Source: Chaetoderma sp. LZ-2023a
Taxonomy: Eukaryota; Mollusca; Caudofoveata; Chaetodermatida; Chaetodermatidae
Length of the DNA stretch: 64,000 nucleotides
Assembly: GCA_034401795.1 (NCBI GenBank)
Contig: CM067372.1
Coordinates: forward strand, 35,838,351-35,902,350
Direction of reading: 5' to 3'
The position numbers were made by a program, and so were the translations under genes. How positions within the stretch are numbered: the first letter of the stretch is position 1; every line of letters begins with the position of its first letter. The notes beneath the pieces are model-generated. The model had not been told where the DNA came from. It worked only from the letters and a program-made list of their open reading frames with translations, and ran no database searches. Positions 1 through 64,000 of the stretch are shown in pieces.

Positions 1-584
1 GCCATCAATGTGTTTTCATCTGAACAGATTATTTTCCTCAATGACAGCGTATTATTGATGCATATATTAAAAACACGTCTAAACTGAACACTGTACTGCA
101 CTTATCAATGCATATCTAACCTGAACACAGCGCTGCACTGTCAATGCACACATGCAGTGTCATCATAGCATGCATAGCTTGGACAACACTCTCAAGCAAT
201 ACCCTGTAGGCTATATCTCTAACAAACCAAGGGAGGTGGGAGCCACCAATCAAGACAAGCGCATCACAATCCATCAAGTCGTTAAAATCATTTCTTACAC
301 TTCAATGCATCTATCAATTTCGTGAACAATAAGCCACTCCCTATAGAAACCCGCCTAACACATCAAAAGATGACTAGATCAGCTTAGCAGTGTAACTGTA
401 GTGTGGAGGGGGATTCAAATTTAAACAACTTCAATCAGAATTCCAACAAATTATTTCAGGCGTAAAAGACATGTTCACCTGGTGATAATTTTGAAAAGAT
501 TTGATTGAAAGATGTTGCTGCATAAAGCAAGTTACTTTTTTTAAATCATCATGATGTTTACTATGATATACAGTAAGTGTTAAC
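1..584. other. Unassigned AT-rich intronic or intergenic DNA
   Basis: No ORF, splice pair or clear repeat boundary is visible. The first 160 bases contain loosely repeated phrases of the kind 'aatgcatat...ctgaacac', which suggests an eroded short tandem repeat. Confidence 0.4.
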
Positions 585-902
585 CATTTAACCCTCATAT
601 CAGCCAAAAACAGCTACTGCAATGGTCATGAAAATGTCCATTTACAGAGCAAGAGATTATTTTTGGAAATTTACCACTGGAAAGACTGGCTCGATAACTT
701 AGCCAGGTATTCCAATGGTAATTTTTCTAAAATAGTCTTCTCTTGCTCTGCAAATTGACATTTTCTATGAGAAAATTGAAATTTTCCTGAATAAATTCGA
801 GGGTTGATAAATTTTCAAAAAAGTCTTCTTTTGGCCTGCGAATGAACAATCCTGAACACTACTGCAGAAGCCATTTTTTATCAATCTGACCATCAAAGGG
901 TT
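585..902. repeat. M1 fold-back MITE, copy 1
   Basis: The two halves are near reverse complements: one arm carries a 'tccatttacagagcaagag' phrase and 'ccactgg', and the other arm carries 'ccaatgg' and 'ttgctctgcaaatt'. The ends are TTTAACCCT and AGGGTTAA. This copy defines the family M1 used below: a roughly 240-320 bp hairpin-forming element with a central GACTGGCTCGATAA. Confidence 0.75.
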
Positions 903-1267
903 AATTATACCCCTTATGCTAGAATACATGAGTGATTAAATCTTGTAATCCAATATGTCAAGTTCTGTTTACTGCATTACCCATCAATAAAGCCAGGTAC
1001 ATCCTTCCATTGTCACAGAACATAATATTAATATTGTATAGCTCAATTTCTTACAATAAAACACAATCTACGCAGCAACAATAACCTGTCAGTTCTGATT
1101 TATATCTCTGTTCAACACCATCATTCAGAACAAAGTAACCATTGTGCTACTGAATTATATAAATACATTTTAAAATTAAATTTTCAAAGGTAGTAGCTAA
1201 TCTGTTAGATGAAAAGAAGTGATGGCTATGAGAGCATCAGATTTCAGTAATGTTGTTTTCAAAATAT

Positions 1268-1276
1268 ACACATCAC

Positions 1277-1302
<26 letters not shown>
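1268..1302. repeat. (TA)n microsatellite
   Basis: About 16 uninterrupted TA units. It generates the YIYIYI run in an overlapping minus-strand ORF. Confidence 0.95.
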
Positions 1303-1308
<6 letters not shown>

Positions 1309-1309
1309 C

Positions 1310-1447
1310 CACAGTCTCTTATAAACGAATGATTAATTGCATGTTCAGCATGACAATGGTTAAATCCTGCTGAGTCTGTATCATGCTGTGAACTTGAGTC
1401 TCTCACCAATGAAGACCAGTTGTCATCAACACAGCAAGAATTAAATG
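1310..1447 (-). other. Possible coding fragment, minus strand (weak)
   Basis: An open minus-strand frame covers the non-repetitive part of an 84-codon ORF that otherwise runs into the TA microsatellite. Residue composition is mixed and not low complexity, with several Ser, Asp and His. A GTGAGAG donor-like sequence lies inside it, but no good acceptor was found upstream. It could be a decayed or real exon of the minus-strand host gene, or chance. I do not recognise it. Confidence 0.15.
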
Positions 1448-1940
1448 TCACCAGATATTAATGGCTCAGAAATACCACATAAACAGAGCTATAATAAAAA
1501 CACGACTATTAATAAAACTGCCTGTAGAGGACACGACCAGAAAAATATGACAATTGAAAAATTTGATAAAGTTTTACTGATAAAGCAGTTTTCTCTAGGC
1601 TTTTTTTGCTATAAATTCCACTTGAATCATTTATAAAATATAATCTACACACCTGTCGTAATTCACTTGCTAGGAGGACTAACTAACACAACCAGTCTAG
1701 CAAAATAGATTGTTGGTTAGTGTTAGAATTTACCTTTATTGACACAGTGAAGCATACCTACTAAACAAACACGCATACAGCATAGCTGGTATTTTCACTC
1801 TTTATCGCTCATCATTATTACCGTAATTCAGGGAAAATTTGTGTAGTACCACATCAACAACCATCAAAACATTTATATCACTATTTAAATTAAATATTAT
1901 TTATTAGGTAAATTTGTCTGTAAATGCCATCACTAAATAA

Positions 1941-1944
<4 letters not shown>

Positions 1945-1986
<42 letters not shown>
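1945..1986. repeat. (ATT)n microsatellite
   Basis: About 14 ATT units. They lead directly into a perfect 10-bp inverted repeat (AATCTGCGAT / ATCGCAGATT) at 1984-2006. Confidence 0.95.
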
Positions 1987-2990
1987 CTGCGATCTATCGC
2001 AGATTATTGTTTTTACTCAGGAACTTTCTTGTTTTTATTATTATTCTTATTCTTCTAACAAAAGTTTAGGAGCTATCTCCTCCTACAGTTTTCATCTGAT
2101 CAACTCCAAATCATGCCACAATCGATGGCTTTTACATTTATTTTGGATCCGCCCAATAGTTTCCGAGCTACCCACCTTTGAGAGGGCAAAAAAGAAATCG
2201 CAAATGTATGGGAAATTTCAAAATACATCTTTGAAGTGATACTACAGCTAGAGTTTTCAAGGGATCACTACCATACTTGCTGAGGATGTTACCGCTGGCC
2301 ATTTGTTTTTGAAATTTCTTTTTTTCAAAATGGCCAGCAGAACTTTGACCACACAATGCATGGAAAAAACTCCCATAGGAAATGTATGGGGATTTCAAAT
2401 GGATGTTTGAGGTGCTACTACACCTAGTGTTTTTTGATCGGATCACTCCCATACTTGGTTAGGATGTTGGCACTGATGATTATTTTTGAAAAACACAAAT
2501 TTTTTAAATGGCCACCATGAAATTTTTTTTTTTAAATGACGACCGGGCACACCTTTTGGGGTCAGAATGACCAAAAAATCTTTTCGCCAGAAATGAACTC
2601 ATGGTGAAAAAAATATTTTGTTTCAAATTTTTTTTTCAAAATGCCCGCTAAAATGAGTTTTGCTCCGATCAACCTGAAATTTGGTGAACTTCTAATTCTC
2701 ATATTGACTTGATTTGCTATCAAATTTAAAGTTTATCCGACCAAGAGTTTTCGAGAAAATCCGCTTTTAAGTGCTAAATATCCCCATAGTAAACCTACGG
2801 GAGCAATATTGGAACAGTGTTATCTCCTATAGTTTTCTTCTGATTTTCTTGAAACCTGCCCTGATTCTAGACCATTAAGATATCTAAAAGATTTCCAATG
2901 AAAATTTTAATATCTCGCCTGGGGTCAAGGTCATTCACGGGTAAAGCTTTCCAGTTTTCATACTTGGCATAGGTTACTTGTCTTTCATCA
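1984..2990. repeat. Interspersed repeat with internal tandem sub-repeats
   Basis: The block opens with the perfect hairpin at 1984-2006. It then holds two or three diverged sub-repeats of about 190 bp around 'ggatcactaccatacttg' and 'gatttcaaatggatgtttg' (near 2190-2470). The final part has phrases such as 'gatcaacctgaaatttgg', typical of noncoding interspersed DNA. The 94-codon minus-strand ORF at 2168-2452 is a by-product of the sub-repeats. Confidence 0.5.
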
Positions 2991-3404
2991 TCCAACTTCA
3001 CAGATCATGTTGGAAGACACTTTATTTTATCCTTATGGTCAAGGTGACCTTTTAGTTTAAACCTTTGGGTATTTCCAGCATGGATAAAGTCAGTGACTAC
3101 AGCTAGAGTTTGTATTAGATCATCATCAGACGTGTTCAATGGCCTTAGAAGACGCCTTATACTATTTTTTCATGACCAGACATCGCAGATTTACAGTTAC
3201 TTCAGTAAATTTGTTGTACTTATTATTATTATTATCTGTTGGTCTGCAAATGGTCATTTTGTTCGAGAAAAATTTTAATTTTCTTAATCAAATTCATGAA
3301 TATAACATGTTACAAAGTTGAAAGCTTTCATAGATAATGCTTCTGATAATTGTTTAATATTACTTAATTGTCTGCCTGCTGAATGACTGCAGACTATATT
3401 TTCC

Positions 3405-3505
3405 ATGAAGTTTAACTCTGGATCTGCTGAATATATTGAAAACTATTTAACTGAAAGGTGTTGGTGGCAACTCTCAGTCAAATTGTTTTCGAGATATTCA
3501 GCAGG
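3405..3505. repeat. M2 fold-back MITE, degraded copy
   Basis: Remnant of the second hairpin family (M2): arms 'attgaaaactatttaactg' and 'cagtcaaattgttttcgag' are imperfect complements around a GC-richer centre. Confidence 0.5.
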
Positions 3506-3644
3506 TGCTGAGTTATTGCCCATTGAAATGATTGTCTAGTGGCTTGCCTCAGTCAAATAGTTATTATTCCGTTGAACAGGAGATAACAGATCTATAATAT
3601 GATTCATAATGACCCTTTGATCTCTATATACTGTATCAATAATA

Positions 3645-4033
3645 TTAACCCTATAACACCTCAACATGAAAAACACCTACAGTCATCTTGAGCAATGTCC
3701 ATTTACAGAGCAAGAGAACAGTTTTGAAAATTTACCTCTTGATTGACTGGCTCGATAATTGAGCACAGTCTTATCTTTTAAACAGTCTTCTCCTGCTTTG
3801 CAAACTGACATATTATGTCACTGTATATATAGCTATATGATAGTTAATCTTCTAGATGTCAAGCCGGACAAAACTGGACTCCGCAATTGTCTTGAGAAAC
3901 GTCTATTTGACTCGATAAGCGAGCCAGTTATTCCAGTGGTCAATTTTCAAAAAAATTCTTCCCTTAGCCGGCAAATGGAAAATATTTACTAAGCATATAT
4001 CGTCATTTTCTGGACCAATATCGACCATTAACC
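3645..4033. repeat. M1 fold-back MITE, enlarged copy
   Basis: Both outer arms (TTAACCCTATAAC and GACCATTAACCC) and the central GACTGGCTCGATAA are present. The copy is about 70 bp longer than the others because of a short internal duplication near 3800-3900. Confidence 0.65.
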
Positions 4034-4238
4034 CTTTCACTGATAAATTCCAAATATCTCAATCTCAGGGCAAACAAACAGGAAAGCTGTTGACTATTTT
4101 GAAATTAATATGACTGAAAACAATTGCTGCTTTAGGCAGCAATGGCCTCCAGTCATATACATTTCAAAATATTCAACAGAATATATTAAACATCGTAAAG
4201 AATGAACATTTTCAGGGATTTGTCATTGAAAGGGCTAA
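4027..4238. repeat. M2 fold-back MITE, full-length copy
   Basis: Defines family M2: ends AACCCTTTCAC and TTGAAAGGGCT. The arms 'gttgactattttgaaatta' and 'tttcaaaatattcaacag' are complementary, around a centre reading GCAGCAATGG. It abuts the preceding M1 copy, sharing a few terminal bases. Confidence 0.75.
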
Positions 4239-4394
4239 GGAGTTTATCTATATACATCATCTATAATGTAAATAAACACGGGCATTTTGCTTAGTTTGAA
4301 AACAATAATGTTCACTCACTTTATGATCAAACAAGAATGCTTTATATATATACTTATCTGAAATCTGGGAAGTCAGAATGAAAACAGTAAGACT

Positions 4395-4592
4395 TTCACC
4401 AATGAATTACCCGTATCTCATTTTCAAGCCAAGGGGAAAACTGTTGAATATTTTGAAATTCATTTGACTGGAAGTCATTGCTGAATAAGGCAGCAATGGC
4501 TCCCAGTCAAAATAATTTTTAAATATCCAACAGAATAAGAGTTTTATATTCTAAAGAATATACTTTCTCAGGGATTTGTCGGTGAAAGGGTT
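4395..4592. repeat. M2 fold-back MITE copy
   Basis: Same hairpin design, with 'ctgttgaatattttgaaatt' and its complement 'aatttttaaatatccaacag' flanking AAGGCAGCAATGGC. It ends in GTGAAAGGGTTT. Confidence 0.75.
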
Positions 4593-4965
4593 TATAAAAC
4601 ACGTTACATCTGCTAAGTGAAATCATCCTTGATCCAATACAAAAACCAGGATTTAAAACAATGAGGCAACTGAAGAGGAATTACCAGCTGTTCAAAACAA
4701 TTTATTGCAAGATCAAAAAAAGAATGTCATTATTTAATTACTCATTCATTACATCACTTTCATTGGTAATTTATAGATAATATCACAGATAATATTCAGG
4801 CAAAATAAGTGTTCATGGGCAAATAATTTATTATCTCCCTTGGTTTTTGTTGAATAAATCTTTAACAGTGTTACAGAAAGCCACTACTAAGTTGTCTCCC
4901 TTGATACTCATTTCATTTCAGACAGAAAGATGAAAGGTGACATCAAACTTACATGACATCATATT

Positions 4966-5142
4966 TTAACCCTTTGGTCACATCATTTAAATTTCTGGAC
5001 AAGCATAAAAATAAGCTTTTAACAATCTTGATGCTAATTTTACAGGAACATGTTGCTTCCAGTCAAATTAGTTTAAAAATGATCTACAGAATATTTTCTA
5101 AGTTTTAAATGTTCATATTTGGTCATTCATGTTCAAAGGGTT
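4966..5142. repeat. M2-like fold-back copy, diverged
   Basis: Ends TTAACCCTTTGG and CAAAGGGTTAA frame a shorter, more diverged hairpin whose centre still contains CTTCCAGTCAAATTAG. Confidence 0.6.
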
Positions 5143-5207
5143 AATAAGTACTTACTGTACATTACATTTTCATGAAATATTATGTAATTTCACAATCACT
5201 AATAAAC

Positions 5208-5815
5208 AAGAGGTACAAGGGTCTGTGATGCTCACCTGGAACATAAGCTATCCTATAATCCAAGTTTGCTCGAAATCAGCCAAGCGGATTCATGAGGAAT
5301 GATCTTCTGTATAAAAGTTCAGGAGCCTATGACGGTATGACCATATGATCCTTTCAACTAAATGTGGTTGAAAGCAGCCCGCACTTAATGACGAGTTATG
5401 TCTTGTAACAATTTCTCATAAATCAAAGATGGCCGCCAAAAAATTGGACCAGTAAAATATACTCGTTAGAAGTCTCGAAGACTACAACGTCATTCAGGCC
5501 AAGTTGAGTTAAAATCAGGTAATTTTTTTAGAGAATATGCTTTAAATGATTTCAGAAAAAACTAGGAAAATCCAACATGTCCGCCTGAGAAATCATCCAT
5601 TTACAATTCGAGTTCAGAAGCCTATGATGTATATGGTCTTTTTAGACAAGTTTGGTTGAAATCAGGTCAATGGTTAATTGAGTAGTAGTCATTTAGCGAA
5701 TTCTCCAGAAATTATAGAAAATTCAAGATGGCTGGCTGAAAAATTACCAATAAAATTTCTGTATACAAATTTGGAAGTTTATCACCATGGGGTTATTTTA
5801 TGAACGTTTGGTTGC
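5208..5815 (+). repeat. CTCACCTGG-type bivalve repeat, 3'-incomplete
   Basis: Opens with ACAAGAGG...GCTCACCTGGAACATAAGC. It then has several 100-120 bp sub-units, each with 'agatggccgcc'-like and 'ggttgaaatcagg' phrases. The closing CCAGGTGAGC end is absent because the copy runs into an M1 element. Confidence 0.6.
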
Positions 5816-5819
5816 TTTA

Positions 5820-6036
5820 GCACACATATCAGCCAAAAACAGCTTCTGCAATGGTCTTAAGAAATGTCCATTTGCAGACCAAGAGAAGACTATTTTTTAA
5901 AATTTATGACTGGAATGACTGGCTCGATAACACAGCCAGTTATTAAAGTCATAAATTTTCAAAAACAGTCTTCTCTTGGTTTGCAAATGGACATGTTCTA
6001 TGAGAAAATTAAAATTTCTTGAACAAATTCAAGGGT
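5820..6036. repeat. M1 fold-back MITE copy, intact arms
   Basis: The two arms are among the best complements in the window: GACCAAGAGAAGACTA against TAGTCTTCTC-type sequence, meeting at GGCTCGATAACACAGCC. Confidence 0.75.
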
Positions 6037-6043
6037 TAAAATG

Positions 6044-7631
6044 TTAAAGGACAATTCCGGGACGGGTAAAAGCGTACTTTATTTGAACGACTAATTATAT
6101 GACTAACATATTGGATGCTAAATAAAGACAATAAACAAATAATATGAGTAATTATACCATCGTAAACATGGGATTATTTTATCTCCCGGGCGGCGCCATT
6201 TTCTTGCAACGAGAGCGAGATTTCAAGAGATCCTGATGTCATCCCCGCACCAACTTTGCCAAGCATGAACGCTGTATAGTATATATGTATACGCATGAAG
6301 GCCTAACATGTGGATCGTTAGGACATTGTCCAGTTAAGCTATTAAGTTTTTCAAGTAATTCTAGTAACCAAAGTTGGTGGGGAATCGTTAACCCCTAGAT
6401 CGCTGAAGCATAGATTCCATTTTCTCTATCCTATCAGAATGTGTTCATTTTGGTAACAATGCTGCTGAAAATCATTGCTGTGCACGACAGCAACACGTTC
6501 CAGCAACATTTTTTTCAAAATGTACCCCGGCACTATCTCTGTACGTAGGCTATTACGCATTTTACACCATGCGATACAGGTTAAATGAAGTGGCACAATT
6601 GACACGTGAGTATTGTCAAATTACTCAGCCAACTCAAGATACCGTTATAGCGTGTGCCGCAGGCAGTGCAAATATATATATTGCAAGAAAACATATGATA
6701 TTATAATATTGCTGGAACCACATAACCGATTGTAATAATTCTGATACCTACCTGTAGCTGCAAATTCGAAGATTTATCCAATACTAGGGATGTTAGAATC
6801 GGCCTAGTGGTTCAAAAGATACACTAAGCAGGAAAAACTAAGCCAGCAAAATTTAAAACAAAAATTTCAGGATGCGCTTTTATCCATCATGCTGTGCCTA
6901 AGCTTTACGATGTTATCACATAACAAGGAAAAATTCCATCAAAATATCTAAATTATTGAAATTACTACAGCTTGCCGGGCAATATTGATCGACGATGAAA
7001 ATTCCCAGAATTTATGTCAAAATGTCAATTCATTTGGTGATATCTCTGGCAATATTCACGTGAGCAAAATTATAATTGGTCAGGCAAATAGCCATTTCTT
7101 TCAGCTTTAAGCACACTCCAATTTAATGACAATACGCAAAGATAGTCTGCGAGACAAAAAACATCTCATGCTGAATTTTACCAAAAAATGATAACATATT
7201 CTCAGATTGTATCTTAGATGAACAATTCTTTTTTTATATTCCAGTCTTTTGAACCTTTTGTCCGATATTAACATCCATTATATCATATTAATCCCGAGGT
7301 CGGCACCTATTTAGAGATCCTAGAATCATTGGAATCGCTTCAGCGGTTTGTTTGCTATTATCATTTACGCATACATCCTTAAAATATATACCCGCATCTA
7401 TTGGCCTCACTCCTCCAGTCATAGCAATAGCGGTGGTGTGGGGCTGACGTCACTAGACACGCTAAAATGGCAGCGGCCCGATGTGCAAAAAATTGTCAAT
7501 TTTACCGACTTTATCAAGTGATAGTTGGTTACGCTATTTCTATCTGGTTATTATTCTGGCACAATTTCATTAAACATGTAATAATCTTTCAAATAAAGCA
7601 CACTTTTTATCATCCCGGAATTGTCCTTTAA
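6044..7631. mobile_element. TTAA-flanked non-autonomous DNA transposon, copy 1
   Basis: TTAA at 6044-6047 and at 7628-7631 flanks perfect 17-bp terminal inverted repeats (AAAGGACAATTCCGGGA counted from the TTAA). Length is 1,588 bp including target duplications. No ORF above 60 codons lies inside. The subterminal part contains CGCCATTTTCTTGCAACGAG, also found in the second copy at 23.0-24.4 kb. TTAA target sites are used by piggyBac and Kolobok-type transposases. Without coding sequence the superfamily cannot be fixed. Confidence 0.8.
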
Positions 7632-7639
7632 ATCAAGAG

Positions 7640-8095
7640 TTGATGGATGAAGGCGTAGTACATTGGTAGGAAGGTGATAGTAAATATGGTGCTGCTTGTG
7701 CATGGCGGGTATGGTGGTGATAGTAGAGGTGGAGGAGAAGAATGTGGTCATGGTTGACATATTATAACAATTCCATCCACCACCCGCAAATGGTTCCATT
7801 TCTGCAGACTACATTTCCTTGTACGAAAAACAGGGAAGAATCATGGATTTCTGACATTTCCAGAAATCTTCAGGCCTGTGAGTGTTGTGGGTTGATGTTT
7901 TGGAGGAGGGTGGGTGGGGATGAGTATATGGGTATCTGTGGTGGTCACGATGATGATGATGATGATAATGATGTTGAGGTTGATGATGATGATGATGATG
8001 ATGATTACGATGACGAGGATGATGATATGGATGGTCGTGGTGGTGATGCACTCATTATCTATACACATCAAAGTTTAAATCAAAGGTCAAATTAA
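7640..8095. repeat. GAT/GGT-rich low-complexity DNA
   Basis: A GAT-dominated trinucleotide stretch (7950-8035) sits between GTGG-rich segments. It opens all three plus or minus frames into Asp-rich, His-rich or Ile-rich ORFs. I treat none as genes. Confidence 0.8.
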
Positions 8096-8259
8096 TTTGG
8101 AAGAATAAATATTTAGTTTGGTGGCAGAAACTATGATATGATGATTGTGTAATTTAAAACATGTTGCTAATGTCATTCATCTCTCAAAAATGGATTAAGC
8201 TTATGAGTTTTTATAATGATTGTGTAGAACTTGAGGCAGGTATCAGATACTAATTCATA

Positions 8260-8690
8260 ACAAGATCAACATGACATTGCCCGTGAGCCCAAAATTAGGG
8301 GTCATTTATCACTCCGGGCAAACATGTTGGCTTTGTTCCAATAAGAGTGACCAATCATGAAAAAGAGAACAATTAGATATGCAGGGAAATCTAAAATCTT
8401 ACCATTGAAATCCTTGACCTTTGACCTTCCGACATAAATGTCATTGTGCCGTATCTGCCTGGCATAGGCAAACATGTATACAAGCTTAGTTCCAATATGG
8501 TTAGTTAATCCTGAAAGATAAGCATTTTATGTCAAGCTTACTATGGCCATGACCTTTAACCTAGTAAATCGCAATCTCACTGCCCTGCATCCACTTTGTA
8601 TAGATAATCAGGTGTTCAAGATTTATGTCCAAATAATATTGATCAATCCTGAAATATACATCAAGATGATTTGCTAAATTTAAAACCTTA
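8260..8690. repeat. Two diverged units of a TGACCTTTGACC-containing repeat
   Basis: Two units about 190 bp long share 'ggcaaacatgttggctttgt' and 'ggcaaacatgtatacaagc' phrases, each preceded by a TGACC motif. Noncoding. Confidence 0.5.
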
Positions 8691-8862
8691 AACAATGACG
8701 CTGGTGCCAACATTGCTAAATTCAAAACTGTGAGAACATTGCTAAATTCAAAACATTAAATAACTATGCTGGTGCCAACATGGCTAAATTCAAAACATTA
8801 AACAACTATGCTGGCGCGAACATGGCTTGAAAACATTAAACAACTATGCTGGTGTCAACGTC
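8690..8862. repeat. Short tandem repeat, about 49-bp unit
   Basis: Roughly three and a half units of the form 'aacaactatgctggtgccaa' plus 'catggctaaattcaaaac', with progressive shortening toward the 3' side. Confidence 0.75.
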
Positions 8863-8920
8863 GTAAAAAGTGATATCATTTCTTGATTTGTGTTTCACGG
8901 GTGAAATGGGGAATATATAT

Positions 8921-9157
8921 TAACCATTTAATGCTCACAATTTATCAAAACAATTGAAATTTTGTTTAACAAATGTCCATTTGCAGAGTAGAAGAATGTT
9001 CTTTATTTAATTTATAACTGGAATGACTGGCTCAGTTATCTCGCCGGTCATATCAGTGGTAAAATCTCAAGAATAATTTATTCTTTACCTGCAAATGGGC
9101 CGTTTGCCAGCCCACTGCAGAGGTCATTGTTTGCCAGTTTGACCATTAAAGGGTTAG
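8921..9157. repeat. M1 fold-back MITE copy
   Basis: Ends TTAACCATTTAATG and CATTAAAGGGTTA. The centre is GACTGGCTCAGTTATC, with an intact right arm carrying CTGCAAATGG. Confidence 0.7.
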
Positions 9158-9242
9158 ACACTGTTATAAGTAAAGTAGCCGAGAAATAACTCAACACATG
9201 ATATGATAAACTGAACAGGCAGCTTTCTGCTCACAAATACAT

Positions 9243-9797
9243 TGATTGGGACCAGGTCAAGATCAGGAATAACTTCAGATTGGTACCAGGTCAAGATCAG
9301 GAGTAACTTCAGATTGGTAACAGGTCAAGATCAGGAGTAACCTCAGATTGGTAACAGGTCAAGATCAGGAGTAACTTCAGATTGGTACCAGGTCAAGATC
9401 AGGAATAACTTCAGATTGGTACCAGGTCAAGATCAGAAGTAACTTCAGATTGGTAACAGGTCAAGACCAGGAGTAACTTCAGATTGGTACCAGGTCAAGA
9501 TCAGGAGTAACTTCAGATTGGTACCAGGTCAAGATCAGAAGTAACCTCAGATTGGTAACAGGTCAAGATCAGAAGTAACTTCAGATTGGTAACAGGTCAA
9601 GACCAGGAGTAACTTCAGATTGGTACCCGGTCAAGATCAGGAGTAACTTCAGATTGGGACCAGGTCAAGATCAGAGTAATTTCCGATTGGTACCAGGTCA
9701 AGATCAGAGTAACTTCAGATTGGGACCAGGTCAAGATCAGAGTAACTTCAGATTGGGACCAGGTCAAGATCAGAGTAATTTCCGATTGGTACCAGGG
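9243..9797. repeat. Minisatellite, 34-bp unit (16 copies)
   Basis: Tandem units GGTAACAGGTCAAGATCAGG plus AGTAACTTCAGATT. Two unit variants alternate (GGTACC and GGTAAC). From about 9650 the unit shortens to 33 bp by loss of one G, which changes the reading-frame relationship between units. Confidence 0.95.
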
Positions 9798-9959
9798 CAA
9801 AATTACGAAGACTTCATAGAATAAATAGTGAAAATATCTCCAAGGCGATACAGGATCATGTGGTTATATTAAGACAGACACCATTTATTATATCAAATTT
9901 ATTGTTTACTGTGACCAACACATCAGTAGTAGATTTGTACGAAGGTGGAACAAATGCAC

Positions 9960-10228
9960 ACCTGTATACGTGTGCGTGCGCATACACAGATGCACACACG
10001 CATGCACGTGCACACACATACACTCTTGCACATATGCATGCAAACGCACACACGCACACCTGGCCGCACACACGCACGCACGCACGCACGAACGCACGCA
10101 CGCACGCACGCACACACACACGCACACACGCATGCACGCACACACACACACATAAACACGCTTGCACGCACACACACGCCAGCATGCACGTATGCACACA
10201 CGCACGCACGCACGCACGCACGCGCGTG

Positions 10229-10270
<42 letters not shown>
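9960..10270. repeat. CA/CGCA microsatellite block
   Basis: A mixed ACAC and ACGC array ending in a pure (CA) run at 10230-10268. It opens all frames on both strands into Cys/Val or His/Thr ORFs, which are not genes. Confidence 0.95.
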
Positions 10271-10271
<1 letters not shown>

Positions 10272-10290
10272 GCAGTGTCCTGTGGCTTAC

Positions 10291-10366
10291 CCTCTTGTAA
10301 CGCAGTGCCAGTAGTCCAGCTCTCTTGTATTCTCGCTCCAGCTGATCATGCTGTTGTTGTATACGA
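10291..10366 (-). CDS. Putative exon of a coiled-coil host gene
   Basis: On the minus strand a TTTCAG acceptor precedes, and a GTAAGCC donor follows, a 76-bp exon. It starts with one base of a split codon and then encodes 25 residues beginning RIQQQHDQLEREYKR, a charged heptad-like helix. The sequence is non-repetitive amid microsatellites, which argues for selection. Three other exons of similar character lie at 11.7, 12.7 and 50.6 kb on the same strand. The phase does not join directly to the 11.7-kb exon (one base too few), so an exon is missed or the gene is altered here. I do not recognise the protein. Confidence 0.5.
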
Positions 10367-10846
10367 CTGAAACACACACACAAAACACAATGCCTGATAT
10401 CTGTAGACAAACACTTATAATCCATGCAATACTTCTAGTTCAGCTTACATAAATTCCATATATTAACATGAACACCTGGTCATCCGGTTTAGTCTGGAAA
10501 TGACAAAAGTTCACATAGATCAAGGGAGATAACTCTGAGCATACTAAGCAGTCCATACTAAAAGGGAGCTAACTCTTCATTATTATGGTTATCAATGCGT
10601 TATATACTTAAATACTGATATTATATAAATCCTTTTAATGATGAAATATATTAATATTAATTTAACTGGATATGGGAACTTCACAATAGCTCATAAACAA
10701 ATTACTTTCAAAATATTTAAGGATGTATTTTATATCTTGTAAAAGACTAATTTCCTATTTAGTCTCTCAGATTCAAATTATTAGATCCGAAGCAAAAAAA
10801 TGTGAGTGTCGCAAACCAACAATATCAGCAGGGAATGGGTGTTGAT

Positions 10847-11080
10847 TAATATTTTAAAAGTTTTAATGGCTGAATTTTGTCAAGAATATTAAAATAATTA
10901 TTTATTGAATGTCTCATTGCAGGCCAAGAGATTATTTTTAGAAATTTATCTCTGGAAAGGGAAGGCCAGTCATTCCAGTGGTAAATTTTCAAAAATAGTT
11001 TTCCCATGGCCTGAAAATGGACATTCCTCAGCACAAGTGCGGAGGTCGGTGTTGGCCGGCTTTGCCATGAAAGAGTTAAT
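10847..11080. repeat. M1 fold-back MITE copy, truncated centre
   Basis: The central hairpin loop is shortened: the GACTGGCTCGATAA segment is missing and the two arms meet at GGAAAGGGAAGGCCAGTC. Confidence 0.65.
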
Positions 11081-11112
11081 GATATCCTGTGTAAAGATTT
11101 GGCTATATGGGA

Positions 11113-11117
<5 letters not shown>

Positions 11118-11146
<29 letters not shown>
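11118..11146. repeat. (TA)n microsatellite
   Basis: Pure AT dinucleotide run inside unassigned DNA. Confidence 0.9.
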
Positions 11147-11684
11147 TTGTAGTCATGAACTAATTTATAGAAACCAAATGGACAGGATAAGCCAAAAACT
11201 AGAAACTACATGTATAGGCAGGAAAAACATTGTGTGGCAGTATCATGAAATAATGATTTCTTAAAATACAATAAGCCCTTGATGATTGAATTATCCATTG
11301 AAAAACTCACATATTCTAATTCTTGAAAAGGAGACAAATCACACATAAAGAAGTCCAAACAATGCAAAAGTATGGAAGAAACTTAAATTATGTTAATTTA
11401 CCAGCAAACTGAATGCAATGATGACATAGAAGAATTCTGTAAAGTTTTGTTGGAATCAGATGTCCTGGACTCCTGGATGAATTAAATATCCATTGAAAAA
11501 CTTTAACAATAACCTCATTCTTGGGGCAGAATAAGTGAAGTCTAAATCTGGTAAAGGTATTCAAAGAAATTGAAAATCATTTCATCTATGATGGAAACTA
11601 GATGCAATGATTTCATAGATTAAATCTGCAAAGTTTTATTAAGATCTGCCAAGTCCTTGATGAATTAAATGTCCATTTATTTAC

Positions 11685-11743
11685 CTAATTCTTGGTACAT
11701 GCTGAATGTCATTTGGATCGCTATGTTGAGATCTTCCGCTTCG
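11685..11743 (-). CDS. Putative exon of the coiled-coil host gene
   Basis: Minus-strand exon with a GTAAAT donor after GAATTAG. It encodes EAEDLNIAIQMTFSMYQEL. Two AG acceptors are available. Using the nearer one (CATAG before CGAAGCG) gives a 59-bp exon whose first base completes a Tyr codon with the two bases left by the 12.7-kb exon, giving a continuous reading frame. Using the upstream AG (exon start 11752) would create an in-frame stop at the junction. That makes the shorter form the better model. Confidence 0.5.
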
Positions 11744-11849
11744 CTATGGGTTCTACAAAAACAGTAGAATGAAAAGCAGCATGGCCAGTAGTACCAAGAG
11801 CCGCTGCGAGCACCGCTAAAATAGCAGCAGCACCTATGGAGATTTTGCT

Positions 11850-11876
11850 GTGTCATTATTATTATTATTATTATTG
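11850..11876. repeat. (ATT)n microsatellite
   Basis: Eight or nine ATT units immediately upstream of the tandem repeat at 11.88 kb. Confidence 0.9.
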
Positions 11877-12545
11877 GCGAAAATTAAAATTTTCACCAAT
11901 ATATGAATTGGTTCCGTTTGTCCGGTTGTCTGTTTTTCCATTTGTCTGTTTGTCTGTCGGCATCCAATTCTGGTTAAGTATTTGTTTAGCTCAACTTAGT
12001 CTTATATTCCAGGATTGGTTCATCCGATTGGGACCACACTTGTACACATGCTTCCCTATATTGAAGGGATGCAGCACAGGGAATTTAAGGACATGAGGTC
12101 AACGGTCACGGTCACTGTGATGTGGGAACTTTGAAACCCTGTTTTTAGGTTAAATTTTTAGCTTAGCTCAACATATCATCCTAAATCTCCCGATTGGTTC
12201 ATCCGATTGGGAGTTTGGACCAGACTTGGATGCATGCTTCTCTAAATCGACAAGGTGGAGCAGTGTGATGGAGGTCATGAGGTCAAGCTCACTGTGAAGT
12301 GGTAACTTGGTATAAAACTCTTTTTTATTTTAAGTTTTGTGTTTAGCTCAACATATCATCCTAACGCTCCTGATTAGTTCATCTGATTGGGACCAGACTT
12401 GGATATATGCTTCCCTATATTGATGAGATTGAGCATAGTTTTATGGAGGTCATGAGGTTGAGGTCACTGTGAAGTGGGAGCTTGTAATGAAACTCTTTTT
12501 TCAGGTTTTTGGTTTAGATCAACATATCATTCTGACGGAAATCCA
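11877..12545 (+). repeat. Tandem repeat, about 180-bp unit (3.5 copies)
   Basis: Units share 'agctcaacatatcatcct', 'gattggttcatccgattggg' and 'aggtcactgtgaagtggga'. The first unit is preceded by a TTTGTCTGTTTGTCTGT-rich leader. A noncoding interspersed tandem repeat; the 86-codon ORF at 11836 is incidental. Confidence 0.8.
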
Positions 12546-12738
12546 GGTTAGCTTATTAAATATGAGCAATCTACACCACAGCATAAGCTTGCAAGTCCAT
12601 TACTTGTTCAAAGACAGACAAGTACTGTGATCATTCATAATGTTAAAATGTCAAAGAAGGTAAAAATGCCTAAATTTTTGGCAATATATCATCAATATAA
12701 TGCTGATTTCTTGCTACAACATTGTTCTGATTACTTAC

Positions 12739-12773
12739 TAGATACTCGTCTTCAGGTGCTCAACCTCTTTCTT
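12739..12773 (-). CDS. Putative 35-bp micro-exon of the coiled-coil host gene
   Basis: Minus strand: a TTTGCTTTTCAG acceptor and an ideal GTAAGTAAT donor bracket 35 bases. These encode KKEVEHLKTSI and leave two bases of a further codon; this is the only open frame. It begins in phase 0, which matches the phase-0 end of the exon at 50.6 kb, and its 3' phase fits the 11.7-kb exon. The lysine/glutamate-rich helix agrees with the neighbouring exons. The splice sites are stronger than the short coding evidence. Confidence 0.5.
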
Positions 12774-12797
12774 CTGAAAAGCAAACACACAACATTT

Positions 12798-13037
12798 ATT
12801 AACCCTTTAATGGTAAGGATGTTTCACAAAAATTGCAATTTTTCCTCAGCTTATGTTCATTTGCAGGACAAGATATGACAATTTTTTAAAGTTTATCACT
12901 GAAATGACTGGCTCGATTATCGATCCAGTCATTCCAGTGGTAAATTTGTAAAAATAGTCTTAATTTCCACCTTAATATGAAAATTCCTCAAGTCCAGTGC
13001 AGAGGCCGGTTTTGGCCAGCTTGACCATTAAAGGGTT
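12798..13037. repeat. M1 fold-back MITE copy
   Basis: Lies 25 bp from the micro-exon's acceptor. Ends TTAACCCTTTAATGG and CATTAAAGGGTTA; centre GGCTCGATTATCGATCC. Confidence 0.75.
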
Positions 13038-13099
13038 AAATATTCAGACATTCCTAGGCCACACATTCATACACTTTAACAAGATGTGACAAAGTCATT

Positions 13100-13245
13100 A
13101 ATATCCTCATAATAATTTGGCCAGTGGATTTTGCAGCGTGGGGTAGCAATATCTTCCAGTTAAATTGATTTCAAAATATTCAACTGTTATTCCACATCGT
13201 TTGCACAGAAATCTACAAGGATTAAGCTGGCATTTCAGTAGAATG
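13100..13245. repeat. M2-like fold-back copy, diverged
   Basis: Centre TCTTCCAGTTAAATTG followed by TTTCAAAATATTCAACTG. The left arm is poorly preserved. Confidence 0.5.
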
Positions 13246-13355
13246 TGTTAAATATCATTTTAACAATACATAGCGATATGTACTTAAATCATCTCTCAGA
13301 CCTGTCTTTATTTGAGTGTAAACCACCGCAGACACCTCAGCATATCAGACCATAA

Positions 13356-13887
13356 GGGTCAAGTTCGACTCCTAACCATAGTTAGCTATAGCTAACTAGA
13401 GTACCAGCCGAACTTCAAATAGTTAACTAGCTAGTCAACTATAGTCAACCGAGCACCCGACCTCGGTTCAGATGGTTAGTCCGATATTTGCGTAAATTTC
13501 AAAATGGCTGACACTGATCGCTTGCCACGAATAAATGTATATAAAAGTGTAAATATTTCACTAAATAACTTAGGTTTGGTGAAATTATGCTTTCCCATTT
13601 TATGTCAATGTTCCCAAGCCCATATTCCTTCCCACTTTATGCCATACGGGCGCTTTTTGACGTCTTAGCGGACAAAAATAACCCATTTTCGTAGCTCATT
13701 AAAACAGACGACAGAAAGGGTTAATGGAGACTGGTACCCGGCTCCAAATTTTCTGCAATAGTAATTCAATAGGGAACCGGGTACCAACGAACTATAGTCT
13801 ACTAAAATCAAGTTCGACTGGGCATAGCAACTGCGCATGATCAGTAAACCATGAAACTGACTATGGTTAGTAAGTCGAACTTGACCC
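13356..13887. mobile_element. Non-autonomous TIR element, 532 bp
   Basis: The ends are inverted: GGGTCAAGTTCGACT...AACCATAGT at 13356 and its complement ending at 13887, about 28 bp with a 2-base indel. A second palindrome (GTTAGCTATAGCTAAC) lies just inside the left end. No transposase is present and no convincing target duplication could be picked, so the superfamily is open. Confidence 0.6.
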
Positions 13888-13948
13888 ATATTGTATACCA
13901 TAGCGCACATCTTCTATCTAAACACTTACCTCTCAAAGTGGCATTTGC

Positions 13949-14310
13949 AGTAGTCTTGAGAAACGCCATTTACAGAACAAAAGAACACATTTACAGAACA
14001 AAAGAACACATTTACAGAACAAAAGAACACATTTACAGAACAAAAGAACACATTTACAGAACAAAAGAACACATTTACAGAACAAAAGAACACATTTACA
14101 GAACAAAAGAACACATTTACAGAACAAAAGAACACATTTACAGAACAAAAGAACACATTTACAGAACAAAAGAACACATTTACAGAACAAAAGAACACAT
14201 TTACAGAACAAAAGAACACATTTACAGAACAAAAGAACACTATTTTTAAAAAGTTTTTAAATTTCCTACTGGAATGATTGGCTTTATAACAGACCCAGTC
14301 ATTCAATGGA
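13949..14310. repeat. M1 MITE left half containing a 21-bp minisatellite
   Basis: The left arm of an M1 element starts normally, then its arm segment 'catttacagaacaaaagaac' is repeated about 13 times (13968-14240). After that the M1 sequence resumes to GGCTTTATAACAGACCCAGTC. The matching right arm appears at 14690-14797, after an M2 copy and about 80 bp of other DNA. Confidence 0.85.
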
Positions 14311-14394
14311 CCTTTCCATTTTTAGCTATGCCCCGCCCATCACTAACTAAGCTCCACCCACACCTCGCCGTGTTGGGATTGATCGATCCCCAAA

Positions 14395-14530
14395 TTCCCT
14401 AGCTATCAATTTCCAGAAAACTATACAGGGAAGCTGTTGAATATTTTGTAACTAATTTGACTGGGTGCTGTGGCTGCCTATGGCAGCAACAGTGCCCAGT
14501 CAAATTAGTTTCAAAATATTCAACAGAATA
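14395..14530. repeat. M2 fold-back copy inside an M1 element
   Basis: Intact hairpin arms around CCTATGGCAGCAACAG. It lies between the two halves of the split M1 copy, so it is probably the younger insertion. Confidence 0.65.
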
Positions 14531-14689
14531 TTTATTAAATTGTAAAAGCAAACAATTTGTACAACAATGCATAGACCATCTTCAAATATGCGTTCATGAC
14601 GTACTTATCGACATCATTCATTATGATGTCATTGTACACATCACGCAGTTCATTATGACATCATATGATGGGTGGGTACTCTGGAAAGG

Positions 14690-14797
14690 TGAATTGGGAA
14701 ATGTTAAAAAATGTTCTCTTCAGCTACAAATGGACATTTTTAAAGAGAAAATTGAAAATTAAAATCATTATGACCAAATTTGAGAAATAAAGGGTTA
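14690..14797. repeat. M1 MITE right arm (partner of 13949-14310)
   Basis: Contains GTTCTCTTCAGCTACAAATG and ends AATAAAGGGTTAAC, the right-hand terminus of M1. Confidence 0.6.
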
Positions 14798-14930
14798 ACT
14801 ATGATTCTAATATTCTACAGCTTTCATGGCAGATGTCAAATGTATTTCTACTTTCCATCCTAATGATGGCAAAATACATGTAGAATAAATCACCATGTGG
14901 TTAATGGCAAGTAATCCGGTACTTCAATAT

Positions 14931-15205
14931 CCTCCCACAGACACCCCCCCCCCTTCCGGGTTGGTCTGTTGCTTTATTAACCACTATAAAAACATACTTA
15001 CCGTTCAATCACTACTTGCTAAATCAATTATCTGCATTTAGCTACCAGAATAAGATTTTTATGCTTGCATACACTCCTCCCCATGCCTATTCCTATAAAT
15101 ATGGACCCTCAACCAGGCTACTGGTTAAGTCCATCCATAGTGACGCCTGTCACTAAGCGCGCTTGTGCATGCGCACCGGAGCCCAAATAGGAAACAGATT
15201 CACTT
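14931..15205. repeat. DIRS family 1 left inverted terminal repeat
   Basis: Begins CCTCCCACAGACACC and runs through 'aaaacatacttaccgttc' to 'aggaaacagattcactttt'. The complement of its inner part is the right end at 22150-22440. The outermost 60 bases differ from those of the right end, as in known DIRS elements, where the internal complementary region carries both versions. Confidence 0.85.
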
Positions 15206-15279
15206 TTCTGAATTTAAGTGCCAAATATTATAGGCAAATTCTCAAATCAATTCCAAGCGGGGTGGCTGAGGCCGGGTCT

Positions 15280-15409
15280 TAGTGATTGAACGGTAAGTAT
15301 GTTTTTATAGTGGTTAATAAAACAACAGACCAACCCGCAATGGGGGTCTGTGGGGGGTTGTTATTACACCACAAAAACATCCATTACCATTCAATCACTA
15401 CTTGCTAAA
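15280..15409. repeat. DIRS family 1 internal complementary region
   Basis: The first half (15280-15345) is the reverse complement of the element's left tip. The second half (15345-15409) is the reverse complement of its right tip. The two meet at a G-rich junction (GGGGGTCTGTGGGGGG). In DIRS1-type elements this region is thought to guide completion of the ends through a circular intermediate. Confidence 0.85.
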
Positions 15410-15699
15410 CACGTAGATTTGGTCAGTGCCCCACTTAAAACATTAGGTGGGAGGCGATTTGAGAATCAATCAAACAACGATAAAAATCAAACCAATCTTA
15501 TCCAAATGTTAATAACATAATATAATAGTGCATTTAAATCAATCACACCGTGATTATCAAATAAGGAAAATTTGAACTTAGAGATAAATAAAAGCCAAAA
15601 TAAACTCTCACCATTTCTTAGTCTTAACGAAAATGGCGAGATGTGCTTGGTAAATGGTCTTCAGCTATATTGGTTAAAATCGTAATATTATGAAAGAAG

Positions 15700-16560
15700 G
15701 AGGCTGCTGCACTCTGATCTTTCAGATAAAAGGTTGTAAAATAGGATTCAGATTTTCATCCTGCAACCTGTATGACTTCATCTAAAAACGAACCAGCAAA
15801 AAATGCAAAAGAGGAAGCCATTCCTCTAACATCGTGAGATTTAATATGGGAGAGATTAATTTGTTCCGGAGAAGCAATCTCGTAACAAAGCTTAATCATC
15901 TCCCAAATCCATCAGGATATTGTCAACTTTGAGACCGGCTTAGTTAACTCTTCCGCATAAGAAAAACATAAAAGGGACGGATCAAATCTTTTGAAATCAG
16001 TTCACTATTTGTACATTCTTAATGCCCTAACAGGACATCAGAGTTTATCGGAAGGCGAAAAAGATGATAATGATTTTTAAATGATCGGACTAGCAGGAAA
16101 CCGGTTAGACTGAGTTTTAGATTAAAAAATCCCTTCTGGGATTAAAACTAAACCATCTCCTGAAAGTATAAATCTCTCCCTTTCAGCAGAAAAAGCATGA
16201 ATTCTGAACACCTTCTAGCAGAGGCCGTTAATACTAATAGAGGAAAGCGGTTCAAAATGACGGCCTGCCAGCACTTGAAGAACCAAAGCCAAGTTCCATG
16301 AAGGTAAAGGCTTAGCTATCGGAGGACGAATATTGCCTAGACCTCTAATAAAAACTATTAAAGGTCTTAGTGTCCTTGACATCGGCATACAGAAGGCAAG
16401 GAAGAAGATGCCAGAGAAAATCTATATCCCCTAACCAAATTAGCTAATAAATGGAAGGAATCAAAGAGATATGTTAAAAACGTCTAATACTTGGGGAATA
16501 GAAACAGAATCAGGCACGAGACCTTGGTCTGAACACCATTCTCCAAAAATTTTAAGTCAA
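15700..16560 (-). pseudogene. DIRS family 1 tyrosine recombinase remnant
   Basis: Frames are broken, but the minus strand still reads SHDVRGMA near 15836-15825 and then AFFAGSFLDEVI, the H-x-x-R box and following helix of DIRS tyrosine recombinases. It can be compared with the better-preserved family-2 enzyme at 25.2-26.2 kb, which reads AHDVRSLATS at the same place. Multiple frameshifts and stops; nonfunctional. Confidence 0.7.
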
Positions 16561-16879
16561 CACTTATAAACTCTGTTCGACTCTCTTCTGGAAGAATTGA
16601 TAATTACTGGAGATCTTGAAGAAACTTTATTCTCGTAGACTTTAGTTTCGATATTCTCCAAACACACAGACTGAAGATTTCTGAGTTTGGATGAAGACAA
16701 AGACCTCTTACTTGAGACAGAAGATCCTGGGAGAATGGAAGAAGACGAGGGAAGTCTACCAGGAGATCTAGAAGGTCTACAAACCAAATTCTCTTTGACC
16801 AAAAAGGAGCTATAAAAGAATCTCGCATATTTGTTCTTTGACATTCTTCAACACTAACCAGAGCTCTAGATAAGCTTTT

Positions 16880-17055
16880 CAGTAATTGGGTGATTCACTC
16901 TTAGAAATTTTGTAAATTGGGTTTCTTTGGAATTTAATTGGGTTATTATACAGTATTAGCAAGAGAACTGAAATTAATTGGGTGATTTTCTATTTCAGTA
17001 CTCATGATATTAAAAATTAACTGGGTGATTGGCAATTTTTCTTGGGTGAAAACGC
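16880..17055. repeat. Degenerate 'aattgggtgatt' tandem repeat within DIRS copy 1
   Basis: Four to five irregular units containing 'aattgggtgatt' or 'aattgggtta' interrupt the coding region between RNase H and recombinase. Confidence 0.6.
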
Positions 17056-17070
17056 AAAAACCCTGCTTAT

Positions 17071-18400
17071 CTAGAGCTCTGACACTAACGGAATCAAAAT
17101 CGTTGGAGGGAACGCATAGACGAACATTCCTGTCCAGGACTGAGACAGGTCATCCACCGCCAGGGCTTGACTGTCCGGAAAAAGAGACATGTAAGAGGAG
17201 ATCTGAGCATTCAGAGATGTAACTGCCACTCTGTGTGGGCGAATTTGCTGGGACATGACAGTTGGTCCGCAAGAAAATTCAGACTGCCTGGGATATGAGG
17301 AGACACTAAAAGAATCTGATTCTTGCGACACCATAAGAGAAGGTTCCACACTTATAGACAAAGGAGGGCTGACCTTGTAGCCCCATGCCTGTTGATATAA
17401 GAGACCACTGTCGAATTGTCCGCCCGAATCGAGACTTTGAGACCTATCACAAGATCTGACCATGAAAGGAGAGCCTTCTTTACAGCACACAATACCAGAA
17501 TGTTGATATGAGCTGCAGACTCCTCCAGGGACCAAGGACCGGAAACCGACAGGGAGTCCCAGACCGCTCCCCATCCCTCATGAGAAGCGTCTGTGAAGAT
17601 AATCGCCTGAGGGGAGAACTTTACCAGTGGAACATCCATCAGAAGCAGAGAACGGTCTTTCCAAAAATCTAGAAGAGGAATCAAGTGTTCTATGATGGGA
17701 ATCTGATGGTAAATAGAGTGAACCGACTGCTTCAAAAGGGACATTAAATACATTTGGAAAGGTCTTCTCATCAGCGCTGCCCAAGGAATAACATTCTCTA
17801 CGCTGACTTTCAAACCTATCACTCTTAGCAGAAATCTTGCTCAGACCATGGAAGAAGAAGACAGGATTTCCATTGCCACTGATAAAGCCTCTATTCTTGG
17901 ATCTGAGGGGAAGACTAGACCCTGGGTCAGATCGAAAGAAACGCCTAGATGCGTGAAGATTTGAGAGGGACCTAGACTTGATTTCATTAGATTTAAAATC
18001 CACCCTAGGTTGCATGCCTGACTGCAAACCTCTGGAAGAATTCCTGAAAGAATTGAAGAAGACTTACTTTACTAACCAATCGTCTATATAAACGTGGAGA
18101 TGGATAGAACGATGGTAAAAATTTCTGCCATGGCCGAGACTAGGCGAGAAAAAGAAAAGGAGCCATGGTCAGGCTAAAAGGCATGGCGCGAAACTACCAA
18201 ACTTGATCGTAGTAAGCAAATCTCAGGAATTTTCTGAAGGAAGGGTAAGTGAACACATGAAAAAAGGCGTCATTTTGGTCGATGGAAATGACCACATACC
18301 CTGATCTAGACTGGAAATGATCTGGGAGATGGTCTCCATCTTGACTTGGGAGTAAGAATCATGCGATTTAATCATGACATACCCCCTTGATAAATTAAAA
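17071..18400 (-). pseudogene. DIRS family 1 reverse transcriptase / RNase H remnant
   Basis: On the minus strand the RT active-site box reads VYIDDWLVK (YIDD at 18090-18079). Downstream, an open frame at 17822-17352 carries the RNase H landmarks FTDASHEGWGAVWD, a glutamate-containing helix (SLEESAAHINILVLCAVKKA) and RADNSTVVSYINRHGAT. The next frame ends SLFPDSQALAVDDLSQSW and FVYAFPPTILIPL, the C-terminal domain typical of DIRS pol. Stops and frame changes separate these segments. Confidence 0.85.
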
Positions 18401-18589
18401 TAATGCAGATTAGAATGTTTCAGAGCGAATAGAGATCATTTTACTAAGATTTAATGACAGGTTAGGAAAACCTACCCTAGGATGAACGCTCTCATGTATG
18501 TATAAATTCCTTAGATTTAACATAATTCACAAATAAAACTAACATGATAATGACCAAATTGTCACTTGAAAAGACCAGAGGAGACAAGA

Positions 18590-19320
18590 AAGAAGAATTA
18601 GAAGAGGAAAGAGCCGACACAAAAGAAGGAACGACTATAGAAAACTCCTTACAAGGAAGAGAAAGAGTCTAAGCAATCCACCAGTGAGCCAGGGACCAGT
18701 CATCCGAAGAGACCCTGACTGGACAAAATCTCCTCAGCCCTGACTGACTAGGAAACAGAAGAATAGAAGAAGGATTAGGAGATGGAAAAGAAAAAAGATG
18801 AGAAGAGTCACCAGAGGCCATAGAATCAACAGTTCAAATGGAAAGAGGAGAGCAAGGCCTCTTGGAAGCTAGAAGAGAAGAAAACTGTTAAGAATCAGAA
18901 GAGGAAAAAGATTGATCAGAAGGAATGTGAACAGATACAACATCCTGAGCAGAGGACATGGAAAGAAGAGAAAAAAAAGCTGACATGAAAGAACAAACAA
19001 GGGACGAATCCGTAAAAACAGAAAACAATGAGAAAACCAGACCTTAATCAACAATTAGAAACTCAAGCTCAAAAGAGAGAACGACAGAAACAATTGGATC
19101 AAGATGATCAAAAGAGGAAGAAGAGGAAAAGAGGAATTAAGAACAATGGACAATGAAGAGGAAAGAACAGGACCAGAAGATCCCAGGAGAGGATTGATAG
19201 AAGATGAAATACAGGAAAACTCCATAGGAGGGAAAAAAGAAGGAAGACAGAAAGAGAGAGAGAGAGAGGAAGGAGAACATGACTAGAAGAAAACTTTAGA
19301 AGGAGAAGGGGCAGAGGATG
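18590..19320. repeat. Purine-rich (GA/GAA) tract of DIRS copy 1
   Basis: About 700 bp of strongly GA-skewed plus strand ('gaagaggaaagag' and similar) lies between the RT and gag-like regions. The tract includes GAGAGAGAGAG near 19258. The short ORFs here (18869 minus, 19104 plus) are products of the skew. Confidence 0.75.
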
Positions 19321-20299
19321 AAGGAAGAGACATATACTTATCTTTACTCATTATTATTAAAGACTTAGAACCAATATTATCATCTTGTAAAAACAGAAGT
19401 CATTGAGTTTGATATGCTAATAAAAAGGAATGATTGATAGAATGATAATGAATCCCGGAAACAGCTGGATGTTAAATACACAAAACACTAATACTAGATT
19501 ATGATTAAACACTACGGGATGAATCATGAAACTAAATGCTGAAAAACAGAGGTGATATAATATCTAAGCAAGAAGACTCACCTAAACCATGACTGTGACA
19601 AGGCAGAAGAAAAAACTCGGCTTTTATTCCTTCTTCCTTCACCCTAATCTTATTTCTCTATTCTCAGTGTTTCCTTGCTCTTGTAATCATTAATCTAATC
19701 TTAGAGCCATTCTCTTCCCTATGAATCCACCACTGAATCTATTCCTTTCAGCGCCTGTCAGAATTAGACTAAGAATTACGCTATAAACAGGAATTTTCCT
19801 CAAGAAATTAATTCCCTTGGTTAAAATAAATATGTCAACCTGACGACATAAGAGGAAAAAAGAGTGCGAAAAAAGGCTGAATGGCCCGGAGACAACCGGC
19901 CATCTAAAGTTGGATGAAATTAAAAATTAATTTTAATTGCGACATCTAGCAATAATGTGTAGAATACAGACTGACTTATTGACTGCAACAAAAAACCCAT
20001 CTGGCAACCAGTCGGAAGAGTCTTTAATTACGTTGAAATGTTTCACTGATAAAAGAATAAATGCTGAATATCTACAATTCCACGAGAGACTTCAAGACTG
20101 GCAATGTCTCAGAATTAATATTTTCAGCGACTAAACATTTTGATTTTAAAAGCACTTACTGAAATAAGACTAACTCTTAGACAAAATTATGACTAGATCC
20201 TAGGAAAGACAAACCTGAAATCTCAGTAAGAGCTATCACTGGAAATCCAAAAAAGGAAGACAGAACTGGAAATTAATCATAGAACATCATGAAAACTGG

Positions 20300-21420
20300 T
20301 AATGACCCTATCCCCGGATGTACGAATCCAGAAGTGTAAAAATAAGAAACGGAAATGCGCAAAACGGAAGAATACAACCGGAAACTGAATCCAGATGTAC
20401 ATTAAAAAAACAGAATAAGCATAGGAACTGGAAATACGCAAACCGAAAGTCAGGCCGGATACGGAAAAAACGGAGGTAGATCTGGAAACGGAAGTAACCT
20501 CTGTCCTGAGGACATGAATCCACTACAACTGATCTAAGACATTGGCATTAGCATAAGCACCAGGCTTATGGATGTCAGCTTCCCGCCTCCACCACCACTG
20601 CTTGAGGGTTATGCCCGTAACCCTCAAGTCTAATGTGGGTTTGACCCGGTGAACTACACGAGCCCACCTTCAAGAGCTTATTTGCTCTAATTAATTGCTC
20701 TTTAGTCTTAATTCATTCTCTAGCCTGGAAGTACGTCCCAACTGGAAGCAGAAGTCGGAAGAGCTTATTAGTCATACCGGAAACGGTCGGAACGGAAGTA
20801 AGAACCAGATCTTGAAGACCCGGATGTCCTGCAAAACTGGAAGACAAACCGGAAACAGATGGAACAGAAGTAGCACCGGAACACGAAAGTAAATCCGAGT
20901 CACGAGGACCCAAATCCACCCCAACGGAACCGGAAGAACTAGCAAAACTAGATTGCGGACTATAGCTATAGGCGACCTATGAAGAATCTTGATGACCGGT
21001 ATGACCAAAAATTTGGCATTAGCATAAGCACCAGGCTTATGGACGTCAGCTTCCCGCCTCTGCCACCACTGCTTGAGGGTTATGCCCGTCACCCTCAAGT
21101 CTAATGTGGGTTTGACCCAGTGAGCTACACGAGCCCACCTTCGAGAGCTTAGTCGCTCTAGACTTCTGCTTAGGAAACCTGAATACTTGCATTAACATTA
21201 GAGGAATCGGTTTCCCTTATTTGCAGGAACACCCGCTAGCCCTCGGGCTATCGTCGGAATCAGAAGAAACTTCCTGTTTCTTGGCCTCCATGATGGCAGA
21301 AGATATTCTTTCATCTAAAGATTTAGTCAAAACTGCAGTGAAGGATTCAAATCTCGCAAATAAAGCTATCACTGCTTCCGAATTCGCCGAACCCCCCCCC
21401 CCTCCATTGCTGCTGGATTA
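20300..21420 (-). pseudogene. DIRS family 1 gag-like ORF remnant
   Basis: The minus strand from 21395 reads FTAVLTKSLDERISSAIM and then EVSSDSDDSPRAS. This matches the start of the better copy at 46.2 kb (FLTKSLDERISSAI), so it is the first ORF of the element. Downstream frames are broken and contain a 150-bp direct duplication (20537-20690 and 21008-21160). Gag-like ORF1 proteins of DIRS elements are poorly conserved, so the assignment rests on position and on the match between the two copies. Confidence 0.65.
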
Positions 21421-22149
21421 GACATATTAGACTATTGCAAAAGACACAGCTTTTGTCTACTAGCAAACGAGGAAGGGAAAGGACAACCATAGGGCAGCGC
21501 TGAAAGGACGAATAATCCTTAAAGAAACTTAGATACGAACGCAGACCACCCTATGCAAAACCCGCACATCGATGTGGGGGTACACGTAGTGACCTTAAAA
21601 CAGAAATGTCCTCCATACTCCACAGAGTGAACTCGTTCACAGATTGAGGACGTGCACTTGATTTATCGGTTGATAAGACACTCTTAAAAAACGAAAAAAG
21701 ATTACGAAAGAAGCATACAGCTTAGAATTTTGATAAAATGAGTCTAGAAACATGCAAACGCCTTTCAAAGAAAGGCCGGAAAAATTCAAATTCAAGATTG
21801 TTTCCTATCATAGGGAAATAAATGTAATTCCTTGTAAAGCACTATTTTTTCTTTTAACTGAAAGTGATTAAGGGCTCACTGGAGTAATAGAGTGTTTTTA
21901 TATGATGATGATGAGTTAGGCATGTTAAAGTTGTTACTACGAAAACGAAACCCACGAAAACCGGTAACATTTATATACATAGATATAACGTTCAATATAA
22001 CCACGAAATACTTCTAAAAACATAATTTTGGGAGGATAGACTTCATAATAGGCATATCTTAGGAAGTCCTTCAAGTGTAAGCTGACACAGCGCAAAGCTA
22101 TAAAAACTTTCTGATAATATTTGTGCAGTTGTTCTGTTTGCAGAATAAT

Positions 22150-22440
22150 TGAAAAGTGAATCTGTTTCCTATTTGGGCTCCAGTGTGCATGCGCATGCGC
22201 AAGCGCGCTTAGTGACAGGCGTCACTATGGAGTGAGTACAGACTGGTGCTAGTCTATATCAGTTAATATATTGGAGATGGACCTAACCAGTAGCCTGGTT
22301 CAGGGTCCATATTTATAGAAATAGGCATGGGGAGGAGTGTATGCAAGCATAAAAATCTTATTCTGGCAGCTAAATACAGATAATTGATTTAGCAAGTAGT
22401 GATTGAACGGTAATGGATGTTTTTGTGGTGTAATAACAAC
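22150..22440. repeat. DIRS family 1 right inverted terminal repeat
   Basis: Complement of the left terminal repeat, ending in GTGGTGTAATAACAAC. The bases 22441-22627 beyond it are unassigned flank separating this element from the next. Confidence 0.85.
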
Positions 22441-23324
22441 TACAATATATATTATTCAATGAGCGAGCATAACATGGGAGCCATAATCACCTGTGATTGA
22501 TACCTGAGGCTTGTCCTGGCGGTCGCGATGAAAGTCGGATGCCTGGCAATGAGTTTGTGCCTGCTATTCAATATAGGTCTTTAGGCCCAGGTTGGGTACC
22601 ACCTACTGCGCTTCCATGGAGGGAATCGACCAGACGACCCAGAGGGTCTGGTTGTATGTTTTACTGGTTACATATACCTACCTCCATGCATTACTATTGC
22701 TCTTTCGAGTAGTGAAATTGAAGGGAAGCGTAGTAAGATGAAATTTTTACAGCCAATGTTTGCTGGGTATTGTGGTTATAGAGTGACTGAAGGCTTCTTC
22801 AGGAATCTCCGCTCTCTCTAATGATGAGATCCATAGTAATTCGCTTGAATGCTATATCTCAGTATGACGCAAGAAGAGGGTTAATCCAATACCCATAGCC
22901 ACTGAGTAGGTCATTAAGCACAATGACAACCTCATTGGCTGATAGCTATCACATGACCTTGTTGTAGCAACCAAGACTTCATTCCTTTGATGAATCCAGT
23001 TATATAATCCAGCTTTAAAGGGAAATTCCGGTGAAAATCCGGAATAAGTCAACTAAAAATATACTATTATCTCAAATAATTGCTGCAAGAAAATATAAAG
23101 TATACTGTTCCATTGCCGAGAAATAATAAAATGAATATGCCCAAAACGGTTGAAATGCAGCTCTTTGGGTGCATCCATTTTCTCACGAGAGCGAGAAACT
23201 GCGAGATTATGACATCAGCTACACACCAGCAAAATAACGGCAGCGTTTTAGATTTACCTGTTTATTTCGCGTTATGACAGCCAAATATTAATTAACCCAA
23301 ATTCTGTCAGGAAAATCAGAAAAT

Positions 23325-23512
23325 TTCCTTATTGAATGTCCATTTGCAGGTCAAGCGAAGACTATTTTTGAAAATTGACCACTGGAATGGCAGGTTCCAT
23401 TACTGAGACAGTCATTCTATTGATAAATTAAAAAAAAAAGTCTGCTCTTGGCCTGCAAACAGACAAACCCAACTTGACGATTGCAGAGGCCAGTTCTAGC
23501 ATGAAATGCTTA
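23325..23512. repeat. M1 fold-back copy nested in TTAA element
   Basis: Starts ATTGAATGTCCATTTGCAGG and carries CACTGGAATGGCAGG. The left terminus is trimmed. Confidence 0.65.
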
Positions 23513-23609
23513 ATTTGCAACATGTCCGCATATCAACCATGGGCTTGCAGTAATAGAAATGATCATGGAAATGGCACAGCAATTAGTACTTTAATGCTTT
23601 CACACTATT

Positions 23610-23945
23610 GAAATCCAGCGTTATTAATCATTTACAATGTTTACTCCCAATTTTAAATAACCACGCAGAGTGTTGAATATTCTGAATTAAATTTTCCTGG
23701 AATTATGATGCAGTAGCTACCAAACAAATTGCTTTCACACAACATTCAGGGTAAATTTTACACTTTGCTTTTCGGGCCTTGAAAGAGTTAACTAATTGAT
23801 CCCAATTTTAAAATGTTGATCAATACTTACTGCCTGTTGAATATTTTGAAACTGGAATTTGATTGGAAGCAGAAGTTGCAATAGGCAGCAACAGCTTTCA
23901 GAGAAATAACTTTCAAAATTTATTCAACTAACATATTTTTTACGA
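23610..23945. repeat. Two adjacent M2-like hairpin copies
   Basis: Copies near 23610-23790 and 23825-23945. The second keeps GCAATAGGCAGCAACAGC between complementary arms. The first is strongly diverged. Confidence 0.5.
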
Positions 23946-24730
23946 ATTTGTTGTAACTGGTTGATTGCAAACATGCTACTTACTGGCATAGATCTTTAAT
24001 GTTTTTAAAATAGAATATGCCAATTTTTTTTACAATTTAGCGCTGCAATTGCTGGCGTGATCATCGGGACACTAATTGCATTTTAATTTCCTCAAAATAC
24101 TGGCAAGGTGTCAGTTGTTTAGCTAGTACGCTAATTATCCAGAAGTAAATGCTGTAACTTGAGCTAGAAGATTTACCTCCCCTGGTTACGGCTATCCTAG
24201 ATCGCGTAAAGAGAGGTGTGTCGGTGACGTCAGCCGCTTGGCCAAAATGGCGCCTCTATCTACTGGTTACGTTAGCCCTTTAAATTGTGGATATCTTTTT
24301 TATTTGTTGGCATAAAATTGTGCTCTTGGTCTCAAATTAATGCGGAGAATTAGTACTTTATGCCAGATACACAAAATTTCCCAATGGAATATCCCTTTAA
24401 GCAGATCCATGAAGAGGCATATGCTCCTATCACTACTCAATTCTGAATATCTGACCAAAGCTGAAATTAAAAACTAACCTAAATATTCTACATTATATGA
24501 CAGGAAATTTCTTTCAGAAATACCCAAATATGTCAAAATCTGACATATCCGGGTATACCCAAGGGCTGAATGATATAATGAATATCTTATGTTGAGTGTA
24601 ATTAAACTAACAAGGTATGACCATTACAATGAAGCCTCAAGTGCCCACACACACACACCCTCCCACACACCACCACCGCCCCTCCCCCCAAAAAAACCCC
24701 AATTTGACAGAGGGGAGGCTTGAGATTGGC

Positions 24731-24842
24731 CGTAATGCAAGGAGGTAGGTATCTGTAATTAGTAAAATATAAGACCAGACCCTCCGGGTCGTCTGGTCAT
24801 TAGTACTACATTACACCCTACCTTCTTGCATTACCATTGCTC
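24731..24842. repeat. DIRS family 2 internal complementary region, copy A
   Basis: Reads as the complement of the left tip ('gaccagaccctccgggtc' preceded by 'gtaatgcaaggaggtagg'), followed at once by the complement of the right tip (TAGTACTACATTAC...TTGCATTACCATTGCTC). Confidence 0.85.
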
Positions 24843-25184
24843 AAATACAGATTTCAACATTGAACAAAGCCCGGAGAGGCAAATTTTGCTCAACATTGAT
24901 GTAAAAATAGAGATGAGTATGAAGTTAGTAATTACAAGATGAGTAAGATACTATAAAGATAGTAATTCCTCAGAATTCCTCTCAAAGCATCTTAATAGAA
25001 TGAAACAGAAGAAAAACGGAGAAGATAAGAAGTGGGATCATAAACGACCCCAAGAAGACAAGGAAGAGAAAGATCATGCAAAAGGAGATGAATAAATAAG
25101 GGTGATGAAAGTGATGATATGATAGAAGTGAAACACACACATGAGAAAGAAATAATGAACTCACACTCATCCCTAATATAACTC

Positions 25185-26225
25185 TTATATGAATGAAGAT
25201 GATGAAGGACGAGAAGATGATGATGATGAATAAGGAATACGAGTCATGGTCCCTGAAATTACCTTATGAATGTTCTTATAGAAAAAGGAAGATGGTCCAG
25301 AATCTTTAAGATAGAAATTAATAAATATATTTTCTGATTTCCAGTTAGCAACTTGCATAATGTCATCTAGAGAAGATCCGTTAAAAAGGGCGCAAGAGGT
25401 GGCAAGGCTCCTAACATCATGGGCCTTAACACGCACTATAGCATTGTCCCCAGGGGAAGCCAATTCATGGCAAATTTTGATGGTATCGACTATCCAACGG
25501 GAAATAGTTGTTAAGGCGGCAGGATGATCCACACCTTCAGCAAATGTAACCCAAAGATGTCTATTGTTGGATTGTTTGGATTCAGTGTGAAGCTTATACA
25601 TATTAAGGTCCCTAACTGGGGACCAGACAGAATCATCTGGTGAAAGGGAATAAAGTTTATGAATTATAATAGGTTTATCCAAGAATTTAACTGACGGAGA
25701 TTTGGACAGAAATTCTGCCCTGGGATAGAGAATAATGTTATTCCCAGTAATCTGAAACCTATCTAATTCAGCAGAGAGAGCATGAATTTCAGAATGACGG
25801 CTGGCTGAAGCTACTGCTAACAGGAATACTGCTTTACGGGTAAGATGTTTCAAGCAAACAGAAACCAAACATTCAAAGTGTTTTCCTGCTAGAACCTGTA
25901 GAACAAGTGAAAGGTTCCAACTAGGCAGGGGTTTCTGAAAGGGGGGTCGAGAATTACCCATACCTCTAATAAGGTCATGAAAATGTATCTGAACGTGTAC
26001 TGATGGATCAATAAGACACTGAACAAAGGAGTTCAGATCAAAATGATAGGATCTGATAGTGTTAACTGAAAGTTTCTTCTGGTCAAAGAGGAAAACCAGA
26101 AAATCAGTGACGTGAGTTACAGAGGCCTCAGAGGGCGGGATAGAATGGTCTGAGCACCATTTTTTTAAAAACTCAAATCGAGCTTTATAAATGTTTCGAG
26201 TGGAAGACCCGATGGATTTCTCCAA
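25185..26225 (-). CDS. DIRS family 2 tyrosine recombinase (open, 346 codons)
   Basis: Integrase of a tyrosine-recombinase retrotransposon, expected to insert a circular DNA copy by strand exchange in the nucleus. The catalytic set is visible: Arg143 in ASASRHSE, His269 and Arg272 in AHDVRSLATS, Trp295 in ANWKSEN and Tyr305 in FINFYLKD. An N-terminal SAM-like core-binding segment (residues 1-60) precedes. The C-terminus ends in serine-rich PYSSSSSSRPSSSS, encoded by a GAT-type trinucleotide run. The frame opens at a non-ATG codon, and the upstream frame stays open for only about 14 codons with no Met. Translation therefore probably depended on the overlapping RNase H frame. This is the longest uninterrupted DIRS ORF in the window. 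Confidence 0.85.
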   Translation of the reverse strand: MEKSIGSSTRNIYKARFEFLKKWCSDHSIPPSEASVTHVTDFLVFLFDQKKLSVNTIRSYHFDLNSFVQCLIDPSVHVQIHFHDLIRGMGNSRPPFQKPLPSWNLSLVLQVLAGKHFECLVSVCLKHLTRKAVFLLAVASASRHSEIHALSAELDRFQITGNNIILYPRAEFLSKSPSVKFLDKPIIIHKLYSLSPDDSVWSPVRDLNMYKLHTESKQSNNRHLWVTFAEGVDHPAALTTISRWIVDTIKICHELASPGDNAIVRVKAHDVRSLATSCALFNGSSLDDIMQVANWKSENIFINFYLKDSGPSSFFYKNIHKVISGTMTRIPYSSSSSSRPSSSSFI

Positions 26226-26259
26226 AAGTTCTTGAGATCTGACTGAAAAGATTGACGAG

Positions 26260-27406
26260 GAAGGGGTCAGCTAGACAACTTGCACACTGACAGGCGAAAG
26301 ATTTCTGGATTTTGATGGCCTGCCTCTGTTCTGGGACATTAGATTGTGGGAGACAGGAAGAAGCAGAGGGAGAGCTACAAGAAGGTCCAGGAGATCTGGA
26401 AACCATGACTGACTCATCAAAGGAGCCCAAGGAATCACTTTTCTACTGAAACCATGAGGCTTATGATTCTGAGAAAGGATCTGGCCATAACTAATTGGCC
26501 TACCTTGAGAGCTTGAATTGTGGACATCAATGTCTGGTCATTGGAAAGGGAGGGGAATAACTTCCCCTGAGAGAGAAAGCTGCGGGACATGTACCAGTGA
26601 AGAACGCTCAGTGACTCTCGACAAATATAGACCGACCTGGACACACACACCTCCCCCTTGATGATAGAAGAATGAGACTACTGTGAAATGTCTGATTGGA
26701 TAAAGATTGAAAGACAGTGAATCAGGGGTTCCCAATGAACTATGGCATGGAAAAACCATCCACAGTTCTAAAGGGTTGACATGAAATGAAGATTCTGTGA
26801 GGGACCAGGATCCTGAAATCTTCTGGAGTCCCAGAAGGTGCCCCATCCTTGCAGGGAGGTATCCATGAAAAAGATGGCCTGAGGAGATGGTGGATGAAGA
26901 GGGACCCCAAATAACAGGGATTGACTGACTTTCCAGAACCGGCAATGGTTCATAAGTTGAAATTGATGAAAATCCAATGATTAAAAAATCTAGACTGATT
27001 CCAGTGGGTCATAAGATAGAACTGGAAGGAGTCCAAGGAATCACATTCTATACCTAAACCATGAGGCCTATGAATCTGAGGAAAGATCTGGCCAAAACTA
27101 ACTAGCCTACCTCGAGAGGTTGAATTGTGGTACTCGAGAGGTTGAATTGTGGATACCATTATCTGCACATTGGGAGGTAGTGAAATAACTTCCCCTGAGA
27201 GGTCGAAAGAGACCTCCAGGGGGGTAAAAACACAGACCAGAGGAACCTTTCCATAAAAAGATATTAAGTATAAAAAAGCAAACTTTGCAACCAGTAAGAC
27301 AAATATGGAAAGACAACCCCATCCCCCCCCCCCAAATCCCCACCCCACCCCCAACTCTATTAAGGATGATTATAATTCGATCCTGATTACAAAATGAAGT
27401 GTGCAC
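26260..27406 (-). pseudogene. DIRS family 2 RT connection / RNase H remnant, copy A
   Basis: Minus-strand frames read MDTSLQGWG (RNase H first acidic residue) near 26.9 kb, then HFMSTLLEL-like sequence. A further frame at 26430-26185 (SPGPSCSSPSASSCLPQS) overlaps the start of the recombinase. Frameshifts break it into at least four pieces. The region upstream that should hold the RT palm (YxDD) is missing; sequence beyond 27406 is noncoding. Confidence 0.75.
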
Positions 27407-27657
27407 ATCATTTATACACCATAATACAATAAAATAAATTAAGAAACATAATAATGAGAGGAGATAAGAAGCCTACAAACGGAAGATATACTAGTATGGT
27501 ACCTAATATCTGAATAAAGAAAGCTATAAATGAAGGATAAAGGCTAAAAAGCCTCAATATTCCAATTAGGACTAGGCTGATAATAGTTAGGATGTTGATA
27601 GTTAAGATATTTCTTTAGTTATCTCAGTGATAGTCCAGAGTGTTCAAGAGTCTATTT

Positions 27658-28851
27658 AAACAAGAGGCCAAAGGGGCCTGTATTGCTCACCTGGACAATA
27701 GGCATTTCAATTAGATTGCTCTTTATCAACAAGATAAAGACAAACCATTTATCAGACATTTTCGAAAGTTGCAAATTTCAGATCAGAATACCCAAAAACA
27801 ATTTCGGCCTCAAAATCCATCCATTAAAAAAATCCAATATGGCCACCAAATCTGCTATATTTTGATTGGCCCACAGCGGCCATGTTTTTGGACGGATCAA
27901 CTTCTCTTGAACAAACTTTAATAGCGTTTAGGCCCTAATCATATCTGCCAAATTTCGACCCGATCCCTTCAGCGCTTCTGGAGAATAAGTCATTTTCACT
28001 ACAACTAGGTCAACCAAGATGACCATTGAACTATTTGACCAATCAAGTTCCCTTGCCATAAATCATATTTCATGAGGTTTGCATCAATCCTCCAAGCCGT
28101 TTCGGAGAAGATTTTTAAAGACGTTTCCTAAAATCGGCCTAAATCCAAGATGGCCACCGGACAAATTGGCCGATCAGGTTCATTTGAACAAACTTAGATC
28201 TCTATGCCCTATGAATGCTTCCTCCCAAATATAATTGAAATCGGCCTAGTGGTTCTTGAGAAGAAGTCATTTAAAGAATTCCCCATTGCTTTACTATGGG
28301 CCCATTACTATGGGAGCCTTTGGCGGGAAAACAAACCAAGATGGCAGCCAAAGCGTTTTCTGACAGTCTCGAAAGTGGCATATTTGAACTCGCCACACTG
28401 ATAAGCATATATAAAGCAATTTTCGCCATCAAAATACATCAACTACAAAAAAGCCAATATGACCTAGAAACACTGAATTTTGATTGGTTGATGGCGGCCA
28501 TGTTGTTTAACGAACAAACTTTCCTTGAACAAACTTGAAAGGCGCTTGATCCCTAAGCATATTTACAAAATTTCAGCTCTATCCCTTCAGCGGTTCGGGA
28601 GAAGTCGTTTTCGCGAAAACTAGGTCATCCAAGATGGCCGCCAAGCCAATCGGCCAATCATGTTGCCTTGAACAAACTTGCGGCCACCGCTGCCATAGAT
28701 GATGTGTTATGAGGTTTGAATCAATTCCTTTAAAGTGTTTCTAAAAATCAGCCCTTTTGGCTGATGGCCATCTTGGATTTTGAACGATCCGCTTCGTTTG
28801 AACAAACTTAGATCTCTATGCCCTATGAATGCTTCCTTGAAAATATAATTG

Positions 28852-28883
<32 letters not shown>

Positions 28884-28935
28884 TTTAAAGAATTCCCCAA
28901 TGGTTTACTATGGGCCCATTATCTACCGGAAGTAG
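27658..28935 (+). repeat. CTCACCTGG-type bivalve repeat in DIRS copy A
   Basis: Opens with AACAAGAGGCCAAAGGGGCC and GCTCACCTGGAC. It then holds five or six sub-units with 'aagatggccgcc', 'ttgaacaaactt' and 'cggttcgggagaag' phrases. The terminal CCAGGTGAGC end is missing; the copy stops in GGGCCCATTATC. Confidence 0.75.
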
Positions 28936-29860
28936 ATAAGAAGGGAATGAAAGAGGATAAATTTTGAGCCCAAAATCACCAATCCTGAACTGGTTGGAAA
29001 GAACATGACTCTAAATAAATAGTTTTAGCTAAAAATAAGAAAATAGCCTTGAAAAAAGGGTAAATATTAGAGAAAAAAGCGATAATGTCACTGAGACAAA
29101 ATGAGACTAGGATGAACAGACTGCCGAACTAGGAGTGTTGATACTGACAGCTACTAAAGAACGAGGAAATACGCCAAAGAAACTTAGTTTAAAGAAAATC
29201 ACAAAATATCATGAGAGCAAATCTAACCTGACCTTTAGAAAATTTATATTTTTAAAAGAAAAGGGTGATAAATAGGGAAGAATAGCCTTAAAAGAACAAA
29301 ATTTTCATGATAAATATAGAATGACATGTAAATTCTCCTAAAGTTATGAAAGTAAGTATGTCAACCTGCCAACATACGAAAAGATGAACGGCCCGAATAG
29401 AACTGCGCCTCTAACTCGGACGAAAAAATTACCAAAACATAGCTAATTAGAATTGTGCAGTAACTTGACAGATAGGAAAGAGTGCGAGAGTAAAAGGTTG
29501 AGAATGAATAAAAATTACTATAACTTAAATTGTGAGAATGCAAAAAGAGATAGCATGCAGAAAAGGGCAGGGGGGGGGGGGGAGAAAGAAGCCTGAACTG
29601 CTAAGATATTGCATGAGAGTACTGCTAGATAAGATAATGATATGCACATATGTAATAAGGTGAAAAAATATCCCATTGAAAAAAGAGAACTTATCTAGCT
29701 AAGAAAAATTGTAATTTGAAAAAAAAAAAGTTGATAGAATGACCAACCCCCTATCCAAGGAAAACAGCTGACCCCGGGTCCAGAAAAGGGACCAGGCGGC
29801 GGTTCCACTAAACCCGGTCCCGAATTGTATACTGTTCAGGACCAGGAAACATGAGAAAAA
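28936..29860. other. Noncoding middle section of DIRS family 2, copy A
   Basis: Shared with copy B (its counterparts start near 40780 and 47160), including 'ttttgagcccaaaatcacc' and 'gtcaacctgccaacatac'. No ORF of note. A G11 run lies near 29569. Confidence 0.6.
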
Positions 29861-29863
29861 ATG

Positions 29864-30860
29864 TCAAAAATAGCGAAAGAAATTTTCAAATTTTGATTTG
29901 ATTTTGACACGCCAGAATGACAGGTCCCGACTCGTGCTGGGAAAACCGGGAGAAAAAAATTTAATTTTGACATGCCGGAATGACTGGTCCTGACTCGGTC
30001 CGGGGCCAGAGCCAGGGTGGGAAAGCCGGGAAATGAGCAGAGAGGAAAGGACCCAGACCCGCACCCAGGAGAAACATGGGGGTGGGGTGGGGGGAGCCGG
30101 CAAGAAAACAGAACTCAAAGTATCCCTAATGGCCGGACCTGGACAAAAATCCTGGTGCGGCCCCAAGGATGAAATCTGTAACCTAAGCCAGTCAACGTCC
30201 CCGGGGCCAGAAGTCTAGCCGGAGTAACAGCAGATATAAAATAAGTAGATATAATGGGCTTTGCAGAGGACAGCGGATGTGCAATGACCTGGACCACTCT
30301 GGTCGGAAAACCCTTCGGCCCAGCCAGTGAAGATGTAGTAGTGAAAGGTAACAGAATGGACTGACTTATAACCTGATTAGGCCCGAGACCTTCATCGGTC
30401 TGCAAGGGCGCAACCTGCAGAATGTACATGTATACTGAAGATGAAGACGAATCTTGGAGCGATATGACTGGCTTCTGAACGAGCGGTGATAGAGGCGAAA
30501 ACCGAGTCTTCATGCTTTTGTTCTTTCCATTCTTTGTGGTACCCTGAAACATGCATATCAGTGAGCTGTAGTTTGTTAGACTTAGTAGAATAGGCACTTC
30601 CTTGGAACAGCCAGCTCCAATGCTTCACCCTCAATTATGTCTGGAGATGAAGTATTGGAGACTGACTGGTCCGGGATAATTTTATTAATCCTGCTGTCAA
30701 TAGATGAATCTATATTACTGACTTGCTTCTGGAGACATTCCATTGACAAAACACTATTCTCAAGTATTATGGCTGAATCCGTCTTGGCCTCGGTTTTGGA
30801 CTTTATTTTAACTGCTGACCTAGTGGAGAAGGATTTCCCGGGTATTTAGTTTTAGAAGTC
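29864..30860 (-). pseudogene. DIRS family 2 gag-like ORF, copy A
   Basis: Minus-strand frames at 30597-30115 and 30166-29864 are rich in Pro, Ser and Gly (for example HPGSGPGPSQDQSFRHVKI). They match copy B near 48.0-48.95 kb. Position next to the right terminal repeat and upstream of pol fits an ORF1/gag. No zinc knuckle is visible. The reading frame is broken at least twice. Confidence 0.5.
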
Positions 30861-31549
30861 AGAGGGAAATTTGGTTTAAAAAATGGCATTCTAGTAGCTA
30901 GCCGCCATGACCCACATATCAAGCAGGTTGACTCAAGAGTACACGACGTGCACTAGGAACAGAAAAGTCCAGAGTGATCTGAATTAATAAATATATGGCA
31001 GCTGCTATTAGAACATCTAATTGAATGGTTCACATTCTTTTCTTTATTCTTCTCCTTGGTCCTCTTCGGAGACTTTCCGAAATCTGAATCGTAAACACAG
31101 CAAGATCCGATAGAGTAAAGCTCCGAATATAAATAGAGACTGTACCAATCTCAAATTTGAAAATTATTATAGTTTCTTTGAGAGAGTATGTTATCGAGAT
31201 AATCATAGATTCATGCTCAATACCTTACAAGCATGTCAAATCAATAGCTATACAGGCTAATGGTTAAAAAGAAGCACAAATAGACAACTCAAATGTCTAT
31301 ACACTCTGGGCGCAAGTAACCAAAACTGGTAACGCGCCTACCACGAAAAGAGAAATGATCTAAAAATCATTATTAAAACACCAGGACCTACAACCACTTA
31401 TCTTGGGAGGTTTCTTTCTTTTATCCGACATCTCGATGATCTTTGCTTCACTTTACAATAATCCACAGCGATTTTAACAAGTTATAAATAACTTTTAAAT
31501 TGGCTTGTAAACTTTAACGCCTCTTCCGTCATAGAGTAGGAAAAGGAAA

Positions 31550-31866
31550 GAAGTCTTGGTTGCTACAACAATGTCATGTGATAGCTATCAGCCAATGAGG
31601 TTGTCATTGTACTTAATGACCCACTCAGTGGCTATGGGTATTGGATTAACCCTCTTCTTGCCTCATACTGAGATATCGCATTCAAGCGAATTACTATGGA
31701 TCTCATCATTAGAGAGAGTATGGAGATTCCTGAAGAAGCCTTCAGTCACTCTGTAACCACAATACCCAGCAAACATTGGTTGTAAAAAATTCATCCTACT
31801 ACGCTTCCCTTCAGAGAAGGAAAGAGCAATAGTAATGCAAGGAGGTAGGTTGTAATGTAGTACATT
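31550..31866. repeat. DIRS family 2 right terminal repeat, copy A
   Basis: Complement of 22628-22990. The tip has GTAATGTAGTACATTAG, slightly different from what the internal complementary region predicts (GTAATGTAGTACTAAT). Confidence 0.8.
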
Positions 31867-31874
31867 AGGTGTTT

Positions 31875-32042
31875 CATTATGCAACAGGAAAACTGTTGGA
31901 TATTTTGAAATTAATTTGACTGGAAGCTGTTGCTGCCTCAAGCAGCAATGGTTTCCAGCAAGTTATTTTCAAAATATTCAACAGGATATGATTTATATCG
32001 TAAAGAATATATTTTTTCGGGTATTTGTCCATTGAAAGGATT
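31875..32042. repeat. M2 fold-back MITE copy
   Basis: Adjacent to the right end of DIRS copy A. Arms 'ctgttggatattttgaaatt' and 'attttcaaaatattcaacag' flank CTCAAGCAGCAATGG. Confidence 0.7.
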
Positions 32043-33082
32043 AAGACGAGACCTCACGAGAACATACAAAATGTATACAAACTTCCATCAGGAGTACAAA
32101 GCATACTGTATCAATCTACTCCAGACCATGAAAATGTAAGGCCCAGCATATTGGATTATGGGCCAAGAATTCAGCCCCAATCCCCCTCTGTCCCATCTCT
32201 GACACTATAACAACACCCATATTATTCAATGAAAACCTTAGCTATTTCATCTGATATATAATTACGTGAAAGAAGCATGTGTACATGTATGTTATATATG
32301 GATGGACTAATTACCATAACAACAGTCTACTGTTTAGATTCCTGGTCTAACTGTGTTCCTGACAAGAAGCATGAATAGTTGTACGGTTGACTTCTATCAA
32401 AATAGCTGAGTAAGTGGCCATTAGCAGCAGTAAATCGTGTGTGTAGTCAATGACTAATACCCGGATATGTACTTATTAGATAATTATGCAATGTTAAGTC
32501 CTACTAATAGATACTTAATGGGAAAACATTGTGTCAAAATCAGTTAATAATCTCAGTTTTTATAAGATGATTGCAAAGAATATCTAGCTGACATGACTTG
32601 GCCATCAAGCCTGACATGACGCCTCAAAGGCGAAAACATGTTTGTGATTATTTACACTTTAATGGCTGAAGTTTGTCATGAAGATTTAAAGTTTCTATCT
32701 GAAATTGTCTAGGAGGAGTTGCATTACAATAGATTGGTGCCCACTTTTGCCCCGCCCCTTACCCTCAGTTTGTGACCCAAAATCAGTATAATACGTTGTA
32801 CTGTAGTCTACTCATCATTGGCTTGAAAATGATATGCGACATGACAACTTTTGGAAAAATTTCATTTTTGTTCCCACATTCCCCACCCCACGGTAAAATG
32901 GAACATGGCCAGCCCATGGTCAAACATGGCCAGATGATGGTTTGAATGGTGACCATGGTCACTCATGGTATGACGGTGGAGCCATTTAATCTGCATGGTC
33001 TGAATGTTAGACTCATTTAACCTGCATAGTTGACCATTGGTAAGCAATCCAGCACCACTTTTCTAAAACAGACTGCACAGCC
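32043..33082. other. Unassigned DNA with CATGGTC-rich patch
   Basis: No ORF or splice pair stands out. Between 32900 and 33010 the motifs CATGGTC and GACCATGG recur five or six times, related to the array at 33.9-34.6 kb. Confidence 0.4.
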
Positions 33083-33141
33083 TACAACATTGTACCACTT
33101 TGGTCTTAACCAAAAGGCCGAGAAGCGATTACAACATTGTA
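33083..33141 (-). ncRNA. Retro-inserted U2 snRNA 5' fragment (35 bp) with 12-bp target duplications
   Basis: The minus strand of 33129-33095 reads ATCGCTTCTCGGCCTTTTGG and continues TTAAGACCAAAGTGG. This is the first 35 nucleotides of U2 snRNA with a few substitutions. It begins exactly at the U2 5' end and is flanked by a perfect 12-bp direct repeat, TACAACATTGTA, at 33083-33094 and 33130-33141. There is no poly(A). It is a 3'-truncated, tailless retrocopy, not a functional gene; the branch-site-binding region and Sm site are absent. Confidence 0.8.
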
Positions 33142-33944
33142 AACATTGTCATGAGCTATGGCAATAGTCATAAAGATATAAAATATGTTGTCATTGTTGG
33201 TTTTGTTTTGTTTTATTGACCACTTACACCTAGATGTATTTGAGCCATGACTCACTATGAGAGGCGTTTCCCCGAAGGGTTGCATTGCTTCCCGAAGCGT
33301 TACTATAAATAAAAGTCCAAACTGAAAAAATATAAAATTAAGCTGTTGCTAGGGGTGTGTGTGTTTCCTGTTGTTTCTAGCTATATAAGACTGAAAATTT
33401 TGGATTAGTTAAACTATATTGGCATTATTTGAAATAAAGTGTATACAAGAATTCAGTATGTATTATTACCGGTATGTTTCTATGTATATGGCATTTAATA
33501 TTCAAATATTATAATTAATGATGATTACATAATTTATGTGCAATAGCATAAATTGAGACTTTAAATCCAAAAAGACACTTGATTTCGGTGAAAGAGTTTT
33601 CTCCCTTATTAAATTACAATGACCATGGTCAAAACCTAGTTGACCATGGTCAAATAATTGTTCCTGAAAATGTTCAAAAAACGTTTAAAAAATGTAATTT
33701 TAAGAACTTTAAAGTTTAGGAACTGTTCTTCAGTTGTTCCAGAAATTGTTCAAGAGCCGCTTAGGGATATTTTAAGACCGTAACCCGGAGCGCACTGATG
33801 TAAATATTGAAAATAAACACCATGCTACACAAGATGAATTTTTGAATCTTTTACTTCAATTTGAAAATTTAAAATTTTGGCATCAGAGTGCTAAGGGTTA
33901 AGTTAAAAAAATGATCTTCAGTAAAATATTTTTTTATATATTGA
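33142..33944. other. Unassigned AT-rich DNA
   Basis: No supported gene. One GTTTTGTTTTGTTTT run (33200-33220) and scattered TGACCATGGTCAA palindromes (33620-33650). Confidence 0.4.
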
Positions 33945-34620
33945 GTAACATCGCTGACCATGATATCACTGTCAATAGGAATAACATTGAACTTATCCGT
34001 TGACCGTGGCCGACCATGATATGTTATGGTGAATGAGGGACATTGATAATTCTTAAAAATATTGGTGACAAATCTGACCTGATGAACTGACCATGATATC
34101 ACTGCGAATAGGAATAACATTGACATTCTCAAGTAACCATAATATAACAAGGTCGACAAAGGACTGAGAATTGTTAAAAATGTGGCTGAGGTATCTGACC
34201 ATAAACTGACCATGATATCACCGTCAATAGGAATAACATTGAAGTTCACCAGTAACAATGGTCGACCATGATATATTGTGGTCAAGGAGGGACTAGTGTC
34301 ATGAATCTGACCATGATTTCATTATCACTAGATATACCATTGAAATTATGCAGTGACCATGGTCGCCCATCGTATATCATGGTAAAGGAGGGACTTGTTA
34401 GAACATTATATCAAATCTGACCATGAACTGACCATAATTTAATTGTCAATCATGTCAATAGGGATATATTGAAATTTTTGAAATGGAATTGACCATGATC
34501 TCATTGTCAATAGGGATATTAACACTGCAATGCCCATGTACAACCATCATATCATGGTCAACTGATCATGTTTATGTGGTCACTGGGGCTACCATGGTCG
34601 ACCGTGATATCATTGTCAGC
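33945..34620. repeat. Irregular tandem repeat, about 100-130 bp unit
   Basis: Six diverged units opening 'gaccatgatatcactgtcaa' followed by 'taggaataacattgaa' and a GACCATGG-like palindrome. Unit lengths vary through indels. DIRS family-2 copy B begins at its right edge. Confidence 0.75.
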
Positions 34621-35307
34621 AGGAAATCGACCAGACGACCCAGAGGGTCTGGTCTTATGTTTTACTAATTACATATACCTACCTCCTTGCATTACTATTG
34701 CTCTTTCCTTCTCTGAAGGGAAGCGTAGTAGGATGAATTTTTTACAGCCAATGTTTGCTGGGTATTGTGGTTACAGAGTGACTGAAGGCTTCTTCAGGAA
34801 TCTCCATACTCTCTAATGATGAGATCCATAGTAATTCGCTTGAATGCTATATCTCAGTATGAGGCAAGAAGAGGGTTAATCCAATAGCCATAGCCACTGA
34901 GTAGGTCATTAAGCACAATGACAACCTCATTGGCTGATAGCTATCACATGACCTTGTTGTAGCAACCAAGACTTCATTCCTTTGACGAATCCAGTCATAT
35001 AATCCAGCTTTATGCAGATCCATCAAGAGGCATATGATCCTATCACTACTCGACTCTGACTAAAGCTGAAATTAAAAACTAACCTAAATATTCTACATTA
35101 TATGACAGGAATTTTCTTGCAGAAATACCCAAATATGTCAAAATCTGACATATCCGGGTATACATACCCAAGGGCTGAATGATATGATGAATATCTTATG
35201 TTGAGTATAACTAAACTAACAAGATATGACCATTACAATGAAGCCTCAAGTCCCCACCCCCTCCCCTCAACACCAAAATTGGACAGAGGGGAGGCTTGAG
35301 GTGGGCT

Positions 35308-35399
35308 GTAATGCAAATAGGTAGGTATATGTAATTAGTAAAACATAAGACCAGACCCTCCGGGTTGTCTGGTCGTTATTACTACATTACCATTGCTCA
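35308..35399. repeat. DIRS family 2 internal complementary region, copy B
   Basis: Complement of the left tip joined to the complement of the right tip: GTCTGGTC meets GTTATTACTACATTAC. It agrees perfectly with the element's own two ends. Confidence 0.85.
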
Positions 35400-35742
35400 C
35401 ATACAGATTTCAACATTGAACAAAGCCCGGAGGAAGGCGAATTTTGCTCAACAATGATGTAAAAATAGAGACGAGTACGAAGTTAGTAATAACAAGTAGA
35501 GGCAGATACTATAAAGATAGTAATTCCTCAGAATTACTCTCAAAGCGTCTTAATAGAAAGAAACAGAAGAAAAAATGGGAAGAGAAGAAGGGGGATCATA
35601 AACGACCCCAAGAAGACAAGGAAGAGAAAGATCATGCAAAAGGAGAAGAATAAATAAGGGTGATGAAAATGATGATATGATAGCAGTGAAATACATGCAA
35701 CAGAAAGAAGTAATGAACTCGCACTCACCCCTAATATAACAC

Positions 35743-36105
35743 TTATATGAATGAAGATGATGAAGGACGAGAAGATGATGATGATGAATAAGGAATACGA
35801 GTCATGGTCCATGAAGTTACCTTATGAATGTTCTTATAGAAAAAGGAAGAGGGTCCAGCATCTTTAAGATAGAAATTAATAACAGTATTTTCTGATTTCC
35901 AGTTAGCAACTTGCATAATGTCATCTAGAGAAGATCCATTAAAAAGGGCGCAAGAGGTGGCAAGGCTCCTAACATCATGGGCCTTAACAACCACAATAGC
36001 ATTGTCCCCAGGGGAGGCCAATTCATGGCAAATTTTAATGGTATCAACTATCCAACGAGAAATAGATGTTAAGGAGGCAGGATGATCCACACCTTCAGCA
36101 AATGA
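35743..36105 (-). pseudogene. DIRS family 2 tyrosine recombinase, C-terminal third only, copy B
   Basis: Begins at FAEGVDHPASL and keeps the H-x-x-R box (AHDVRSLATS) and the tyrosine (INFYLKD). It lacks the first ~228 residues, including the first catalytic arginine. A deletion joins it to the RNase H region: 'gcaaatg' of the recombinase meets 'attgtggg' of RNase H near 36106. Against copy A this removes positions equivalent to 25547-26342 (about 796 bp). Confidence 0.85.
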
Positions 36106-37618
36106 TTGTGGGAGACAGGAAGAAGCAGAGGGAGATCTACAAGATGGTCCAGGAGATCTGAAAACCACGATTTTGTCGGCCAAAATGGAGCAATCAATAG
36201 GACTACACAACGATGTTGTCTGATCTTTCTGAGAATCAGAGGAATGAGAATCGTTGGGGAAGAGGCGTAAGCGAACATGTTGTCCCAAGACTGAGCTAGA
36301 GAGTCTACTGAAAGAGCCATGGGTTCCAGAAAGGGAGATATGAAGGTGGATATCTTTCTGTTCTTGAGGGTAGCAAACAAGTCTATGTGGGGATGACCGA
36401 ACTGAAGAAAAATTAACTGGGCTACTACCTCTATTAACTCCCATTCTGTTTCTGGGATCCTGGAAGGGCAAGATAACTGGTCGGCCAGAAAAATCAGTTT
36501 GCCTGGGACATGGGATGCTCGAAGAGAAATGTTGTGGGACTTGCACGACTGAAGCATGATCATGGACTCTCGACAGAGAGAGACCGACTTGGTGCCCCCC
36601 CCCCCTTGATGATTGATGAACGAGACCACTGTGAAATTGTCAGATCTGATAAGAATTGACATACTGAGAATCAAGGATTCCCAATGAACTAGGGCAGGGA
36701 AAACAACCCACAGTTCTAAAAGGTTGACATGGTAGGAAGATTCTGTGAGGGACCAGGTTCCCGAAATCTTCCTGGAATCTCAAATGGCTCCCCACCCCTC
36801 CAGGGATGCATCTGTGAAGATAAATGCCTGAGGGGTTGGAAGATGTAGAGGAACCCCTAATAAAAGGGACTGACTGTCGTTCCAAAACCGTCAATAAGTC
36901 ATGAGAGAGAACTTGATGAGAATTGGAAGATCCAGAGAATCTAAAGACTGATTCCAATGGGCCATAAGATAAAACTGGGTCTTCTCAAGTTCTTAAAGGT
37001 TGACATGAAAGGAAGATTCTGTGAAGGACCAGGATCCTGAAATCTTCTGGAGTCCCAGAAGGTGCCCATCCTTGCAGGGATGTATCCGTGAAAAAGTTGA
37101 ACTGAGGAGATTGAGGATGAAGAGGGACCCCAAATAACAGCGATTGACTGACTTTCCAAAACCGGCAATGGTTCATGAGTTTAAATTGATGAAAATCCAA
37201 TGATTCAGAAATCTAGACTGATTCCAGTGAGTCATAAGATAGAACTGGAAGGGTCTTTTCATCAAAGGAGGCCAAGGAATCACTTTCTATACCTAAATCA
37301 TGACACCTATGAATCTGAGGAAGGATCTGGCCGAAACTAACTGGCCTACCTCGAGAGGTTGAATTGTGGATACCATTATCTGCACATTGGGAGGAAGGGA
37401 AATAACTTCCCCTGTGAGAGGTCACAAGAGATCTCCAGGTGGGTAAAAAGACAGACCAGAGGAACCTTTCCATAAAAAGATATTAAGTATAAAAAAGCAA
37501 ACTTTGCAATCAGTAAGACAAATATGGAAAGACACCCCCCCCCCAAATCCCCCACCCCACCCCCAACTCTATTAAGGATGATTATAATTCGATCCTGATT
37601 ATAAAATGAAGTGTGCAC
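36069..37618 (-). pseudogene. DIRS family 2 RNase H and C-terminal pol domain, copy B
   Basis: The 201-codon frame 36674-36069 reads RSDNFTVVSFINHQGG (RNase H), then HVPGKLIFLADQLSCPSR and PHIDLFATLKNRKI, then MALSVDSLAQSWDNMFAY. This is the standard DIRS RNase H plus trailing domain. Upstream fragments (36957, 37168, 37200, 37473) repeat the first RNase H acidic motif (TDTSLQGW) twice, so a duplication of about 250 bp exists here (36640-36980 and 36985-37200). RT palm absent. Confidence 0.8.
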
Positions 37619-37619
37619 A

Positions 37620-38094
37620 TCATTTATACACCATAATACAATAAAATAAATTAAGAAGACCTAATAACGAGAGGAGATAAGAAGCCTACCAATGGAAGAT
37701 ATACTAGTATGGTACTTAATATCAGAATAAAGAAAGCTATACATGAAGAATAAGGCTAAAAAGTCTCAATATTCAAATTAGGACTAGGCCGATAATAGTT
37801 AGGATGTTGATAGTTAAGATATTTCTTGAGTTATCTCATTATAAGTCCAAAGTGTTCAAGAGTATATTTAAATAATATAGGATGTTACTATTAGAAAGTA
37901 ATGTTTCTTGAATCAAGTGAAAGGCGATGTATCTTAGTTATAAAAGCTATATCCTTATTCTAACCCCTTCCTGAGAGAGGTAACTGGCGTTGATTTCTAC
38001 TATTCAATCTCTGCCACTATCTTCACATGGAGAAACAAGCATTCTGTAAGTATTGCTTTGCAATACATGTCCCCTACCTGGTGATATAAATCTT
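37620..38094. other. Noncoding section of DIRS family 2, copy B
   Basis: Matches copy A (27407-27655) up to TTCAAGAGTATATTTAAA and then continues into sequence copy A lacks. Confidence 0.55.
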
Positions 38095-38790
38095 TAGCGA
38101 TTGACAGGCAAAAATTTCATTAAAAATTGTCAAAAGCAGCTGAAGCTCGAATTTGATTTGTAACTTCTGATAACATAGCAATAAACCAAGTCTCAGTTAT
38201 ATATGGTGAAGGAGAAGGAAAAAGTCTTGAAAGCTGATATGTTTGTATTTCATAAGTCGAAATGGGACATAACTCCATAATAAAATGACGCAAACGCCTG
38301 AAACCCGAACTTGGTCTGTAGTTTCTCATAATAAAGTAATGAACCAATTCTCAGTTGAATATCTTGAGACTGCGAGAAAAAGGTGGAAAACTAATATTTT
38401 TCGTGTTGCATAAGATGAAAGGGGGCATAACTCCATGAAAAATTGAGGAAAATTGAGGAAAATGTCCGAAACTCGAACTTGCTCTGTAACTCCTTATACT
38501 AAAGCGATGCACCAATTTTCGCTTAAATATCGTGAAGGAGTGCGGAAAGCTGATATTTCTTAACTCGAAAGGGGGCATAACTCCATTAAAAATTGACGTA
38601 TATGCCTGAAACTCGAACTTGGTCTGTAACTTCTCATAACAAAGCAATTAAACAATTCTCAGTTGAATACCTTGAAGGACTGCGATAAAAAGTGCGGAAA
38701 ACCAACTGCGATAGACGGACAGATGGACGGACAGATGGACAGACAGATGGAGTGCAAACATATAGTCCTCTCGGTTTTACTGATAGGGGA
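38095..38790 (-). repeat. Interspersed repeat with 'aaagggggcataactcc' sub-units
   Basis: Four sub-units of about 145 bp with 'cgaaagggggcataactcc', 'gaaactcgaacttggtctgt' and 'caattctcagttgaatacc'. It closes with a GACGGACAGATGGACAGAC-type tract and TAGGGGAC. The same family recurs at 52.59-52.95 kb. Confidence 0.8.
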
Positions 38791-39064
38791 CTAATAAGCA
38801 TCATAGAAGTATGGCCGTTGATTTCTACTATTCAATCTCTGCCACTATCTTCGTATGGAGAAAAAAGCATCATAGAAGAATGGCCGTACTTATTAAAAGT
38901 TGTAGACATTGAAACATTATAGATAAATTTATTTAGTGTTTTAACTAGATTTAGTGACAAATAGAAATCCCATGGTAAACCTATGGGATGGGTGAGAGTC
39001 CAGCTATAGCCAGATAGAATTACATGTAGCTAAAATAAATTGATTTATGTGTAGGATATATATA

Positions 39065-40672
39065 ACAAGGATCGCTCACCTGGACCATAGGCATTTCAAC
39101 TAGAATGCTCTTTATCAACTAGATGGCCACCAAACCGTTTATCCGACAGTTTAAAAAATTGCAAATTTGAGATCAGAATACCCAAAAACACATAAAACCA
39201 ATTTCGGCCTCAAAATCCATCAAAAAAAAAAATCCAATATGGACGCCAAATATGCTGTATTTTGATTGGCCCATGGTGTCCAGGTTTTTTGACAGATCAA
39301 TTTCCTTTGAACAAACTTTAATGGCCCTTGGCCCCTAACCATATCTGCCAAATTTTGGCCCGATCCCTTCAGCGGTTCTGGAGAAGTCGTTTTCGCTACA
39401 ACTAGGTTAACCAAGATGGCCGCCAAACCATTTGACAAATCAAGTTCCCTTGAACAAACTTGGTTCAGCACTTACCCTAAATTATATTTCATCAGGTTTG
39501 CATTAAAAAAATCCAATATGGCCGCCAAACGTGCAATATTTTGATTGGCCCACGGCGGCCATGTTTTTTGACGGATCAACTTATCTTGAACAAACTTTAC
39601 TGCCCTTAGGCACTAATCATATCTGCCAAATTTTGGCCAGATTCCTTCAGCAGTTCTGGAGAAGAAGTCATTTTGGCTACAACTAGGTCAACCAAGATGT
39701 CCGCCGAACCATTTGACCAATCAATTGCCCTTGAACAAACTTGGTTCAGCACTTGCCCTAAATCATATTTCATGAGGTTTGCATCAATCCCCCAAGCAGT
39801 TTTGGAGAAGAGTTTTAAAGATGTTCTAAAAATCGGCCAAAATCCAAGATGGCCACCGGCCCAATTGGACGATCGGCTTCCTTTGAACAAACTTGAATCT
39901 CTATGCCCTAAAGATGCTTCCTGCGAAATATAATCAAAATCGGCCCAGCAGTTCTCGAAAAGAAAACATTTAAAATTTCCGATTGCTTTGGTATGGCCGC
40001 TTTTGGTGGGAAAATGATCCATGATGGCCGCCAAACCGTTTATCCGACAGTTTCAAAAATTGCAAATTTGTGATCAGAATACCGGAAAAAACACATACAC
40101 AACCAATTTCGGCCTCAAAATTCATCAAATAAAAGAAATCAAATATGGCCGCCAAACATGCTATATTTTGATTGGCCCATGGCGGCCATGTTTTTGATGG
40201 ATCAACTTCTCTTGAAGAAACTCTAATGGCCCTTAGGCCTTAATCATATCTGCTAAATTTTTACCAGATCCCGTCAGCGGTTCTGGATGAGAAGTCGTTT
40301 TCGCTACAACTAGGTCAACCAATATGGCCACCAAACCATTTGACCAATCAAGTTCCCTTGAACAAACTTGGTTCAGCTCTTGCCCTAGATCATAGTTCAT
40401 GAGATTTGCATCAATCCCTTAAGCGGTTTCGGAGAAGAGTTTTAAAGACGTTTCCTAAAATCGGGCTAAATCCAAGATGGCCACTGGCCAAATTGGCCGA
40501 TCATGTTCATTTGAATGAACTTGGATCCCTATGCCCTAAAGATGCTTCCTGCCAAATATAATTGAAATCGGCCCAGATGTTCTTGAGAAGTCGCTTAAAA
40601 GAAAAGTTGACGGATGGACAGACGGACGGTCGCCACGGCATAAGCTCACTTGGCCTTTCAGGCCAGGTGAGC
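39065..40672 (+). repeat. CTCACCTGG-type bivalve repeat, complete copy
   Basis: Opens GATCGCTCACCTGGACC and closes GGCCTTTCAGGCCAGGTGAGC. Between lie about nine sub-units with 'aagatggccgccaaacc' and 'ttgaacaaacttggttcagc', and a GATGGACAGACGGACGG tract near the end. The several 60-140 codon ORFs inside are by-products of the sub-repeats. Confidence 0.85.
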
Positions 40673-41030
40673 TAATAACCAAAAGAAAAACTCCATGTAA
40701 ACCAAGGGAATGAAATATATACGGGGCGAATTATCAATGACCTATCTAAAAAGTGACAGGAACAATGATGACAATCTGACAGCTAACGGAAGTAGATAAG
40801 TGAATGGAAAGAGGAAAAATTTTGAGCCCAAAATCACCAATCCCAAACTGGTCGGAAAGAACATGACTCTAAATAAAAAGTTTTAGTTAAAAATAGGAAA
40901 ATAGCCTTGAAAAAAGCGTAAATAGAAGAGAAAAAAGCGATAATGTCGCCGAGACGAAATGAGACTAGGACGAATAGACTGCCGAACTGGGAGTGTTGAC
41001 GATAATACTGACAGCTACTAAAGAAAGATG
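40673..41030. other. DIRS family 2 copy B, noncoding section
   Basis: Counterpart of 28940-29150 in copy A. It ends abruptly at GCTACTAAAGAA, where the Penelope-derived insertion begins. Confidence 0.6.
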
Positions 41031-41254
41031 TAACGAAGGTGCTCCTGAATGCGGATTTTACAAGTGCGTAGCGTCTCTCCTACATACTGTTTTTTGCAGA
41101 CTGAACATGTCAGCAGGTAGACTATGTTTCTTGTCTGGCAGTTGCCGATGATTTTGGACCTGTAGGAGAGCCCTGTATGAGAACTAGAGAAGAATCTGTT
41201 CTTCTGCATTGTGTTGCAGATGTTGCATGCACTACGCACTTTTAAAATCCGCAT
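41031..41254 (-). pseudogene. Penelope-like GIY-YIG endonuclease, N-terminal fragment, inverted
   Basis: The minus strand reads ACNIC (first zinc ligands), then SSSHTGLS, CQTRNIVYLLTCSVCKKQ and YVGETLRTCKIRIQEHL. The NIVYLLTC/YVGET pair is the GIY-YIG core in the form found in Penelope-like retroelements, preceded by their Cys/His motif. The fragment ends where the inversion breakpoint lies. Confidence 0.8.
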
Positions 41255-41492
41255 TCAGGAGCACCTTCGCTCGATCACCAACTTCTACAAACACGAGAGG
41301 TACGACACTCCAGTCTCAAGGCATTTCAACAGACCCATGCATTCTAGAATTAACATGCAGTTCAGAATAATCCAGGTCCTTTCTTCGGACCCCGGAGATG
41401 AAGTATCCACCAAATGGAGAAGACAGAAGGAATGCCACTGGATCCACCAGCTCCACACAATGGAGCCGACAGGCATCAACCAAGCAGGGTAG
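41226..41492 (+). pseudogene. Penelope-like GIY-YIG endonuclease, C-terminal fragment
   Basis: Plus strand reads LRTFKIRIQEHLRSITNF, then TPVSRHFNRPMHSRIN, then a C-terminal E-x2-WI-x-L box (CHWIHQLHTMEPTGINQ) before a TAG stop. These are the helix, the HF..H and the catalytic-glutamate regions of Penelope endonucleases. The first half of the domain is supplied only by the inverted fragment. Confidence 0.8.
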
Positions 41493-41627
41493 GGGTCACC
41501 GCCTTCCCTGGGCCGACATGTACACCATAAGCAAACAGACCCAGTACGTTGTTATCACCCTTCGCTATACAGGGTGACCCCCTGGCCCATCCCTCCAGCC
41601 AGTTGATTTCTAAACCAAACTTCCCTA

Positions 41628-41672
41628 TGACGTCACGCGGGTCGTCATATGACGTCAACAAAACTGACGTCA
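41628..41672 (+). promoter_or_regulatory. Cluster of three perfect CRE sites (TGACGTCA)
   Basis: TGACGTCA occurs at 41628-41635, 41650-41657 and 41665-41672, between the endonuclease stop and the zinc-finger ORF start (41738). CREB/ATF-type bZIP proteins bind this palindrome. Three in 45 bp is far above chance. It is likely part of a promoter for the downstream ORF; no TATA box is obvious. Confidence 0.65.
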
Positions 41673-41737
41673 TAAACGTAGTCATTACCCACTAGATCCA
41701 ACCTTCATCACTCCACGATATTAGTCTTACAAACAAC

Positions 41738-42751
41738 ATGTCTCGCTTCCAGTGCACCAAATGTGCCAGCACCTTTGCACACAGGAGTAGTCTAAAACGG
41801 CATAACATCACCGCACACACTGAACTACCGGCCTGGACATGCGACTGGTGCCTGGTCCCTCTAAAACGGACCGAATATGTGCGGGGCCATCTAGAGCGAC
41901 ACGGTTTAAATCGAGATAGAATCACCAAACTCATGGCAAACCCACGCCTGATTGAGGGTGTAAGGATCGTGGACCCCGGGCAACCATTAATAAAACCCAG
42001 GGTCTGCGATAAATTCGACTTCCACACCACTCAGAAGGTGAGTAAGAAAAAGACTGTGAGTTGGAAACTACCAGTGGCTTTCAACGGTCTCCTAAAGCCG
42101 AAAATAACGGGGTACAAGATCCCTAAGCGGAGTTCACCGACAAACAACTCCTATTATCGCGCAGACACTGACCACAAGCTAATCTCGGAAACACTCTCAA
42201 AATTATGTACATATGTGCCAGACGCAAACCGAGAGACAAATTCGCCGTTCCAACACTGGAAAATATACGAGACACACAGGTCTTCGAATCCTACCGACTG
42301 CCCGGTGACACACGCCAGCCAGACACCATTACAGCCCTCACCAGCGATGGCTTCCAGTTTGGATACAGACGCCAACACTATAAGCGTATCACCAGCCCTT
42401 TCACGCCCGATCTCGCCAGAACTCAGTGTCAGTGACGCTTACAACAATTTATTCAATTCTGACTCTTTAAAAACTTTAATTCATTCACCAACATCACCAT
42501 CTGTGTCACCTTCTCTAAGTCACCACGATTTAGATGAAGTCACCAGGCGAAATACAGACATTCGTGCAGCCAACACTCTCATCACGAACTTAGCGCCGGC
42601 TCACCGTTTTAATATTAACTGCCTGCACTGCTTTCTGACCATCCAAAGCCAGAACTCCATGGCGCCGGATCCTAAATGGGACAGGATGACGACACTAATG
42701 GGCTACATGTGTGCCCACATAGACTGGAGTCTCGCACACCTCCAGCTCTAG
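41738..42751 (+). CDS. C2H2 zinc-finger protein, 337 aa, unrecognised
   Basis: Intact ORF in otherwise decayed surroundings. Two N-terminal C2H2 fingers: CTKCASTFAHRSSLKRH...H (C-x2-C-x12-H-x4-H) and CDWCLVPLKRTEYVRGH..H (C-x2-C-x12-H-x3-H). A basic segment follows (VSKKKTVSWKLPV, PKITGYKIPKRSS), then a Ser/Thr/Pro-rich linker (residues ~190-270) and a C-terminal part with INCLHCFLTIQ and MTTLMGYMCAHIDWSLAHL. The ATG has an A at -3 (AACAACATGTC). It lies 246 bp downstream of the Penelope endonuclease stop on the same strand, so it may be an accessory nucleic-acid-binding ORF of that element or captured host sequence. Confidence 0.7.
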   Translation: MSRFQCTKCASTFAHRSSLKRHNITAHTELPAWTCDWCLVPLKRTEYVRGHLERHGLNRDRITKLMANPRLIEGVRIVDPGQPLIKPRVCDKFDFHTTQKVSKKKTVSWKLPVAFNGLLKPKITGYKIPKRSSPTNNSYYRADTDHKLISETLSKLCTYVPDANRETNSPFQHWKIYETHRSSNPTDCPVTHASQTPLQPSPAMASSLDTDANTISVSPALSRPISPELSVSDAYNNLFNSDSLKTLIHSPTSPSVSPSLSHHDLDEVTRRNTDIRAANTLITNLAPAHRFNINCLHCFLTIQSQNSMAPDPKWDRMTTLMGYMCAHIDWSLAHLQL

Positions 42752-43310
42752 CCTGTCCCACCCGTTACGCTATTCCGTGGGTTTGCTCACCTCTTCAGAC
42801 ATATGTGTGTATTTATATTTCCACCTTCAGGAGCACAAATGCTCACCTGGAGCATCAGAGAACATTTTGAACTCTATATATACATACTTCTATATTGGTG
42901 TGTGCTTTTTACAATAAGATCACGCGCAGAGGTTCCATCTCCAGTGATGAGTTTCTGCACACATCACTATTTTCTTTTCCATATATCTGCTGTGAAACAT
43001 TTTCCGGAGATCCTAATGAGGGACATCACGCTCACCTGGAAGAGAGGGGAGGACCACACTCCAGTTCTTCTACATATCACCGATTGTGTTCTACCAATAT
43101 GCTATTTATTCTCGCCTTCATCTAATTTTGTTTACATTCGCAATAAAACTTTCTCTATCTCTAACCATTTCATTCCACATCATTCTTCCCCACCCCCCAC
43201 CCGTCATTTGTATACATATATATATTTCTTTACCGTGACCGCACTGCCAGGACACCACTAGACTACCCCTACTGATGAACCCACAGGTGAACCATATCTC
43301 ACCTGTATTA
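42752..43310. other. 3' region of the zinc-finger ORF, noncoding
   Basis: Contains two CTCACCTGG phrases (42845 and 43030) and an AATAAAAC (43141), a possible poly(A) signal about 390 bp past the stop. The 152-codon frame at 42803 shows no domain and I read it as chance. Confidence 0.4.
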
Positions 43311-43365
43311 TTCCCACATACGCCTCTGAGGAGTTCCACTTTTAGGAACGAAACGCCATAAGTCT
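43276..43365 (+). ncRNA. Hammerhead-ribozyme-like core (incomplete)
   Basis: CTGAGGA followed by a perfect hairpin (GTTCC, ACTTTTA loop, GGAAC) and then GAAAC. This is the order CUGANGA, stem II, GAAAC of a hammerhead core. Hammerhead motifs are known in Penelope-like element termini, which supports it. A following GTC could be the cleavage triplet, but I could not pair a stem I across it. A second perfect 8-bp hairpin (ACAGGTGA/TCACCTGT) precedes it, after a CTGATGA. Confidence 0.3.
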
Positions 43366-43479
43366 GAATCAATAAAAAGGTAATGACTACACCGGTCAAA
43401 ACCTCACAACAAATGGGCCATACCCACCGCCAGTACAAGACCTTCCTAATCCGCTACAACAATTGAGTGGAAATCTGTC

Positions 43480-43985
43480 TTGATAACAGAACCGGCAAGA
43501 TTTCAAACCAAAACCGGCAAACCACATAAAACCGGCCAATAAATCACAAACAACCGCCAAAAAATTTATAAACCCCAAAAAAATGAAAATACAAAACTTC
43601 TTTTTTCAACACTTTTGAAAAAAATTCTTAAACCGGTAAGAAAAATTCTGCAACCGGCAACATCTCCACAACCGGTAAAAAACCATCTCAACCGGTAAAA
43701 TTTACCACAACCGGTAAGAAAAATTCTGCAACCGGCGACATCACCGCAACCGGTAAAAAAACATCCCAAACCGGTAAAATTTACCACAACAGGTAATAAA
43801 TCATGAGTTTCCATTTCGGTCACATCACAACCTTTTAAAAAAAAGAAAAAATTCCGCAACCGTCAACATCACCACAACCGGTAAAAAACATCTCAACCGG
43901 TAAAAATTTACCACAACCGGTAAAAAACCGTGAGCCGCCATTTTGGTTACAACCGCCAAATTCTTCACAACCGGTGATCCCATAC
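43480..43985. repeat. Irregular array of AACCGGT/AACCGGC motifs
   Basis: About 15 copies of ACCGG (mostly AACCGGTAAA, centred on the palindrome ACCGGT) are spaced 17-22 bp apart, with two breaks (43540-43625 and 43785-43860). Spacer words 'catctcaaccgg' and 'tttaccacaaccgg' recur as a higher-order unit of about 80-100 bp. Confidence 0.85.
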
Positions 43986-44050
43986 AATCACCGCCAAAAC
44001 AGCGCCGGCCATCCCCACTTTCCCTGCCCTATTTAGGGCATGCGACAGCC

Positions 44051-44112
44051 AATCCCCGGGCTCAGTCCATGAGAGTATAAAAGGAGCTGAAAAACTTGCT
44101 TCCGACCATTCA
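44051..44112 (+). promoter_or_regulatory. Core promoter with CCAAT and TATAAAAGG
   Basis: CCAAT near 44049-44053, TATAAAAGG at 44076-44084, and an initiator-like TTCAGACTT around 44110-44118, about 36 bp downstream of the TATA. Orientation is plus. The predicted transcript would reach the AATAAA at about 44495 with no ORF of note, so it may be a short noncoding RNA or the 5' leader of a tandem Penelope unit. Confidence 0.5.
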
Positions 44113-44489
44113 GACTTCTGGATTCACAATCGTATCCAAGCGTCAGGCTTAAAAACCCATATTGGTTTACTAATCACTGACTACATCGTTATCATCTTTT
44201 TCGTGTCCAATATTTTAATCAATGTCCATATCAATTTCATTGGGAAACTAGCCAACTTCATGATTCCTGGTAAATTCACCATACCTCACTGTATTTGATA
44301 TATTGATTAATTAGATATCCCGAACAATTCAATATTTAAGCCTAGTGGCAGTAAACTCATAGCCCTACACATTGAACATGTACATTTTTATTTATTTTTA
44401 TTTATTATATTTATTGTCTAGGACCTATATTTTCATCTGTGTAAAATGTAGTTAAATGATTGTACCGTGGTGGATGTCATTGTGTGTGA

Positions 44490-44528
44490 TATGCCAATAA
44501 AAAGATTGATAGATTGATTGATTGATAA
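44490..44528 (+). terminator. Poly(A) signal and (TTGA)n retro-tail
   Basis: CCAATAAAAAGATTGATAG followed by ATTGATTGATTGATAAAG. A signal followed by a short tandem tail is the usual 3' end of a retroelement copy. The sequence switches to family-1 DIRS DNA right after it. Confidence 0.55.
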
Positions 44529-47151
44529 AGTATCTTCAGGATCAGCTCGAATATTAAATACACAAAACACTGATTCTAATTAACAACAAATGAAGAAGAC
44601 ATAGATACACTGGGTTGAATCACGCGCAGAGACAACGATTTATAGATACAAGAAGTAGGAAACAACAAAATTTTAAAATTTTACTAGCCGAGAGACTGAT
44701 GCCAAGATGTAAGGAAAGAACAAGCTTTGAAGTAAAATGATAAAAATTAGAAGCAAGCCAAAAAGATGAAAAATAATAGAGAAAAAGTAAGAAAAACATT
44801 GAAAAGACAAAGAGGCGATATGAAACCAGGGTGAAATGACTCGCCGAAAACCATGATGACAGAGAAGAAAACTTGGCTTACATTCCTTTTTCCTTTTCCC
44901 TTTCTTGGGTTATATCTCCTTTGTTAGTGTCATTTTATTCTAGTGGACATTATTCTTGGTGCATTCTCTTCCCTATGTAACCTCTTCTGATTCTATTTTC
45001 TTTCAGAGACTGTCAGATTTAGAATAAGAATTACGCTAGAATCAGGGCAACAAATTAACTCCCTTTGGTTAAAATAGATATGTCAACCTGCCGACATAAG
45101 AGGAAAAAAGGACGTGAAAAAAGGCTGAATGGCCGAAGACAACTGGTCATCTAAAGTTGGATGAAAGGACATATTACATATCTAGAGATAATACGTAGAA
45201 TAGACCAACTTATCGGCTGAGTGAGACTATTCAAAATTAAGCGATGATATGCACATATGAAATAAGCTGCCACAAAAAACCCACACAGCAACCAGTCGGA
45301 AGAGTCTTTAATTACATTGAGATATTGCCACTGATAAAAGAATAAATGCTAAATATCTATATGATTTCAAGAGAGACTTCAAAACTGGCAATGTCTCGGT
45401 ATGAATATTTTCCCATTAAACATTCCGATTTTTTTTTTTTTAAAACAATTACGGAAAAAGGACTAATTCTTAGGCAAGATGATGACTAGATCCTAGGAAA
45501 GCGAACATGTAAACCGGACCTGAAGAACAAACCTGGAACTCCAGGAAGTTCTCAATCACCGGAAATCTAAAACAGGAAGATCGAACCGGAAGTTAATCCA
45601 CGAACACCAGAAAGATCCATGAAAACCGGAAATGCTGTGTCCCCGGATGTACGAAATCCGGAAGTAGACAACCGGAAACTGAACAGGATCATACAGACCT
45701 GGATGTACAGAAGAAGCATAGGAACTGGAAATACGCAAACCGGAAGAAGAAAAACCGGAAGCGGAAGAGGAAGGACCGGAAACGGAAACCGGACATAGTC
45801 CCGGGTCTTGGAGACCCGAATCTACTAAGCACAAACCGGAAGTGCTTGATGAACTGGAAGTTAGCAAACTTCCTGACTGCATTAAGCTAGAAACAGGCAA
45901 TCTTTTAACATTACTGGCTACTGGTATAACAGAAAACCTGACATTGGCATAGGCGTTTGAATCGGGGACTTCAGTCGACAACACCACTGCTTGAGGGTAA
46001 TGCCCCTCCTCAAGACTTATGTGGGTTTTACCCAGTGACCTGCTCAAGTTCACCTTCGAGAGCCTCTTCTTTGAGTGTCTAGCCTTTGGTTTCGGGGACC
46101 AAATCTCTTGCCTGGACCTGAGGGAAGTAGGCCTCCCCCATTTATGGACACGCCTGCTAACCTTCTGGGTATCGTCCAACTCAGATGAAACATCTCTAGC
46201 CTCGCGAATGGCAGACGAAATTCTCTCATCTAATGACTTTGTCAGAAATCAGCATCAGAATTAGAAAAGCCCCTCACCCCTCCTCCATCGCTGGCATAGA
46301 AGATACACAAGTGCTTGCAAAAGACACAACTTTAGATTTGGTAGCAACGGAGGGGAAGCGATCAATGGGCGGCCTTGGCTACAAAATCCTTAAAATATTC
46401 TTTAGAGACAGTCGACGACCATCCTTTGCATTTCACCTTCTTGAGTGATTTGACAGACTCCTAAAAACGAAATAAAAATAGAGAATGAAGCATACAGCTT
46501 CAAAAACTTAAGAGAACTTCTCTAAATTAATGAGTCTGATAAAAGGAAAGACAAGCGTCTGCTCAGAGAAAGCGGGAAAATTGAAATTGAAGTTTAATTG
46601 AGGGTTATAAATGATGATGATGACTTAGGCATTTTGTTTACCATGAAAACGGGATACCACCACGAAAACCGGTAACACATATATACAGAGTATACAATGC
46701 ACTAAAAACCACAAAATACATGATAAACATAAATTATGGAGGATAGGCTTCATATTAGGCATAATCATGGATTGAAGCACTCTCAAATAAGTAAGCTGAA
46801 CTCAGCACAAAGGTATAAAAACTTAGCTGGAATATTTGCAGACAGTACTGCTTGCAGAATATTTGAAAAGTGAATCTGTTTCCTATTTGGGCTCCTATGC
46901 GCATGTGTGACCATGCTTAGTGACAGGTGTCACCAAGGAGTGAGTACAGACTGATGCCAGTCTAGATCAGGCTATATGCTGGGGGTGTACCATACCAGTA
47001 GCCTGGCTGAGGGTATACATAGAAATGGAATAGGAATTTGGGGGTTTGTAAGCATGCATAAAAATCTTATTCTGGTGGCTAAATGCAGAGTAGTTGATTT
47101 AACAAGTAGTGATTGAACGGTATAGATGTTTTTGTGGTGTAATAACAACTG
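44529..47151 (-). mobile_element. DIRS family 1, right part only (copy 2)
   Basis: Collinear with 19.45-22.44 kb of copy 1 (for example 'ttaaatacacaaaacact' near 44552 and 19468) through to the right terminal repeat at 46862-47151 ending GTGGTGTAATAACAACT. The pol and recombinase half and the left terminal repeat are gone, replaced by the Penelope-derived insertion. Confidence 0.8.
45556..46250 (-). pseudogene. DIRS family 1 gag-like ORF, copy 2
   Basis: Open from about 46247 on the minus strand: FLTKSLDERISSAI, then SSELDDTQKVSRRVHKWG, a basic stretch (PKPKARHSKKRLSKVNLSR), then a Ser/Gly/Pro-rich C-terminal half to 45556. Better preserved than copy 1, with about 230 codons. An N-terminal coiled-coil-like helix followed by a basic segment suits a nucleic-acid-binding gag. 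No zinc knuckle is seen. Confidence 0.55.
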
Positions 47152-48000
47152 ACTTTTAGGAAATGAATATTTTTTTAATAAAAGGGTGATAAATAGGGAA
47201 CAATAGCCTTAAAAGAACAAAATATTCACAATAAATATAGGATGACATGCAAATTCGCCTAAAGTTATGAAAGTAAGTATGTCAACCTGCCAACATAGAA
47301 GGGAGGAGGTGTATACTATATACGAAAAGATGAACGGCCCAAATAGAACTGCGCCTCTAACTCGGGAAAGAAAAAATGACCAAAACAGCTAATTAGAATT
47401 GCGCAGTAATCTGACAAATAGGAAAGAGTGCGATAACAGGTTGAGAACAACTAAAAATTACTATAACTTAAATTGTGAGAATGCAAACAGAGATAACATG
47501 CAGAAAGGGGGGAGAAAGAACCCTGAACTACCAAGATATTGTATGAGAGTACTGCTAGATAAGATAATGATATGCACATATGTAATAAGGTGTTAAAAGA
47601 TCCCATTGCAAAAAAGAGATAACTTATCTATGTAAGAAAAATTTAAATTCGAAACAAAAAGATGATATAAGGACCAAACCCCTATTCAAAGAAAAGAGCT
47701 GAACCCAGGTCCACAAAAGGGGCCAGGGTGTGGTTCCACTAAACCTGGTCGCAAATCTTAGGTCTTTCAGGACCGGGGAAACATGAGAAAAAATATCAAA
47801 AACAGTGGAAGAAACTTTCAAATTTTGATTTGATTTTGACACGCCAGAATGACCAGTCCTGACTCGGGCCTGGGCCAGAGATGCAGCGGGAAAGCCGGGA
47901 AATGACCAGAGAGGAAAGGACCCAGACCCATACCTGGGAGAAACCCGGGGGGGGGGGGGGAGGGGGCAGGGACAGAGCCAGCAAGAAAACACAACCCGAA
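47152..48000. other. DIRS family 2 copy B resumes, noncoding section
   Basis: Restarts at GACTTTTAGGAAATG, matching copy A at about 29240 (GACCTTTAGAAAAT). Between the two breakpoints about 80 bp present in copy A are lost. Confidence 0.6.
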
Positions 48001-48225
48001 GTATCCCTAGCGGCCGGAAAACCAGGAGAAAAAATTAAAATTTAATTCTGACACGCCGGAATGACCGGCCCCGACTTGGGCCAGGGCCGGAGCCGGGGCA
48101 GGAAAGCCGGGAAATGACCAGAGAGGAAAGGACCCAGACCCATACCTGGGAGAAACCCTGGGGGGCGGGGCCAGAGCCAGCAAGAAAACACAACCCAAAG
48201 TATCCCTAATGGCCAGACCCAAACA
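47830..48225. repeat. Direct duplication within the gag-like region of copy B
   Basis: About 200 bp is duplicated (47836-48012 and 48047-48225): both halves carry 'tgacacgccagaatgacc'-type starts and 'agccagcaagaaaacacaac' ends, with an internal G-run of differing length. Copy A has a related but shorter partial duplication (29900-30010). Confidence 0.75.
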
Positions 48226-48960
48226 AAAATCTGGGTCCTGCCCCAAGGATGAAATCGGTAACCTAAGCTGGTCAACGTCAAGACCCGGGGCCGGGAAAAA
48301 TTCCGGGGCCGGAAGTCTAGCCGGAGTAACAGCAGATATAAAATAAGTAGATATAAGCGGCTTTGTAGAGGACAGCGGATGTGCAATGACCTAGACCACT
48401 CTGATCGGAAAATCCTTCAGTCCAGCCAGTGAATACGTAGTAGTGACAGGTGACAGACCGGACTGACTTATAACCTGATTAGGCCCGAGACCTTCCTTGG
48501 TCTGCAAAACCGCAGGCTGTGGAATGTTGACTGAACCGGACCGGCTTATAACATGATTAGGCCCAAGATCTTCATCGGTCTGCATGGGTGCAGGCTGCGG
48601 AATGTAGACTAAGGATGAAGAAGAATCCTGGAATGATATGACTGGCTTCTGAATGAGCAGTGAATGAGGCAAAAACCGAGTCTTCATGCTTTTGTTCTTT
48701 CCATTCTTTGTGGTACCCTGAAACATCCTTATCAGTGACCTGTAGTTTGTTAGACTTAGTAGAATAGGCGCTTCCTTGGAACAGCCAGCTCCAATGCTTC
48801 ACCCTCAATTATGTCTGGAGATGAAGTATTGGCGACTGACTGGTCCAGGATAATTTTATTAATCCTGCTGTCAATAAACGAATCTATATTACTGACTGGT
48901 TTCTGGAGACATTCCATTGATAAAACAATATTCTCGAGTATTATGGCTGAATCCATCTTG
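48042..48960 (-). pseudogene. DIRS family 2 gag-like ORF, copy B
   Basis: Frames at 48386-48042 and 48726-48391 match copy A (shared FQGTTKNGKNKSMKTRF and GLGPNQVISQSG). Copy B has an extra repeat of the GLGPNQVISQSG segment (DLGPNHVISRSG). Broken by frameshifts; function inferred from position only. Confidence 0.5.
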
Positions 48961-49717
48961 GCCTCGAAGGATTTCCCAGGTATTTAGTTTTAGAAGTCAT
49001 AGGAGAATTTGGTTTGAAAAATGACATTCTAGTAGCTAGCGACCATGACCCGCATATCAAGCAGGTTGACTCAAGAGTACACGACGTGAACTAGGAAGAG
49101 AAAAGTCCAGAGTGATCTGAATTAATAAATCTATGGCAGCTGCTATTAGAACATCTAATTGAATGGTTCACATTCTTTTTTTTATTCTTCTCCTTGGTCC
49201 TCTTCGGAGACTTTCCCATATCTGAATCGTAAACACAGCATGATCAGATAGAGTAAAGCCCTGAATATGACTCAGGATTAGCCAGTGCTAATCACAAGAT
49301 TTATAAATAGAGACCTTACCGATCTCAAATTTGAAAATTATTATAGTTTCTTTGAGAGAGTATGTTATCGAGATAATCATAGATTCATGCTCAATACCTT
49401 ACATCCATGTCAAATCAATAGCTCTACAAGCAACTGGTTAAAACGAAGCACAAATAGACAACTCAAATGTCTATACACTCTGGGTGCAAGTAACCAAAAC
49501 TGGTAACACGCCTACCATGAAAATAGAAATGATCTAAAAATCATTAGTAAAACACCAGGACCTACAACTACTTATCTTGGGAGGTTTCTTTCTTTTATCC
49601 AACATCTCGATGATCTTTGCTTCACTTTACAATAATACACAGTGATTTTAACAAGTTATAAATAAAGTTGTAGACTTTAACGTCTCTTCCTTCATAGAGT
49701 AGGAAAAGGAATAAAGT

Positions 49718-50030
49718 CTTGGTTGCTACAACAAGGTCATGTGATAGCTATCAGCCAATGAGGTTGTCATTGTGCTTAATGACCTACTCAGTGGCTATGG
49801 GTATTGGATTAAGCCTCTTCTTGCCTCATACTGAGATATAGCATTCAAGCGAATTACTATGGATCTCATCATTAGAGAGAGTATGTAGATTCCTGAAGAA
49901 GCCTTCAGTCATTCTGTAACCACAATACCTAGCAAACATTGGCTGTAAAAAATTCATCCTACTATACTTCCCTTCAGAGAAAGAAAGAGCAATAGTAATG
50001 CAAGGAGGTAGGTTGTAATGTAGTAATAAC
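49718..50030. repeat. DIRS family 2 right terminal repeat, copy B
   Basis: Complement of 34629-34985. The last bases, GTAGTAATAAC, match the prediction from the internal complementary region exactly. Confidence 0.85.
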
Positions 50031-50195
50031 AGGGTAATAAACTGCTCACACCTCAATTGATGACTCACTATTCACAATTATATATACACCCAGGTGAGCT
50101 AAAAAACCCAATGTTGCGGGTGTCAATAATTGTCACACAAAATTCATCTTATGTAGCATGGAAAAATATCAACCCTGTTCTGATATTGTAATGTT

Positions 50196-50525
50196 TTAAT
50201 GGTTGCTGATGCTATTTTTGCCATTTCGCACAGTGAAGATTTGTCAAGAAAATCAATGTTTCACTTTATGGTGAATGTCCATTTGCTGTCCAAGAGAAGC
50301 GTACTTTTAAAAATGTACCTCCGAAATGACTGGCTCAAAAATAGTCTTCTCTTTGCCTACAAATACCGAGGACCACTGCAAATGACAATTAATTCCTGAA
50401 AATGTATAATCTTTATGCCATAAAACTTAATCTGTTGACTATCTTGAAATTACTTTGACTAAGGCAGCAACGGCTTCCAGTCAAATTAATTTTAAAATAG
50501 TCAACAGTTTTCCTTTATAGTTGAC
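50196..50525. repeat. M1 and M2 fold-back copies side by side
   Basis: An M1 copy (50196-50400) that has lost its central loop is followed by an M2 copy (50405-50525) keeping AAGGCAGCAACGGC and the right arm 'ttttaaaatagtcaacag'. The M2 arm ends about 60 bp from the splice donor of the exon at 50.6 kb. Confidence 0.65.
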
Positions 50526-50585
50526 TTGAAAATTAGCTATGGGGAATTCATTGGTGAAAATATTACGGTCTAAAGTGACACTCAC

Positions 50586-50687
50586 CCTGTAGGTTGTGTT
50601 TTGTCCATTCAGTTGTAACTCCTGAATAAGTTCTTTCTGTAGAACTTCTAGCTTTCTCTGTTCTGCTGTCAAAAGCCAGCTTGTAAC
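50586..50687 (-). CDS. Putative exon of the coiled-coil host gene
   Basis: Minus-strand 102-bp exon: acceptor TATTTGCAG, donor GTGAGTGTC. It encodes 34 residues in phase 0 at both ends: VTSWLLTAEQRKLEVLQKEL, then IQELQLNGQNTTYR. The leucine/lysine/glutamate pattern predicts a coiled coil. Phase 0 at its 3' end fits the micro-exon at 12.77 kb, giving a continuous frame into KKEVEHLKTSI. If they are adjacent exons, the intron is about 37.8 kb and filled with retrotransposons. The protein family is not recognised. Confidence 0.55.
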
Positions 50688-50763
50688 CTGCAAATATACA
50701 ACATAACAGATCCTTTTAAAAATAACCAGTTATAAAGATATCTGGAATGTTGTTGTAATCCTT

Positions 50764-50985
50764 CAATGGTCAAGCCGGCCAAAACCAGCCTCTGCAGTGG
50801 TCTTGAGAAATGTCCATTTGCAGGTCAAGAAAATACTATTTTTGAAGATTTACCAGAGCACTGACTGTCTCGATAACAGAGCCAGTCATTCCTGTGTTAA
50901 ATTTTTTTAAATAGTCTTCTCTTGGCCTGGACATTCAATAAGCAAATATTTGTATTTTCGTGACCAATCTGGACCATTAAATGGC
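50764..50985. repeat. M1 fold-back MITE copy
   Basis: Carries GGTCAAGCCGGCCAAAACC at its left end and GACCATTAAATGGCTAA at its right. It lies 77 bp upstream of the 50.6-kb exon's acceptor. Confidence 0.7.
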
Positions 50986-51193
50986 TAACATATGATCTTT
51001 GTTCTTGTGTATCGTTATAGTTTGTATTGCAGATCATCATGTTAATTGATCCTGTTGAATTGGCAGCCATTCTTTTCAATCCATAATAGTTATACAAGTC
51101 CATAATACTATCATTTGAAAGCTGTTGCTGAATATTGTTGTTGAAAGTATTTGAGAGCAACAACTAAATTCCAGCGAAACATACATGTTTTAA

Positions 51194-52178
51194 ACAAGAG
51201 GCCCAAGGGGCATGTATCGCTCACCTGGACCATAGGCATTTCAACTAGAATGGTTATGAACAATAAGTAGAACTCTAATGATTTGAGCAGACTTGTAGTA
51301 AGAGGCCATGTTTCTTTGTGTATCAACTTCTCTTGAGCTTTAATGGCCCTTAGTCATCAATATAATATCTCCCAAATTTTGGCCCAATCCATTCAGTGCC
51401 TCTGGAGACGAAGTTGCTTTCATGAAAAGCAGGCCATCCAAGATGGCCACCCAACCATTTGGCAAATCAAGTTCCCTTGAACATACTTGGTTCAGCTCGA
51501 GCCCTAAATGATATTTTATGAGTTTTGAATCAATCGGTCAAACAGTTTCAGCAAAGACTTTGAAAAATCAACCAAAATCCATGATGGCCACCGGCCAAAT
51601 TGGACAGACTTAAATCTCCATGCCCTAAGGATGCTTCCTGCCAAATATAATTGAAATCGGCCTAGCAGTTCTCCAGAAGAAGACATTTTTAATTTTCCAT
51701 TGCTTTAGTCTGGGAGCTTTTGCGGGAAAATTCCCAAATTTCGTCATTGTGTATTCAGTGGTTCTGGAGAAGCCATTTTTGGGAAAACTAGGTCATCCAA
51801 GATGGCTACCAAACCATTTGGTCAATCAAGTTTTATTGAACAAACTTGGCTTACCTCTTTCACTAGATGATGTTTCATGAGTTTTGAATCAATTCCCCAA
51901 GCGGTTTCAGAGAAGATGTTTCCTAAAATCGGGCAAAATCCAAGATGGCCAGCGGCCAAATTGGCCGATTGGCTTTGTTTGAACAAACTTGGATTCCTAT
52001 GCCCTAAGGATGTTTCCTGCCAAATATAATTGAAATCGGCCCAGAGGTTCTTGAGAAGAAGTTGTTTGAATGAAAAGTTGAGGGATGACGGACAGACAGG
52101 CGATGGACGGATGACGGACACACGATGGATGGTGGCCACGTCATAAGCTGACTTGGCCTTACAGGCCAGGTGAGCTAA
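51194..52178 (+). repeat. CTCACCTGG-type bivalve repeat, complete copy
   Basis: AACAAGAGGCCCAAGGGGC plus GCTCACCTGGACC at the start; GGCCTTACAGGCCAGGTGAGC at the end; GACGGACAGACAGGCGATGG tract at about 52090. Confidence 0.85.
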
Positions 52179-52584
52179 CAATGCTAAATGTGAATGATGT
52201 TCTGTTTACTGTGGCTGCAGCATAGTAGGGCAGATATGTGAAAAAGATGCTCCATTCTGACAGAAAGCATGAAATTTGGCATATAGGTGGTTTAAGGTAT
52301 CCTGATCATAATTAGATGCGGTGCCACGTGATTCTACCAAGGGGACCCATTCAAAATGGCGGCTTCAAAATGGCCACCTTCCCAGCAGAAAATTTGCATT
52401 ACTCAAGCTCTAGATGGAGTAGAGAGATGGAATTAATGTCAAATTAGGGGTTTCATTATGACCTGAATTTATAGGGGTCAAGTTAATTTTGTGGTTGTGA
52501 TTCTTGCGATGGTATGTTTGATGTGTGTATATACACGTTATACAGGGGTGTAGATGGGGTGACTGTTGGTGTGTGCAGTTGGGT

Positions 52585-52945
52585 GACTTGATCGCTCCTG
52601 AAACTTGAACTTGCCCTGTAATTTTCTCATAACAAAGCAACGTACCAATTCTCAGTTGAATAACTTGAGACTGCGAAAAATAGTGTTGAAAGCCTTTTTT
52701 TTTGGTATTTCGTAAGTCGAAAGGGGGAATAACTCCATTCAAAATTGATACATACACCTGAAACTCGAATTTTCTCTGTAACGTCTCATAACAAAGCAAG
52801 GTACCAATTCTCAGTTGAATACCTTGAAGGACTGCGAAAAAAACTAAGGAAAACCAACTGCGACAGACAGAGATGGACAGATGGACAGACAGATGGACAC
52901 ATAGAGTGCAAAACTATAGTCCCCACCAGTTTTACCAGTAGGGGA
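52585..52945 (-). repeat. 'aaagggggcataactcc'-family repeat, short copy
   Basis: Two sub-units with 'cgaaagggggaataactcc' and 'ccaattctcagttgaatacc', ending in GACAGATGGACAGACAG and TAGGGGAC, as in the copy at 38.1-38.8 kb. Confidence 0.75.
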
Positions 52946-53156
52946 CAAATAAAGACATATCCGGCCCATGCCTGAACATATGATTTCTATGGTTTGTGTC
53001 CACAATGATGCTGTATTACTAATTAGTGCTGTCTTGTATGAAAGTTATGGCTAAAGCAGATATCATATTTTCTGTGTCCAACGTCTGGTATGCTTTCCAC
53101 CATACTTCTCACTTAATGTGCACAGCCAAGTATGCAAACCATAATGCCCCATGATA

Positions 53157-53157
<1 letters not shown>

Positions 53158-53201
<44 letters not shown>

Positions 53202-53222
53202 TAATAATAATAATAATAATAA
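53158..53222. repeat. (AAT)n microsatellite
   Basis: About 20 AAT units with one AAC interruption. Confidence 0.95.
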
Positions 53223-53439
53223 TCTTTATTTAACGAAGGTGAACCGATCAGTTATATAATAGTTGGTCTTCCCTGGGGCCTTCAGACTATACTTAACAAT
53301 TATTTACATTTATATACACAGCGTTGATATGTACAATATCTATACACACATTTGTATGTACACAATGTATTAATATATACCATCTTTTAAAGAAAATAGG
53401 CATATCATATATTATCCACCAACTATAAATATAAAAATA

Positions 53440-54150
53440 TAATTAAGGAGTAGCATTTAAAATGGTTCTGGAAAGTTTAAAAACAATCCAAATGGCTACC
53501 TGCAAAAAATTTGACCAACTTAATTCTGAATACACGTTCTAGAGCCAGTACCACTATAGAATACTTCCAGCCAAATTTGAGTAAAATCCACCAAGCATTT
53601 ATGGAGTCAGATGCATTAAAATTTGCAGTAAATTTTTCGTAAAATCTATGATTTTCCCTTAAGAAACCGGCCCCTTAAAATTCTAAATATAGTTCCTGGA
53701 GCCTACCACGATAGCGTCTGCCCAACCAACTAGGGTTGAAATTTGTCAAGAGGTTAATGATGAGTAGCGTTTTTACTATCTCCGGTAAATACTTTTATAA
53801 AATCTAAGGTTTTCCCCCAAAAACTTGAGCAGTAAAAATTCTGTATACAACTTCCTCAGCCTTTCCCCATAGGGCCCTTCAAGCCAAAGAAATGTGAAAT
53901 CTGCCAAGCGGTTAATAAGGAGTAGCATTTTGATAATTTCCTGTAAATTTTTCATAACATTAAAGATTTTCACCCGAGAAATAAATTGACAATCATAATT
54001 CTGGTTAGATGTCCTGAAGCCTACCCTCATAGGGTCCTTCCGGCCATATTAGGTTGAAATGTGCCATGTGGTTAATGAGTAGTTGCATTTTAAAACAAAC
54101 GTTGACAGATGAACGACGGACGACAGATGGTCGCCATGCGTATCAGTGAC
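53440..54150. repeat. Diverged interspersed repeat with three 160-bp sub-units
   Basis: Sub-units share 'taaaatctatgattttccc' or 'taaaatctaaggttttccc', 'cctaccacgatag' and 'ggttaatgatgagtagc'. It ends in a GACGGACGACAGATGG tract, as do the bivalve repeats above, so it is probably a distant subfamily. Confidence 0.6.
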
Positions 54151-54645
54151 TGTAACATTTCACCTTTTGATCTAACGTCATTATGTGATGCCGTGCCATT
54201 ATAAAGAAGCATCAGTCCAAGTTTGGGTCCAGTATGATTAACCAAAACCTGAGATATAAACAGAAAAGTTGAGCTACATGAAAAATGTTAATGTTGAAAA
54301 AACAAAATTGTTATCAAGGTCACAGTGACCTTGACCTTTGGACCTCAACCTCATTGTGTCATGTCAGGTAATTTTAAGGAGGCATGTGTCCATGTTTGGG
54401 TGCAGGAAGATTAACAAAACCTAAGACATAAATAGAAAAGTTGAGCTAAATGGAAAATATTAACATTGAAAAAAGGTTTTTACCAAAATCATGGTGACCT
54501 TGACCTTTTGACCCCAATGTCATTATGAGATGCTGTGTCACTATAAGGAAGCATGAGTGCAAGTTTGGGTTCAGTATATCATTAAACAAACATGAGATAT
54601 AAACAGAAAAGTTTAGCTTTACGGAAAATGTTGATGTTGAAAGAA
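54150..54645 (+). repeat. 176-bp tandem repeat, left portion
   Basis: About three units, each with AAGGTCACAGTGACCTTGACC, 'aaggaagcatg', 'tttgggtccagtatgatta' and 'gagatataaacagaaaagtt'. The third unit is cut at GTTGAAAGAA by the 3.4-kb insertion and resumes at 58081. Confidence 0.85.
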
Positions 54646-54647
54646 TG

Positions 54648-54705
54648 TAGCTCGCCGGATAGCGTCGGGCCGTTCTGGTGTAGTATGTCGACTCGCCACG
54701 CCGAA
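54648..54705 (+). promoter_or_regulatory. tRNA-like head (A-box and B-box resemblance)
   Basis: TAGCTCGCCGGATAGCG resembles a tRNA D-arm with the pol III A box, and TGTCGACTCGCC about 40 bp later resembles a B box (consensus GGTTCGANTCC). The spacing suits pol III. It begins two bases inside the insertion. The opposite end also has CAGCTCAGCTGGTATGG. Similarity by eye only. Confidence 0.3.
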
Positions 54706-54743
54706 AGTGCACGACGAGTGATGATGCTGGTTAGCATCTGGTC

Positions 54744-54949
54744 TCAGGGTGACGGACCTTGTACGAGACTGAGCTGCGGGAAACAAAAACCGGCTCCTAA
54801 GGCGGTGGAACTAAATCGTTTCGGTGGGGCCGTGCGACCATCGTCGCGAACATTAAACACAACTGTCTCATCCCAAGAATTTGTGTCACCAGTATGCCTG
54901 TCCATAGCAATTTCGTGATCTATGGACTTACAAGATTTGATTTGGTAAC
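54744..54949 (-). other. Possible 3'-terminal coding exon of the insertion
   Basis: On the minus strand a TATATTTTTAG acceptor is followed by an open frame of about 68 codons. It contains SIDHEIAMDRHTGDTNSWDE and TVVFNVRDDGRTAPPKRFSS and ends at TGA about 100 bp before the element end. It is downstream of the heat-shock-like promoter on the same strand. No homolog recognised; may be chance. Confidence 0.25.
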
Positions 54950-54996
54950 CTAAAAATATAAGTCTATACAATGAGTTTACCTAAACAATTAAAAAT

Positions 54997-55140
54997 ATGC
55001 TAGATAATACTACAATAAGAGCATACAAAAATATGAGACAGAGACAGGTAGATGAACTTTTAAACATGGGGCTCCCGGAGGTACCACACAGACTTGTCGG
55101 TCCACAGAGGTATCCCCGCAAGGGAGGCTCCCGTACATGA
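54997..55140 (+). other. Small ORF, 47 aa, plus strand
   Basis: ATG to TGA frame with a mixed, soluble composition (MLDNTTIRAYKNMRQRQVDE, then LLNMGLPEVPHRLVGPQRYP). The 10-codon ORF immediately upstream (ATG at 54971) joins it after one frameshift. Unrecognised; orientation is opposite to the promoter at 57.6 kb. Confidence 0.2.
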
Positions 55141-55720
55141 GACATAGCTAGTTAACTTAATATAAGTTATTATACCTCTAAGATAAAAGGAAGAAGGCTA
55201 TCTCGGACGAAAAAGTGATGTGCCTCACGCGGGCACTACTCCTAGTGCTAGTTTGGGTGAGGAGTATTATCCTGGCATGGACCGTAGTCGCTGAATCCTT
55301 GTGAGAGGCAAGTGCCGCATGCAGGCCTCAGTCTCGGGAAGGTGTCGCCACTGCTTAAAGCGGAAGAAGAATAGTAGGCAAAAATGGGCCCACTAATATT
55401 TCAAACAAAAATGCTTTAGAAAGAAAAGACCATACCTAGTGAGATTATGACTATAGGAGTGCGTACTGTTTTACGTGAAGACGGGACGGGGAATTCCCGA
55501 TGGATTCCCTCATTACCATCTTATGTGATTCTTGGCATGCTGAATTAGTAGTTGCCGCTTTATGTATGCGGGCCTTCTGCTTTGCTTAATTCCACTTTAG
55601 TTGTCTTCAGAACAAGGATTATTTTAGGCCGCAACTGGCTGATATCTACCTAGCTATTAGAGACAGCTGTCACGGAGAACAGATGCCCTAAGACATCAAT
55701 ACTAAAGACAGCGCTCTTAC

Positions 55721-56325
55721 ATGTTACGTAGCAAGATCTCCGAACTGGATAAGAATCCGGACATCTCACCCTGTAACCACATAAAACATTACAAGACATG
55801 GGTTACATTTCACGAAAGCATTATTAGACCATTGTTCTATCGTTGTGGTGGGCGTAATAGAGACGAATACCCATGGTAAATGTCCTTCCTGTAAGGGCGT
55901 GGCAGATCTAAATATCATGCCCAGACATTTTAACGGAATTCGGTGGGGGCACGTATCTCGCCCATCACCGGGTCCTATGGAACTAACCGTTTTACCTGTC
56001 GTTAGGTTTATATACAAGTTGCCCAGTTTTGCACTGCGGTGCGGGAGGATTGTTCACTAAATAAAATAATAATTAAAACATGTGTTTTCGCAGTGCTTTC
56101 CTACATTGGCTTAAAGTACTATCTACTAAGTATTTGAAGATACACGGGAGTATATGTGATATCGCACCCTGGCCATTACCGCTCGGAAACCCGAATAGTT
56201 TCCCAGAGTCGGATCAGCCCATGATGCGGATGGGGACATCCAAACAATTAAGAAGCTACACAGCTGAGTGGAACACGAAGAGAGACAAAATCTTACTTAT
56301 GAGTCTTACCGGAGTGCGGGGCTAG
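55721..56325 (+). other. Run of short plus-strand ORFs in the insertion
   Basis: Three consecutive frames: a 52-codon ORF from 55721 (ISELDKNPDISPC..., RPLFYRCGGRNRDEYPW), a 71-codon ORF from 55845 with a KCPSCKG knuckle followed by two His (RHFNGIRWGH), and an 81-codon ORF from 56080. Each shifts frame from the last. This could be a decayed zinc-binding protein gene or chance in a GC-balanced stretch. Confidence 0.2.
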
Positions 56326-56900
56326 ATTATCGCACTACTGGAAGAGAAGGGTATACTACACAGTATGTAATGAAGAAAGTGTCGCTAATCATTTTGAACC
56401 TATCCTATTGAGCTAAATAGAAATGGTTTAGGCAGTAGCATGCCAGGCTAAACAGAGTTATAGCATGGACAGCGACCTCAGTGAAAAATTGTTGGTGGCG
56501 GGAGAAAGCGCTGCATATATAAGTGTTGCTGTATAGTGTTTCCTACGTGCACTGCAGTCCTATATTTTCTATGAATAAACAAAACATATGAACGGATGGC
56601 CACTGGCCATATATATACATAATCTAACCAGAACAATCAATACGGTGTCAAATGATCAAGATATATATAATAGTACAGGTTAACGAACCTACTATAGTGC
56701 GGTTAGCAACAGATAGAGGAAAATGAGAATAATTATCAACAAATACAGAAATTATAACTAGCGGTCCTAAGATGGTTACGGTTCCTTTTAGTCATCGGGA
56801 CCATTCTTACGGATAATATAATTAACAAAACCTATATAGAGAAATAATTAAACTGTGAAGTATAGTTACTTGAATACTTGGTAGTCATTCTAAAGTTAGG

Positions 56901-57035
56901 CTACCATGTTACTGAAATTGATACGTCAATCCGTAGTCGACGTGAGATGATGCGCTCTCCGGAAGCTGGAAAGTTCCTGCAGGTTGGTTGCCGCAAGCTG
57001 TTTTCCGCAAACAAGACTCCCGCAAGAATACTCAT
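56901..57035 (-). other. Short ORF, 44 aa, downstream of the heat-shock-like promoter
   Basis: Starts at an ATG in strong context (CCCACCATGAG) and reads MSILAGVLFAENSLRQPTCR onward to TAG. It lies 30 bp after the stop of the 96-codon ORF on the same strand. No family recognised. Confidence 0.2.
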
Positions 57036-57064
57036 GGTGGGAGGGATACATCACTCAGTGATGT

Positions 57065-57355
57065 CTAACGAGCAGTCAGCAAAAGATACGATAGTACTAC
57101 GTGGTGAAGAACGTTCCCGTACACCGATGGCATGGATGGAAGGTGTAAACAACCCGGTCCCAAGCGGGGGTTGTTAGAGGCAAATGAAGATACAAAACAA
57201 AGCTTCACGGTGCTGGGTACATCAGCCAGCTCTGAAGACGTACCGGGCAGTTTACTTGCTGCGGTCGAAAGTCGAAAGAACCTACACGATGTTAGTGCGG
57301 CGGAGGTTGAAATATCACACTTAGGCCTGGCCGGCAGATCCGGCGAGTCATCCAT
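57065..57355 (-). CDS. First sizeable ORF after the heat-shock-like promoter, 96 aa
   Basis: Minus-strand ATG at 57355, about 140 bases downstream of the predicted transcription start (near 57496), with only tiny upstream ORFs before it. It reads MDDSPDLPARPKCDISTSAA, then Ser/Thr-rich sequence, ending HHVVLSYLLLTAR. No motif, signal peptide or homolog is apparent. The opposite strand is also open here (57132-57437, 101 codons), so coding status is uncertain. The call rests on its place behind a well-formed promoter. Confidence 0.3.
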   Translation of the reverse strand: MDDSPDLPARPKCDISTSAALTSCRFFRLSTAASKLPGTSSELADVPSTVKLCFVSSFASNNPRLGPGCLHLPSMPSVYGNVLHHVVLSYLLLTAR

Positions 57356-57495
57356 CAAAGAGCATCCTGCCTCTACATCTGTAGACTCACATATTCAGGC
57401 CGTAAAGTGGGTTGGACAGCTGCAAGCTACAGGATAAAAAGCCGACACATAGCGAAGGAAAACGTGTATTGTCTGTCTCGCTTGTTAGTAGCTGG

Positions 57496-57663
57496 TACAG
57501 ATCACTGGATCGCATCTCCTTTTATACTCCTCGTGACATCACAGGTGCAGGCTTCCAACCAATCATCGTTTGAGCAACAGCCAATCAGTGCGTAGGTAAT
57601 AATAGCGCAGCCGAACGTTCTAGAACATTCTAGAAGTTTTGCGTACACGTGGTTATGACGTCA
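57496..57663 (-). promoter_or_regulatory. Heat-shock-type promoter, minus strand
   Basis: Reading minus: CRE TGACGTCA (57663-57656); E-box CACGTG (57651-57646); five perfect alternating heat-shock units (GAA/TTC every 5 bp) at 57635-57613; two CCAAT boxes (57585-57581 and 57563-57559, complementary orientation); and TATAAAAGGA at 57526-57517. The predicted start is near 57496. Heat-shock factor trimers bind three or more alternating nGAAn units, so five in register is a strong site. The order HSE, CCAAT, TATA is that of inducible Hsp70 promoters, but no chaperone coding follows. Confidence 0.8.
57613..57635. promoter_or_regulatory. Heat shock element, five perfect nGAAn units
   Basis: GAACGTTCTAGAACATTC continues with TAGAA: the trinucleotides alternate GAA, TTC, GAA, TTC, GAA with 2-base spacers and no mismatch. 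Confidence 0.9.
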
Positions 57664-58080
57664 CAGCAATATTTTGAAGATAATCATGAATAGTTTTCCA
57701 TGGATAACTCAGCCATTTCTCAACCGATTTTGAAATGGTTTACAGATTTGAAAAGCCCGTTGAATTCTGGTCTTGATTAATGCCAGACTTAATGGGAACA
57801 GGCAATCAATAAGGATTACAGGGTACCATCTCGGTACACTAAAAGCGCCATCCTATCTTGGTCGTAATGACATGCTCCATCAAAACAGCGTCCGGGCGTG
57901 TGCATGCGCATTATGCGTTTTAACGAACTTGTTCGTTTTTCAACACACTATCTCTCCCATAGGCCTATATACGCTTATGGCTCTACCCAGGGGGGCGTGT
58001 TCAAGAAACGAATCCAGGACGGCGGCGCATACCCAGCTCAGCTGGTATGGCCGGTATCCGACCAGTCGATCCGAACTACA

Positions 58081-58240
58081 AGAACAAGGTTTTTACCAAG
58101 GTTACTGTGACCTTGACCTTTGGACTCGAACATCTTTTTGAGATGCCAGGTCATTATAAGGAAGCATGTGCCCAAGTTTGGGTCCAGTATGCTTAACTAA
58201 ACCTGAATTATAAACAGAAAAGTAGAGCTAAACGCAAATT
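58081..58240 (+). repeat. 176-bp tandem repeat, right portion
   Basis: Resumes mid-unit with AGAACAAGGTTTTTACC, then TTACTGTGACCTTGACC and 'tttgggtccagtatgctta'. It is the continuation of the unit interrupted at 54645. Confidence 0.85.
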
Positions 58241-58334
58241 GAATGCTGACGACACCACCACTGCCTCTGCCACCTGTGACCGTCGCTGGCACCAGCGCCG
58301 GCGGATGTGCAAGGTATCGCAATAGCTCATTTTA

Positions 58335-58520
58335 ATTCGTAACTTCGAGCTAAAAATCAGCCAAAATCTAATATGGCTGCTAGCAAACTTGAATCTCTAT
58401 GCCCTAAGGATACTCCATGCAAAATATAATTGAAATCGGCTCAGTGGTTCTTGAGAAGTCGCTTAAATGAAAAGTTGGCAGTTGGCAGATGACAGATGGA
58501 TGATGGAAGGATGGACGACG
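58335..58520 (+). repeat. CTCACCTGG-type repeat, 3' fragment
   Basis: Has 'gaatctctatgccctaagga', 'tataattgaaatcggctcag' and a GATGGAAGGATGGACGACGG tract but neither terminus. Confidence 0.65.
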
Positions 58521-58679
58521 GGCAGACGATGTTAGTTTACACTGAGGACAACATATTTATAATTGGTATTCCATTTGGGCATGCGCATCTTTCGCCGCTG
58601 CCTTCACACCGCAAAGTCACAAGACATTTAGCATGTACAATTGTCTAAAAATATTCAGATATCTTGATATTTCGAGCTT

Positions 58680-58973
58680 ATGGAACTTGCAGAGAAATTT
58701 GAGGAGCTGTGTAATCACACAAAGACATTAATGATGAACTTTAAATCGCTTGATTTTCATTTATCATCAGCGGAGGCCCGCACATACCACACCATGCCTA
58801 CCACACCACGTCATATCGTACAAACCAAGGCAGATGACAACCCTGGCCCCAGCGATAATGCTGCTGCATCTAGGGACATGAGTGTGAGTGCACCTCACAG
58901 CCACGAGCTGCAAACAGCAAGACATGTATACCTCAGTGACTTTGCCACCAGACTTACTATTTCAATCAGGTAG
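58680..58973 (+). CDS. Unrecognised ORF, 97 aa
   Basis: Starts ATGGAACTTGCAGAG. The first 35 residues look like a helix (MELAEKFEELCNHTKTLMMN). The rest is Ser/Thr/Ala/His-rich, ending HVYLSDFATRLTISIR. A CAG/GTAGGA donor-like site overlaps the stop. The nearby second ORF (59024) does not join in phase with any simple splice. It may be an exon of a separate plus-strand gene or a fragment of an unknown element. No domain recognised. Confidence 0.35.
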   Translation: MELAEKFEELCNHTKTLMMNFKSLDFHLSSAEARTYHTMPTTPRHIVQTKADDNPGPSDNAAASRDMSVSAPHSHELQTARHVYLSDFATRLTISIR

Positions 58974-59023
58974 GAGAAATGTTCAATCAGAAGATACGTG
59001 AGTGTATTCGGTAGAGAATATAA

Positions 59024-59269
59024 GTGGAGACTGCATTGAAAGTTGTCAGTGATAAGGATAACCTATCTGGACTCAAAACCCATGAGTGTTTTATAATTCT
59101 TAACTCTCTTTTGCGGTGTTTACATGATGAAGCTGTACAATTTGATAGAGAAAGGGCGTCTCAATATAGATCAATCAGGTCAGGCCAAACAAATGTACAT
59201 AATGAAAACACTCAAGCTATGGGCCGCATCGCTTCGAATATACAACGCAGAAACCAGACAGTGACATAA
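59024..59269 (+). CDS. Unrecognised ORF, 81 codons, possible terminal exon
   Basis: Open frame reading SDKDNLSGLKTHECFIILNS, then LLRCLHDEAVQFDRERASQY and ending RRNQTVT before TAA. Composition is protein-like and non-repetitive. AATAAA follows 90 bp after the stop (59357), in a position suited to polyadenylation. The start shown is not an ATG, so it is more likely an exon than a whole gene. Confidence 0.35.
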   Translation: METALKVVSDKDNLSGLKTHECFIILNSLLRCLHDEAVQFDRERASQYRSIRSGQTNVHNENTQAMGRIASNIQRRNQTVT

Positions 59270-59714
59270 TATAACAGCAGCAGCAGTCTCGCATGGTCGT
59301 GGCGGTTACAACAATTGGGGTCGTGATGTAGATGCTTATACACTGTATGATAATCAATAAAACTGTGTTAATGATTTTGACTTAATTATTGTAAAACGAT
59401 TTTAACAAACTGTTGACTTGATATATGTTATTCAAATCCTTTTATTGCAGGTAATTTAGTGAATCACATCACTGACTCGTCTAATATAATTAACAATCAT
59501 GAAGCATTAGAATGGGTTTCAAATGGTTATAAATTACCATTCATTAATAAACCAGGCTCTTTTCTCATTTAAATAAGTGTAATTGGTTTTATCACAGCGA
59601 TTTGATAGTTAGTGGCGCTGGGTACTGGTCTTGGAATGTAATGGCATCATTTATTTCAGTTTTATTTAAATCAATGTTTGAATAAACATATCTCATCCTC
59701 ACTGTTTTGACTGT

Positions 59715-59812
59715 CGTCTAATTGATTGACGGATGGATGGATATATGGATACACGATGGACGGTTGGCATGGCATAAGCTCACTTTACCTTTCAGGTCAG
59801 ATGAACTACTAG
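59715..59812 (+). repeat. CTCACCTGG-type repeat, 3' terminal fragment
   Basis: GACGGATGGATGG...GGCATAAGCTCACTTTACC...CAGGTCAGATGAAC: the closing terminus of the repeat, with substitutions. Confidence 0.6.
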
Positions 59813-59994
59813 TACAAACGCTTTGTGTATAAGCGCATAATACTGGATGTCTGTTCTCTTGTCATGGACATATTCAAAATTATGACATTTTGAGTAAAGT
59901 AGGTTAAGTGATAACTATGAGCTACGACAAACTAGTTGCATGCACACATTCAATGTTCCCTCTAGTTTCTAAGTCATGAACATAAATGAAGAGT

Positions 59995-60782
59995 TCATCA
60001 GCCTTTAGTTACCTCTATACCTTGTGACTCATAATGCCATAAGGCAGGCATCATCAACCTTTACTTACCTCTATACCTTGTGACTCATAATGCCATAAGG
60101 CAGGCATCATCAACCTTTACTTACCTCTATACCTTGTGACTCATAATGCCATAAGGCAGGCATCATCAACCTTTACTTACCTCTATACCTTGTGACTCAT
60201 AATGCCATAAGGCAGGCATCATCAGCTTTTACTTACCTCTATACCTTGTGACTCATAACACCATAAGGCAGGCATCATTAGCCTTTACTTACCTCTATAC
60301 CTTGTGACTCATAACACTAAAAGGCTGGCATCATCAGCCTTTACTTACCTCTATACCTTGTGACTCATAGCGCCATAAGGCAGGCATCATCAGCCTTTAC
60401 TTACCTCTATACCTTGTGACTCATAACACTAAAAGGCTGGCATCATCAGCCTTTACTTACCTCTATACCTTGTGACTCATAGCGCCATAAGGCAGGCATC
60501 ATCAGCCTTTACTTACCTCTATACCTTGTGACTCATAACACTAAAAGGCTGGCATCATCAGCCTTTACTTACCTCTATACCTTGTGACTCATAGCGCCAT
60601 AAGGCAGGCATCATCAGCCTTTACTTACCTCTATACCTTGTGACTCATAACACTAAAAGGCTGGCATCATCAGCCTTTACTTACCTCTATACCTTGTGAC
60701 TCATAGCGCCATAAGGCAGGCATCATCAGCCTTTACTTACCTCTATACCTTGTGACTCATAACACCAAAAGGCTGGCATAAT
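59995..60782. repeat. 56-bp minisatellite, 14 units, with 112-bp higher-order repeat
   Basis: Unit phrase 'cctttacttacctctatacc' plus 'ttgtgactcataatgccata' plus 'aggcaggcatcatcaa'. The first four units are near identical. From about 60240 two variants alternate (AACACTAAAAGGCTGG and AGCGCCATAAGGCAGG), giving a 112-bp dimer repeated four times. Every unit carries TGACTCA and, on the minus strand, GAGGTAAGTAAAG. Confidence 0.95.
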
Positions 60783-60794
60783 AACGTAACAAAT

Positions 60795-60992
60795 CCTTAA
60801 CTTAATCAACAGTTCCAGGGACTGCAGACATTTTGCCATGTATGTCTATCATTTAACCAATGGCTTACAACCGGGCTAGTTATTCCAGTGTAAAATGTTT
60901 AAAAATTGTCTACTCTTGGACTGCAAATTTAGATTGACTAAACAAAACTCAAGATCTTGATTTTCCTGACCAATGTTGACCATTAAAGGTTT
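60795..60992. repeat. M1 fold-back copy, diverged
   Basis: The right arm keeps TCTACTCTTGGACTGCAAAT and GACCATTAAAGG. The left arm is heavily altered. Confidence 0.5.
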
Positions 60993-61249
60993 AAATCAGT
61001 AATTAAATCAACATAAATTTTCAACTACCGTAGCTTATTTATCCGCAAAACCATGGATATATAGATAACTCACATTAACACACAGACCTAGCTAGCGTCT
61101 GTAAAATTAAATCTACTTACAAACACAGTCAATTACACAGTCTTTTATAACCAATGTTATTCAGATTTGTACATGTATATACTTTCAATGTTTTTGCTGA
61201 TTAAATACTACAAAAAGCCAAGCAATAAACAAACCATTAAACAAATTAG

Positions 61250-61452
61250 CCCCTTTACCAATGAACTCCCCATATCTGGTTTTCAAGGCAACCAAATTAG
61301 AGGAAAGTGGCTGAATAGTTTTAAATTAAGTTGTGTGGAAGCTTTTGCTGCCTAACGGCTCTCAGTCAAATTAATTTTGAAATTGTCAACATAATAAATT
61401 TTATGTCTTAAAGTATCTACATTTTCAGGGATCTATCATTGCATGAGTTAAG
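61250..61452. repeat. M2 fold-back MITE copy
   Basis: CCCTTTACCAATGAACTCCC at the left and GGGATCTATCATTGCATGAG at the right. The centre GCTGCCTAACGGC has lost several bases of the loop. Confidence 0.6.
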
Positions 61453-61544
61453 GTGGCTCCATCATAATGCACACAATCTATGACATAGATAATGGAAAAA
61501 ATAATAAACATACATCATAAATATGCATGTTTATTGTAATTAAC

Positions 61545-61995
61545 AGTTAACCAGTTAACCATTATATTTGTTCACGGAAATTTTTATTTTCTCATAGAAA
61601 ATGTCCATTTGCAAACCAAGAGAATATTGTTTTTGAAAATCTATCACTGGAATCAATGGCTCGCTTATTAAGCCAGTCAATCCAGTGGTAAATTTTCAAA
61701 AATTATATTCTCTTGGTCAGCAAATGGACATTTATCAAGACCACTGCAGAAACTGTTTTTGGCCCAGCTTGAGTGCTAAATGGTTAGTTAATATATGCAT
61801 GAAAATTAAAACTATAAAACTAACTCTTTAACACTTATATCAGCCAAATATGGCTTTTGCAGTGGTCTTGAGAAATGTCCAATTGCAGACCAAGAGATGA
61901 TTTTTGAAGATTTACCACTGGAATGACTGCCTCAATATCCCAGTCAAATTAGTCTTAAAATAATCAACAGCTTACCTGCATAGTTACCGTGAAAT
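61545..61995. repeat. Two M1 copies and an M2 tail in tandem
   Basis: A full M1 (61545-61792) with near-perfect arms is followed by an M1 left half (61828-61940). That half is fused at CCTCAATATCCCAGTCAAAT to the right half of an M2 element (61937-61995), giving a chimeric hairpin remnant. Confidence 0.65.
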
Positions 61996-62469
61996 TAAGA
62001 TTCTGGGTATTGATCCACTAGGTGGGAATAGGTCGAGCATAGCTAGAAATAAATCACTCCATTGATGATACATGACTAAATCCAGTCACAGATGAATACA
62101 TGGGTGAATGTGAGGAAGCAAGGATGGAACTATGATTGAAAGCATTGACAAGGACGAATTCAATTTGTAGTCAACGATGCCAAGGACAATACCAAGGAAG
62201 AACAAGCAAGTTACAATTAGCCCATTCATTCATACGTGCAAATTGTCAAAGTATTACTGCACATTTATAAAAGTTGTGGAGGTTTTAAGTAATTTGACTA
62301 TTCCTTCTATACACACTTAATTTCAAAATATTCAAAACAGTAGTTCTTCATTCACAAAATGTTGTATTCTGTTGGTGAGAGAGCTAAAGAAATTCAAACT
62401 AGATTGATCAGTCGATGATGCGTCATCGCAAATTAGCACGTTCACCACTTTTAACTTTTGACGACCCCA

Positions 62470-62755
62470 ACACACCCCGGTGGTGGAGCCAAATGTAAAT
62501 GTCCTTTTGCACTCCACAATCATATGGGTAACTCACCTAACAAATTTGGTTGAATTTAGTCCAACAGTGTCAGAGCAGTGGCATTACAATCAATTTCATT
62601 GCCTTTTGACCCCATCCCCCCAACCCCTGGGGGCGGTGCCAAATATAAACGTGCTCACAGACCAAATTTCGTTGAATTCCGTTCAATGATTTCGGAGGAC
62701 TTGCATTACAAACAATTTTTTTACCTTTTGACCTCCAACCCCCCACCCACTACTG
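62470..62755. repeat. Tandem repeat, two units of about 115 bp
   Basis: Units share 'gaccaaatttcgttgaatt' / 'acaaatttggttgaattta', 'cattacaatcaattt' and 'ccttttgaccccatcccccc', separated by a C-rich stretch. Confidence 0.7.
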
Positions 62756-62895
62756 GGATATATGGATTGCTGGGATATATGGACTGCTGCAGATCCTCTT
62801 CACCACTTTCAAACAATTCTCTCAAACTGTTAGAGTTGCAACGACAAGAATTTTGGGATATATGGAAGGATGGGATATATGGGATGGACAAATGA
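62755..62895. repeat. GGGATATATGGA repeats
   Basis: Five copies of GGGATATATGG, two at each side of an unrelated 70-bp segment. Confidence 0.7.
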
Positions 62896-63049
62896 AAAAC
62901 AATTTGAACATCAGACACATCTTTGGGTGGGGTACAATGATCCTGTCATGTTTCAAACAATTCTCTCTCAATCTGTAGGAGAATTTACAGTGACAAGATT
63001 TTGGATGGGACCCTCATAACACCTCTGCTATGATGGTCTAAAAACATGT

Positions 63050-63178
63050 ATTAGTAGACTTTTCTTTTGTCCTGTAATACTGGTCACTTCTATGCAATGG
63101 CCGAGAAACAGTTGCTGCAGTCAGTTGTATCATTTCCCTTAGACGTTGGTACTGCTTCTCAGCCGCTTTGATCCTTTA
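63050..63178 (-). other. Possible coiled-coil coding fragment of the host gene
   Basis: Open minus-strand frame reading IKAAEKQYQRLREMIQLTAA, then TVSRPLHRSDQYYRTKEKS before a stop. The first half resembles the coiled-coil style of the exons downstream on the same strand, and AG acceptors (CATAAAG, CAAAG) precede it. No good donor is visible, so it may be a decayed exon or coincidence. Confidence 0.25.
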
Positions 63179-63265
63179 TGCAAATGAGAATTTCTACAAA
63201 GAAGCAGTGGTATTTGTAGTATGCCAAATATTTGAATGAGTACTGCATCTCAGCTTCCAGAGAAC

Positions 63266-64000
63266 CCCAACAGACCCAACTTTATTGGGTTGGTCTGTAG
63301 TTTTATTAACCACTATAAAAACATACTTACCGTTCAATCACTACTTGCTAAATCAAATATCTGCATTTAGCTACCAAAATAATATTTTTATGCTCACTTA
63401 CATACTCCCTTATGCCTATATCATCACCATGCATACCCTTAACCAGGCTACTGGTGAGGGAACCCCCAGCATAAGCCTCAGTATAGACTGGCACCAGTCT
63501 GTACTCGCTCCTTGGTGATGCCTGTCACTAAGCGCGCCAGTTTATCAGCTTTTACTGGCTCTCTTTCTGGGAGTTATTTTAGAGCTTAAGGTTATGAATT
63601 GCCTGATCGTTCAGATTCTTCTGCTAATAATATTTCCTTACCTCGGATTCAATTTGCTTTGCGCTATTCTTCCTCTTTTCTTTTTCTATGGTTGTTAGAA
63701 TCTCTTTAGTCTTGCTTTCCCTTTCTCTTTTCGTTTTTCTGTTTATAATAGTTTTGCTTTTATGTATTAGGTTCCCCTTTTTTCCATCTTATATTTTTCT
63801 CCTCTTTCTTCTAATTCTTTCCTTTTTTATTCTTTATCTTCTTCTTCACTGTGGTCATCTATATCCTATTGTGTCTGTTTTTTCGTTCTCAATATCTAGT
63901 TTCTATTCATTGTCTCTGGTTTAGTTTGTTTTGGTGTCTTCGTTCTATCGCTCTTCTGTTTCTGCTAGTCTTTCTATTCCTGGGTCAGTTGAGATCAGGG
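63266..64000. mobile_element. DIRS family 1, left terminal repeat and start of another copy
   Basis: CCCCAACAGACCC...GGGTTGGTCTGTAGTTTTATTAACC matches the left tip of copy 1. The terminal repeat runs to about 63535 (CCTGTCACTAAGCGCGCC). The sequence beyond is pyrimidine-rich and does not match what follows the left end in copy 1, so an internal deletion or a variant element is likely. It continues past the window. Confidence 0.75.

Follow-up and report, generated by a model that had tools for sequence, protein, structure and literature searches.

A cluster of heat-shock-type promoter motifs in the window (the whole 64,000-nucleotide stretch of Chaetoderma DNA analyzed here) probably serves as the U3 promoter in a Ty3/gypsy LTR retrotransposon of high copy number, represented in the window by a solo LTR and driven by HSF under heat or proteotoxic stress. 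On sequence evidence, the window contains a solo LTR with these motifs as its U3 promoter, and the parent element is a high-copy Ty3/gypsy LTR retrotransposon with an LTR of ca. 3.5 kb (3435 to 3616 bp in eight copies). The best reading of the LTR would be that it is ONSEN-like and HSF driven, having arisen by convergence, and we infer that it is heat inducible. The case for a probable function draws on the ordered motifs, on the four to five units usually present despite a shift of register, and on analogy; decay rates form no part of it.

All the motifs listed in the original prediction were found on the minus strand, in the predicted order: a CRE (CRE 1, TGACGTCA, 57656-57663), a CACGTG E-box (57646-57651), a five-unit HSE (TTCTAGAATGTTCTAGAACGTTC, 57613-57635), two CCAAT boxes (57581-57585 and 57559-57563), and the TATA box (TATAAAAGG, 57518-57526), which lies 555 bp into the LTR. 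As a correction, both CCAAT boxes are inverted, reading ATTGG in the sense of the promoter. The units of the HSE are all perfect and alternate between TTC and GAA, the whole being built as TTCTAGAAnn twice and then TTC, and the HSE precedes the TATA box by 86 bp. With five adjacent nGAAn units near a TATA box within an LTR, the promoter has the arrangement of the ONSEN type, for which at least four are expected. A second CRE near the TATA box (CRE 2, 57534-57541, minus strand) reads TGATGTCA in the window copy, while 27 of 42 aligned sequences have TGACGTCA followed by C or T and G. The cluster occupies 418 to 563 bp into the element. Judging from the position of the TATA box, transcription would start ca. 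30 bp further on, at 57485-57500 on the minus strand, which would mark the U3-R border, and the remaining ca. 2.85 kb of the LTR would be R-U5.

The insertion that carries the cluster spans 54646-58080 on the minus strand (3435 bp, TGTAG...CTACA). A 3.4-kb insertion of no assigned class had been predicted at 54.6-57.7 kb; the insertion itself stands, with a corrected extent and its class now given as a solo Ty3/gypsy LTR. It is bordered by a target-site duplication, AGAA, at 54642-54645 and 58081-58084, and its flanks, when joined, match an uninterrupted neighboring repeat (54159-54450) with 81% identity. Seven other complete LTR copies measured 3470 to 3616 bp. Among the 20 sibling loci compared with the window element, 18 have ca. 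90 to 110 bp extra at a site read off their match coordinates as 57407-57408; the ca. 109 bp missing from the window copy thus lie ca. 110 bp after the TATA box. Recombination of a full element presumably gave rise to the solo LTR in the window. The surroundings of the insertion are largely repeats. The proposal of a mobile element carrying a heat-shock-type promoter of its own agrees with the LTR ends, the 4-bp duplication, and the retention of the promoter in sibling copies.

The absence of Hsp coding sequence, also claimed originally, was borne out. The promoter drives no Hsp70 coding sequence, the longest stop-to-stop minus-strand frame in the insertion having 109 codons (57065-57394) and no Pfam match. 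Twelve minus-strand frames with at least 50 codons lie within or across the LTR; Pfam scans of ten of them gave no match, and an Rfam search of 54000-58600 gave none either. A missing chaperone is to be expected of a solo LTR, since an LTR promoter of this type drives the genomic RNA of its element. Neither AATAAA nor ATTAAA occurs on the sense strand of the window LTR, which we count against the preferred reading as regards the RNA 3' end.

The assignment of the parent element is based on its sibling loci. At a locus on C6, TG...CA-ended direct LTRs flank an internal region, the tail of the 5' LTR (L031) and the 3' LTR (L025) lying around ca. 9 kb of internal DNA and sharing 93% identity in one stretch (740 bp) and 88% in another (125 bp). 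Target duplications were sought in the range of 4 to 6 bp; apart from AGAA in the window, exact 4-bp duplications were seen at L019 (AAAG) and L024 (GTTA), that is, in two of the seven other copies that were read at both ends and are without the polypurine-tract flank, and were absent in the other five. Directly after CTACA, at one locus (L031), stands AGTGGCGCCCGATGTGGGCC, which we take to resemble a tRNA-Lys primer site, and 5 of the 16 copies read at the right end show a polypurine-tract flank of the AGGAGGGGGTGG type on the element's strand. The order reverse transcriptase, RNase H, integrase, with a gypsy-type reverse transcriptase, was found on one internal copy (L032), where RVT_1 (1e-23) and RT_RNaseH_2 (5e-28) were above their cut-offs, rve (0.0025), further on, was below its curated cut-off, and a protease match (2e-4) was also below cut-off. 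The reverse transcriptase had 869 relatives at an E value of ≤0.001; the named ones among the best 120 were Pol polyproteins, some of them labeled "17.6," and transposon 17.6 is, we assume, of the gypsy type.

Some further features of the element and of the window are recorded here. A frame near the 3' end of the element, after pol, with a cysteine/histidine-rich start, is a candidate accessory gene (7643-8653 in L032; 6837-7136 and 9046-9708 in L033); Pfam matches of these frames were absent or subthreshold. L029 and L030 are LTR-internal-LTR arrangements, nested or tandem, with short internal regions. In the window, CREs were more frequent than expected (6 versus 0.47), five of the six being outside the motif cluster; three TGACGTCA CREs fall within 45 bp (41628-41672), just upstream of a 338-amino-acid frame (41735-42751, plus strand) with a weak, subthreshold C2H2 zinc-finger match. 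Kinship between this frame and the 3' frame of the element was considered and found unsupported. A 361-amino-acid frame at 25185-26270 (minus strand) has a phage-integrase SAM-like domain and presumably comes from a DIRS-type tyrosine-recombinase element. Tandem arrays lie at 9176-9753 (34-bp period), 13904-14303 (21-bp period), and 59883-60910 (56-bp period).

The fate of the HSE in other copies was followed in several samples. A search with the promoter as the query, in which matches of <100 bp were dropped, gave 39 other places that, with two internal-region loci, made 41 copies plus the window, a set biased by its query; the internal pieces L031 to L033 contributed none. Five HSE units were counted in 25 of these 42 sequences, four in 8, three in 7, and two in 2. 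By exact pattern, the other motifs were intact in 32 (CRE 1), 29 (CACGTG), 41 and 39 (the two CCAAT boxes), 27 (CRE 2), and 33 (TATAAAAGG) of the 42. A second set came from a query at the far end of the LTR, blind to the promoter, from which the first 20 of 39 other places were taken; one copy is common to the two sets (L070, the same as L034). The promoter was seen in the fetched stretch of 15 of these 20 copies, with five units in 10, three in 3, and fewer in 2. Within subfamily 2 (seed L029, first 20 of 39 other places, HSE contained in the query), there were five units in 14 copies, four in 1, three in 4, and two in 1. The check proposed at the outset, whether other copies keep the HSE, thus came out positive, in both sets and in subfamily 2 as well as in subfamily 4 and the genome-wide sample described below.

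A third group with the HSE, subfamily 4, was sampled from seed L126 as 12 of the first 15 other places, the HSE again being contained in the query and kinship being judged on the promoter stretch alone. Eight of its copies have five units and four have four. None of the 12 has the 3' TTC unit seen in subfamilies 1 and 2, and 9 have a 5' GAA unit, giving the register GAA-TTC-GAA-TTC-GAA; the number of units is thus roughly maintained despite the moved register. Subfamily 3 (seed L109, first 12 of 39 other places) had no HSE in any of the 12 copies read and never more than one unit. Its two ATTGG boxes are intact in 9 copies, an exact CRE is present in 7, and TATAAAA is present in 11, all in register with the other subfamilies. 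The slot of the HSE is filled in subfamily 3 (L110 to L121) by CACGTGA- and CCACGTCAC-like sequence, which to us resembles UPR/CRE-type sites. Three of the four subfamilies examined have the full promoter, with CRE, E-box, HSE, two inverted CCAAT boxes, CRE, and TATA.

Over the LTR, L029 had 71 to 73% identity to six subfamily 1 copies. Over 1,673 shared LTR columns, the identity to subfamily 1 copies was 76 to 78% for L029 and 61 to 62% for L109, and the two seeds were 62% identical to each other. Promoter identities, from ca. 180 columns and one or two copies per subfamily, were 0.85 between subfamilies 1 and 2, 0.75 to 0.76 between 4 and 3, 0.70 to 0.72 between 4 and 1 or 2, and 0.67 between 3 and 1 or 2. 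As an identity comparison rather than a tree, these values suggest the grouping ((1,2),(3,4)), under which an ancestral HSE with loss in subfamily 3 would be the simplest history. A gain of the HSE in subfamilies 1 and 2 had been considered and was replaced by this loss once subfamily 4 came in.

These results bear on the alternative that survives best, that the LTR has a general CRE/CCAAT/TATA promoter to which the HSE contributes little, having spread passively with the LTR. Subfamily 3, which mostly keeps CRE, CCAAT, and TATA, reached at least 40 copies, so the HSE is unnecessary for spread. The HSE core is also not exceptionally intact within subfamily 1, where its 15 bases are unchanged in 12 of 20 copies, a value equaled or beaten by 18% of LTR start positions and matched or exceeded by 26% of CpG-free ones; unusually slow decay of the HSE was tested for in this way, and constraint was unsupported. 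The block from CRE to TATA had 84 to 88% identity between subfamily 1 and L029, compared with 71 to 73% for the whole LTR, and this level was reached by 6.5 to 8.6% of other LTR windows (the comparison took six of eight copies, the other two being without an anchoring motif). Against passive spread, four to five units are usual in subfamilies 1, 2, and 4, even though the end unit was swapped in subfamily 4. On balance, we consider a passive HSE unlikely.

If the LTR promoter is HSF driven, as we prefer to read it, heat or proteotoxic stress would recruit HSF trimers to the five-unit HSE, with the core promoter kept open by the factors of the CRE and CCAAT sites. Transcription by RNA polymerase II would then begin ca. 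30 bp after the TATA box, and the LTR transcript would serve as the genomic RNA for reverse transcription. Expression of the element would in this manner be timed through the stress response of the host, as that of ONSEN is in Arabidopsis, and each solo LTR, the window copy among them, would persist as a potential promoter responsive to heat.

The window copy could, in addition, have been adopted as the promoter of a neighboring gene or of a noncoding stress RNA, and its HSE, CRE 1, CCAAT boxes, and TATA box are all intact. Nevertheless, it has an altered CRE 2, the loss of ca. 109 bp after the TATA box, and no marks that distinguish it from its siblings, and these points, together with the ten scanned frames that gave no Pfam match and the largely repetitive neighborhood, make adoption very unlikely.

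The original prediction also held that the cluster matches the architecture of inducible Hsp70 promoters, and one alternative is a promoter captured from a host hsp70 gene. A PF00012 search gave 57 matches, and the upstream 1 kb was taken for six near-complete or long ones; for three of the six, 4 kb more of upstream DNA was examined, and for the sixth candidate (C7:72872819), the upstream 1 kb only. In two of the genes (C7:72068992 and C12:120960908), a sequence resembling a 3' splice site precedes the ATG, and their promoter motifs, ca. 2.0 and 2.6 kb upstream of it, respectively, are ATTGG, ACGTCA, a three-unit HSE, and TATAAA. The kinds of motif claimed are thus indeed those of hsp70 promoters, and this sharing (ATTGG, CRE-like ACGTCA, HSE, and TATA) is what favors capture. 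The rest of the resemblance fails, as the order and spacing differ between the LTR and these two promoters, the HSE has five units in the LTR and three in both genes, and the LTR promoter could not be aligned with either of them. Comparison of the upstream stretches L107 and L108 with the LTR gave only low-complexity or chance-level matches of 17 to 26 bp, none spanning the promoter, and the longest match of the 1-kb upstream pieces (45 bp, 78%) was T-rich and outside the promoter. Judging from the two host hsp70 promoters located, capture from hsp70 is, we believe, extremely improbable.

A third hsp70 frame (C7:72860590) had no such promoter within 5 kb upstream. L109 (C7:72855610-72859610), a divergent subfamily 3 LTR in the sense orientation, ends ca. 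1.2 kb upstream of its start codon. Relative to its siblings, L109 is missing the promoter block, and a single run of three units lies within this LTR, downstream of the TATA box; the idea that it is a heat-shock LTR driving hsp70 was dropped because it is a subfamily 3 copy without that block. Two more of the six candidates, on contigs C19 and C2688, are dnaK frames that, as judged by eye, follow closely on a GrpE-like frame; these contigs look bacterial and would come from a symbiont or a contaminant in the assembly.

Counts over the 2.44-Gb genome gave 5,071 occurrences of the exact five-unit pattern TTCnnGAAnnTTCnnGAAnnTTC (2,526 plus 2,545), compared with 17 for the same pattern read backwards; this pattern is one of two five-unit registers, the other being GAA-first, so that the count is a minimum for HSEs of this size. 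Among the first 100 places listed, all within the first 49 Mb of one contig, 98 HSEs start with TTCTAGAA. Fourteen HSEs sampled across this list, including both that start otherwise, were all inside this LTR, and 12 of them align to the promoter in sense; of the other two, one is a six-unit copy read on the opposite strand, and one led to subfamily 4. The double-CCAAT signature of the LTR, which fits all four subfamilies, occurs 6,300 times in the genome (control, 0). The range covered by both lists contains 83 of the HSEs, and 48 of these have the signature on the same strand at a fixed offset (in 47 cases with no shift at all); a perfect HSE was found at 48 of the 100 double-CCAAT signatures listed.

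In the window, the exact five-unit HSE occurs once, and allowing up to two mismatches gave three overlapping matches, all inside the element, compared with 0.24 expected. A chance cluster of motifs, which could appeal to the near-chance window counts of TATAAAAG (9 versus 5.05 expected) and CACGTG (5 versus 4.9) taken singly, is refuted by the conservation among copies, the 5,071 exact HSEs versus 17 in the control, and the fixed spacing to the CCAAT pair at which the ordered cluster reappears in many copies, and its probability is practically nil. More speculatively, and as a proposal that we doubt more than we trust, the LTR family may have supplied nearly all perfect five-unit HSF sites of the genome (ca. 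99.7% if the backwards control represents chance), and competition among sister subfamilies would run through the exchange of stress inputs at a single promoter position, filled by the HSE in 1, 2, and 4 and, in 3, by a UPR-type block rich in CACGTG/ACGTCA.

To put this LTR into perspective, we compared it with known systems. What it has in common with ONSEN/COPIA78 and the heat-responsive COPIA elements of Brassicaceae is the presence of at least four nGAAn units, a strong element made of a doubled nTTCnnGAAn protounit, and the existence of related copies or families without the element (PMC3907296, PMC5059998). In plants, LTRs with at least four such units accumulate transcripts up to a thousand-fold, and those with three up to a hundred-fold; the route described for the ONSEN HSE is duplication of an nTTCnnGAAn protoelement (PMC5059998), which the doubled TTCTAGAAnn of the present LTR resembles, although here the route is deduced from the repeat alone. 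Without HSFA2, ONSEN is activated far less strongly (PMC3907296), and ONSEN fragments and solo LTRs in Arabidopsis are described as lacking both functional elements and a heat response (PMC5059998). Whereas ONSEN is a plant Ty1/copia element with published heat induction (PMC3907296, PMC5059998), the one described here, from an animal, is predicted from its sequence to be heat inducible and falls outside the COPIA78 family, its pol matches and their order being of the Ty3/gypsy type; it differs further in its five units, its LTR of ca. 3.5 kb, and its thousands of HSE-bearing sites.

Outside plants, the copia and gypsy LTRs of Drosophila are similar in being animal LTR retrotransposons with HSF-type sites (PMC3907296, PMC10745035), but these are single, predicted, and weak (PMC10745035). 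Helitrons of Caenorhabditis likewise scatter HSEs through an animal genome, accounting for up to 46.2% of those in C. elegans; they are, however, DNA transposons, and any HSE was counted (PMC6927752), while our figures concern only the five-unit class and the promoter of an LTR. DIRS-1 of Dictyostelium has a heat-shock promoter in the terminal repeats of a retroelement, but the repeats are inverted, the element is of the DIRS type, and the host is a slime mold (cited in PMC2685390). Cryptococcus TCN3 and TCN12 have putative HSEs in their LTRs and more mobilization at 37°C, but they are fungal and have one (TCN12) or two (TCN3) such elements (PMC12810828). An HSE of four or five units in an LTR element of an animal did not appear in the titles and abstract openings found, among which the subscription literature was thinly covered. 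Heat-switched LTR promoters this strong are already known in plants, and the animal cases found in our searches comprise weak sites in LTRs and a DNA transposon. What we offer is an animal element with a five-unit HSE in thousands of copies, whose sister promoters, differing in the presence, register, and loss of the HSE, are natural built-in controls. With them, it becomes directly testable whether a retroelement gains from the heat shock response of its host and whether that response changes alongside.
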